Assembly: GCA_902555185.1 (NCBI GenBank)
Contig: CACDSA010000007.1
Location: 1-46,538 of the forward strand
From: an uncultured Pelagibacteraceae bacterium
GTDB lineage: Bacteria > Pseudomonadota > Alphaproteobacteria > Pelagibacterales > Pelagibacteraceae
Direction of reading: 5' to 3'
DNA length: 46,538 nt
In this document: piece after piece, positions 1 through 46,538 of the stretch
Position numbering within the stretch: position 1 is the first letter of the stretch
Layout: each line of letters opens with the position of its first letter
The notes under the pieces: model-generated
Seen by the model: the letters and a program-made list of their open reading frames with translations, nothing else
What the model was told of the DNA's origin: nothing
Databases searched by the model: none
Translations under genes and position numbers: made by a program

Positions 1-872
1 TTGAGGAAGCTTCTGATATTTTAAAAGAATTTTATTTGTCCTGCCTAATCGACAGAGAGTCATCTAAAATTGCATTCATAAGTAGTACGGAAGGTGGTGT
101 AGATATTGAAAATGTTGCATCTGAAAAACCATCTAAAATAAAAACTGTAAAAATTGACATTAAAGATGAAGGGCCGAATAAAGAAGAAATAAATGAAATA
201 ATATCAGTTTTTAATTTTGATAATCAACAACAAATTATAGCATCTAATTTAATAATTTCTTTATATAGAATTATCTTAGAAAAAGATGCCAGCTTAGTTG
301 AAATAAATCCTTTAATTGTTACCAAAGAAAATAAACTTATTTGTTTGGATGCTAAAATGAACTTTGATGACAATGCTATTTACAGGAGACCAGAAATTTT
401 TAAACTTCGAGATCTTAATGAAGAAGAACCCGCTGAAATAGAGGCGAGTAAACATGATTTAGCATATATAAAACTTAATGGTTCTATAGGGTGTATGGTA
501 AATGGAGCAGGACTTGCTATGGCAACAATGGATATAATAAAACTTTATGGCCAAGAACCGGCTAATTTTTTGGATGTTGGAGGCGGCGCTACTAAAGAAA
601 AAGTTGTTGCTGCATTTAAACTAATATTAGCAGATAAAAATGTTAAAGGAATTTTAATAAATATTTTTGGCGGAATAATGAGATGTGATGTACTTGCTCA
701 AGGTGTTGTGGAGGCAGCAAAACAAATAAACTTGTCTGTGCCGCTAGTCGTAAGGCTAGCAGGAACAAACTTTAAAGAGGGAAAAGAAATATTAGATAAA
801 TCAAACTTAAAAATATTGTCTGCCTCAGATCTAAATGATGCAGCAAAAAAAATTATTGAAGCTATTAAATAA
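1..872 (+). CDS. sucC: Succinyl-CoA synthetase beta subunit (3' part, cut by window edge)
   Basis: Beta subunit of succinyl-CoA synthetase (ADP/GDP-forming), which makes ATP or GTP from succinyl-CoA in the TCA cycle. The reading frame is open from base 3 to the stop at 870-872, so the gene begins outside the window; the TTG at 36-38 is an internal Leu codon, not a start. About 290 codons are present against roughly 390 in the family, so about 100 N-terminal residues are missing. Visible family landmarks are the ATP-grasp end with ...VEINPL and LDAKMNFDDNA, then the C-terminal ligase domain with NGAGLAMATMD, FLDVGGGA and NIFGGIMRCD. The stop codon directly abuts the sucD start at 873, indicating an operon and translational coupling. 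Confidence 0.97.
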   Translation, partial: EEASDILKEFYLSCLIDRESSKIAFISSTEGGVDIENVASEKPSKIKTVKIDIKDEGPNKEEINEIISVFNFDNQQQIIASNLIISLYRIILEKDASLVEINPLIVTKENKLICLDAKMNFDDNAIYRRPEIFKLRDLNEEEPAEIEASKHDLAYIKLNGSIGCMVNGAGLAMATMDIIKLYGQEPANFLDVGGGATKEKVVAAFKLILADKNVKGILINIFGGIMRCDVLAQGVVEAAKQINLSVPLVVRLAGTNFKEGKEILDKSNLKILSASDLNDAAKKIIEAIK

Positions 873-1748
873 ATGTCAATTTTAGTTAACAAAGATACCA
901 AAGTTATTTGTCAAGGATTTACAGGTACACATGGCACTTTTCATTCAGATCAGGCCATAAAATATGGAACAAAATTAGTTGGTGGCGTAACTCCAAAAAA
1001 AGGAGGACAAAAACATTTAGGTTTGCCTGTATTCAATAATGTTCAAGAAGCAAAAGAAAAAACTTCAGCAAATGCAACAATGATTTATGTTCCACCGAAG
1101 TTCGCAGGTTCAGCAATAATTGAGGCCATCGAAGCTAATATGGAGTTAATTGTTTGTATAACCGAAGGTATACCAATAATTGATATGCTTAAGGTTAAAA
1201 AAATTTTAAGAAAAAGTAAGTCGAGATTAGTAGGCCCTAATTGTCCAGGTGTAATTACCCCAGAAGAATGTAAAATCGGCATTATGCCAGGAAGTATTCA
1301 TAAAAAAGGTTCAGTAGGAATAGTGTCAAGATCAGGAACTTTGACATATGAGGCAGTAGCTCAAACATCAGTTAATGGAATGGGTCAGTCAACTTGTATA
1401 GGTATAGGTGGTGACCCAGTTAACGGTACAAACTTTATAGATTGCTTGGAACTTTTTCTTAAAGATGAAGAAACACAATCAATAATTATGATTGGAGAAA
1501 TAGGTGGTTCAGCAGAAGAAGAGGCAGCAGAATTTTTAAAAAAAGAAAAAATAAAAAAACCAATGGTTGGTTTTATTGCTGGTCTGACGGCCCCCCCAGG
1601 TAGAAGAATGGGACATGCTGGGGCTATAATTTCAGGCGGAAAGGGCGGAGCAGAAGAAAAAATAGAAGTGATGAAATCTGCGGGCATAACAATCTCAAAA
1701 TCACCCGCAGATATTGGTAAAACGTTATTTCATAAACTAAATGGTTGA
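873..1748 (+). CDS. sucD: Succinyl-CoA synthetase alpha subunit
   Basis: Alpha subunit carrying the CoA site and the phosphohistidine of succinyl-CoA synthetase; partner of the SucC subunit just upstream. At 291 aa it has the usual family length. The N-terminal CoA-binding Rossmann part shows [12 protein letters not shown] and GPNCPGVI, and the active-site histidine lies in the [12 protein letters not shown] segment near the C-terminus (about residue 247). The ATG follows the sucC stop with no gap. 32 bases separate it from sucA, with no terminator visible, so sucCDAB-lpdA probably form one unit. Confidence 0.98.
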
Positions 1749-1780
1749 TTTTTGATAATCTATGTTAAAATAAGCTATTA

Positions 1781-4666
1781 ATGTCCTCTTCAGATAATAT
1801 TACTTTTAAAAAAACTTCCTTTTTAACAGGAGTGAATTCTGAATTTATAAATCAATTTTATTCTGATTATTTATCTGACCCCAAATCTTTACCTACAGGT
1901 TGGAAAATTTTTTTTGATGGATTGAGTGAAGATGAGAAGCTGATTTTAAAAGATTTAAGAGGCCCTAGTTGGTCACCTGAAAAGAAAATAATAAAAAAAT
2001 TAGATATTACAAAAGATGAATTAAATAATGATCAGGACTCTATTGAAACAAACCTAGGCTCTATTAAAGAAGCTTCAAAAGACTCAGTAAGAGCCATTAT
2101 GCTCATAAGAGCTTATAGAATAAGAGGACATCTAATTGCGAATTTGGATCCTCTCGGAATACAAAAAAAAGAAGAACACCCTGAATTAAAACCAGAAACC
2201 TATGGGTTCACTAAGAAAGATTATAACAGAAAAATATTTTTAGATGGCGTTTTAGGATTACAATATGCAAATTTAAGCCAGATATTGCAAATTTTAAAAA
2301 AGACATATTGTTCAACTATTGGATATGAGTTCATGCACATGGGAGATCCTGATGAAAAAGCTTGGATTAGAAATAGAATTGAAGGCCCAGAAAAAAATAT
2401 ATCTTTTACCGAAAACGGTAAAAAGGCAATTTTGAATAAGATTGTACAAGCTGAAGGTTTTGAAAAATATTTACATGTTAAGTTTGTTGGAACTAAAAGA
2501 TTTGGTCTTGATGGCGGAGAGTCACTAATACCAGCTCTAGAACAAATCATTAAAAGAGGAGGAAGTTTAGGAGCTAAAGAAATTAAAATTGGCATGCCCC
2601 ACAGAGGTAGATTGAATGTGCTCGCTAATGTAATGGGAAAACCTTTTAGAGCAATCTTTAGTGAATTTTTTGGCAAATCAGTTAGCGCAAGTAAAGATTT
2701 TGAGGGAGATGTAAAGTATCACTTAGGGGCTTCATCCAATCGAGAATTTGATGGAAATTCTGTTCATATAAGTTTAACAGATAATCCATCACATTTAGAG
2801 GCGGTTAACCCAGTAGTGCTAGGACAAGTTAGAGCAAAACAATTTTTTCATAAAGACAAGGAGAGAAAAAAAGTTATACCAGTTTTAATGCATGGTGATG
2901 CTGCATTTGCTGGACAAGGAATCGTAGCTGAATGTTTTGCAATGTCCGGTCTTCCAGGACATAACATTGGGGGAACTATTCATGTAATTGTAAATAATCA
3001 AATTGGTTTTACTACAGCACCCAGATTTGCTAGATCATCTCCATATCCTTCAGATGTTGCCAAAACGGCGCAAGCCCCAATTCTTCACGTCAATGGTGAT
3101 GACCCAGAGGCAGTAGTTCATTGCGCCAAAGTTGCTACTGAGTATAGGCAAAAATTTAATCGAGATGTTGTTATTGATATCGTTTGTTATAGAAGGTTTG
3201 GCCATAACGAAGGAGATGAACCATCTTTTACCCAACCAATAATGTACAAAAAGATAAAATCTCATCAAACCACTTTATCAATATATGGAAAAAAATTGTC
3301 AGATGAAGGATTAACTACAAATCAAAAACTTCTTAAAGCTAAGTCTGATTTTAAAGATTATCTTGAAAAAGAATTTGAAACTTCAAAAAATTATAAATCA
3401 GAATTAAAATGGTTCGATGGAGCGTGGTCGAGATTTAAACCTGGTTTAGGAAAAGATAAAAGAGGAGTAAGTGGAGTAGACAAAGATAAACTTAAAAAAG
3501 TAGGTAAAAAAATTTTTAATATTCCTGAAAATTTTAAAGCTCATAAAACCTTGAAGAGAGTTTTTGACTTAAGGAGTAAAATGCTTTTGTCTGAAAAAAT
3601 AGATTGGTCTGCATCTGAAAGTCTTGCTATAGGCACTTTATTGACTGAAGGTTTCTCAGTAAGATTGTCAGGCCAAGACTCCGGTCGAGGAACGTTTAGT
3701 CAGAGACACGCTATTTTAAGAAATCAAGAAAATCATGATAGGTATGTTCCTGCGAATAACATTGAGAGAGGTCAAATGAAATTTGAGGTAATCGATAGTT
3801 TGCTATCGGAACTAGCAGTTTTAGGATTTGAGTTTGGTTACTCATTGTCTGAACCAGAAACTTTAGTTTTATGGGAAGCTCAGTTTGGAGATTTTGCAAA
3901 TGGTGGCCAAGTTATCATTGATCAATTTATAACTTCATCGGAGTCAAAATGGGGGAGAGCTAGTGGTTTAGTTATGTTGCTCCCACATGGTTATGAAGGA
4001 CAGGGTCCCGAGCATTCCTCAGCAAGACTTGAAAGATTTTTACAAATGTGTGCTGGGGAAAATATTCAAGTAGTAAATTGCACAACTCCTTCAAATTATT
4101 TTCACGTTTTGAGAAGACAGATGCATAGAGAGTTCAGAAAACCATTAGTTGTAATGACACCAAAGTCTTTGTTAAGGCATAAAAGATGTGTTTCAAATAT
4201 TTCTGAATTTACATCAAAAAGTTCATTTCATAGAGTCCTGGAGGATGACGCTTATTCAAAAGATAGAAAATTAATATCATTATATGATCATAAAAAAATT
4301 AAAAAAGTAGTTATGTGTTCAGGCAAAATATACTATGATTTAATTGAGGAAAGAGAAAAAGTTAAAAACAAAGAAGTTGTTTTTATCCGTATTGAACAGT
4401 TGTACCCTTTTCCTGCAAAAACATTAGCTAATGAATTGAAAAAATATAAGAAAGCAAAATTTATTTGGTGTCAGGAGGAACCAAAAAATATGGGTGCTTG
4501 GAATACTGTGAGAAATTACATAGATAGAACACTTGAAATGATAAATTTTAAAGATATCAACGTCAAATATGTAGGCAGAAAGGCATCTTCCTCTACTGCG
4601 ACTGGAAATGCAAATAAACATCTTGCACAACAAAAAGAAATATTAGAAAAGATACTTAAATATTAA
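1781..4666 (+). CDS. sucA: 2-oxoglutarate dehydrogenase E1 component
   Basis: Thiamine-diphosphate-dependent decarboxylase (E1) of the 2-oxoglutarate dehydrogenase complex, converting 2-oxoglutarate and handing the succinyl group to the lipoyl domain of SucB. The 961-aa length is normal. The N-terminal segment NSEFINQFYSDYLSDP is the typical E1o N-terminus that binds the complex core; the catalytic region has KIGMPHRGRLN, HGDAAFAGQG, NNQIGFTT and the C-terminal transketolase-like part with FGDFANGGQ and LLPHGYEGQGPEHSSARLER. Its stop is immediately followed by the sucB ATG. Confidence 0.98.
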   Translation: MSSSDNITFKKTSFLTGVNSEFINQFYSDYLSDPKSLPTGWKIFFDGLSEDEKLILKDLRGPSWSPEKKIIKKLDITKDELNNDQDSIETNLGSIKEASKDSVRAIMLIRAYRIRGHLIANLDPLGIQKKEEHPELKPETYGFTKKDYNRKIFLDGVLGLQYANLSQILQILKKTYCSTIGYEFMHMGDPDEKAWIRNRIEGPEKNISFTENGKKAILNKIVQAEGFEKYLHVKFVGTKRFGLDGGESLIPALEQIIKRGGSLGAKEIKIGMPHRGRLNVLANVMGKPFRAIFSEFFGKSVSASKDFEGDVKYHLGASSNREFDGNSVHISLTDNPSHLEAVNPVVLGQVRAKQFFHKDKERKKVIPVLMHGDAAFAGQGIVAECFAMSGLPGHNIGGTIHVIVNNQIGFTTAPRFARSSPYPSDVAKTAQAPILHVNGDDPEAVVHCAKVATEYRQKFNRDVVIDIVCYRRFGHNEGDEPSFTQPIMYKKIKSHQTTLSIYGKKLSDEGLTTNQKLLKAKSDFKDYLEKEFETSKNYKSELKWFDGAWSRFKPGLGKDKRGVSGVDKDKLKKVGKKIFNIPENFKAHKTLKRVFDLRSKMLLSEKIDWSASESLAIGTLLTEGFSVRLSGQDSGRGTFSQRHAILRNQENHDRYVPANNIERGQMKFEVIDSLLSELAVLGFEFGYSLSEPETLVLWEAQFGDFANGGQVIIDQFITSSESKWGRASGLVMLLPHGYEGQGPEHSSARLERFLQMCAGENIQVVNCTTPSNYFHVLRRQMHREFRKPLVVMTPKSLLRHKRCVSNISEFTSKSSFHRVLEDDAYSKDRKLISLYDHKKIKKVVMCSGKIYYDLIEEREKVKNKEVVFIRIEQLYPFPAKTLANELKKYKKAKFIWCQEEPKNMGAWNTVRNYIDRTLEMINFKDINVKYVGRKASSSTATGNANKHLAQQKEILEKILKY

Positions 4667-5992
4667 ATGTCAGAAAAAATTACAGTTCCAACTTTAGGGG
4701 AGTCGGTAACAGAGGCCACAGTTTCTAAATGGCTCAAATCACAAGGAGACAAAGTAATGGCTGACGAGCCTATCGTTGAACTTGAGACGGATAAAGTTAA
4801 TGTTGAGGTGCCAGCTCCATCAAATGGAATTTTAGGTAGTATAGCTGTAAAAGAGGGTCAAACTGTTAATGTTGGGTCTCTTCTAGGGACAATAAATAAT
4901 TCAGGCAAAGAGAACAAAAGTCATAAAGAAATTAAAAGTTATAATCCTCCTAAAAGAACTCCAAAACTTTTTGAGCAAGATGATAAGCCATCAAAGTTAA
5001 AAGAACCAATAAAAAAAGAACCTCAAGAGCAAATTTTAAAATTAGATAATGAAAGTATAGATGAGGAGCCTTTAATTTTAGAAGAAGTTCACCACGAAAA
5101 AGAAAATTTATCAAAATCATCTTATAAAAAGACAGAAACAAAAATATCTCCAGCAGCAAGAAAAATGGCCAGTGAAGCTAATGTAGACATAGATAAAATA
5201 CAAGGAAGCGGAAAAAATGGAATCATCTTAAAAGAGGATATAATGAGTTTAATGGGTTCAAAACCTCCTCCATCAGAAAGAAAGATTGAACATGGCCCAG
5301 AAGAGAGAGTCAAAATGACTAGGTTAAGGCTTACTATAGCAAAAAGACTTAAAGAGGCTCAAGAAAATGCTGCAATGCTAACCACTTTTAATGAGGTGGA
5401 TATGAGTGAAGTCATTGCAATGAGAAATCAATATAAAGATGAATTCAGCAAAAACTATGGCGTTAAACTTGGTTTTATGTCTTTTTTTGTTAAAGCATGT
5501 GTTATTGGTCTAAAAAACTACCCCTCTATAAATGCTGAAATCCAAGGGGATGAAATTATTTATAAAAATTACTATAATATTAGTATTGCAGTTGGAACCG
5601 ATAGAGGATTAGTCGTGCCAGTTTTGAGGGAGACAGACGAAATGTCTTTTGCAGATATTGAAAAAAATATTGGAAATTTAGGACAAAAAGCAAGAGATGG
5701 AAAAATTACAATTGAAGATTTGCAAGGCGGCACTTTCACAATAACTAATGGAGGTATTTATGGTTCAATGTTATCAACCCCGATATTAAATCCACCTCAA
5801 TCAGCAGTTCTAGGTATGCACAATATTGTAAAAAGGCCTTTAGTTGTAAATGAAAACATTGAAATCAGGCCAGTTATGTATTTAGCCTTATCATACGATC
5901 ACAGAATAATTGATGGTAAGGAGGCTGTTTCTTTTTTAAAAATTGTTAAAGAGTCTTTAGAACAACCAAAAAGACTTTTTTTAAATATTTAG
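4667..5992 (+). CDS. sucB: Dihydrolipoyl succinyltransferase, E2 of 2-oxoglutarate dehydrogenase
   Basis: Core E2 enzyme of the 2-oxoglutarate dehydrogenase complex, transferring the succinyl group to CoA. Domain order in 441 aa: one lipoyl domain (residues about 1-75, lipoylated Lys in ETDKVNVEV), a long charged Lys/Glu-rich linker (about 80-160), a peripheral-subunit-binding domain ([19 protein letters not shown]... GSGKNGII), then the catalytic acyltransferase domain ending with the HxxxDG motif in [13 protein letters not shown]. Position between sucA and lpdA identifies it as the succinyl- rather than acetyl-transferase. Confidence 0.98.
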
Positions 5993-5994
5993 TT

Positions 5995-7395
5995 ATGGAA
6001 AACTTCGATTTAGTTGTGATTGGTGGCGGCCCTGGAGGATATGTCTGCGCAATTAGAGCAGCACAACTTGGATTAAAGACCGCTTGTGTTGAGTCAAGAG
6101 GTGCTTTAGGTGGAACTTGTCTTAATGTAGGCTGCATACCTTCTAAGAGTTTATTAAACTTATCTGAAAATTATCATAAGGCAAAAAAAGATTTTAATCA
6201 GCAAGGAATTGAAATTGAGGGAATTAAACTAAATATTGAAAAAATGATGTCAAATAAAAATAAGTCAATTCAAGTACTAACCAAAGGTGTAGAGTTTTTG
6301 TTTAAAAAAAATAAAGTAACTTACATTAAAGGTAAAGGAGTACTCTTTTCAAAAAATGACGTAATTGTTTATGCAAATGATAAAAAAACAAACTATAGAG
6401 CAAAAAATATTGTGATTGCAACAGGTTCGGAAGTAACATCCCTACCAGGTATAGAAATAGATGAAAAAAATATAATTTCCTCAACTGGAGCTCTATCGCT
6501 TAACAAAGTGCCGAAAAAATTAGCTATAATTGGAGGAGGTTATATTGGTTTAGAGATGGGTTCAGTATGGTCAAGGCTTGGCTCTGAGGTTACAGTTTTA
6601 GAATATTTAGAATTCATAACACCTGGAATGGACAGAGAAATTTCAAACGAGTTTAAAAAAATTTTAACAAAGCAAGGTATTAATTTTAAATTAAGCTCAA
6701 AAGTAAATTCAGTCAAAAATCAAGGTTCTAAAGTACTGATTAATTTCACAGATATTAAAAGCTCAAAAGATGAAACTATGGAATTTGATAAGGTTTTAGT
6801 TTCAGTAGGAAGAAAACCTTATACAGAAGGATTAAATCTATCAAAAGTTGGTATTAAAAAAGATAAAAAGGGAAGAATTGATGTTAATGAAAAATTACAG
6901 ACATCAATTAAGAATATTTACGCAATTGGAGACGTAATTAAAGGACCAATGTTAGCACATAAAGCAGAAGAGGAAGGAATAGCAGTTGCTGAAATTTTAG
7001 CTGGTCAAGCAGGTCATGTAAATTACGATGTTATTCCTGGTGTTATTTATACGTCCCCTGAAGTAGCCACTGTCGGTAAAACCGAGGAACAATTAAAAGA
7101 CTTAAAAATTCCTTATAAAGTAGGAAAATTCCCTTTTTTGGCAAACTCTCGGGCAAAAGTGAATAATGAAACTGAAGGGTTTGTAAAAATTTTAGCAGAT
7201 AGAAATACAGATAAAGTTTTAGGAGTGCATATTATAGGTCCCCATTGTGGAGATATGATTGCAGAAATGGCATTAGCGATGGAATTTGGCGCAAGTGCAG
7301 AGGATATAGCAAGAACTTGTCATGCACACCCTACCCATACCGAAGCGATAAAAGAAGCAGCTTTAGCTGTTGATAAAAGGCCAATTCATTTCTAA
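5995..7395 (+). CDS. lpdA: Dihydrolipoamide dehydrogenase (E3)
   Basis: FAD-dependent E3 that reoxidises dihydrolipoyl groups of the complex with NAD+. The 466-aa protein has the N-terminal FAD motif GGGPGGYVCAIRAAQLG, the redox-active disulfide in GGTCLNVGCIPSK (C-x4-C), the NAD-binding GGGYIGLEMGSVWSRLG, the second FAD-contacting segment YAIGDV, and the C-terminal dimer-interface base HAHPTHTE. Its ATG lies two bases after the sucB stop, so it is dedicated to, or at least co-expressed with, this complex; it may also serve other lipoyl enzymes (inference). Confidence 0.98.
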   Translation: MENFDLVVIGGGPGGYVCAIRAAQLGLKTACVESRGALGGTCLNVGCIPSKSLLNLSENYHKAKKDFNQQGIEIEGIKLNIEKMMSNKNKSIQVLTKGVEFLFKKNKVTYIKGKGVLFSKNDVIVYANDKKTNYRAKNIVIATGSEVTSLPGIEIDEKNIISSTGALSLNKVPKKLAIIGGGYIGLEMGSVWSRLGSEVTVLEYLEFITPGMDREISNEFKKILTKQGINFKLSSKVNSVKNQGSKVLINFTDIKSSKDETMEFDKVLVSVGRKPYTEGLNLSKVGIKKDKKGRIDVNEKLQTSIKNIYAIGDVIKGPMLAHKAEEEGIAVAEILAGQAGHVNYDVIPGVIYTSPEVATVGKTEEQLKDLKIPYKVGKFPFLANSRAKVNNETEGFVKILADRNTDKVLGVHIIGPHCGDMIAEMALAMEFGASAEDIARTCHAHPTHTEAIKEAALAVDKRPIHF

Positions 7396-7423
7396 TTAAA
7401 TAAAATTCTAATACTATTATATT

Positions 7424-9364
7424 ATGAAAGCACAAGTTTTGTTGCCTAAGATTTTTAATTTTCCATTTACCTATAATTCAGAAACTGAAAATAAAATTGG
7501 AAATTTAGTAGAAGTTCCTTTTGGTTCTAAAAATGAAATTGGAGTAATCTGGAAAACAAATTATACAACCCCAAAAAATATTAAGATAAAAGATATTAAA
7601 AAAAAAACAGAGTACTCAATTGATAAAAAGTTAGTTGATTTTATAGAGTGGTTTTCTTCTTACAATATGGTTCCAATTGGTCTTGTTTTAAAAATGGCAA
7701 TTGGCGGATCCGACAAATTTGTAAAATCAAATGATAAATTTACTAAATTAAAGAAAACTAAAAAAAAATTATTTAAATTAAATAGCGAACAAACAAAAGC
7801 TTTAAAGTTTCTCGAAAAAGAAAATACATTTAAGGTATCAGTATTACAAGGAACTACTGGTTCAGGAAAAACTCTAGTTTATTTTGAACGTATTAAAAAA
7901 ATTATCCAAAAAAAAGGTCAAGCTTTAGTTTTATTACCAGAAATATTCTTGACGAATGATTTTAAATCAAGATTTGAAGATTTTTTTGGATTTGAACCAG
8001 CAATTTGGCATTCAAAAATAACACCAAAACAAAAAAGAATTATCTGGAAAGGATTAATTAAAAATAAAATAAAAATTTTAGTTGGCGCAAGATCAGCTCT
8101 ACTTTTACCATTTAAAAAACTTGGGATAATAATTGTTGATGAAGAACACGACACATCTTATAAACAAGATGAGGGTGTGATATATAATGCGAGAGATATG
8201 GCTATATCCAGAGCTAATTTTGAAAATATACCTATACATTTAGTTTCCTCAGTTCCATCAATTGAAACTTTTAATAATATAAGAAAAAAAAAATATAGGC
8301 ATATTAAAATTCAAAAAAGATTTGAGAACTACCCTCTTCCTGAAACTAAAGTTATTAATTTAAATCTTGAGAAAATTAAAAATAAATTTATCGCTAACGA
8401 AACTATAAGTTTGGTAGAAAAATTTCTAAATAAAGGAGAGCAGGTTTTATTTTTTATAAACAGAAGAGGATTTGCACCATATTTAATTTGTAAAAAGTGT
8501 GGATACAAATTGGTATGCCCAAACTGCTCGATGTATTTAACATTTCATAAAATTAAAAATAAAGCGATTTGTCATCATTGTTCTTTTGAAAAAAATATAA
8601 AAACAAAATGTAAATTAGAAAAAATGTGCGATTTTATTATGTATGGACCGGGTGTTGAAAAAATATTAGATGAAGTAAAGGAGATTTTCCCAGGAAAAAA
8701 AATTGGAATATTCTCAAGTGATTATTTAAAAAAAAAAGAAAAAATAAAAAATTTTTTTAAAGAAATTCATGACAACAAAATGGATATTTTAATTGGTACT
8801 CAAATGGTTTCAAAAGGTTTTAATTTCCCAAAGCTAAATTGTATTGTAGTAATTGACACTGATTTTTCTGGTAGAGGCTATGATTTAAGAACAACAGAAA
8901 AAAATATTCAACTATATCACCAGTTGAGTGGAAGGGCTGGGCGTTTTAGCTCAACGTCATTAATTATTTATCAAACTCTTAATCCTAATGATGTAATTCT
9001 AAACGAATTAATTAAGGATAAATTTGAAAAGCTTTTAGAAAATGAACTTGCGCTTAGACAGAAAAATAAATTACCTCCATTTATTAGGTTGGTTGCAATC
9101 ATTGTCTCATCAAAAGAGCGCGATTTAAGTTTACAAGGAGCAAGAGAAATTAAAATGAAATTAAATCAAATAAACAATTTAGAAATCTTGGGACCAGTTG
9201 ACTCCCCTTTACTCAAAATAAAAAAAAACTTTAGATCCAGGTTACTGATCAGGTTTAGCAATCAATTTTTAATGCAGAAAAAAATCACTAATGTGCTAAA
9301 TGGGCTAAAAATCTCACCTAAAATTAAACTTACGGTTGATGTTGATCCAATCAACTTTGCTTAA
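7424..9364 (+). CDS. priA: Primosomal replication restart helicase PriA
   Basis: Superfamily 2 DNA helicase that reloads the replisome at stalled forks. In 646 aa (shorter than the about 730 of E. coli): N-terminal 3'-DNA-binding domain (about 1-95), Walker A GTTGSGKT (143-150), DEEH box in VDEEHDTSYKQDEG, cysteine-rich zinc domain beginning CKKCGYKLVCPNC, and helicase motifs V/VI in GTQMVSKGFNFP and QLSGRAGR. The last zinc pair is odd: the motif is C-x5-C (CKLEKMC) instead of the usual C-x2-C. The gene follows lpdA after 28 bases and is followed by an 80-base gap before the ATP synthase operon. Confidence 0.96.
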   Translation: MKAQVLLPKIFNFPFTYNSETENKIGNLVEVPFGSKNEIGVIWKTNYTTPKNIKIKDIKKKTEYSIDKKLVDFIEWFSSYNMVPIGLVLKMAIGGSDKFVKSNDKFTKLKKTKKKLFKLNSEQTKALKFLEKENTFKVSVLQGTTGSGKTLVYFERIKKIIQKKGQALVLLPEIFLTNDFKSRFEDFFGFEPAIWHSKITPKQKRIIWKGLIKNKIKILVGARSALLLPFKKLGIIIVDEEHDTSYKQDEGVIYNARDMAISRANFENIPIHLVSSVPSIETFNNIRKKKYRHIKIQKRFENYPLPETKVINLNLEKIKNKFIANETISLVEKFLNKGEQVLFFINRRGFAPYLICKKCGYKLVCPNCSMYLTFHKIKNKAICHHCSFEKNIKTKCKLEKMCDFIMYGPGVEKILDEVKEIFPGKKIGIFSSDYLKKKEKIKNFFKEIHDNKMDILIGTQMVSKGFNFPKLNCIVVIDTDFSGRGYDLRTTEKNIQLYHQLSGRAGRFSSTSLIIYQTLNPNDVILNELIKDKFEKLLENELALRQKNKLPPFIRLVAIIVSSKERDLSLQGAREIKMKLNQINNLEILGPVDSPLLKIKKNFRSRLLIRFSNQFLMQKKITNVLNGLKISPKIKLTVDVDPINFA

Positions 9365-9377
9365 ATTCGAAATTGGC

Positions 9378-9391
9378 AACTTGATCAAGTT
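9378..9391. promoter_or_regulatory. Perfect 14-bp palindrome upstream of the ATP synthase operon
   Basis: AACTTGATCAAGTT reads the same on both strands and sits 53 bases before the atpH start, in the only gap between priA and the atp genes. A TATGAT (about 9399-9404) follows, so the palindrome lies about where a -35 region or repressor/activator site would be. Function is inferred only from position and symmetry. Confidence 0.4.
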
Positions 9392-9444
9392 ATTCTCTTA
9401 TGATACGACCTCAACATATTTCACGTTAAATTCTAACAACAAAA

Positions 9445-10002
9445 ATGAGCTCAAACAAATCTTTCTCAAGCGAAACTTCAGAAAGATATTCGCGTGCATT
9501 ATTTGAAGCATCAAAAGAGTCAAACGATTTAATAGATGTAGAAAAAGGTATAAATAGTTTTTATTTACTTCTGAAATCTAGTCCTGATTTAAAAAATTTC
9601 CTTAAAAACCCTACCGAAAGTTTTAAAAAGCAAAATGATGTGATTAATTTATTAGGTGAGAAATTAAAATTTCCAAACAATTTAAAAAACTTTTTTTTAT
9701 TACTAATTGAAAAAAGAAGAATTTTTTATGTTCAAAAAATTTCTGAAAGCTTTTTAAAATTATGTTCAAAAAAAAGAGGTGAAATAAAAGTCTCACTAGT
9801 TTCTTCCAAAGAATTATCCAAATCAGAACTTGAAAAAATAAGCAAAGATTTATCTGTCTCGATGGGATCGATATTAAAGTTTGATTACAAAGTAGACAAA
9901 GAGTTAATTGGAGGTCTTAAACTTCAAATAGGAAGTTTTATGATCGATACTTCAATAAAAAACAAATTGAAAAAATTTAAACAAGCAATGTTAGTAAATT
10001 AA
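9445..10002 (+). CDS. atpH: F1F0 ATP synthase delta subunit
   Basis: Delta subunit, the stator piece linking F1 to the peripheral stalk of ATP synthase at the inner membrane. 185 aa, usual length. The N-terminal helical domain begins around [14 protein letters not shown], and the C-terminal conserved part contains the [18 protein letters not shown] segment characteristic of OSCP/delta. First gene of the atpHAGDC operon; the F0 genes are not beside it, as is usual in Alphaproteobacteria. Confidence 0.95.
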
Positions 10003-10003
10003 T

Positions 10004-11532
10004 ATGACTATAAATCCATCAGAAGTAACAAAATTATTAAAAGATCAAATAAAGAATTTCGGTGAAAAAGCTGAAGTCTCTGAAATTGGAAAGGTTTTGT
10101 CAGTTGGAGACGGTATAGCCAGAGTCTACGGACTCGATAATGTTCAAGCTGGGGAGATGGTCGAGTTTGAGGATGGCTCAAAGGGAATGGCACTTAATTT
10201 AGAAAATGATAACGTCGGTGTTGTTATTTTTGGTGATGACAGAAATATTAAAGAGGGAGATACTATTAAAAGAACTAATGCAATTGTAGATGTCCCAGTT
10301 GGTAAAGAACTTTTAGGAAGAGTTGTGGATGGATTAGGAAATCCTATAGATGGAAAAGGATCTTTATCAGCTAAAATCAGGAAGCGAGTTGAAGTAAAAG
10401 CACCTGGAATTATTCCAAGGCAATCTGTAAACGAGCCAATGCAAACAGGTTTAAAATCAATAGACTCATTAATACCTATTGGAAGAGGTCAAAGAGAACT
10501 TATTATCGGAGATAGGCAAACTGGTAAAACTGCAGTTGCAATAGATGCGATCATTAATCAAAAAAAAATTAATGAGTCATCAGATGAAAAAAAGAAATTG
10601 TACTGCGTATACGTTGCAATAGGACAAAAACGTTCTACTGTTGCTCAAATAACAAAAACCCTAGAGGAAGCAGGCGCATTGAAATATACCACTATAGTTG
10701 CGGCCACAGCATCAGACTCTGCACCTTTACAATTTTTAGCTCCTTACACTGGATGTACAATAGGAGAATATTTTAGAGACAATGGTATGCATGCCCTCAT
10801 TGTTTACGATGATTTATCTAAACAGGCTGTAGCTTATAGACAAATGTCTCTGCTATTAAGAAGACCTCCTGGAAGAGAAGCTTATCCAGGTGACGTATTT
10901 TACTTGCACAGTAGATTATTAGAACGTGCAGCAAAGCTAAACGAAAAAAGTGGAGGGGGTTCATTAACAGCTCTTCCAATTATCGAAACACAGGCAGGAG
11001 ATGTATCTGCTTACATACCAACAAATGTTATTTCAATTACAGATGGGCAAATATTTTTAGAAACAGAGCTGTTTAATCAAGGAATAAGGCCAGCAGTAAA
11101 CGTTGGTTTATCGGTATCAAGAGTTGGTTCTGCAGCACAGACTAAAGCGATGAAAAAAGTTGCAGGGTCTATTAAGTTGGAATTAGCACAATACAGAGAA
11201 ATGGCAGCATTCGCACAGTTTGGTTCAGATTTGGACGCATCAACTCAGCAATTATTAAATCGAGGTGCTAAACTGACTGAACTTTTAAAACAAAATCAGT
11301 ATTCTCCTATGACAGTAGCTGAACAAGTTATATCAGTGTTTTCTGGTGTAAAAGGATATTTAGATGATATTGATCTAGGAAAAATTAAAAAATTTGAAAG
11401 TGATATTATTGAGCGAACAAAATCTGACAGACCTGAGATAATTGAGTCTATCCAAACTTCTGGAAAACTTGATGAAAATACTGAAAAACTTTTGGTTCAA
11501 ATAATTGAAGATTATAAAAAAGGAAACAAATA

Positions 11533-11533
<1 letters not shown>
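10004..11533 (+). CDS. atpA: F1F0 ATP synthase alpha subunit
   Basis: Non-catalytic nucleotide-binding alpha subunit of F1. 509 aa. Domain order: beta-barrel N-terminus (to about residue 95), P-loop GDRQTGKT (169-176), the family signature region with [17 protein letters not shown], and a C-terminal helical domain. It starts one base after the atpH stop, and its own stop overlaps the atpG start by one base (TAATG), indicating tight translational coupling. Confidence 0.98.
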
Positions 11534-13831
<2,298 letters not shown>

Positions 13832-13832
<1 letters not shown>

Positions 13833-14221
13833 TGTCAGACAAAGTAACAATTGAAATAATTTCACCTAATGGATCAATTATAAAAACTGAAGCCAAAGAA
13901 GTTACTATCCCATCATATGAGGGTGAAATGGGAATCTTAAAAAACCATATACCTCTAATTACTTTTTTAAGACCAGGAATCATTAAAATTAAAGGTGACT
14001 CAGAAAAAATATTTTTTGTTGAAGAAGGAACAGTAGAGTTTGTAAATAATAATCTTCTGATTTTAACCTCTTCAGCAAAACAAATTTCAGATATGAATAA
14101 AAATTTACTTAATAATTTAATAAAAGAGTCAGAAGAAAAAATACAAAAAGATGAAATGTCCGACAAAGAAAGATATTTGTTATCATATAAAATTCAGACA
14201 TTGAAAAATATCAACCCGTAA
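13832..14221 (+). CDS. atpC: F1F0 ATP synthase epsilon subunit
   Basis: Epsilon subunit, part of the rotor and a regulator of ATP hydrolysis. 129 aa: an N-terminal beta-sandwich (IEIISPNGSI...EVTIPSYEGEMGILKNHIPL) and a C-terminal helical hairpin. Last gene of the operon. Its 3' end overlaps the 3' end of the convergent rppH gene by 11 bases, and no terminator hairpin is visible between them. Confidence 0.97.
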
Positions 14222-14681
14222 AATCTTTTATTTTCTTTAAAAGCGCGAGATACAAATCTTTTTTAAAATCAACTATTAACCCAGGAAGCTTCTCCGGTGG
14301 GACCCATTTCCATTCAATGAATTCTGGATTTTTAGTATTTAAATTAATTTCAGTTTCTTTACCTAAAAATTTAGTAATAAACCATTTCTGTTTTTGACCT
14401 CTAAATTTGCCTTTCCAAATAATACCCACTAAATTTTCAGGCAGTTCATATTCAAAAAAACCTTCTATTTCCCTTAAAATTTTTACATTTTTAATACTTG
14501 TTTCTTCAAAAAGTTCTCTCTTCATCGCAGCAAGATAGTTTTCGCCAGCATCCACTCCACCCTGAGGCATCTGCCACTTGTCTATAGGATTATCTTTTCT
14601 TTTAGCAACAAAAACTTTGTTTTCGCTATTTAAAATCACAACACCTACACCATTACGCATAGGAAGTTTTTTTTTATTCAT
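14211..14681 (-). CDS. rppH: RNA pyrophosphohydrolase (Nudix)
   Basis: RppH removes pyrophosphate from the 5' end of transcripts, starting RNA decay. 156 aa. It opens with the typical RNGVGVVILN and has a full Nudix box at residues 41-63 (G-x5-E-x7-REL-x-EE). The segment WQMPQGGVDAGE is characteristic of RppH rather than other Nudix enzymes. Last gene of the long minus-strand obg cluster, three bases after ctpA. Confidence 0.93.
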   Translation of the reverse strand: MNKKKLPMRNGVGVVILNSENKVFVAKRKDNPIDKWQMPQGGVDAGENYLAAMKRELFEETSIKNVKILREIEGFFEYELPENLVGIIWKGKFRGQKQKWFITKFLGKETEINLNTKNPEFIEWKWVPPEKLPGLIVDFKKDLYLALLKKIKDFTG

Positions 14682-14683
14682 AA

Positions 14684-15817
14684 TTATGAGTTAAAAAGTT
14701 TGACAGCGTAATCTAATTGATTGTCCTTTTCAGAATTTATTTTAAAATCCTCCCCTTCTTCTTTTACAAGTATGTCAGGTGTAACTCCAACCTCGGAAAT
14801 TGATTTTCCTGATGGCAGGTAGTATTTCGAGATAGTCAATCTCATGCCACCACCATTTCTTAGTGGAATAACAGATTGAACAGAGCCTTTTCCATAGGAG
14901 TTTTCTCCAATTATAATCGCTCTTTTGTGATCTTTTAATGCTCCAGCAAATATTTCCGAGGCTGACGCAGAGCCATTGTTAATTAATATTACAATGGGTT
15001 TACCTTTAATTTCGTCTCCTTTTCTTGCAAAAAACTTTCTAGTTTCTGAAATTCTTCTTCCTTTAGTAGAAACTATTTCTCCATCATCTAAAAAAAAGTC
15101 GGTTATATTTATTGCTTGTGTCAATAATCCACCAGGATTATTTCTTAAATCGACAACATAACCCTTAATCTTTGTTTTTTTTTCAAATTCTTTTATAGAT
15201 TTTAAAAATTGTTTATCACTATTTTCATTGAATGATTTAAGTCTGATATATCCTAAATTTTTTTCTTTCCCAATTGCTTTTGCACTAACAGATTGAACTT
15301 CAATAATTTTTCTTTCTATTTTAAATTCTAATGGTTTTTTTACATTTTTTCTTCTTACAGTTAAGTTAATCGAAGTTCCTACTGGACCTCTCATTAATTT
15401 AACTGCTTCTAATAGCGACTTACCCTGCACTTGTTCGTTACCAATTTTTACAATGTAATCACCAGCTTTGATACCTGCTCTTGCTGCCGGCGTATCATCA
15501 ATGGGTGAAATAACTTTTACAACACCAGACTCCATTCCAATCTCAATACCTAAACCACCAAATTCACCTCTAGTATCTGTTTGCATTTCTTTAAAAAGTT
15601 CTGGGCTCATATAAGCTGAATACGGATCTAAAGATTGAAGAACACCATTTATGGCAGAGTCCATTATTTCAGCTTGATCAACATCATCTACATAATCTTT
15701 TTTAATATTGTCTAAAACTTCGCCAAATAAATCAATTTTTTCATAAAGATCATTTTTTGGATATGCATTTGTAAATAAAAAACTCGCTAACAAAAAAGAT
15801 ATTAATAATTTTTTCAT
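14684..15817 (-). CDS. ctpA: Carboxyl-terminal processing protease (S41, PDZ)
   Basis: Periplasmic serine protease of family S41. I choose the ATG at 15817 (protein MKKLLISFLL...) rather than the in-frame ATG at 15853: it gives a proper signal peptide and an ATGA overlap with the rsfS stop. After the signal peptide come a helical region, a PDZ domain (GGLGIEIGMESGVVKV...AARAGIKAGDYIVKI) and the catalytic domain with the nucleophile in NGSASASEIFAGALKD and the lysine in GENSYGKGSVQ. About 377 aa. Likely role: processing or degrading cell-envelope proteins. Confidence 0.95.
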   Translation of the reverse strand: MKKLLISFLLASFLFTNAYPKNDLYEKIDLFGEVLDNIKKDYVDDVDQAEIMDSAINGVLQSLDPYSAYMSPELFKEMQTDTRGEFGGLGIEIGMESGVVKVISPIDDTPAARAGIKAGDYIVKIGNEQVQGKSLLEAVKLMRGPVGTSINLTVRRKNVKKPLEFKIERKIIEVQSVSAKAIGKEKNLGYIRLKSFNENSDKQFLKSIKEFEKKTKIKGYVVDLRNNPGGLLTQAINITDFFLDDGEIVSTKGRRISETRKFFARKGDEIKGKPIVILINNGSASASEIFAGALKDHKRAIIIGENSYGKGSVQSVIPLRNGGGMRLTISKYYLPSGKSISEVGVTPDILVKEEGEDFKINSEKDNQLDYAVKLFNS

Positions 15818-16161
15818 ATCATTGCTTTTTCTTTTGGAATTTCCTCTGACCACATTTTTTCTAAATCATAAAATTCTCTTTTTTCTGGATGAAATATATG
15901 AATGATAACATCGTGTGCATCTACTAATTTCCATTCACTACTATCTTTACCTTCTATTTTACAATTTTCTATCCCGAGTTTCTTTAACTCAGTAACCAAA
16001 ATTTCAGATAGTGACTGCAGATGTCTTGAAGAAGTTCCTGAGGCGATAATCATATAATCTGCAATATAAGATTTATTTTTAAGATTTATAGAAGTGATAT
16101 TTTTAGCTTTATTATTGTCTAGAATTTTTTCTATATTATTTCTTATTTCAGAAACATTCAT
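15814..16161 (-). CDS. rsfS: Ribosomal silencing factor RsfS
   Basis: RsfS binds L14 on the 50S subunit and blocks subunit joining under starvation. 115 aa. Family landmarks are DYMIIASGTSSRHLQSLSE, IEGKDSSEWKLVDAHDVIIHIF and the terminal REFYDLEKMWS. It starts one base after nadD ends and overlaps ctpA by four bases. The rlmH gene that often follows rsfS in proteobacteria is absent here. Confidence 0.95.
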   Translation of the reverse strand: MNVSEIRNNIEKILDNNKAKNITSINLKNKSYIADYMIIASGTSSRHLQSLSEILVTELKKLGIENCKIEGKDSSEWKLVDAHDVIIHIFHPEKREFYDLEKMWSEEIPKEKAMI

Positions 16162-16162
16162 A

Positions 16163-16699
16163 TTAATACTTAATTTTTTTTCTCAAACCAGAGGATGAGA
16201 CCAGAATAGGTTTATTTTTAATAAATATAATATTATTTTTTTTTAAATATTTTACCACTTTAGATTCTTTACCTTTTTTATCATATCCTCTACGAGAAAA
16301 AACAACTAATTTTGTTAATTTTACTATTCTTTTCCAGCTTTGCCATTTATGAAAATTTAATAAAATATCTGATCCAACAATAAAATAAAGGCCTTTTGGT
16401 TTTTTCTTTTTTAGAATGTACTGAATAATTTTGATTGATCTGGAGGATTTTATTAAATCATCTAAATAAATAACTTCTATATCTTTTATTCTCTTTGAAA
16501 CCCTTTTTGCTATTTTAATTCTTTCTTTAAGAGAAAAAAAAGGATTAATTTTAAATGGATTTTTTTTTGTAATAATCCAATAAATTTTTTCTAATTTAAT
16601 TCTTTTAAATGCAATTTTTGAAATTTTTAAATGTCCTCTATGAGCAGGATCAAAACTTCCACCTAAAATACCTATTTTTGTATTTTTAAGTTTTACCAT
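16163..16699 (-). CDS. nadD: Nicotinate-nucleotide adenylyltransferase
   Basis: Makes nicotinate adenine dinucleotide from NaMN and ATP in NAD synthesis. 178 aa. The nucleotidyltransferase signature GGSFDPAHRGH (residues 13-23, with the H-x-G-H ATP site) is clear; the C-terminal VSSSGLRKKI matches the ISxTxxR ATP-binding motif in a slightly altered form. Three bases downstream of proA in the same operon. Confidence 0.93.
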   Translation of the reverse strand: MVKLKNTKIGILGGSFDPAHRGHLKISKIAFKRIKLEKIYWIITKKNPFKINPFFSLKERIKIAKRVSKRIKDIEVIYLDDLIKSSRSIKIIQYILKKKKPKGLYFIVGSDILLNFHKWQSWKRIVKLTKLVVFSRRGYDKKGKESKVVKYLKKNNIIFIKNKPILVSSSGLRKKIKY

Positions 16700-16702
16700 T
16701 AA

Positions 16703-17944
16703 TTAAGGTCTAATAATTCCTTTACCAGTAACAATATATTTATATGAGGTTAATTGATTTATTCCTACCGGGCCTCTAGGTGGAAGTTTGTTAGTGGAAA
16801 TGCCAATTTCGCCACCGAAACCAAATTCCCCTCCATCGGCGAATTGAGTTGAGACATTATGCATTGCTATTGAGCTATTAACACCATTTAAAAAAATCTT
16901 AGCATTTTTTTTGTTAGCTGTAATAATACTATCGGTATGCATTGTACCGTATTTCAAAATATGTTTGGTTGCTTCAATTACATTTTTTACTGTCTTAATT
17001 GAAATGATTGCATCCAGGTACTCAGTTTTCCAATCTCTTTCTGTGGTTTTTCTTAATTTTCCTTTAAAAAGTTTGTTAATTTTTTTATCAGCTCTAACTT
17101 CACAACCTGAATTTAAAAGAGCATTTACTATTTCTTTAGCATGTGAGTTTAAAGCCTTTTCTTCGATCAGAAGAGTTTCAACTGCTCCACAAATGCTTGT
17201 CCTTCTCATTTTTGCATTAATAATCAATTCTTTTGCCATCTTTATATTTGCGGTTTTATCAACATAAATGTGGCACAATCCTTCAAGATGACCAATTACA
17301 TGTACATTAGAAAATTTTTGCACTTTCGATACAAGTCCTTTCCCTCCTCTTGGCACAATTACATCAATGTATGAACTCATTTTTGATAATAGATGATCTA
17401 CTATTTTTCTATTTCTATTTTCAATAAATTGAACACAGTTTTGATTGATATTGTTCTTTTTTAAATTATCTCTAAATAAATTAGCCAGTAATCTATTTGA
17501 ATTAAAAGCTTCCGATCCACCTCTTAAAATAGAGCAATTACCTGATTTTAAGCATAATGCTGCAACATCAGCTGTAACATTAGGTCTACTTTCATATATA
17601 ACACCTATAACACCAATCGGAGTTGTTATTTTTTTTATCGTTAAATTATTTGGTCTACGCCATGTTTCTAAAACTCTTCCAACCGGATCTTTAAATTTAG
17701 CTATTTCATTTATTGAATTTCTTATACCTTCTATTCTCTTTTTATTTAAAATAAGTCTGTCAACTAAATGCTTTCTTTTAACATTTTTAACATCTTTTAA
17801 ATTTTCCCTGATTATTTTGTTAGTATTTTTTAAAAGTGTTTGATTATAACTCTCCAAAACTTTTTTTATTTTTTTATGTTTTATATCCTTTAAATCCTCA
17901 AAGGCTTTTTTTGCATTCTTACCTATAGTTTCTAAATAATTCAT
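16703..17944 (-). CDS. proA: Gamma-glutamyl phosphate reductase
   Basis: Second enzyme of proline synthesis, reducing gamma-glutamyl phosphate to glutamate semialdehyde with NADPH. 413 aa. Landmarks are the NADP-binding PIGVIGVIYESRPNVT, LKSGNCSILRGGSEA, the catalytic cysteine in RRTSICGAVETLL and the C-terminal GEFGFGGEIGISTNKLPPRGPVG. It abuts proB, which supplies its labile substrate. Confidence 0.97.
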   Translation of the reverse strand: MNYLETIGKNAKKAFEDLKDIKHKKIKKVLESYNQTLLKNTNKIIRENLKDVKNVKRKHLVDRLILNKKRIEGIRNSINEIAKFKDPVGRVLETWRRPNNLTIKKITTPIGVIGVIYESRPNVTADVAALCLKSGNCSILRGGSEAFNSNRLLANLFRDNLKKNNINQNCVQFIENRNRKIVDHLLSKMSSYIDVIVPRGGKGLVSKVQKFSNVHVIGHLEGLCHIYVDKTANIKMAKELIINAKMRRTSICGAVETLLIEEKALNSHAKEIVNALLNSGCEVRADKKINKLFKGKLRKTTERDWKTEYLDAIISIKTVKNVIEATKHILKYGTMHTDSIITANKKNAKIFLNGVNSSIAMHNVSTQFADGGEFGFGGEIGISTNKLPPRGPVGINQLTSYKYIVTGKGIIRP

Positions 17945-19036
17945 TTATAATAATACCATATCATCTTTATGAATTACTTCAGTTTTACTGAGATAACCAA
18001 GGATTGTTTCAATTTCTTTACTTTGTTTACCCTTGATTTTATCTATTTCAGAAGAGCTGAAAGAGGATAATCCCCGAGCTAGTTGAATATTATTCTGATC
18101 TAAAATTATTACATTTTCTCCTTTTCTGAAATTTCCATCAATTTTAGTTATACCAGCAGCGAGTAAGCTTTTACCATTTGATAAAGCTTTAGCAGCACCA
18201 CTATCAATATAAATAATCCCATTGTAATTTAGGGAACCTATGATCCATTTTTTTCTAGCATCCAAAGTGGAAATTTTTGGCAAGAAATGAGTATATTTTT
18301 TATTTTTAATCATATTCAAAATCGGGTTACTTACTTTACCATTTGCAATGAACATATGACTACCCGAATTCATACAAATCTTAGCAGCATCTAACTTTGT
18401 AGCTATACCGCCTGAACCAAATTTATTTTTTTTATTATCTATGAGTGATGTAATTTTCTCATTTATCGAAGTCACCTCTCTTATAATTTTTTTACCATTT
18501 GACTTATCGTAAAGTCCGTCAACATCAGAAAATAAGATCAGCATGTCAGCTCCAATAATTTGAGCTACCCTTGCAGCTAATCTATCGTTATCTCCATATT
18601 TTATTTCACTTGTTGCAGTTGAATCATTTTCATTTACTACTGGGATAGCTTTAATTTTAAATAAATTATCAAAGGTTCTTCTTACATTAATAGCTCTCCT
18701 TCTTTGCTCTGTATCATCTGGACTAATTAAAATTTGACCAGTTTTAATTTTATGTTTATCAAATAGTTTCTGAAATTCTCCAGCCAAATGAATTTGACCT
18801 ACTGCAGCAATAGCCTGGCTCATTTCTAGTTTAATTTTACCTTTTTTTATTTTAAGATATTTTTGACCTAGAGCAATAGCTCCTGAAGAAACAATAACAA
18901 AGCTTTTTCCTTTTCCGTATTTTTTTATATCTTTAATGAGAGAAGTTACCCATTTTTTTTTAAAAAAACCTTTACTGTCTACAACAGTAGAAGACCCAAG
19001 TTTTAAAACTATTTTATTTGCGTTTTTAATTAGCAT
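17945..19036 (-). CDS. proB: Glutamate 5-kinase with PUA domain
   Basis: First enzyme of proline synthesis, phosphorylating glutamate. 363 aa: an N-terminal amino-acid-kinase domain (IVLKLGSSTV, VSSGAIALG, VNENDSTATSEIKYGDNDRLAA, FSDVDGLY) and a C-terminal PUA domain (about residues 270-355). The start overlaps the obgE stop by 11 bases, and its stop abuts the proA start. Feedback inhibition by proline is usual for this family; nothing here shows whether it is retained. Confidence 0.97.
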   Translation of the reverse strand: MLIKNANKIVLKLGSSTVVDSKGFFKKKWVTSLIKDIKKYGKGKSFVIVSSGAIALGQKYLKIKKGKIKLEMSQAIAAVGQIHLAGEFQKLFDKHKIKTGQILISPDDTEQRRRAINVRRTFDNLFKIKAIPVVNENDSTATSEIKYGDNDRLAARVAQIIGADMLILFSDVDGLYDKSNGKKIIREVTSINEKITSLIDNKKNKFGSGGIATKLDAAKICMNSGSHMFIANGKVSNPILNMIKNKKYTHFLPKISTLDARKKWIIGSLNYNGIIYIDSGAAKALSNGKSLLAAGITKIDGNFRKGENVIILDQNNIQLARGLSSFSSSEIDKIKGKQSKEIETILGYLSKTEVIHKDDMVLL

Positions 19037-20009
19037 ATTTAATTAATATTTTTTTTATCTTGTTAATATCCTTATTAGAATAAACAGATATAACTTCATA
19101 ATTAGTTTTCACTTTATTTTTAAACCAATTTAACTTTTTGTTTATCTCATCATTATCTAGCAAATCCGATTTATTAAAAAAAATAATTTCTTTCTTTTTA
19201 ACTAAATCTTTATCATAATTAGATAACTCTAATTTGATTTTTTTATATGAATCGACCAAATTAATTTCTGATAGGTCTATCAAGTGAAGTAAAATTTTAC
19301 ATCTTTCTATATGTCTTAAGAATTTATCTCCAAGACCAACACCCTTATGTGCTCCTTCTACTAAACCAGGAATATCAGCTAGAGTAATCTCTTTCCCTCT
19401 AAAGTAAGAAACCCCTAGGTTTGGGTTTATTGTTGTAAAAGGATAATTGGCTATTTTCGGCTTAGCTCTTGTTAATGCTGCTAGCAAACTAGATTTACCG
19501 GCGTTTGGTTTTCCTATGATTCCAATATCGGCGATTACTTTTAGTTGAAGCCAAATCCAAAATTCTTCTCCAAACTTTCCATTTGTTTTTTTTCTTGGAG
19601 CTCTGTTTGTTGAGCTCTTAAATCTCACATTTCCAAGACCACCTTTGCCACCCGATGCTACAAGATATTTTTCTTTATTTTTAGTAAAATCATAAATTAA
19701 AGTATTATTATCCTCCTCAAATACTTGAGTACCCAATGGAACTTTTAGAATCAAATCTTCACCATTAGCTCCGGTCTTATTTCTTTTGCTTCCAGGCTTT
19801 CCATGTTGGGCTTTAAAATGTTGCGCGTATCTGAAATCAATTAATGTATTAAGATTTCTATCAGACTGAATAATTATAGATCCACCGTTTCCGCCATCAC
19901 CACCATCTGGTCCTCCATACTCCACAAATTTTTCTCTTCTGAAACTTGCAGAACCTGACCCACCATTCCCGGCTTTAATATAAATTTTTGCTTGATCTAA
20001 AAATTTCAT
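19026..20009 (-). CDS. obgE: GTPase Obg/CgtA
   Basis: Ribosome-associated GTPase needed for 50S assembly. 327 aa: the glycine-rich Obg fold (FLDQAKIYIKAGNGGSGSASFRREKF...GGDGGNGGS) followed by the G domain with GKPNAGKSSLLAAL (P-loop), DIPGLVEGAHKGVGLG (G3/switch II) and FFNKSDLL (G4). It ends after the G domain and so lacks the variable C-terminal OCT domain, like many alphaproteobacterial Obg proteins. 40 bases separate it from rpmA. Confidence 0.97.
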   Translation of the reverse strand: MKFLDQAKIYIKAGNGGSGSASFRREKFVEYGGPDGGDGGNGGSIIIQSDRNLNTLIDFRYAQHFKAQHGKPGSKRNKTGANGEDLILKVPLGTQVFEEDNNTLIYDFTKNKEKYLVASGGKGGLGNVRFKSSTNRAPRKKTNGKFGEEFWIWLQLKVIADIGIIGKPNAGKSSLLAALTRAKPKIANYPFTTINPNLGVSYFRGKEITLADIPGLVEGAHKGVGLGDKFLRHIERCKILLHLIDLSEINLVDSYKKIKLELSNYDKDLVKKKEIIFFNKSDLLDNDEINKKLNWFKNKVKTNYEVISVYSNKDINKIKKILIKYAN

Positions 20010-20049
20010 ACTTATTATAATACAAATAACTTATGTTATTTATATAGAG

Positions 20050-20304
20050 TTAATTGGGGATTACAGAAACAAATGTTCTGTTTAATTTAGATTTTTTGAA
20101 TTTTACTTTTCCTTTGATCAAAGAAAAAATTGAGTGATCTTTACCCATGCCAACATTGTCACCAGGGTGGATTCTAGTTCCTCTTTGTCTAACAATTATA
20201 TTACCAGGTATTACAATTTGATCACCGTATTTTTTGACCCCAAGGCGTCTACCTTTACTATCTCGGCCGTTCTTCGATGATCCGCCTGCTTTTTTTGTTG
20301 CCAT
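20050..20304 (-). CDS. rpmA: 50S ribosomal protein L27
   Basis: 84-aa L27 with the typical start [16 protein letters not shown] and the core [20 protein letters not shown]...[13 protein letters not shown]. The N-terminal tail reaches the peptidyl transferase centre in the ribosome. It follows rplU after four bases and precedes obgE, the classical rplU-rpmA-obg order. Confidence 0.98.
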
Positions 20305-20308
20305 TTAA

Positions 20309-20719
20309 TTACCTATTTTTTGCTTTCTCTTTTATAGCTTTTTTCTCTTCTTTAACAGGTTTCTTTTTTTCTACTATTTTTGCTTCACTTATGACTTTAC
20401 CACCTTTTGCTAAAATTTTTGTTATTTGTATCTTAGAATGACGTTGTCTATGACCATTTTTTTTTCTTGAGTGTTTTCTTCTTCTTTTATGAAAAATTAG
20501 AACAGTTCGATCTTTGACATTATCTAAAAGTTTAGCTTCTACTGTAGCGCCTTCAACTTTAGGGCTTCCAACTTCTGTGCTTTTGTCATCGTTTAAAAGC
20601 AAAACATTTTCAAATTTTATCGTCTCTCCAACTTTGACGTTAAGCTTTTCAATTTCTAATATTTTACTCGTAGATACTTTGTACTGCTTTCCACCTGTTT
20701 CAATTATAGCAAATGACAT
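20309..20719 (-). CDS. rplU: 50S ribosomal protein L21 with Lys-rich tail
   Basis: L21 core in residues 1-103 (FAIIETGGKQYKVS, HKRRRKHSRKKNGHRQ, the 23S-rRNA-binding part). The 136-aa protein carries about 30 extra C-terminal residues rich in Lys, Glu and Ala (VEKKKPVKEEKKAIKEK), beyond the usual ~103 aa; similar low-complexity tails occur in alphaproteobacterial L21. First gene of the operon; a promoter lies just upstream. Confidence 0.97.
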   Translation of the reverse strand: MSFAIIETGGKQYKVSTSKILEIEKLNVKVGETIKFENVLLLNDDKSTEVGSPKVEGATVEAKLLDNVKDRTVLIFHKRRRKHSRKKNGHRQRHSKIQITKILAKGGKVISEAKIVEKKKPVKEEKKAIKEKAKNR

Positions 20720-20747
20720 AAAATCTCTTTATTTTTAATTTCCACGC

Positions 20748-20775
20748 AATATATCTCTCAGCGCTTACAAGTCAA
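20748..20775 (-). promoter_or_regulatory. Promoter of the rplU-rpmA-obgE operon
   Basis: On the minus strand a TTGACT (20770-20775) and TATATT (20748-20753) are separated by 16 bases, about 30 bases before the rplU ATG. This is a good sigma-70-type match in the gap between gloB and rplU. A GC-rich AAGCGCTGAG lies within the spacer. Confidence 0.6.
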
Positions 20776-20786
20776 GATTATAGAAG

Positions 20787-21545
20787 TTAAAAAGTATCCT
20801 TTAAATCTCTTAATTTTGAGAAAACATCAACTTCAGATGAATCATTAAGGCCTAAAGTATACTTAATTTCAGGATCATTACACCTTAAGAAAATGTTTGT
20901 TTTAATTTCTTGACCTAAAGTAGATGGTACAGTTGGTTGATTAGATTTTAATTTTTTAAGAACATCGATCTCTCTTTCTTTTAAAAAGGTATTATTAGGA
21001 TCGTAAGCTAAACAGAAATTTAAATTTGATTTTGTGTACTCATGTCCACAATAGATTTTAGTATCAGGTGGAAGGTTTTTAATTTTATTTAAAGAATTTA
21101 ACATTTCATCGTGGGTACCCTCAAAAATTCTACCACATCCTAATGAAAACAATGTATCTCCTGTAAAAGCAACTTTTTCCTTGCGAAAAAAAAAAGCAAT
21201 GTGGCCTTTAGTGTGACCTGGAATAAAAATTACCTCAAATTCTAAATTTCCGATCTTTTGTTTTTGATTTTCCTTGAGCAGTATATTTATTCCTGGAATA
21301 CGATCTTTATCCGATTTTGAACCTAAAATTTTTGAATTATATTTTTTTTTAAGTTCTAAGTTCGCACCAACGTGATCAGCATGATGATGAGTATTTAGAA
21401 TAAAATCAAGCTTTTTGTATTTATTAATTACTTTATCACAAGCCTCAAATTCAGCAGGGTCTACTATTGAAACAGTATTAGATTTTTTTTCATAAATTAA
21501 ATAACTATAATTATCACTCAGACATGGAATAATTTCTATTATCAT
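20787..21545 (-). CDS. gloB: Hydroxyacylglutathione hydrolase (glyoxalase II)
   Basis: Metallo-beta-lactamase-fold enzyme that hydrolyses S-lactoylglutathione in methylglyoxal detoxification. 252 aa. The di-metal motif THHHADH is at residues 52-58, further ligands are seen in IPGHTKGHIAF, FTGDTLF and YCGHEYT, and the C-terminal segment has the family LKEREIDVLKKL... Its start is one base from the metW stop, so it probably shares the metXW transcript. Confidence 0.94.
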   Translation of the reverse strand: MIIEIIPCLSDNYSYLIYEKKSNTVSIVDPAEFEACDKVINKYKKLDFILNTHHHADHVGANLELKKKYNSKILGSKSDKDRIPGINILLKENQKQKIGNLEFEVIFIPGHTKGHIAFFFRKEKVAFTGDTLFSLGCGRIFEGTHDEMLNSLNKIKNLPPDTKIYCGHEYTKSNLNFCLAYDPNNTFLKEREIDVLKKLKSNQPTVPSTLGQEIKTNIFLRCNDPEIKYTLGLNDSSEVDVFSKLRDLKDTF

Positions 21546-21546
21546 T

Positions 21547-22155
21547 TTAACTTATTAAAAAAATACCAACTTTTGAAAAGAGATTTTTGATTTCGAGGTT
21601 ACTCTTATTAATTATTGAAGTTTTATCTTCATTTACTCCAACGACCTTTTTAATATTAATTTTTTTTTCATCACAAAAATTGAATAAATCTTTTATAGTA
21701 CACATATGTAAATTGGGGGTATTATACCATGTATTTGGTAATGTTTTTGTAACTGGCATCTTACCAAAAAACAAAAGTTTAGTTCTTACTTTCCAGAATC
21801 CAAAGTTAGGAATTGAAATTACTACTGATTTTCCAATTCTCAAAAGATTTCTTAAAACTTTTTCAGGTTCATAAAAAGCTTGAAGAGTCTGACTGAGAAC
21901 TACGTAGTCAAATGATTTATCTGGAAATTGATGTAATTCAGTTTCTGCGTTACCTTGTATAACAGGTAGTCCTTTATGAATACATTCTTGAACGTTTTCT
22001 TGACTAAGCTCAAGTCCACGAACTTCTACATTTTTCTCTTTTTTAAGAAGATTCATTAAAGATCCGTCACCACAGCCTACATCAAGCACTCTCGTGTTAT
22101 TAGGTAATAAATCTGCTATTACTTTAAATTCCTTTTTCATTTTTAAATTTTTCAT
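21547..22155 (-). CDS. metW: MetW-type methyltransferase-like protein
   Basis: MetW accompanies MetX in methionine synthesis and has a SAM-methyltransferase fold; it is thought to be needed for MetX activity in some bacteria. 202 aa. Motif I is seen as VLDVGCGDGSLM, followed by the family-specific RGLELSQENVQECIHKGLPVIQGNAE and FDYVVLSQTLQAFYEPEKVL. Starts at 22155 (32-base overlap with metX) or at the next in-frame ATG at 22140 (17-base overlap); either implies coupling to metX. Confidence 0.95.
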   Translation of the reverse strand: MKNLKMKKEFKVIADLLPNNTRVLDVGCGDGSLMNLLKKEKNVEVRGLELSQENVQECIHKGLPVIQGNAETELHQFPDKSFDYVVLSQTLQAFYEPEKVLRNLLRIGKSVVISIPNFGFWKVRTKLLFFGKMPVTKTLPNTWYNTPNLHMCTIKDLFNFCDEKKINIKKVVGVNEDKTSIINKSNLEIKNLFSKVGIFLIS

Positions 22156-23263
22156 ACATTGAGTCGATAAAACCTTTTAATGTTTTTAAAAATTGAGGTT
22201 CATTCAACAAAAAAGAGTCATGGCCTTTATCTGTTATAATTTCAGAATAAGATACATCTGCCCCTGAAGCATTTAATGCTATAACTATATCCTTATTATC
22301 TTTAGTTGTGTAAAGCCAATCGGAAGAAAATGAAATTATTAAGAATTTTGTTTTTTGATTTTTAAATGCTTCTACCAACCCTCCTTTAAACTGTTTTGAA
22401 AGATCAAAATAATCCATTGCTCTGGTAATATATAAAACTGAGTTAGCATCAAATCTTTCTACAAACGCATAACCTTGATGTCTTAAATAGCTTTCAACTT
22501 GGAAATCAGCATTAAAACTGAACTCATAATCTGCTTTCTCTTGTAATTTTCTTCCAAATTTTTCCTGCATACCCTTTTCTGATAAGTAGCTTATGTGACC
22601 AACCATCCTCGCCACAGCTAAGCCATTTTTTGGCTGAAGATCTTTTAGAACATATTTTCCATTATCCCAAACAGGATCAGCCATAATTGCTTGACGAGCT
22701 AATTCGTTTAAAGCAATATTTTGTGCACTATGACTTGAACTACAAGCTATCGGAATTGCTGAAAAAGTTTTATCCGGAAATGTAGCGCAAAATTGTAAAA
22801 GTTGCATTCCTCCCATTGAGCCACCAGTCGCACATAAAAGTTTTTTTATACCTAGGTGTTCAAGCAAAGTTTCTTGTGCTCTAACCATATCTTTAATGGT
22901 TATTACTGGAAAATCTAGACCATAGGGTTTTTTTGTATCTGGATTTATATTTCGAGGTCCTAATGATCCCATACAACCACCAATCACATTAGCACAGATT
23001 ATGAAATATTTATTAGTGTCTATTGCTTTACCAGGCCCTACAGCAGTTATCCACCATCCTTCTTTATTAGTAATAGGATTATTTCCAGTTACGAACTGGT
23101 CCCCTGTCAACGCATGAAACACAAGAATTGCATTGTCCTTGTTATCATTCAATTTTCCGTAAGTCTCGTAAGCGAGAGGAAAATTTTTTATAGTTTTTCC
23201 GCAGTCTAATTTGAGCGGCTTAGTAACGTCTAATTTCTTTATATTCTCAAGTTTTATATTCAT
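22124..23263 (-). CDS. metX: Homoserine O-acetyltransferase
   Basis: Activates homoserine by O-acylation, committing it to methionine. 379 aa, alpha/beta hydrolase fold. The nucleophile Ser149 is in ATGGSMGGMQ, with the catalytic Asp in SFSSDWLYT and His in DKGHDSFLL. The ATG at 23263 fits the start of family homology (about residue 12) but is only two bases after a run of ten U and has no clear Shine-Dalgarno sequence, unlike its neighbours. Controlled by the SAM-II aptamer just upstream. Downstream metW overlaps its end. Confidence 0.96.
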   Translation of the reverse strand: MNIKLENIKKLDVTKPLKLDCGKTIKNFPLAYETYGKLNDNKDNAILVFHALTGDQFVTGNNPITNKEGWWITAVGPGKAIDTNKYFIICANVIGGCMGSLGPRNINPDTKKPYGLDFPVITIKDMVRAQETLLEHLGIKKLLCATGGSMGGMQLLQFCATFPDKTFSAIPIACSSSHSAQNIALNELARQAIMADPVWDNGKYVLKDLQPKNGLAVARMVGHISYLSEKGMQEKFGRKLQEKADYEFSFNADFQVESYLRHQGYAFVERFDANSVLYITRAMDYFDLSKQFKGGLVEAFKNQKTKFLIISFSSDWLYTTKDNKDIVIALNASGADVSYSEIITDKGHDSFLLNEPQFLKTLKGFIDSMYEKFKNEKGI

Positions 23264-23265
23264 CC

Positions 23266-23292
23266 AAAAAAAAAAGCCCAGCTAAACTGGGC
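23266..23292 (-). terminator. Intrinsic terminator in the metX leader
   Basis: On the minus strand GCCCAG (23292-23287) and CTGGGC (23281-23276) form a 6-bp GC-rich stem with a UUUAG loop, followed by exactly ten U (23275-23266). It lies between the SAM-II aptamer and the metX ATG, so it is most likely the expression platform of the riboswitch: termination here would silence metX-metW-gloB. Confidence 0.85.
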
Positions 23293-23295
23293 ATC

Positions 23296-23347
23296 CCCTT
23301 TTTAGCTACATTTATTATGCGCCTGCAATACGGTTAAATCAGCGCGA
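23296..23347 (-). promoter_or_regulatory. SAM-II riboswitch aptamer upstream of metX
   Basis: The minus strand matches, nearly base for base, the 52-nt SAM-II aptamer known from Sargasso Sea DNA (recalled, not searched). Stem P1 pairs 23345-23341 (GCGCU) with 23323-23319 (GGCGC); the pseudoknot pairs UUGCA of the loop (23328-23324) with UGUAG (23310-23306). The conserved 3' end AGCUAAAAAGGG is intact. SAM-II senses S-adenosylmethionine and is characteristic of alphaproteobacterial metA/metX leaders. It begins a few bases after the predicted transcription start and is followed at once by the terminator. Confidence 0.95.
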
Positions 23348-23351
23348 GTAA

Positions 23352-23380
23352 TGTTTACTAAATCATCACAAACTTGTCAA
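23352..23380 (-). promoter_or_regulatory. Promoter of the metX-metW-gloB transcript
   Basis: On the minus strand a perfect TTGACA (23375-23380) is followed after 17 bases by TAAACA (23352-23357), a weaker -10. The expected start of transcription falls just at the 5' edge of the SAM-II aptamer, which supports the call. Confidence 0.6.
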
Positions 23381-23440
23381 TTTTATATACGATAAAGAGC
23401 TATAGAAAAACTTAAACAATTTAGATAATACATTAATAAA

Positions 23441-24526
23441 ATGAAATTTCCGAAACCAAATAACATTGTAGCAGAGAAATATGTTGCTGGAATGAGCTTA
23501 TTCAAGAGCAAATTAGCAAAAATTAAATTATCAGCTAATGAGTCTGCTCTTGGCCCTAGCCCCAGAGCAAGAAAACAATACTTAGAAGTTTCAAAAAACT
23601 TTGCAAGATATCCAGACTCAGATGGAACTTTTTTAAGAAATACTTTAGCTAATAAATTTAAGATTGATAAAAATAGAGTAATCTTAGGATCAGGTTCTGA
23701 TCAAATTTTTGAACTTATATGTAAATCTTTCTTAAAAAGAGGAGACGAAGTTATAACTCCCAAGTTTAGTTTTATTATTTACAGAATTTATAGCAGAATG
23801 AACGGAGCAAAAGTTATTTATTCAAAGGAGGATAATTTTACTGTTTCAGTTAAAGATATTCTAAAAAAAGTAACAAGGAAAACTAAAATAGTTTTCTTAG
23901 CTAACCCAAATAACCCTACTGGAACATATATTTCAAAAAAAGAATTACTCTTTTTAAGAAAAAAATTGAGAAGCAATATTCTATTAGTCGTGGATGATGC
24001 ATATTTTGAGTACGTAAAACAAAAAGATTATTTGTCAGGTTTAAAAATTTTTACAAATTTTAAAAATGTAGTTATGACTAGAACCTTTTCAAAAATATAT
24101 GGTTTAGCAGGGCTAAGAGTTGGCTGGGGATATGGGTCAAAAGAAATTATTTCTGCATTAAATAAGGTAAAACCACCTTTCAATGTAAGCAGACCAGCCT
24201 TGTTCGCAGCTTCTGCTGCGGTAAAAGATAGTTCATGGTTAAATAAAGAAATTAAACATGTAAATAGATGGAATAAAAAAATGTTTGCTGAGTTCAAAAA
24301 AATGAGGATAGAGACAAATAAAAGTTTTACTAATTTCTTATTAGTAAAATTCGATAAAGTTAACATAAATTCTACGAAAGTTTTTAGATTACTTGCAAAA
24401 TCAGGAATACTCGTTCGTAAAATGGATGTTTATGGAATAAAAAATTCTTTACGAATAACTATAGGGACAACATCAGAAAATATTGCATTGATGAAAAAAA
24501 TGAGAAAAATTTTAAATGTTCGGTAA
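23441..24526 (+). CDS. hisC: Histidinol-phosphate aminotransferase
   Basis: Class I/II PLP aminotransferase of histidine synthesis; HisC paralogues of this type can also act on phenylpyruvate or prephenate in aromatic amino acid synthesis. 361 aa. Landmarks are LSANESALGPSP, FLANPNNPTGTY, VDDAYFEY and the PLP lysine Lys218 in TRTFSKIYGLAGLRVG. It is followed by tyrA with an 11-base overlap, the hisC-tyrA pairing common in Alphaproteobacteria, which suggests a role in tyrosine/phenylalanine synthesis as well. Divergent from metX. Confidence 0.93.
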   Translation: MKFPKPNNIVAEKYVAGMSLFKSKLAKIKLSANESALGPSPRARKQYLEVSKNFARYPDSDGTFLRNTLANKFKIDKNRVILGSGSDQIFELICKSFLKRGDEVITPKFSFIIYRIYSRMNGAKVIYSKEDNFTVSVKDILKKVTRKTKIVFLANPNNPTGTYISKKELLFLRKKLRSNILLVVDDAYFEYVKQKDYLSGLKIFTNFKNVVMTRTFSKIYGLAGLRVGWGYGSKEIISALNKVKPPFNVSRPALFAASAAVKDSSWLNKEIKHVNRWNKKMFAEFKKMRIETNKSFTNFLLVKFDKVNINSTKVFRLLAKSGILVRKMDVYGIKNSLRITIGTTSENIALMKKMRKILNVR

Positions 24527-25413
24527 AATAAGTATCATAGGTTGCGGATTGATTGGCTCTTCAATTCTGAGAGCAACAGAGGAAAAAAAAATTAGCTAAA
24601 AAAATAAGTGTTCACGACAAGTCAAACAAAGTCATGGAATATTTAAAAAAAAATTTTACAGCTGATATTTGTTCTAATGTGACAGAGTCAACAAAAGATG
24701 CAGACCTGATAATAATTTCTGCACCATTAAGCAGTTATAAAGAAATCTTGCTTTCTATAAAATCAAACTTAAAGGAAGGTTCTATTCTTACTGATACTGG
24801 ATCAGCTAAAAAAGAAGTTAATAAAATTGTAAATAATTTAGGTTTTAAAAATATTAGCTGGATAGCTTCACACCCAATAGCTGGAACTGAGTACAGTGGT
24901 CCTGCTGCAGGATTTTCAAGCTTATTTAAAAATAGATGGTGCATTCTCTCAGCTGACAATCAAGTTGCTAAAGATAAAATAGAAAGTTTAAAAAAATTTT
25001 GGTCTAAACTAGGAAGTAAAGTTAAAATCATGTCATTTGAAGACCATGACTATGTACTGTCTTTAACAAGCCATCTACCACACGCAGTAGCTTATAGTAT
25101 TGTAAGAACTGCAATAAACAACGAAGACAAATTTAAAAATGATGTGATTCAATATAGTGCAGGAGGATTAAGAGATTTTACTAGGATTGCTGCTTCAGAT
25201 CCTTTGATGTGGAAAGATATTTTTATTGATAACAGTGAAAATATATTAAAAGTTTTAGATAATTATTCAAAAAATCTCGATGATATTAAAAGTGCTATTA
25301 AAAATAAAAACAGTGAAAAGCTTTTAGAAATATTTTCATCAACTAAAAAAGTAAGAAAAGAAATTATTGAAGCTGGACAAGATACTGAAAAACCGGACTT
25401 TGGAAGAAAATAA
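24516..25413 (+). CDS. tyrA: Prephenate/arogenate dehydrogenase, broken by a +1 frameshift
   Basis: NAD(P)-dependent dehydrogenase of tyrosine synthesis. The ATG at 24516 (inside the hisC end) gives the dinucleotide-binding start MFGKISIIGCGLIGSSILRA, then the frame stops at 24597-24599. Removing one A from the nine-A run at 24583-24591 restores one frame (EEKKLAKKISVHDKSNKVMEY) that runs to 25413. The rest is intact: DLIIISAPLSSY, TDTGSAKKE, SHPIAGTEYSGP (catalytic His) and TSHLPHAVAYS. The intact product would be about 298 aa. Either a sequencing error, a recent mutation, or a gene rescued by slippage on the A-run. Confidence 0.88.
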
Positions 25414-26121
25414 TTAATAATATTTTTTTATTTCAGTATAAATCTTATTTTCAAGTTCTTTAGTAAATTCATCATTTTCTTTACCAGGCATAATAGGATC
25501 TAGAAATGAAATATGAATATCTCCTGAGAATTTCATAAAACTATTTTTTGGCCAGACTTTTCCAGTATTTAATGCTACTGGAATACAAGGTAAATTCAAA
25601 GCTTTATATATTCGACCTACTCCTTTTTTAAATCGAGGTTGTTCATCTAATTTTACTCGTGTCCCTTGAGGAAATATTAAAAGTGGTCTTTTATTTTTTT
25701 CTAATCTCTCTTTTATTTTGTCAAAAAAATTTAAATTTTCTTTAGTAGTAGTCTCTCTTATTATAGCTATAGAACCAATTTTTCTTAAATACCAACCAAA
25801 TAAAGGAATATTCAAAAGCTCTTTTTTTAAAATAAAAATTGGACCATCAAGCGGAATTTGTAATGCAAAAGTTTCAAACATTGATTGATGAGCAGAAGCG
25901 ACAAAAAAATTATCAACTTTTTTTAAGTTTTCTTCTCCGTGGAAAATTACTTTAGTATTCATTACAAGTTTTAAAATTAAAACAACATATTTAGCCGATA
26001 ATCTTCCAAAAAAAATTGTAACTTTATTAGGAAGAATTAATGCTGGTATTGCTAATATGAAAATAAAAATAAGTCCAAAATAAAGAAAGATATTAAAAAT
26101 TAAAGATTTAATAAATTGCAT
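25414..26121 (-). CDS. plsC: 1-acyl-sn-glycerol-3-phosphate acyltransferase
   Basis: Membrane acyltransferase making phosphatidic acid from lysophosphatidic acid. 235 aa. N-terminal hydrophobic segment (about residues 6-30), then the acyltransferase motif I HQSMFE (78-83; Glu in the place of the usual Asp, a known variant), and motif III FPQGTRV. Its stop meets the tyrA stop, so the two genes are convergent. Its start shares a base with the lysA stop. Confidence 0.93.
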   Translation of the reverse strand: MQFIKSLIFNIFLYFGLIFIFILAIPALILPNKVTIFFGRLSAKYVVLILKLVMNTKVIFHGEENLKKVDNFFVASAHQSMFETFALQIPLDGPIFILKKELLNIPLFGWYLRKIGSIAIIRETTTKENLNFFDKIKERLEKNKRPLLIFPQGTRVKLDEQPRFKKGVGRIYKALNLPCIPVALNTGKVWPKNSFMKFSGDIHISFLDPIMPGKENDEFTKELENKIYTEIKKYY

Positions 26122-27350
26122 TAAGAATTTATCAATTTAAGTAAATTTTGTTTTTTTCTTATATATTTAAATTTATTTTTATTAATTAAAATTTCAGCGA
26201 TTAAAGGCCTTGTATTATAATTTGATGATAATGAAGAGCCATATGCACCGACATTTGTAATCGCTACAAAATCATTTTCAATTAATTTTTGATATTTTCT
26301 ATAAACTCCAAATTTACAAGTGCTTTCACAAATTGGACCTACAAATTCTATTGCACTTTTCATTTTGGATGAATTTTTTGTTATAGGAATAATCTTATGG
26401 AATGCGTCATATAAAGCTGGACGCATAAAATCATTCATGCCTGCATCTAATATTATAAAGTTTTTATTGAGCCCTTTTTTTATAAATTGAACTTTACTGA
26501 TAAGCAAACCTGTATTTCCAATAATGGATCTACCCGGCTCAAAAATAATTTTACATTTAAGTTTTGTCGCAAAATTATTTACTAATTTTGCGTAATTATT
26601 AAGATTAATTGGTTTTTCGTTATCACCATAATTAATTCCAAAACCTCCGCCTAAATCAACATATTTTAAATTTAACTTTAATTCTTTAATCAGCTTATTC
26701 ATTACATTTAGCGTTTTTTTGAAGGGGCTATCATTTAAAATTTGGCTCCCTATATGAACACTTAACGCTTCAAGTTTTATATTTTTAAATTTATTTATCT
26801 CTTTGAGAAAAGACCTAAAATTTTTTACTGATAGCCCAAACTTATTATCTGCTTTACCAGTAGATATATTTTTATGTGTTTTTGCATCAACATTTGGATT
26901 TAACCTAAAGCCGATAGAAACATTTTTTTTTAACTTTTTTGCTAATTTGTTAACTAACTTCGCTTCACTCTCAGACTCACAATTGATTAATAAAATTTTT
27001 TTATTAATTGCAATTTTTAACTCATCCTCAGACTTACCAACTCCCGAAAAAACGACTTTTTTTGGTTTAATACCTGCTTTAAGAGCCTTTAATAGCTCTC
27101 CGCCAGATACAACATCAGCTCCAGCACCAAGTTTACCTAAAATTCTTAAAATGTTTGTATTGCTATTAGATTTTGCAGCAAAACATATTAAAGGATTGGT
27201 TTTTTTAAATGTTTTTACAAAATTAAAATAGTTAGAAACTATTTGATTTTCAGAATAAATATAAAAAGGAGTTTTATTTTTCTTTAAAAAATTTCGGATA
27301 GATACTCTTTCCAGAAATAAATTTTTACCTACATATCTTAAATTTTGCAT
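26121..27350 (-). CDS. lysA: Diaminopimelate decarboxylase
   Basis: Last enzyme of lysine synthesis, PLP-dependent (alanine-racemase-like barrel). 409 aa. The PLP lysine is in CFAAKSNSN, followed by GAGADVVSGGEL, SVHIGSQI, VDLGGGFGINY, FEPGRSIIGN and the substrate-binding cysteine in GPICESTCKFG, then GAYGSSLSSNYN. Part of the argH-lipoprotein-lysA block. Confidence 0.97.
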   Translation of the reverse strand: MQNLRYVGKNLFLERVSIRNFLKKNKTPFYIYSENQIVSNYFNFVKTFKKTNPLICFAAKSNSNTNILRILGKLGAGADVVSGGELLKALKAGIKPKKVVFSGVGKSEDELKIAINKKILLINCESESEAKLVNKLAKKLKKNVSIGFRLNPNVDAKTHKNISTGKADNKFGLSVKNFRSFLKEINKFKNIKLEALSVHIGSQILNDSPFKKTLNVMNKLIKELKLNLKYVDLGGGFGINYGDNEKPINLNNYAKLVNNFATKLKCKIIFEPGRSIIGNTGLLISKVQFIKKGLNKNFIILDAGMNDFMRPALYDAFHKIIPITKNSSKMKSAIEFVGPICESTCKFGVYRKYQKLIENDFVAITNVGAYGSSLSSNYNTRPLIAEILINKNKFKYIRKKQNLLKLINS

Positions 27351-27354
27351 AAGA

Positions 27355-27465
27355 TTATAAAACTATTCGTGTATGATTTAATTTTCCTTGGTATTTAGGC
27401 TCTGATTTCTTTCCACATCCCGAAAGAGTTAAAATTATTATACAAATTGATACTAATATTTTCAT
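27355..27465 (-). CDS. Small lipoprotein (36 aa), LptM-like
   Basis: Minus-strand ORF from ATG at 27465 to TAA at 27355. The peptide begins MKILVSICIIILTLSGCGKK: a short charged start, a hydrophobic core and a lipobox LSGC at Cys17, then a short polar tail. The ATG overlaps the argH stop (ATGA), and lysA follows after four bases. A tiny lipoprotein between argH and lysA is a recurrent feature of Alphaproteobacteria, and it resembles the LptM/YifL group that helps assemble the LPS translocon. Function here is inferred from position and the GCG lipobox only. Confidence 0.8.
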   Translation of the reverse strand: MKILVSICIIILTLSGCGKKSEPKYQGKLNHTRIVL

Positions 27466-28844
27466 TTTACTTCCTTTTTATATTTTTTAATCATTGCTTT
27501 AACATTTGTAATAGAAGTTCCCCCATGGGATCTTTTCGAGTTCATTGAATTATTTACATCAAATATTTTTAATACTTTTTTATCTAAATTTTTGTAAATT
27601 TTCATTATTTCTTGTAAAGATAACTCAAATAACAATTTATTTTTCTTTTCAGAGTAATTTACTAATTTTGCTGCTATTGAATATGACTCTCTAAAAGTAA
27701 GCTTTTTTTCCTTTACCAAAAAATCAGCAAAATCGGTGGCCGTTGTATAACCTTCATTGGCCATTTTAAGCATATTTTTTTTATTTGGTTTTACTGAATT
27801 CACTAACTCTAGACTTAAAATTAATGAGTCATTCAAAGCGTCAAATCCTTCAAAGACAAGTTTTTTATCATCTTGAAGATCTTTGAAATAAGACATTGGA
27901 AGTCCTTTCATTATAGTAAGCATCGAATTTAAATTACCATAGTTTAAACTAACTCTTCCTCTGATTAATTCAGCAGGATCAGGATTTTTCTTTTGAGGCA
28001 TAATTGAAGAACCTGTTAACATACTGTCATCAAATGAAATTAAATTAAATGCATTTGAATTATAAATAATAAAATCTTCAGCTAATCTTGATAAATGCAT
28101 TGCACATAAAGCAGAGGCATATAAAAAATCTACAGCAAAATCTCTATCAGCAACCGAGTCCATTGAATTATCAGTTGGTTTTTTAAAACCGAGTTGTTTC
28201 GAGGTATAGTGTCTATCTATCTTATGAGAAGTACCCGCAAGTGCAGCAGAGCCTAATGGGCATTCATCTAAAATTTTTATATTATTTTCAAATCTTTTTA
28301 TATCTCTTTTAAACATTTCAAAATATGAAAGTAGATAATGAGCAAAAGAAATAGGTTGAGCATTTTTTAAATGTGTTAAGCCAGGCATTACAGTATCAAC
28401 ATTTTTCTCAGCTTTTTTGATTAAAGTTTTCATTAAAGAGTAAATATTTCCAATTGTTTCTTCTGATGATTTTTTAATCCATAATTTGAAGTCTGTAACC
28501 ACTTGATCATTTCTTGATCTAGCTGTGTGCAAAAATCCCGCTGATGGGCCAATTAATTCAAATAATTTTTTTTCTATATTTAAATGAATATCCTCAAATT
28601 TTTCTTGAAATTTAAACTTCCCTTTATCGATCTGTGATTTAATTTTATTAAGACCATTAATAATCTTAAATCCATCTTTACCACTAATAATCTTTTGTTT
28701 AACCAACATTTTGGTATGAACAATAGACGCAGTTATATCTTGCTCATATAGTCTTTTATCTACACTAATAGAGGAGCCAATTTTTTGAAAAGATACTGAT
28801 GTCTTTCCTTTAAGTCTATTTGCCCAAACAGTTTTATTTTTCAT
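27462..28844 (-). CDS. argH: Argininosuccinate lyase
   Basis: Last step of arginine synthesis, splitting argininosuccinate into arginine and fumarate. 460 aa. Landmarks are HTARSRNDQVVTDFKLW (residues 106-122), TVMPGLTHLKNAQPISFAHY and the fumarase/lyase signature GSSIMPQKKNPD (278-289). Divergent from tlpA with a 30-base gap, the standard alphaproteobacterial arrangement. Confidence 0.98.
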   Translation of the reverse strand: MKNKTVWANRLKGKTSVSFQKIGSSISVDKRLYEQDITASIVHTKMLVKQKIISGKDGFKIINGLNKIKSQIDKGKFKFQEKFEDIHLNIEKKLFELIGPSAGFLHTARSRNDQVVTDFKLWIKKSSEETIGNIYSLMKTLIKKAEKNVDTVMPGLTHLKNAQPISFAHYLLSYFEMFKRDIKRFENNIKILDECPLGSAALAGTSHKIDRHYTSKQLGFKKPTDNSMDSVADRDFAVDFLYASALCAMHLSRLAEDFIIYNSNAFNLISFDDSMLTGSSIMPQKKNPDPAELIRGRVSLNYGNLNSMLTIMKGLPMSYFKDLQDDKKLVFEGFDALNDSLILSLELVNSVKPNKKNMLKMANEGYTTATDFADFLVKEKKLTFRESYSIAAKLVNYSEKKNKLLFELSLQEIMKIYKNLDKKVLKIFDVNNSMNSKRSHGGTSITNVKAMIKKYKKEVK

Positions 28845-28874
28845 TATACTATGCTACTTACAATTTAAATTAAT

Positions 28875-29402
28875 ATGAAAATTAGTAAATCTTTTAAAAT
28901 CTATATTCACATAATAGTACTATATCTCTTTGGCCAAAATCTAATTTGGGCAGAAGATTTTTCAAAAAATGTTATAATTCACGAAAAACCATTAGCTATT
29001 AAAGAAATAAAATTTAAAGACTCTGATCTTCTGGAAGTCGATTTAACTAACAAAAAAGGCAATATCATGATTATTAATTTTTGGGCAACTTGGTGTGCTC
29101 CTTGCAAAAGAGAAATGCCTTCTTTAGAGAAATTGACTTTTAAATATCCAGAAATTGAAGTATTTGCAGTTAATACTGAAAAACCAAATAAAATAAGGAC
29201 AAGAGATTTTTTTAGAAGTGTAGGTGTAACTACCTTAAATACTTACTATGATCCTGAATTAAGTTTAGTCAAAACGTTTAAACTTAGGGGCCTTCCAACG
29301 AGCATTCTAATTGATAAAGATGGTAAAGAATTTGGAAGAGTAATAGGGGAAGTTGATTTTGCGAGTGAGGACTTTCTTAATTTAATGAAAAAGTATATTT
29401 AA
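28875..29402 (+). CDS. tlpA: TlpA-like thiol:disulfide oxidoreductase
   Basis: Periplasmic membrane-anchored thioredoxin-fold protein, 175 aa. An N-terminal hydrophobic segment (residues about 8-26) serves as anchor or signal; the redox motif WCAPC has its cysteines at 74 and 77, in NFWATWCAPCKREMPSLEKL, and the cis-proline loop is in RGLPTSILID. Such proteins reduce cysteines for cytochrome c or cytochrome oxidase assembly. The end overlaps the convergent HIG1-type gene by four bases. Confidence 0.93.
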   Translation: MKISKSFKIYIHIIVLYLFGQNLIWAEDFSKNVIIHEKPLAIKEIKFKDSDLLEVDLTNKKGNIMIINFWATWCAPCKREMPSLEKLTFKYPEIEVFAVNTEKPNKIRTRDFFRSVGVTTLNTYYDPELSLVKTFKLRGLPTSILIDKDGKEFGRVIGEVDFASEDFLNLMKKYI

Positions 29403-29599
29403 TCTTTGAAAAAGTATGCCAGTAGCACCAAAACAATTATCGCAATAAACTGTAAAAGCACTCTAAGCTGCATTAATTTGTTAGAATATTTTTTACTAGT
29501 ACTTCCGCCTTTAAATAAAGTATAAATACCCATAATTAAAACAATGGCAACGGCACCTAATAAAGTGAATCCAATAAAATTAAACAAAAATTCTGACAT
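29399..29599 (-). CDS. HIG1-domain small membrane protein
   Basis: 66-aa protein with two membrane segments (about residues 7-28 and 48-63) joined by the conserved loop KYSNKLMQLRVLLQ, the pattern of the HIG1 family (twin transmembrane proteins). Relatives in Alphaproteobacteria and mitochondria associate with respiratory complexes; the specific role here is unknown. Divergent from the broken esterase, 15 bases apart. Confidence 0.85.
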   Translation of the reverse strand: MSEFLFNFIGFTLLGAVAIVLIMGIYTLFKGGSTSKKYSNKLMQLRVLLQFIAIIVLVLLAYFFKD

Positions 29600-29614
29600 T
29601 TATATTTTATCTAT

Positions 29615-30276
29615 ATGACCTTTTCATTAAATACAATTATTTTAGAGCCACTTTCGAAAGAAAAAACCTAAAAATGCTGTAATACTTTGCCACGGATATG
29701 GTGGTGACGGTAAAGATATTTCAATACTAGCTAGTTACTGGAGAGCATACCTAACAGAAACAATTTTTATTTGTCCAGATGCACCAGAGAAATGTGCAGC
29801 GAGTCCTACTGGATATCAATGGTTTGACTTAATGGATCAAACTCCAGAGCAAATTTTATCAAAATCTTTAGTCGCAGAAAATAAATTAAATAAATTAATA
29901 GACGAAGTAAAAATAAAATATGAATTAAATAGTGATCAAATTGTTATTGGAGGGTTTAGTCAGGGTTGTATGCTTACTCTTCAAACTGGAATTAAAAGAA
30001 AAGATAAAATTAATTCAATCATTGGTTACTCTGGAAGAATTATTAGCTCAGATCATTTATCAAAAAAATATCATTTCTAAACCAAATATTATCTTAATGC
30101 ATGGAGATCTTGATCAAGTTGTTACTATTGAGTCATTTTTAGAGGCCAAGGAGTTTTTTGGAAGACATGATTATGAGATAGAAACAAAAATATTTAAGAA
30201 TTGTGAACATCGTATACCAACTGAGGGGTCAAGTTTGGGTCTTCAATTCATAAAAAAACATTTAAAGCAAAAATAA
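29615..30276 (+). pseudogene. Carboxylesterase/phospholipase (alpha/beta hydrolase), two frameshifts
   Basis: The pieces read as one alpha/beta-hydrolase (Abhydrolase_2, YpfH-like, about 220 aa). It starts at ATG 29615 (MTFSLNTIILEPLSKEK); one surplus A in the six-A run at about 29662-29667 shifts the frame, and removing it gives PKNAVILCHGYGGDGKD and onward. A second surplus A in the seven-A run at 30062-30068 must be removed to pass from DHLSKK to NIISKPNIILMHGD. All catalytic residues are then present: Ser in GGFSQGC, Asp in HGDLDQVV, His in CEHRIPTEG. Either a decaying gene or two sequencing errors. Confidence 0.8.
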
Positions 30277-30334
30277 TAATACCTGTAACATAATTATGAC
30301 TTGATATAATTTTTCGTATCAGTTAGCTTTAAGT

Positions 30335-30904
30335 ATGATTATATCTTCTACAGATAAAGTTCCACTTGAAAAGTGTCCGGCATTAGTTCTTAACGCTGAT
30401 TTTAGGCCTTTGAGTTATTATCCTCTTTCCATTTGGTGTTGGCAAGATGCAGTGAAATCAGTTTTTTTAGACAGAGTAAGTATTGTTTCAAATTATAAGA
30501 GAAAAATAAGAAGCCCATCTTTTGAAATGAATTTGCCAAGTGTCATAGCTTTAAAAAGTTTCATACAACCATCAAAAAATCCAAACTTCACAAGATTTAA
30601 TGTTTTTTTAAGAGACAAGTTTGCTTGTCAATATTGTGGAGATAAAAAAGATTTAACTTTTGATCATTTATTACCCAAATCAAAAGGTGGTCTTACAGAT
30701 TGGAACAACGTAGTGACAGCTTGCTCAAGTTGTAATGTTAAAAAAGGTGGAAAACTTTACAAAGACTGTGACTTAAAACTGACTAGTAAACCTTATGCCC
30801 CAACCGTAGAAGATTTACATAGAAATGGTAGAAACTTTCCGCCAAACTTTTTACATGAAAGCTGGATGGATTATCTATACTGGGATATAGAATTAGAACC
30901 GTAA
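30335..30904 (+). CDS. HNH endonuclease family protein
   Basis: 189-aa protein with a C-terminal HNH fold: structural zinc cysteines C98-x2-C101 (CQYCG) and C130-x2-C133 (CSSC), and the catalytic DHLLPKSKGG with His111. The N-terminal 90 residues (ALVLNADFRPLSYYPLSIWCWQDAVKSV) match the widespread single-copy bacterial HNH protein found in many chromosomes, not a restriction or intron enzyme. Likely nucleic-acid cleavage or repair; substrate unknown. Confidence 0.92.
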   Translation: MIISSTDKVPLEKCPALVLNADFRPLSYYPLSIWCWQDAVKSVFLDRVSIVSNYKRKIRSPSFEMNLPSVIALKSFIQPSKNPNFTRFNVFLRDKFACQYCGDKKDLTFDHLLPKSKGGLTDWNNVVTACSSCNVKKGGKLYKDCDLKLTSKPYAPTVEDLHRNGRNFPPNFLHESWMDYLYWDIELEP

Positions 30905-31438
30905 TTAAATTTTTTCAGAAATCGTTATAGCTATCCTTGATGAAGTTTTGATAACTTTATCTAATATACCGAATAAACCTTTTTTTGTTGCTCCATTTTC
31001 ATAAGCTATATCTTTATGGTCAAGTTCGTCTTGTCTAAACTTCATAATTTTCTTTTTTAATTCCTCTTCATCTTTTCCAAGCTTATAGGTTTGGTCTTTG
31101 TAATGTCCGTCGATTACTTCTTCAACTGATGCAGTACATAACATAGCTGCTTTTTCACCAAGCATGGCAGTTCCAAAACCTAAAGTAACTCCCATTAAAT
31201 CCCAGAGAGGTAAAAGTTTTGTTGGCTGAATATTTCTCTTTTTAATTTCGTTATCAAAGTATTCGTAATGCTCTCTTTCGTGCTCCTTCATCTCTTCAAT
31301 TTTTCTTTTTAAAGATGCATTTTGTTTGAAAGTTTTTAGAGCAAGTAGCTGGCCTTCGTAAATTTTAATAGCGCCACGTTCTCCAGCGTGATCTACTCTT
31401 ATAATTTCTTCTAAAGTTTTTTTATTAGTTTTTTCCAT
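30905..31438 (-). CDS. coq7: Demethoxyubiquinone hydroxylase Coq7
   Basis: Di-iron monooxygenase of ubiquinone synthesis. I prefer the ATG at 31438 (MEKTNKKTLEE) to the in-frame ATG at 31468, which would add ten residues not expected in the family and lengthen the overlap with dsbB. 177 aa. The four-helix di-iron ligands are seen as RVDHAGERGAIKIYEG, EMKEHEREHYEYF, SVEEVIDGHY and RQDELDHKDIAYE. Convergent with the HNH gene. Confidence 0.94.
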   Translation of the reverse strand: MEKTNKKTLEEIIRVDHAGERGAIKIYEGQLLALKTFKQNASLKRKIEEMKEHEREHYEYFDNEIKKRNIQPTKLLPLWDLMGVTLGFGTAMLGEKAAMLCTASVEEVIDGHYKDQTYKLGKDEEELKKKIMKFRQDELDHKDIAYENGATKKGLFGILDKVIKTSSRIAITISEKI

Positions 31439-31907
31439 AATTTTTAATAACTCTAACCATAATACCACTTAACAGGATCGATATAACTGTATTTATTGTA
31501 GCAAGAGATAGTCCAAAAAACTTAAAAGTCACGTCTTTACAGCTTATTGGAGTTTTATTCTGAAGTTGCTTTAACAAATCTTCTTTTGACATATCTTCAT
31601 TTGATGGACTCAAATCGCACACAAAAGACTCACTAAAAAATTCTTGTTCAATCCCTACATGGTAAAAAGAAACTACCGAACCAAAAATAAAAAATAATAG
31701 CACAATACAAGAAATCACTTTTTCAAACTTATTGATTATAAATATTAACGAAACAAGTATTAAAGAGGCTAAATAAGGAATTCTTTCAATTAGGCATAAA
31801 TTACAAGGTTCATGTCTTAATACGTATTGAATGAAATAAGCTATAGCCAAAGATAAAAAACTAAAGGCTAATATACAGTTTAAAATTAACTTATTGTTAC
31901 TCAACAT
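31425..31907 (-). CDS. dsbB: DsbB-family disulfide bond formation protein
   Basis: Inner-membrane quinone reductase that reoxidises periplasmic DsbA-type enzymes. 160 aa, four membrane segments. First redox pair CNLC at 35-38 (HEPCNLCLIERIPYLA), second pair in the periplasmic loop (VCDLS and ISCKDVTFKFFG). It abuts the YqaA gene upstream and overlaps coq7. No dsbA is in the window. Confidence 0.92.
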   Translation of the reverse strand: MLSNNKLILNCILAFSFLSLAIAYFIQYVLRHEPCNLCLIERIPYLASLILVSLIFIINKFEKVISCIVLLFFIFGSVVSFYHVGIEQEFFSESFVCDLSPSNEDMSKEDLLKQLQNKTPISCKDVTFKFFGLSLATINTVISILLSGIMVRVIKNYGKN

Positions 31908-32506
31908 TAGTTAAAAATTATATAAAGGACGACGGCTAAAACCACAATAAAAATTCCAGTTAAAGTAAACCACAGCGCACCTCTTTTCTCAATGAATTCA
32001 CCAAATTTTTTACCAAAAAGAAATGTTAAATAAGAAACTAAGAAAAATCTTAGTCCTCTAGTAAATAAACATATAAAGAAAAATACTGGAAGATTATAGG
32101 CGATCACTCCACTCGTAATAGTAAAAACTTTAAAAGGAAGTGGGGTAAAGCCAGCTAAAAACATAATTCCAAGCCAAGCTAAAAATCCACCTTTTGTAGA
32201 CATCTTATCCTGCATCTCAAAAACTTTTTCTTCGTAACCATAAAATTCAATAATCACCATCGATGCATCTAAAAAGAAAACTCCTAGCATATATCCAAAT
32301 AATCCGCCTAATACTGATCCAGTTGTAGCTATTAGAAATATTCTGAGGTAATCTTCTCTCTTTGCCACTACCATTGGAACTATCATTAAGTCAGGTGGAA
32401 CCGGAAAAAAGAAACTTTCTATAAATGCCACAAAACCTAATAAAGGCTTTGAAAATTTATGTCTAGCAAGCTCAACGCATCTATCGTATAATTTTTTTAA
32501 AATCAT
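31907..32506 (-). CDS. YqaA/DedA-family membrane protein
   Basis: Multi-pass membrane protein of about 199 aa in the DedA/SNARE-associated (YqaA) family. Landmarks are FIESFFFPVPPDLMIVPMV, ATTGSVLGGLFGYMLG and FKVFTITSGVIAYNLPVFFF. Start chosen at 32506 (MILKKLYDRCVEL); an in-frame ATG at 32521 would add five residues. Family members are linked to lipid-carrier flipping and envelope homeostasis, but substrate cannot be told here. Its start overlaps the divergent start at 32505. Confidence 0.88.
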   Translation of the reverse strand: MILKKLYDRCVELARHKFSKPLLGFVAFIESFFFPVPPDLMIVPMVVAKREDYLRIFLIATTGSVLGGLFGYMLGVFFLDASMVIIEFYGYEEKVFEMQDKMSTKGGFLAWLGIMFLAGFTPLPFKVFTITSGVIAYNLPVFFFICLFTRGLRFFLVSYLTFLFGKKFGEFIEKRGALWFTLTGIFIVVLAVVLYIIFN

Positions 32507-32690
32507 GAATTTAAAATGCACAATCCTAAGGTATCTGGCAAGTTTAATATTATCTACAGTTGCTATTTATTCAATCGTTATAGTTGCAGGAATGTTTGGT
32601 GCTGATTACGGTTTTTCACCGGAAGGAACATTTATTATTTGGATTCTGATGGCTATTTTAATCAATCAAAGCGTAACTTGGAAAAAATAA
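32505..32690 (+). CDS. Small hydrophobic protein, unrecognised
   Basis: 61-aa ORF with two likely membrane segments (about residues 8-30 and 42-57), ending in a basic WKK. I do not recognise it. It is supported by the stop at 32688-32690 being immediately followed by the ATG of the next gene, the usual coupling in this genome. Its ATG overlaps the divergent yqaA ATG within a CATG, so any promoter must lie inside yqaA. Confidence 0.6.
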   Translation: MNLKCTILRYLASLILSTVAIYSIVIVAGMFGADYGFSPEGTFIIWILMAILINQSVTWKK

Positions 32691-33740
32691 ATGTCTAAGC
32701 CAATAGATCTAAAAACTGTAAAGATTTTTGAGCCTTTAAAAAAAAAACCATCTTTTGAAAACAAAATTTTTAATACATTAAATTCTGACCAAGTTTACGA
32801 AGTCTTATCTAATAATTCCAATGAAACAGTTACTTTGTGGTTCAAGTTACAACAATCATGGTGCAATAATGCTTATAGCACCTTTAAAGATTACGATAGT
32901 TATTTAATTTTAGTTTATTTGGTAAATCAAGTTTTCCAAAAATATTCAGATCGTTTTCAATATCTTACATTTCAAGAATTTTATGAAAAAACCGAATTAC
33001 ATATTGATAAGATTAACCTTATTGAGATTTCAAAAGAGCTTAATATTCCTAAAGAAACAATAAGAAGAAAAGTTAATTTTTTGCAAAATCAAAATATAAT
33101 TTTTAGAAAAGGGAAATCTATTATTTTTAATAATGCAATAAATCGTGTGCAAAAACCATCTAATTCAAAAAAAATGATGGCAAATTTTCTAGCAAAAACT
33201 AGCTCTATTCTTGGGAAAGAAAACTGGTTTGGAAGACCATTCACAAAAGAAGAAATCGAGATATTTATAGATTCATACTTTACTATATGTTGGCAACATT
33301 GGCTAAGGCTTCAGATTCCTTTTTTAGTAAGACACAGAACCTTTTTTGGTGATTTAGAAACATGGAATGTTTGGGGTGCGATTGGTATCTCACAATTTAC
33401 AGATTATTCAAAACAAATAAAAGGCAGAGTTGTTGAAGATCCTATAACTTACGCAGACTTATATTTGCACCTTTTAAGACATACTCCTAAAAATGGAATA
33501 AATGCATCTTCTATTTCCGAAATTTCAATGATCCCTAGAGCCACTGTGATTAGAAAATTAAAATATCTTTTAAAACAAAAATTAGTTATCAAAAACAAAA
33601 AGCTAGAATATATGCTTCTACCGTCTCCTAAAAACATCAAATCCTTCGAAGAAAATTATATGCATAACCAAAAGCATAAAGCTGGTTTTGTAACAACAAT
33701 TTTCGACCTCATGAAAAACTCTTCCTTTAAAGTAGAATAG
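32691..33740 (+). CDS. Protein with two winged-helix domains, unrecognised
   Basis: 349 aa, no signal peptide or membrane segment. Two similar winged-helix-like units are visible: residues about 108-147 (INLIEISKELNIPKETIRRK) and 270-309 (INASSISEISMIPRATVIRK), each with a helix-turn-helix pattern ending in (T)xxRK, a following helix and a short basic wing. Between them is an aromatic-rich segment (178-225, with ICWQHWLRLQIPF). That suggests a duplicated DNA-binding transcription factor. It directly follows the small membrane protein and precedes a BASS transporter by 14 bases, so it may regulate or be co-regulated with them. Confidence 0.8.
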   Translation: MSKPIDLKTVKIFEPLKKKPSFENKIFNTLNSDQVYEVLSNNSNETVTLWFKLQQSWCNNAYSTFKDYDSYLILVYLVNQVFQKYSDRFQYLTFQEFYEKTELHIDKINLIEISKELNIPKETIRRKVNFLQNQNIIFRKGKSIIFNNAINRVQKPSNSKKMMANFLAKTSSILGKENWFGRPFTKEEIEIFIDSYFTICWQHWLRLQIPFLVRHRTFFGDLETWNVWGAIGISQFTDYSKQIKGRVVEDPITYADLYLHLLRHTPKNGINASSISEISMIPRATVIRKLKYLLKQKLVIKNKKLEYMLLPSPKNIKSFEENYMHNQKHKAGFVTTIFDLMKNSSFKVE

Positions 33741-33754
33741 GAGCTTATAAGATT

Positions 33755-34600
33755 ATGGAAATCGTAACTACAATAGCACCCGTTTGCCTTGCCATAATAA
33801 TGTTCGGTTTAGGTCTTGGCTTAACGGTTGGGGATTTTACAAGGGTCTTAAAAAATCCAAGAGACTTCTTGGTAGGTTTTTTATGTCAGGTGATTTTGCT
33901 TCCAATAATTGCTTTTATTTTAATTAGTATTATTTCACTTCCACCAGAAATAGCCTTAGGAGTTATGGTAATAGCCGCAGCCCCAGGTGGTGTAACCTCA
34001 AATATTCTTACTAAATTTGCAGATGGAGACGTTGCTTTATCAGTAAGTCTAACAGCAATTGTCAGTTTGTTAAGTATTTTTATTGTTCCATTTATAGTCT
34101 TCAATTCGGCTGAATTTTTAGGGATCGAAACTGCAAAAGATATATCAATGTTTAATATAGCAATAAAAATGTTCTTTGTAGTAACCGTTCCTGTTATTTT
34201 TGGAATGATTGTTAGAAATTTAATGACTAATTTTATAGTTTCTAAAACTCTTATCATTCAAAGATTATCGGTAATTTTATTTTTAGTAGTATTTATTGCA
34301 ATTTGGGTAGAGGAATGGGATAGAATTGTTTCTTATATAACTAGAGCAGGGTTAATAGCTTTCATTTTAAATATGACAATGATTTTTGTTGGATATTATG
34401 TTGCAAAATTTTGGACATCAGGAATTGCACAAAGAAAATGTATTTCTTTGGAGTGTGGCTTACAAAATGGAACTTTAGCAGTGTTTGTAACAACACAATT
34501 ATTTGATGATATTATATTTATGGTTCCAACAGCAGCCTACGCATTAGTAATGTTTTGCACTTCTATTATTTTTGTTCTAATAGTAAGAAAAATAAATTAG
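33755..34600 (+). CDS. Bile acid:sodium symporter (BASS) family transporter
   Basis: 281-aa membrane protein with about nine hydrophobic segments. The conserved BASS motif AAAPGGVTSNILTKFADGDVALS is split across residues about 75-97, followed by TAIVSLLSIFIVPF; a second family segment is SLECGLQNGTLAVFVTTQLF. These transporters move organic anions (keto-acids, sterol conjugates, vitamin precursors) with sodium; substrate not predictable. 14 bases after the winged-helix gene and 14 bases before the tRNA. Confidence 0.9.
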   Translation: MEIVTTIAPVCLAIIMFGLGLGLTVGDFTRVLKNPRDFLVGFLCQVILLPIIAFILISIISLPPEIALGVMVIAAAPGGVTSNILTKFADGDVALSVSLTAIVSLLSIFIVPFIVFNSAEFLGIETAKDISMFNIAIKMFFVVTVPVIFGMIVRNLMTNFIVSKTLIIQRLSVILFLVVFIAIWVEEWDRIVSYITRAGLIAFILNMTMIFVGYYVAKFWTSGIAQRKCISLECGLQNGTLAVFVTTQLFDDIIFMVPTAAYALVMFCTSIIFVLIVRKIN

Positions 34601-34614
34601 ATTATATTAAAAAA

Positions 34615-34701
34615 GGGCGAATGGTGGAACTGGTAGACGCGCCGGACTCAAAATCCGGTGGTAGCAATACCTTGAGAGTTCGAGTCTCTCTTCGCCCACC
34701 A
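34615..34701 (+). tRNA. tRNA-Leu (anticodon CAA)
   Basis: 87 bases including an encoded CCA. Acceptor stem GGGCGAA (34615-34621) pairs with TTCGCCC (34691-34697), discriminator A at 34698 followed by CCA. The anticodon arm has CCGGA-CTCAAAA-TCCGG, giving anticodon CAA (reads UUG). A long variable arm and GTTCGAGTC T-arm are typical of type II tRNA-Leu. Confidence 0.97.
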
Positions 34702-34710
34702 TTATGATTT

Positions 34711-35706
34711 ATGAGAATTAAACATTTTTTAATAAACACTTTGCTTATATTATTTAGCGTTTCAATCGCTCTATTATTAGTCGAAATTTTTTTGAGGTTA
34801 AATAATCAAGGGCCATGGGGCAGTCTTGATACTGGTAGAAATGATCCTATAATAAATCAACCTGATAAAATACTCGGATGGGTCCCAAAAAAAGGCAAGT
34901 ATCAGTTTGAACCTTTTTCAAAAAATGGAAAAAAATTTGAAATAAATATTCTAAAAGATGGGTCAAGAGGCCTTAAAAATAATTATAGTAATGGAAAAGA
35001 TAAAATTATATTTTTAGGAGGGTCTGTAACTTTAGGCTGGGGTATAAATGATGATCAGACTTTTGTCTCAAAAATTCAAGAAAATTTAATTAATTATGAG
35101 TTAAAAAATTTTTCAGTCGGAGGATATGGAACTTATCAATCTTTCCTAAGATTAGAGGATTTATTTGATAAACAAGATAAAATTAAAACTGTTATTGTTA
35201 CTTATCTACCGGACCATGCGATTAGGAATATCGGAGATGAATTTTGGTTAAGGACTTTAACAAAATTTACAAGGAGAGGATATGTGAGTTTGCCTTATGC
35301 CTCAATTGATGGGGAAGGCAAACTTTTGAGGATAGAACCAATTTCTTATTTTAGAACCCCGTTTATGGATCATTTATCTATCTCAAACAAAATAGCTAAG
35401 AGAATTATGAGATATAAACTTAAAGATAACCATAAAAATGCTTACCCAGTAACAAACCTAATTTTTGAAGATATGAAAAATTTCCTTGATACAAAAAATG
35501 TAAGGTTGATTGTTTTAAATCTTTCGAATGAAAAAAAAGCTTTAGAGCCATATAAGAGGACATTTGATAAGAAAAAAATAGATACGATTAATTGTAATTA
35601 TGAACAAACTGAGGAACTAACAATTAAAGGCGATGGTCATCCAAATCATTTAATGCATTCTATGTTTGCAGAATGTATTTTTAAAGAATTAAAAAAGATT
35701 ACTTAA
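34711..35706 (+). CDS. SGNH/GDSL hydrolase-like protein, membrane-anchored
   Basis: 331 aa with an N-terminal membrane segment (about residues 7-29) and an SGNH-hydrolase pattern: block I IIFLGGSVTLGWG with Ser105, the block II Gly in FSVGGYGTYQS, and the C-terminal DGHPNHLMH carrying the Asp-His pair. Such proteins act on acyl or acetyl groups of envelope polysaccharides or lipids. Substrate unknown. It starts nine bases after the tRNA and may be read from the tRNA transcript. Confidence 0.82.
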   Translation: MRIKHFLINTLLILFSVSIALLLVEIFLRLNNQGPWGSLDTGRNDPIINQPDKILGWVPKKGKYQFEPFSKNGKKFEINILKDGSRGLKNNYSNGKDKIIFLGGSVTLGWGINDDQTFVSKIQENLINYELKNFSVGGYGTYQSFLRLEDLFDKQDKIKTVIVTYLPDHAIRNIGDEFWLRTLTKFTRRGYVSLPYASIDGEGKLLRIEPISYFRTPFMDHLSISNKIAKRIMRYKLKDNHKNAYPVTNLIFEDMKNFLDTKNVRLIVLNLSNEKKALEPYKRTFDKKKIDTINCNYEQTEELTIKGDGHPNHLMHSMFAECIFKELKKIT

Positions 35707-35733
35707 AATAATTTAATCTAAGAAATAAGTTTT

Positions 35734-37410
35734 ATGGAAATTAAAAATTTAAATAGTTTAATTGATTTATATTTTAATAAATACGCGATAATAAATAAAA
35801 AAAAACCTTTCCTTAAATGGCTGAAATCAAGTGAAAGACCCCATACTTGGGAAGATGTGACTTTAAACATTTTTAAATTAACTTCCAAAATAAAATCATT
35901 AATAAATGATGGAGATAAATGTTTAATTTTATCAGAGAATAGACCTTATTGGTTTATATCTGATATGGCTATAATGAATGCAGGCGGAATTTCAGTTCCT
36001 ATCTTTACAACCTATTCTGCTAATGATTATAAATATATTTTAGAAGATTGTAAGCCTACATTAATATTTGTTTCAAATCAAAATCAATTTAACAAGATTA
36101 AAAAATTTATTAATAATGATATTAAAAAAATTATATCATTTGAAAAGTTAGACACCGACAGTTTATTACTTGGAGAAATACTAGAAAAGGAAATTAGTGA
36201 GAAAATAATTAATAAAGATTTAAAAAGAAATATGCCTGCTTGCATAATTTATACATCAGGGACATCTGGAAATCCCAAAGGTGTTGTTTTAAGTCATGGA
36301 GGTATTTTATCTAACTGTGAAGGTGCTGTAGAATTACTAGAGACATTAACTGAAAAAAGAGATCCAGTTTTTTTGACTTGGTTACCTTTATCACATTCTT
36401 ACGAACACACAGTTCAATTTATACAAATTATTGTTGGAGCAAAAGTTTTTTATGCTGAAAGTTTAGAAAAACTAATTTCTAATATGGTTACTGCCAAGCC
36501 TTCAATTATGACAGCTGTTCCAAGATTTTATCAAAATCTTTTTACTAAAATAAATATGAATTTTGAAAAGCAAAAAGGATTAAAAAGAAAATTAATAAAT
36601 CAAACTTTAAATTTAGGTAAAAAAATACTTAAAAAAGAAGAACTAAATTTTAGTGAAAAAATCATAAATTTTTTGTGCGAAAAATTAGTAAGAAAAAAAA
36701 TTAGAGATCAGTTTGGTGGCAATCTTCAGGCTTTTGTTTCCGGAGGAGGAGCTCTTGATCAAAATATAGGGGAATTTTTAAATGCCGTAGGTCTGCCTAC
36801 ACTTCAGGGATACGGTCTTACCGAGGCATCTCCAGTTGTAAGCTGTAATGTACCAGATTTAGTTAAGGTCGATTCAGTAGGACCTCCGTTTAGGACCAAT
36901 AAAGTCAAAATAGCTGAAGATGGAGAAATTCTCATCAAAGGCGAAAACGTTATGTTAGGATATTTGAATTTAAAGGATGAGACTGAAAAAGTAATCAAAG
37001 ATGGATGGCTCCACACTGGAGATATAGGAGAATTGGATGATAGTGGTTATTTAAAAATTACTGATAGAAAAAAAGATATTATAGTAAATTTAGGTGGAGA
37101 TAACATCTCACCAAGTAAAATAGAAAATATTCTATGTCTAAATGAAAATATTAAACAATCTTTTGTCTACGGTGATAAAAAAAATTATTTAGTTGCTTTA
37201 ATTGTTAGTGAAAAAGAAAATAACAAAGAAAAAATAAAACTTATAATTGAAAATATAAATAAAAATTTAACTTTAATCGAAAAAATAAAAAAATTTGTCT
37301 TAATTCACGAAGAATTTACAATTGAAAACGGAATGTTAACACCAACTTTAAAGTTAAAAAGAAAAGAAATTATAAAAAATTATAAACAACAATTAGAAAA
37401 TCTTTATTAA
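35734..37410 (+). CDS. Long-chain acyl-CoA synthetase (AMP-forming)
   Basis: Adenylate-forming enzyme that activates fatty acids, 558 aa. P-loop YTSGTSGNPKG at residues 173-183, LTWLPLSHSYEHT, the GYGLTEASPVV adenine motif, and the hinge/A8 region DGWLHTGDIGELDDSGYLKITDRKKDIIV. The start follows the SGNH gene by 27 bases. The C-terminus is Lys-rich. Chain-length preference cannot be told from sequence alone. Confidence 0.94.
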   Translation: MEIKNLNSLIDLYFNKYAIINKKKPFLKWLKSSERPHTWEDVTLNIFKLTSKIKSLINDGDKCLILSENRPYWFISDMAIMNAGGISVPIFTTYSANDYKYILEDCKPTLIFVSNQNQFNKIKKFINNDIKKIISFEKLDTDSLLLGEILEKEISEKIINKDLKRNMPACIIYTSGTSGNPKGVVLSHGGILSNCEGAVELLETLTEKRDPVFLTWLPLSHSYEHTVQFIQIIVGAKVFYAESLEKLISNMVTAKPSIMTAVPRFYQNLFTKINMNFEKQKGLKRKLINQTLNLGKKILKKEELNFSEKIINFLCEKLVRKKIRDQFGGNLQAFVSGGGALDQNIGEFLNAVGLPTLQGYGLTEASPVVSCNVPDLVKVDSVGPPFRTNKVKIAEDGEILIKGENVMLGYLNLKDETEKVIKDGWLHTGDIGELDDSGYLKITDRKKDIIVNLGGDNISPSKIENILCLNENIKQSFVYGDKKNYLVALIVSEKENNKEKIKLIIENINKNLTLIEKIKKFVLIHEEFTIENGMLTPTLKLKRKEIIKNYKQQLENLY

Positions 37411-37519
37411 AAATATAATTAAAACTTATTTTATTTGCTTAAAAAAACATTGATATTACTAACTTTTTTAAATTTTCGTAAAAAATAAAAAAAAATTAAA
37501 AAATTTTAATTTTTAAAAC

Positions 37520-37533
37520 TAATTTGCAAATTA
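37520..37533. promoter_or_regulatory. Perfect 14-bp palindrome in the mini-gene control region
   Basis: TAATTTGCAAATTA is self-complementary and lies eight bases upstream of the TTGACA of the mini-gene promoter, a typical place for an operator. Another AT-only inverted repeat (AAAAATTAAAA 37491-37501 with TTTTAATTTTT 37504-37514) sits just before it, and GTTTAAT-T-ATTAAAC spans 37568-37582. The whole 37411-37618 gap otherwise holds nothing I can name. Confidence 0.4.
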
Positions 37534-37541
37534 ATTTGTAT

Positions 37542-37569
37542 TTGACATGAATTTTTAATTAATTAATGT
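37542..37569 (+). promoter_or_regulatory. Candidate promoter of the polybasic mini-gene
   Basis: A perfect TTGACA at 37542-37547 is followed at 16 bases by TAATGT (37564-37569), a weak -10; other -10 choices in this AT-rich stretch are possible. The predicted leader is roughly 45 bases and ends with the ribosome binding site AGGGAG (37609-37614). Confidence 0.45.
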
Positions 37570-37618
37570 TTAATTATTAAACGAATCATTAAGATTTGTT
37601 TTAAACAAGGGAGAAAAG

Positions 37619-37690
37619 ATGGCTAAAAGAAGAAAAAAAGCTAAAAAGAAAACTAAAAAGAAAGCAAAAAAGAGAAGAAGAAGAAGATAG
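37619..37690 (+). CDS. 23-aa polybasic mini-protein, unrecognised
   Basis: ATG at 37619 to TAG at 37688. The peptide begins MAKRRKKAKKKTKK and ends in five Arg: 11 Lys, 7 Arg, 3 Ala, 1 Thr, 1 Met, so 18 of 23 residues are basic and none acidic. A strong Shine-Dalgarno (AGGGAG, four bases before the ATG), an upstream TTGACA and a strong terminator 15 bases after the stop make this look like a well expressed independent gene. It could be a small ribosomal protein (compare bTHX, or the basic bS22/mS38 type), a protamine-like nucleoid peptide or an RNA-binding factor; none is proven. Confidence 0.75.
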   Translation: MAKRRKKAKKKTKKKAKKRRRRR

Positions 37691-37705
37691 TTTTCTCTTT
37701 AACTA

Positions 37706-37741
37706 AACGCCCTTTTTATTTTTTAAAGAGGGCGTTTTTTT
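37706..37741 (+). terminator. Intrinsic terminator after the polybasic mini-gene
   Basis: AACGCCCTTTTT (37706-37717) pairs with AAAGAGGGCGTT (37725-37736), a 12-bp stem with one G-U pair and a 7-base loop, followed by a T-run to 37741. It reaches into the stop codon of the convergent carD gene and may slow transcription from both sides. Confidence 0.88.
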
Positions 37742-38417
37742 ATTCCATTTGTGCAGAAATGTTATTTCTACCTAAAGCTTTATCCATTTTTTTTTGAACT
37801 TCTTCGGGACTTACTTTTAAAACTGCTTCAAATTCTGATTTTAGTCTTTCGTAAGCTTTTTCAAATAATTGTCTCTCAGAATAAGATTGATCTGCGATGA
37901 TATCTGTATTTTTATTTAAATCTTTAACTACTTCAGCTAATTCATAAATTTTACCAGAATTAATTTTTTGATCGTATTCCTGTGCTCGTCTACTCCACAT
38001 AGTTCTCTTTATCTTAGGTTTCGTTTTTAAAATTGATATACATTTATTTATCTGGTTTATAGATGCTATTGGTCTTAGTTTTGATTGTTGATTAATTGGA
38101 ACAGTCAAAGTTAATTTTTCTTTTTCAACTAAAATTTTATAAAATTGTATATCTATTTCCCCAATTTTAGCTTTTTCTATTGAAGTTATTTTTCCAACAC
38201 CATGTTTTGGATAAACTACAAAATCTTTTAGATTATAAATTTTTTTCTCAGTCGGTTGCTTTTTAATTTTCTTAATTTCTGGTTTTTCCTCAGTTCCAGA
38301 TATTGTATTTTTCTTCTCTAATATTTTTTCGTTATTTTTAACTTTTGATTTTGATATTATTTTTTTTACATTTTTAGTTTTTTTGAGTTTTTTATTTTTC
38401 TTCTTTTTTTTTGGCAT
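37740..38417 (-). CDS. carD: CarD-family transcription regulator with Lys-rich N-terminal extension
   Basis: RNA-polymerase-binding factor of the CarD/CdnL/TRCF family, which stabilises open complexes at promoters. 225 aa. The RNAP-interaction domain begins around residue 62 (YNLKDFVVYPKHGVGKITSIE) and is followed by the helical DNA-contacting domain with WSRRAQEYDQKINSG and SYSERQLFEKAYERL. The first about 60 residues are a low-complexity Lys-rich extension (MPKKKKKNKKLKKTKNVKK) not part of the CarD fold. Forms a block with fdxA and the helicase, as in many Alphaproteobacteria. Confidence 0.93.
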   Translation of the reverse strand: MPKKKKKNKKLKKTKNVKKIISKSKVKNNEKILEKKNTISGTEEKPEIKKIKKQPTEKKIYNLKDFVVYPKHGVGKITSIEKAKIGEIDIQFYKILVEKEKLTLTVPINQQSKLRPIASINQINKCISILKTKPKIKRTMWSRRAQEYDQKINSGKIYELAEVVKDLNKNTDIIADQSYSERQLFEKAYERLKSEFEAVLKVSPEEVQKKMDKALGRNNISAQME

Positions 38418-38419
38418 AG

Positions 38420-38761
38420 TTACTGTCCTGGTTTTTCCGAGAAGTGCTTTTCAAATTTATCTTTTATTTCTCTAAATTTTTCGTGCTCCTTCATAGGTTC
38501 CTTTTTTTTTGAAATATTAGGCCACAACCCAGAATATTTTTTATTAATTGATATCCATTTTTCTTTGTCTGAAACAGCGTCATCAGTATCTGCTTTAATA
38601 GCATCAATCGGACATTCGGGTTCACAAACTCCACAATCAATACATTCATCGGGATTTATCGCGAGCATGTTTTCTCCTTCATAAAAACAATCTACTGGGC
38701 AAACTTCTACACAATCAGTGAGCTTACACTTTATACATTCATCTTTTATAAAATATGTCAT
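38420..38761 (-). CDS. fdxA: Ferredoxin FdxA (7Fe-8S type)
   Basis: 113-aa ferredoxin. Cysteines at 9, 17 and 21 fit the 3Fe-4S cluster and those at 40, 43, 46 (CIDCGVC) plus 25 and 50 the 4Fe-4S cluster, matching the Azotobacter FdI/FdxA pattern. An extra Cys12 is present near the 3Fe site. The C-terminal [23 protein letters not shown]-like tail is normal for the group. Electron partner unknown. Start overlaps the TerB-like stop by four bases. Confidence 0.94.
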
Positions 38762-39147
38762 TTTGAATTCAAGATTTTAAGTTTTACTTCTGCGCAAATT
38801 TTATCTGGTACATATATCAATCCACATACTCTTCTCATTAAATTTGACTCATATTGATCTATGGTTTTATCCGAAATTATTATTTTCCACAAATGTTCAA
38901 TAATGTTAATTTTTACATCTTCAGAGTTTTGTTTAATGATGTTTGTATAATTAAGTAATTGATTAGAATTACTTTCAATTGTCTCAGCATCTTTTAATAT
39001 CTTTACTTCATCTTCATCTTTAAGGTAGGATTTTATAAAACTTTTTATAAGATCCTTTTCATGATCAGAATAGATTTCGTCAATTTTTGCTGCATGAACT
39101 AGAAGTGCAGATATACCAGTAATACTTTTTTTATCAAATGTTGTCAT
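38758..39147 (-). CDS. TerB-like helical protein
   Basis: 129 aa, all-helical pattern with the TerB-family layout: [26 protein letters not shown] near the start and [29 protein letters not shown] near the end, each a helix with acidic metal-site-like residues. Single-domain TerB-like proteins are common next to housekeeping genes and do not imply tellurite resistance. In other Alphaproteobacteria the slot between helicase and fdxA usually holds an S4-domain protein; here it is this gene. Confidence 0.8.
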
Positions 39148-41613
39148 TTATTTTAAATTTAATGAAAGCAGTTTATTAAATGGATTTTCTTTTTTGTCAA
39201 ATTTTATTAACTTTTCTTTCTGCTTCTTTTCCCCTTTAAAAACATAGATATCTTCCGCCTTATCTTTCTTATAATTCATATATACCATTAATTTATAGAA
39301 ATTATCTTTGGTGCACCCTAATAAATTCATCATTTCGGTACTTACCTGGAATTTTCTATTTTTAGTTTTACCAATAATCTTTAAAAATAGTTTTTCCAAA
39401 ATATCAATCCTTACAAAGAAATCTTTAAATTTTTCAAATCCGCATAAAAGCATAAAATTTTTTTCATAATTTTTACTTATCAAAAAATTTAATCCTGATT
39501 TAGGTATTCTAGTTTGGATTGGAATATCATAAAAAATTTTCCATAATGATATTCTAAATTCTACAGCTTTTGGTTTAAGCATTCTAGGAAGATATATGTG
39601 GTATCTTCCAATTTTAATTCCCATCCCCCATAATTTTTTTCTCTCCTCTATAGGGATAAGTTTGACTATTTTTTCAACATTACTTCTTTTAATAACCCCA
39701 TTATTTTCGTAAAGTTGAAATATTAAACCTCTAAGATATTGATTACTAATTTTTTGTTTTTTTAATCTAATTAAATCACCTAAAAATTCATTAATATATT
39801 CTCTCAACCAGTTATTTAAAAATTTTGATAATTTCAATTTCGACTCTTCATTTAAAGACTCATCTGCAATTATATCTATTTCTGGATTTAAATAATCGTT
39901 ACCCTTTTTAAGTCTGGCTATTGGATTATCTCTCCAAAGAATTTTGTTTTCATCATTAATCTTCAATTTTCCCTCATTTAAAATCTCATTTGTTCTTTTT
40001 ATCAATTCTTCCTCAACACCTTTTCTTGCAGCCTTTTTTATAGATTTAATATCAGTCTCTAATGTTTTTGAGGTAATCTCTATTAAGAATTTAAGACCTT
40101 TTAGTTCCCCAATAAGTTGATCATCTATATAAATTTTATTTTCTTTATCTATTTCAGTATTTAGTACTAGATCTTGTTTTAAACTTCTGGATAAAATACT
40201 TATCTTCTTATCAATAAAACTTTTTGTTAACTCTTCATGCAATTTGTCAGATAATTTGTCTTCTATACTTTTTGTTACCTGAACCCAATAGTCGGAATTC
40301 TCAACCCAATTTTTCTTATTAGCAACATAAGACCAAGTTCTAACATTTGATAGTCTGTGAGAGAGTAAATCAACATTTCCATGATCTTTCTCTAAACCTT
40401 TAAGTTGTTCTTTCATAAATTTGCTAGGTATTCTGTTTTTTCGCGTTGAAAGAAACTGGAAAACTTTGTCAATAACATTAATGTGTTGACCGTAAGCTTT
40501 TTTTTCAAAGTCAGGAATTTGGCAACACTCCCAAAGTAATTCTAAATGTTTATGATAAATAATATTATTGGTTCCTTTTTTTAAGAAAAATCTTAATACA
40601 CTCTCATCAAGCGAGTCATTAGTTCTTAAAAGATTTCTATTGTTAGGCTTCAATTCAAGAGAAGATATTAAATTTTCTGGACTTTCAAAGTCTAATTTAG
40701 AGTTTCTCCAGAAAATAGTTTTAGTTTCTGGTAATTGGTGTTTTTCTATCTTTTCTATTTCATCAGAATTTAGAGCCTCACATTCGCCTGTAGTTCCAAA
40801 TCCACCATCGTTTTTATATCGTCCAGCTCTACCTGCAATTTGAGATAATTCAATAAGGTTTAATCTTCTTGTTTTTTTTCCATCAAATTTTTTAAGGTTT
40901 GAAAAATAAATTTCATTGATATCCATATTTAAACCCATACCAATTGCATCAGTTGCAATTAAATAATCAACATCACCAGATTGATACAAACCTACTTGGG
41001 AGTTTCTTGTTTTAGGACTTAGTGATCCCATAATTACTGCAGCCCCTCCTTTTTGCCTTCTAACTAATTCTGCAATGGCATAAACCTCTTCAATTGAAAA
41101 TGCTATTATTGCAACTTTCCGATCAAGCCTTGATATTTTTTTAATGCCTGAATAGCTTAATTTTGAGTATCTATCTTTTTTTTCAAATTCTACATCTTTT
41201 ACCAAAACATTAATAATGTTTTCCATTATTTGGGAGCCTAAAAACATTGTAAGTTTATTACCTCTTGACTCTAATAATCTTTCAGTAAAAATATGTCCTC
41301 TTTCTCTGTCAGCACACATTTGAATTTCATCGATTGCAACAAAGTCTACCTCTTTATTTTTAGGCATAGACTCGACAGTACATATGAAATAATTTGCGGT
41401 TCCCGGTACTATTTTCTCTTCTCCAGTAATTAATGCAACTTTATCAACACCAACCTTGTTTACACATTTATCGTATACTTCTCTTGCTAAAAGTCTCAAT
41501 GGCAATCCAAAAATACCAGTTTCATACTTAAGCATTTTTTCTATCGCAACATGTGTCTTGCCGGTATTTGTTGGACCAAGTAATGCAATAATTCTATGTG
41601 ATTGATTTTTCAT
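39148..41613 (-). CDS. SUV3-like superfamily 2 helicase
   Basis: 821-aa ATP-dependent helicase. Walker A GPTNTGKT at 13-20, DEIQ box at 95-98 (AIDEIQMCADRERGH), and motif VI in IELSQIAGRAGRYKNDGGFG; this DEIQ form is that of mitochondrial SUV3 and its alphaproteobacterial relatives, which unwind RNA for degradation. The C-terminal half (about 420-821) is Lys-rich and helical. Last gene of the carD-fdxA-TerB block in map order, first to be transcribed. Confidence 0.92.
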   Translation of the reverse strand: MKNQSHRIIALLGPTNTGKTHVAIEKMLKYETGIFGLPLRLLAREVYDKCVNKVGVDKVALITGEEKIVPGTANYFICTVESMPKNKEVDFVAIDEIQMCADRERGHIFTERLLESRGNKLTMFLGSQIMENIINVLVKDVEFEKKDRYSKLSYSGIKKISRLDRKVAIIAFSIEEVYAIAELVRRQKGGAAVIMGSLSPKTRNSQVGLYQSGDVDYLIATDAIGMGLNMDINEIYFSNLKKFDGKKTRRLNLIELSQIAGRAGRYKNDGGFGTTGECEALNSDEIEKIEKHQLPETKTIFWRNSKLDFESPENLISSLELKPNNRNLLRTNDSLDESVLRFFLKKGTNNIIYHKHLELLWECCQIPDFEKKAYGQHINVIDKVFQFLSTRKNRIPSKFMKEQLKGLEKDHGNVDLLSHRLSNVRTWSYVANKKNWVENSDYWVQVTKSIEDKLSDKLHEELTKSFIDKKISILSRSLKQDLVLNTEIDKENKIYIDDQLIGELKGLKFLIEITSKTLETDIKSIKKAARKGVEEELIKRTNEILNEGKLKINDENKILWRDNPIARLKKGNDYLNPEIDIIADESLNEESKLKLSKFLNNWLREYINEFLGDLIRLKKQKISNQYLRGLIFQLYENNGVIKRSNVEKIVKLIPIEERKKLWGMGIKIGRYHIYLPRMLKPKAVEFRISLWKIFYDIPIQTRIPKSGLNFLISKNYEKNFMLLCGFEKFKDFFVRIDILEKLFLKIIGKTKNRKFQVSTEMMNLLGCTKDNFYKLMVYMNYKKDKAEDIYVFKGEKKQKEKLIKFDKKENPFNKLLSLNLK

Positions 41614-41663
41614 TTTGTGTAAGATAAATTTTTTTATACTATATGTAGATCAAAGTTGAGAAC

Positions 41664-41738
41664 AAAATAGGATTAAAACATGACCGAATCAATTTGTCAA
41701 ATGTTCCTATTTTAACAATTGATTTGACTTTCAATAGG
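41664..41738 (+). promoter_or_regulatory. Structured leader before the aminotransferase gene
   Basis: The 154-base gap 41614-41767 holds overlapping inverted repeats. AAAATAGGA (41664-41672) pairs with TCCTATTTT (41705-41713); CCTATT (41706-41711) could instead pair with AATAGG (41733-41738); and GTCAAAT (41696-41702) pairs with ATTTGAC (41722-41728), next to AATCAATTTGT / ACAATTGATT. The two CCTATT pairings are mutually exclusive, as in a switching leader. A possible promoter is TTGTGT (41615) with TACTAT (41637). No known riboswitch was recognised. Confidence 0.4.
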
Positions 41739-41767
41739 CAGTCCCCGTATAGGTATTTCAAGGTAAG

Positions 41768-43006
41768 ATGTCATCTAAAGTAAAAAAGAAAATTCTTAAA
41801 TTAAAAGAATCTTCTACACTAGTAATTAATGAGAAATCTAAAGAACTCATTTCAAAAGGTAAAAAAGTTTATCAATTTGGTTTCGGCCAGTCTCCTTTTC
41901 CAGTTCCAGATAAAATTGTTGAAACATTAAAAAAATATGCTCATAGAAAAGAATATTTGCCAATACAAGGCTTACCTGAATTAAGAGAGAAAATTTCAAA
42001 ATATTTATTACATAGAACTGGAAATAATTTTCCAAAAGAAAATATTTTAATTACCCCTGGATCTAAAGAAGCTATGTTATTAATTCATATTGCTTTTAAT
42101 GGAGAGATAATAATTCCTGCTCCGGGTTGGGTTTCATATGAACCTCAAGCCGAAATAGGATCAAACAAAGTCCATTGGTTAGAAACCTCAAGAACCAATA
42201 ATTGGTTCCCAACTGGAAAAGAACTTGAAAAAAAAATTATATCGATTGGCAAAAATAAAAATTTAATATTTATTCTGAATTCTCCGAACAACCCTTCAGG
42301 TACAGTTTGTAAAAATTTAGAAGAGTTAGCTAGAGTTGCAAAAAAATATAAAATTATGATTTTATCTGATGAAATTTATACTGATTTAACTTTTAATGAT
42401 AGTTATCATTCAATTTCAAAATTTTACTCTGAGTTAACTTTTATAACTGGAGGATTAAGCAAATGGTGTGGTGCAGGAGGCTGGAGATTAGGATTTTTAG
42501 CTGTACCAAAAAAATTAACTGAATTCTTATCGAGTTTAAAATCTCTTGCAAGTGAGTCCTACTCAACTGTGAATACTCCTACACAGTATGCTTCAGTAGA
42601 GGCTTATGCAAATGAGCACAAACAATATAAACTCAAGGTAAAAGCTATACTTAAAGCTGTAGGAAATTACGTTTATAACAATTTAAAATCAAATAAAATT
42701 TTGATAGCTCCACCTCAAGGTGCATTTTACTTAATGCCAGAATTTAAAATTAAAAAATTTAAAACTTCCTCAAAATTATGCGAAGCAATTTTAAATGAAA
42801 CTGGAGTTGCTATGTTACCAGGTTCTGATTTTGGTTTTAAACCAAAAAAATTGTTAACCAGGTTGAGTTACACAGATTTTGATGGAACAGAATTTTATAG
42901 AAATGTTACAAATTGTAATCAGATAGATGATGAGATGATAAAAAAATTCGCTCCAAATGTAGTAGAGGGGGTTTCTAAGCTGTCAAATTGGGCCAAAAAT
43001 TTGTAA
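41768..43006 (+). CDS. Class I/II PLP-dependent aminotransferase
   Basis: 412 aa. Landmarks of the aspartate-aminotransferase superfamily: FGFGQSPFPVPDKIV, YLPIQGLPELREKI, LITPGSKEAMLL, FILNSPNNPSGTV, ILSDEIYTDLTF, the PLP lysine in GGLSKWCGAGGWRLGF, and the C-terminal arginine in TRLSYTDFDG. The GGLSKWCGAGGWRLG form resembles aminotransferases sometimes annotated as aspartate or methionine aminotransferases; substrate is not assigned. An AAGGTAAG just before the ATG is the ribosome binding site, and the leader is structured. Confidence 0.9.
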   Translation: MSSKVKKKILKLKESSTLVINEKSKELISKGKKVYQFGFGQSPFPVPDKIVETLKKYAHRKEYLPIQGLPELREKISKYLLHRTGNNFPKENILITPGSKEAMLLIHIAFNGEIIIPAPGWVSYEPQAEIGSNKVHWLETSRTNNWFPTGKELEKKIISIGKNKNLIFILNSPNNPSGTVCKNLEELARVAKKYKIMILSDEIYTDLTFNDSYHSISKFYSELTFITGGLSKWCGAGGWRLGFLAVPKKLTEFLSSLKSLASESYSTVNTPTQYASVEAYANEHKQYKLKVKAILKAVGNYVYNNLKSNKILIAPPQGAFYLMPEFKIKKFKTSSKLCEAILNETGVAMLPGSDFGFKPKKLLTRLSYTDFDGTEFYRNVTNCNQIDDEMIKKFAPNVVEGVSKLSNWAKNL

Positions 43007-43014
43007 GAATCTCT

Positions 43015-43043
43015 TTGACCTATAACTGATAACGTAGTTAAAT
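43015..43043 (+). promoter_or_regulatory. Promoter of the TRAP receptor gene
   Basis: TTGACC (43015-43020) and TTAAAT (43038-43043) are 17 bases apart, just after the aminotransferase stop. A strong ribosome binding site AGAGGAG stands seven bases before the ATG at 43070, in line with high expression of a binding protein. Confidence 0.6.
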
Positions 43044-43069
43044 TAATTATTATAACAAGAGGAGTACAC

Positions 43070-44074
43070 ATGAAAAAAATGATGTCATTGATTTCAGCGG
43101 TGCTAGTAATGTTTGCTTTTTCAAGCCCCATTACATCAATCGCTAAATCAGCAGAGTTCTTTACAATAGGAACAGGCGGACCAACTGGAGTTTACTTCCA
43201 AACAGGTAACGCAATTTGTAAAATGTTACATAAATCGGCAATTAGTGCTGACCACGGTAGAAAAAAAGGTACAGCTAAAGCTTACAGATGTACTGCGCCT
43301 TCAACAGGTGGTTCAAACTACAATATTGGACAAATCAAAGATGGTGAGTTTCAATTTGGTGTTGCTCAGTCAGACTGGCAGTATCATGCTTACAACGGTT
43401 CAAGCAAATGGGAAGGAAAACAATTCAGCGACTTGAGAGCTGTATTTTCTGTTCACAACGAACCTTTCCAAATTTGGGCAAGTAAAAAATCTGGAATTAA
43501 AAATTTCAAAGGCCTAAAAGGAAAAACAGTAAACATTGGAAATCCGGGTTCTGGTCAAAGAGGAACAATGGAAGAATTAATGAAAGCTATGGGTGCAGAT
43601 ATGAGTATGTTCAAAGCAACTACTGAACTTACTTCTTCTGAGCAAGTAAAAGCTCTTTGTGACGGTAAAATAGATGCATTTGGATATTCAGTAGGATTTC
43701 CAAATGGTGCTATGGAGCAAGCAGCTACTTGCAAAGCTAAAGCTAGCCCAATTAATTTAACAGGTGCACCAGTTCAAGGTTTAATTGATGGAGCAGACTA
43801 TTACGCTAAAGCAGTTATTCCAAAAGGAACTTACTCAAATCAGAAAAAAGACGCTACAACATTTGGTGTAAAAGCTACTGTTGTAACAAGCGCTAATGTT
43901 TCTGAAGAGCTTGTATACTTAGTAACAAAAGCGGTAATGGAAAACTTTGATGATTTCAGAGCTCAACACCCTGCTTTTGGACCACTGGAAAAGAAAAACA
44001 TGATAGCTGATGGTTTATCAGCTCCATTACATCCAGGTGCAATTAAGTACTACAAAGAAGCTGGATTAATGTAA
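43070..44074 (+). CDS. TRAP transporter solute-binding protein, TAXI family
   Basis: Periplasmic binding protein of a TAXI-type TRAP transporter, 334 aa. Signal peptide MKKMMSLISAVLVMFAFSS, cleavage about residue 28 (IAKSA). The mature protein opens with EFFTIGTGGPTGVYFQTGNAIC, the TAXI signature, followed by the mid-protein KGLKGKTVNIGNPGSGQRGT. The ligand is unknown; TAXI receptors bind glutamate or other carboxylates. It has its own promoter, and a terminator separates it from the permease gene. Confidence 0.95.
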   Translation: MKKMMSLISAVLVMFAFSSPITSIAKSAEFFTIGTGGPTGVYFQTGNAICKMLHKSAISADHGRKKGTAKAYRCTAPSTGGSNYNIGQIKDGEFQFGVAQSDWQYHAYNGSSKWEGKQFSDLRAVFSVHNEPFQIWASKKSGIKNFKGLKGKTVNIGNPGSGQRGTMEELMKAMGADMSMFKATTELTSSEQVKALCDGKIDAFGYSVGFPNGAMEQAATCKAKASPINLTGAPVQGLIDGADYYAKAVIPKGTYSNQKKDATTFGVKATVVTSANVSEELVYLVTKAVMENFDDFRAQHPAFGPLEKKNMIADGLSAPLHPGAIKYYKEAGLM

Positions 44075-44092
44075 TTCAACTAAATACTTTAA

Positions 44093-44129
44093 TTAAAAAA
44101 GGCCCAATATTTCTTGGGCCTTTTTTTTT
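44093..44129 (+). terminator. Terminator between TRAP receptor and permease
   Basis: GGCCCAA (44101-44107) and TTGGGCC (44114-44120) form a stem with an ATATTTC-type loop, preceded by A-run and followed by nine T (44121-44129). It stops most transcripts after the receptor gene; partial read-through would give more receptor than permease. Confidence 0.9.
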
Positions 44130-44151
44130 AGAATAAGGTATCTTAACTAAA

Positions 44152-46368
44152 ATGAATCAAAACATTCAAAGTAAGATTAAAGATAAAATTCAAGAAGATA
44201 TTTCTCCGACAAGAAACTTATCCGGTGTTCATTTGAAAATAGTTTTTGGTATAGCAATACTCTGGACTTTTTTTCAACTCTGGTATGCCTCTCCTTTCCC
44301 TTTTTGGCTCAACTTTGGAATGTTCAAAGGTTTACCCGCAAGAGCTATTCATTTAGGTTTTGCTTTGACACTTGCTTTTTTAATTTTTCCTGCTGTTAGA
44401 GGAAAAAGGATTTCACTATTTGATATTCTAATAAGTATAATTGCTGCATTTTGTTGTTTATATATTTATTTTTTTTATGATGATCTTGTTAATAGAGGTG
44501 GAATACTTTTAGTAAAAGAAATATTTGGATTTAAAGTCCCAGTTGAACTTATAATTGGGGCCATAGGTATATTAATCTTATTAGAAGCGACTAGGCGGGC
44601 TATAGGCTTACCTTTAGTAATAATAGCAGTTTGTTTTCTCTTGTTTTCTTATTTTGGAAAATATGCTCCTGATATTATTTCTCACGGCGGACTTTCAGTT
44701 AAAAGATTAGTAGGATTTCAATGGTTTGACCAAGAAGCAATATTTGGAATTCCAATAGGAGTTTCAGTAGATTTCATTTTTTTATTCGTATTATTTGGAG
44801 CTTTATTAGAAACTGCAGGTGGTGGTAAGTATTTTTTAGATTTAGCTTTTGCAATGGTTGGAAAAATGCGAGGAGGTCCAGCTAAGGCTGCAATATTAGG
44901 ATCTGGAATGACTGGTATGATTTCAGGTTCTTCAATAGCAAACACTGTAACAACAGGTACTTTCACAATTCCTATTATGAAGAAAACTGGTTTCTCCCAA
45001 GAGAAAGCAGGTGCCATTGAAGTCTCTTCATCAGTAAATGGACAAATAATGCCACCTGTTATGGGTGCTGCTGCTTTTGTTATGGCAAGCTTTATTGGTG
45101 TTACTTATTTTGAAGTTGTTAAACACGCTTTCTTACCTGCTATCATTTCTTATATTGCTTTGTTTTATATATCTCATTTAGAAGCTCTCAAATTAGGATT
45201 AAAAGGAATGGATGATGCTGATGTCCCTCACTTAAAGAAAACTTTTTTATCTGGTTTACATTTTCTAATACCAATTTTTGTTTTGATTTTTTTACTCGTT
45301 TATATGAGATACACAGCAGGCTTTTCAATCTTTTATGCAACGTTATCTTTAATAATAGTAAACTTAGTAAGTCGTATAATTAAAAATCCTGATTTTAAAA
45401 CTGGCTTAATTGACTGGTACAACCAAACTATAGTCGGTTTACAAAAAGGTGCGATTAACATGGTAGGGGTAGGGATTGCAATTGCTACAGCAGGAATAAT
45501 TGTAGGAGCAGTAGGATCTACAGGCCTGAGTACTAATTTAATTATAGTTATTGAAACGATAGCAAGAGACAATGTAATTATTTTAATATTATTAACTATT
45601 ATACTTTGCTTGTTACTTGGCATGGGTCTTCCTACAACTGCAAACTATGTGGTAGTGGCTTCACTAATGTCTACAGTTTTAGTAGATGTTGGAAACGCTT
45701 CGGGCTTTATTTTTCCGTTAATTGCTGTTCACTTATTCGTATTTTATTTTGGGTTGATGGCCGATGTAACACCACCAGTTGGTTTAGCATCCTATGCAGC
45801 TGCTGCTATCTCTGGTGGCGACCCTTTAAGAACGGGACTGCAAGCTATTTGGTATAGTTTGAGAACAGGAATTTTACCGATTGTCTTTTTGTTTAATCAC
45901 GAGCTACTATTAATAGGGGTAGATAGTATCTGGCAAGCTCTATTAGTTATAGTAACTTCATTAATTGGAATTTTAGTTTTTACTGCTGCTACTCAACAAT
46001 GGTTTATAAATAGGTTAAGATGGTATGAGATCATAGCGTTTTTAATAATATCTTTATCTTTTTTAGCTCCAGATTATGTTTTAGGTAAATTCTATCCTAA
46101 ATTTAATGAGCAAAAACTTTCAGCAGAAAGTATTCAAAATTTATCTTTTGACCCATCAAAAGAAGTTCATATAAAAGTCACACGAGTCACTGAGTATGGA
46201 GAAAGATATAAACTATTTGTTATTGATAAAGAGAAATTTGAAAATAATTATAACCTTGAAGAATATGGCGTAACATTAGCAGATCAGAATGATCAATTAA
46301 CTGTTGATAAATTAAACTGGAGAGGGGAAGCAAAAAAAAATCTGGTATTCAGATGGGCGATATTATAA
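44152..46368 (+). CDS. TRAP transporter fused permease (DctQ-DctM type, TAXI)
   Basis: 738-aa inner-membrane protein: a cytoplasmic start, a four-helix DctQ-like part (about residues 25-140), then the 12-helix DctM core with the GSGMTGMISGSSIANTVTTG, SSVNGQIMPPVMGAAAF, and LGMGLPTTANYVVVASL loops that define the family, and a C-terminal soluble tail of about 80 residues after the last helix (from about 655) as in TRAP permeases carrying a DUF3394 region. It moves the ligand of the preceding TAXI receptor with sodium. Its end overlaps the small ORF at 46353. Confidence 0.95.
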   Translation: MNQNIQSKIKDKIQEDISPTRNLSGVHLKIVFGIAILWTFFQLWYASPFPFWLNFGMFKGLPARAIHLGFALTLAFLIFPAVRGKRISLFDILISIIAAFCCLYIYFFYDDLVNRGGILLVKEIFGFKVPVELIIGAIGILILLEATRRAIGLPLVIIAVCFLLFSYFGKYAPDIISHGGLSVKRLVGFQWFDQEAIFGIPIGVSVDFIFLFVLFGALLETAGGGKYFLDLAFAMVGKMRGGPAKAAILGSGMTGMISGSSIANTVTTGTFTIPIMKKTGFSQEKAGAIEVSSSVNGQIMPPVMGAAAFVMASFIGVTYFEVVKHAFLPAIISYIALFYISHLEALKLGLKGMDDADVPHLKKTFLSGLHFLIPIFVLIFLLVYMRYTAGFSIFYATLSLIIVNLVSRIIKNPDFKTGLIDWYNQTIVGLQKGAINMVGVGIAIATAGIIVGAVGSTGLSTNLIIVIETIARDNVIILILLTIILCLLLGMGLPTTANYVVVASLMSTVLVDVGNASGFIFPLIAVHLFVFYFGLMADVTPPVGLASYAAAAISGGDPLRTGLQAIWYSLRTGILPIVFLFNHELLLIGVDSIWQALLVIVTSLIGILVFTAATQQWFINRLRWYEIIAFLIISLSFLAPDYVLGKFYPKFNEQKLSAESIQNLSFDPSKEVHIKVTRVTEYGERYKLFVIDKEKFENNYNLEEYGVTLADQNDQLTVDKLNWRGEAKKNLVFRWAIL

Positions 46369-46490
46369 GTAATTTTAAAATTGAAAATCCAGAAAGACCA
46401 AATAAAGCAATAGTATATCCTTTTGCATTATTATTTTTAATAGTTTTTGGATATTTAAATTATAGAAACAAGTCTTCTCCAGCAACATAA
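46353..46490 (+). CDS. Small single-span membrane protein, unrecognised
   Basis: 45-aa ORF starting inside the last codons of the permease (16-base overlap) and ending at TAA 46488-46490. It has a polar start (MGDIISNFKIENPERPNK) and one clear membrane segment (about residues 22-37) and a short basic tail. No strong Shine-Dalgarno is visible, so translation would rely on coupling to the permease. Could be a small TRAP-associated subunit; unproven. Confidence 0.5.
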   Translation: MGDIISNFKIENPERPNKAIVYPFALLFLIVFGYLNYRNKSSPAT

Positions 46491-46538
46491 AAGCGCAGTG
46501 CTTTCATCTAAAAATCTATTTAAATATTAAAAATGAGA

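Follow-up and report, generated by a model that had tools for sequence, protein, structure and literature searches.

The locus

The window analysed here is the whole stretch of 46,538 nucleotides of contig CACDSA010000007.1, from an uncultured Pelagibacteraceae bacterium. It holds a mini-gene at 37619..37690 (+), which encodes the 23-residue peptide MAKRRKKAKKKTKKKAKKRRRRR and ends with TAG. Its upstream neighbour is an AMP-binding (acyl-CoA synthetase-like) gene (35734..37410, +), and its convergent neighbour is carD (37740..38417, -), whose product has a basic N-terminal tail. Past carD there are genes for the ferredoxin FdxA, a TerB-like protein and a Suv3-type helicase.

The ORF is just as an initial annotation of this DNA had described it, with 23 codons, 11 Lys and 7 Arg (18 basic residues) and neither Asp nor Glu. 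It is the only member of its class in the window (ATG ORFs of at least 20 aa, at least 70% K/R, no D/E), and 40 first-order Markov windows contained none. The description of a monocistronic micro-gene in the interval from the synthetase-like gene to carD is also right. No same-strand gene lies 3' of the mini-gene before the terminator and the convergent carD. As had been remarked too, the gene is small enough that annotation tends to drop it. In terms of second copies, the secondary DNA matches fetched from five genomes contain two dissimilar 35-aa ORFs with 43-53% K/R but no comparable ORF made up of K/R alone, and three weak extra matches in the window's own genome also lack one. Digested with trypsin in silico, the window peptide gives no fragment above 3 residues, so that trypsin-based proteomics is expected to miss the peptide.

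Promoter, ribosome site and terminator

The TTGACA reported as a -35 element is exact (37542..37547, +), and each of its bases is the same in more than 90% of 70 loci. The best available candidate for the -10 element, TAATGT at 37564..37569 (+), is a weak match with a 16-nt spacer, and a sigma-70 scan did not list the proposed promoter. The AGGGAG ribosome site is present at 37608..37613 (+), although it lies 5 nt before the ATG and not four as first counted. The terminator is present as well, with slightly different dimensions: its stem has 14 pairs (37705..37737, +) and starts 14 bases past the stop, against the 12 bp and 15 bases given before. It sits between the two convergent stops, and shuffles gave a mean of 0.0. 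The predicted transcript (37577-37741) folds at z = -3.6, with the terminator stem included.

The initial annotation derived the regulation of the gene from two upstream palindromes, and this part does not hold, since they are neither conserved above background nor beyond chance. The 14-bp palindrome at 37520..37533 is exact, but its conservation is 68%, against 68% for the stretch after the upstream gene, and the window has 6 palindromes of 14 bp against a Markov mean of 8.8. The 24-bp AT-only inverted repeat at 37491..37514 is also real, with 11-bp arms around 2 bases, but it is conserved at 62%, which is not above background. Both were rejected as operators, the palindrome being within chance.

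Coding evidence within the genus

By DNA search, 75 of 101 genomes in the window's genus, its own genome counted, were found to have the locus (main-locus matches; the tally is 91 with other matches). We read 70 of these 75 loci, leaving out G047, G057, G064, G086 and G090. All 70 have the ATG, the GGGAG and an in-frame stop, which is TAG in 66 and TAA in 4, and the ORF spans 20-25 codons.

Codon-level conservation, which had been suggested as a check, was scored on 39 distinct coding sequences of the genus with the window as reference. Gapped codons and codons with two or more differences were skipped, leaving 21 distinct single-base codon changes. All 21 are either synonymous (14) or exchanges between Lys and Arg (7). 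When the same changes were placed at random, the mean was 12.6 conservative outcomes and 21 was never reached in 2000 trials; the alignment was protein-guided and is thereby biased towards conservative pairs. The mini-ORF is a real protein-coding gene. The contrary outcome considered at the outset, an RNA conserved in relatives that have lost the ORF, did not occur, as ORF, ATG, ribosome site and stop are all conserved.

Distribution and synteny

Synteny across SAR11 was another proposed check, and it bore out the gene. Of 185 evaluable Pelagibacterales loci, 184 have the mini-gene convergent with carD. The loci should not be counted as independent genomes, the 187 gene-bearing ones representing 162 distinct stretches. 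Outside the order, it is found in 0 of 66 evaluable carD loci. These are 66 of 68 such loci, from alphaproteobacterial genomes and from records titled Acidobacteria (L231) and Proteobacteria (L251). Seven of the 192 Pelagibacterales loci could not be evaluated, either for short sequence past carD or because the carD end was not located, and among them L048, L052 and L073 still have the mini-gene. The one exception, L111 (G106:C5), has the leader and the start with a frameshift in a poly-A run, which is either a sequencing error or real.

A scan of named genomes, covering the best 80 of a longer list, gave the mini-gene in 40 of 40 evaluable Pelagibacterales records and in 0 of 38 others, L211 and L225 being not evaluable. 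The SAR11 single cell PRT-SC02 (L217) is among the records.

As for the other side of the gene, the synthetase is present in every locus of family f1 with more than 600 nt upstream (57/57, 47/47, 10/10 and 37/37). None of 17 loci of the sister family f2 has it in the approximately 1.1-1.3 kb analysed upstream. The longest upstream ORF in L134 of that family is a sigma-32-like gene on the other strand, and in L125 it is a different ORF.

Most loci were reached through carD or its neighbourhood, so that the near-invariant linkage to carD is partly by design, and it could be plain synteny. Of ten assemblies without carD that were checked, five also lack the neighbouring helicase. In the remaining five, either the match to the helicase or the locus itself ends before carD is reached; a contig end was seen in three cases and is presumed in G147 and G153.

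Some further features of the region were observed. CarD of Pelagibacterales has a Lys-rich, H1-like N-terminal tail, with group medians of 66, 101 and 108 aa and about 40% K/R. Outside the order, the median tail is 15 aa, with a range of 8-288 (66 loci, counted from the first Met). L148 has a 30-nt tandem repeat at 2144-2244, where the carD tail is expected. Many assemblies break just 5' of the mini-gene (about 37400-37545), as if the region assembles poorly; contig ends lie there in L017, L020, L026, L041, L042, L045, L048, L049, L052, L054, L055 and L073. Several high-completeness genomes are without carD and part or all of the neighbourhood. The contig of L114 (G129:C6) has the carD/mini-gene pair twice, in opposite orientation and with identical peptides; this is probably an assembly palindrome.

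Length, composition and ancestry

The shortest of the 82 distinct peptides has 19 aa and the longest 91. Sister-family genes in this position specify products of 40-91 aa that are rich in Lys, Ala and Pro and in KAAP, for example MEELKVIFAKARKKAKKKAAPKK... Within f1, the lengths are 34-58 aa in g12, 36-38 in g9, 29-32 in g7 and 31 in g5. The g4 peptides together with those of named Pelagibacter-like records, assigned to g4 by likeness, have 22-35 aa, and g1-g3, g6, g8 and g13 have 19-25 aa.

Composition differs between the ends of this range. Sister-family peptides have a charge of 0.57 per residue and those of the window's genus 0.79, with Ala+Pro fractions of 0.31 and 0.14. Lys/Ala/Pro-rich repeats are present in the sister-family forms and the longer g12 forms and are missing from the window form, which has zero Pro and few Ala and is therefore without the defining features of H1 tails. 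Length changes by whole codons and, in the sister family, by repeat units. Forms of 40 aa and 80 aa occur within one genus of that family, and L148 holds 3.1 copies of a 60-nt unit, at 97%. The gene shares with H1-like proteins a length that varies between copies by in-frame repeat units.

Profile searches gave no family at E<=1, neither in Pfam for seven length forms nor in NCBIfam for six, and a PDB sequence search with the window form had no match. A class-wide protein search with an 85-aa form returned 0 of 143, which says little because the query was of low complexity and run with no positive control. From its place, its leader motif and the graded intermediates, we infer that the mini-gene is a reduced descendant of a domain-less, H1-tail-like gene of Lys/Ala/Pro repeats, even though the sequences are not alignable. 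The sister family, taken as outgroup, suggests that the direction was from long to short.

The leader hairpin

A hairpin missed by the initial annotation lies in the leader at 37579..37601 (+), with the form AAACGAATC-ATTAA-GATTTGTTT. The conserved control element is this hairpin and not the palindromes. It is probably near the 5' end of the mRNA: because of the promoter spacing, it should begin within a few bases of the putative transcript start.

CGAATC precedes the gene in 189 of 192 loci, the other three being cut by contig ends. All 102 distinct leaders with CGAATC fold as a hairpin on that arm. The outer arm (ACGAATC/GATTYGT) is paired in 80 leaders, the inner arm (of TCACTTAA/TTAAGTGA type) in 11, two of which also have some outer pairs, while 11 leaders of the sister family pair GAATCA with TGATTC. 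The first 30 nt of the leaders have a mean of -6.8 kcal/mol, versus -1.1 after mononucleotide shuffling and -0.4 in the preceding 30 nt.

For covariation, we chose 39 leaders from 91 (34 of 80 outer-stem and 5 of 11 sister-family leaders). In their alignment 92% of cells are paired, versus at most 49% when slid. Shuffles were as high in 9 of 500 for the covariation score and in 11 of 500 for cells changed on both sides. The remaining measures were weaker, with shuffles as high in 37/500 for cells paired, 155/500 for pairs changed on both sides and 118/500 for further pair types. Column covariation is thus modest, with three of five measures not standing out clearly against shuffles, and the main support for the RNA structure comes from its universality, its energy and the shifting register.

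The CGAATCA repeat could instead be a DNA operator for a repressor, which we consider rather unlikely. The inverted repeat does lie just 3' of the promoter in most copies, 67 of the 78 distinct leaders of the form CGAATC-gap-GATTYG have a gap of 5 bases, and two-sided base-pair changes are few (4 cells). The gap is, however, also 4, 6, 7 or 8 bases, and a G.U pair is used by 42 of the 80 distinct outer-stem leaders; the variable gap and the common G.U pairs argue for RNA rather than a DNA operator. Furthermore, 9 of the 11 inner-stem leaders lack the right half-site and still pair, in a shifted register.

TTGACA followed by CGAATCA matches in 4 of 6 genomes, and in these 4 only at the mini-gene locus. 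The hairpin pattern is found at the mini-gene locus in 11 of 13 genomes, and the other two, of the sister family, do not fit the pattern. A hairpin regulon was considered and rejected: G101, G134 and G036 have one extra match each, with a gap of 3-4, no A after CGAATC and no nearby K/R ORF. A gap of 4 is found in 6 distinct true leaders, so the match in G036 is not excluded by spacing alone. The leader motif also occurs in 84 stretches of virus contigs; the 80 loci checked have no K/R mini-ORF behind the motif, and so these matches are taken as chance. Rfam at gathering score lists only tRNAs in the window, L134 and L109, and nothing in L106 and L118. In 37480-37760 it has ten sub-threshold matches (E<=1), none of which begins before 37651 or lies on the leader.

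In terms of other leader motifs, CCTC is present in 11/11 distinct sister-family leaders and CTCC follows the hairpin in 8/11 inner-stem leaders; both are potential pairing partners for GGAG in the ribosome site. These additional CCTC/CTCC motifs also concern the leaders of L113-L119 and L128. In the sister family (L125-L148), a CCC/GGG hairpin (CGC/GCG in L125) lies directly before the ribosome site. A possible reading is that these motifs and this hairpin form a translational switch that was lost in the window's genus.

Proposed function

Our preferred reading, with a probability of roughly 50%, is that this is an order-wide micro-gene derived from an H1 tail, whose product would be a well-expressed, protamine- or H1-tail-like polycation for neutralising and compacting nucleic acid, translated from an mRNA of ~160 nt with a hairpin at each end. 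TTGACA and GGGAG would provide good expression of this mRNA. The 5' hairpin, within a few bases of the start site, would protect it from decay at the 5' end. The peptide, predicted to be disordered and with a charge of about +18 in 23 residues, would bind DNA, and probably RNA, without sequence specificity. In a very small cell it may serve as a counter-ion, neutralising nucleic acid and compacting it, and selection would retain its charge and not a fold.

The initial annotation offered two guesses, a very small basic ribosomal protein or a protamine-like nucleoid peptide. The second is the better one, because the longer relatives are H1-tail-like repeat proteins. A bolder version is put forward only tentatively. 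SAR11 might condense its genome (or pack its rRNA) with a bacterial protamine eroded from an H1-like tail: order-wide, often of about 20-30 residues, with no folded part, invisible to trypsin-based proteomics, and with an mRNA of its own (~160 nt) that is capped by a 5' hairpin specific to the locus.

The first guess would make the product a ribosomal or ribosome-associated micro-protein similar to bTHX, bS22 or mS38, with a leader hairpin that is autoregulatory as in ribosomal protein operons. A strong ribosome site, a structured leader and a small basic peptide are consistent with this, as are the CTCC (8 of 11 inner-stem leaders) and CCTC (11 distinct sister-family leaders) able to pair with GGAG. 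We find it unlikely nonetheless. A length of 19-91 aa with tandem repeat units is unlike the occupants of a fixed ribosomal site, and a ribosomal role is less probable because the length is not fixed. The forms tried have no counterpart in Pfam or NCBIfam and the window form has none among PDB sequences, which leaves the analogy unsupported.

Quite unlikely, in our view, is a partner of CarD and RNA polymerase, that is, a detached counterpart of the basic tail of CarD acting at promoter DNA. It would explain the near-invariant linkage to carD, itself partly produced by the sampling, and it fits the long basic CarD tails in Pelagibacterales, compared with a median of 15 aa outside. Still, the two genes are convergent and not co-transcribed. 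Linkage across SAR11 can be general synteny, and the synthetase gene is equally linked within f1.

A polycation that binds polyphosphate or RNA and organises condensates or granules, as reported for AlgP, seems improbable. The KPAA tail of AlgP is reported to be needed for polyphosphate granule spacing (PMC9239181), and the long forms of the mini-gene product share the composition of that tail. No phosphate or polyphosphate gene is among the identified neighbours, however.

Finally, a small regulatory RNA with an incidental ORF, or an upstream leader peptide, was rejected as most improbable despite the short transcript with hairpins at both ends, given the codon-level selection, the start and stop conserved in 70/70 loci, and the absence of any downstream same-strand gene before the terminator and the convergent carD.

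Earlier literature and significance

The GC-IGR survey of SAR11 strain HIMB5, a 2019 study, describes at least three sORFs in intergenic regions (PMC6429828). The mini-gene could be one of them, so prior notice is possible; the main text of that paper never uses the term carD. The intergenic table of PMC2704228 does not name carD. It covers regions of about 26% GC or more and the intergenic region of the mini-gene has 18.5% GC, below this floor, so its absence from the table says little. Searches for Pelagibacter histone-like lysine-rich proteins or protamine, and for small nucleoid-associated proteins of SAR11, found nothing in the paper library used. Judging by titles and the starts of abstracts, none of the listed papers on Pelagibacter and histones evidently concerns the mini-gene, and passages of PMC5069720 and PMC8632094 do not mention it.

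The gene is present in nearly all evaluable sampled loci of the order (184/185), yet the forms tried have no Pfam or NCBIfam family. The graded series from 91 to 19 residues at one locus may indicate how far an H1-like tail can shrink and still be kept. DNA compaction in a very small, streamlined cell also becomes directly testable. Few groups of organisms on Earth are as numerous as SAR11.

Comparison with known systems

Protamines are short, disordered and almost only basic proteins of eukaryotic sperm, dominated by Arg. The mini-peptide is also short, predicted to be disordered and nearly all basic, and no relationship is claimed. The ribosomal proteins bTHX, bS22 and mS38 are very small and basic, with a fixed ribosomal site and near-constant length. 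Unlike them, the mini-gene product has no constant length and no sequence or profile match to them.

As for bacterial polycations, the KPAA tails of AlgP and PhaF in Pseudomonas resemble the long forms in being disordered basic tails of KAAP type. AlgP has an N-terminal domain of 124 aa and a disordered C-terminal domain of 195 aa, and its tail is reported to bind DNA as well (PMC9239181); the mini-gene product has no comparable N-terminal domain.

The chlamydial proteins Hc1 and Hc2 are reported to bind DNA and described as DNA-compacting, Hc2 also as RNA-binding, and the length of Chlamydia Hc2 varies by 36-aa repeat units (PMC2848022). The mini-gene differs from Hc2 (165-237 aa) in its shorter length, in having no profile match and in a window form that is mostly K/R. 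Like Hc2 (hctB) and BpH1 of Bordetella, it has a Lys-rich composition with Ala and Pro (in the long forms), a tail without acidic residues and a length that changes by in-frame repeat units (PMC2848022). By such likenesses, and not by profile-based membership, we would class the gene with the H1-like basic proteins.
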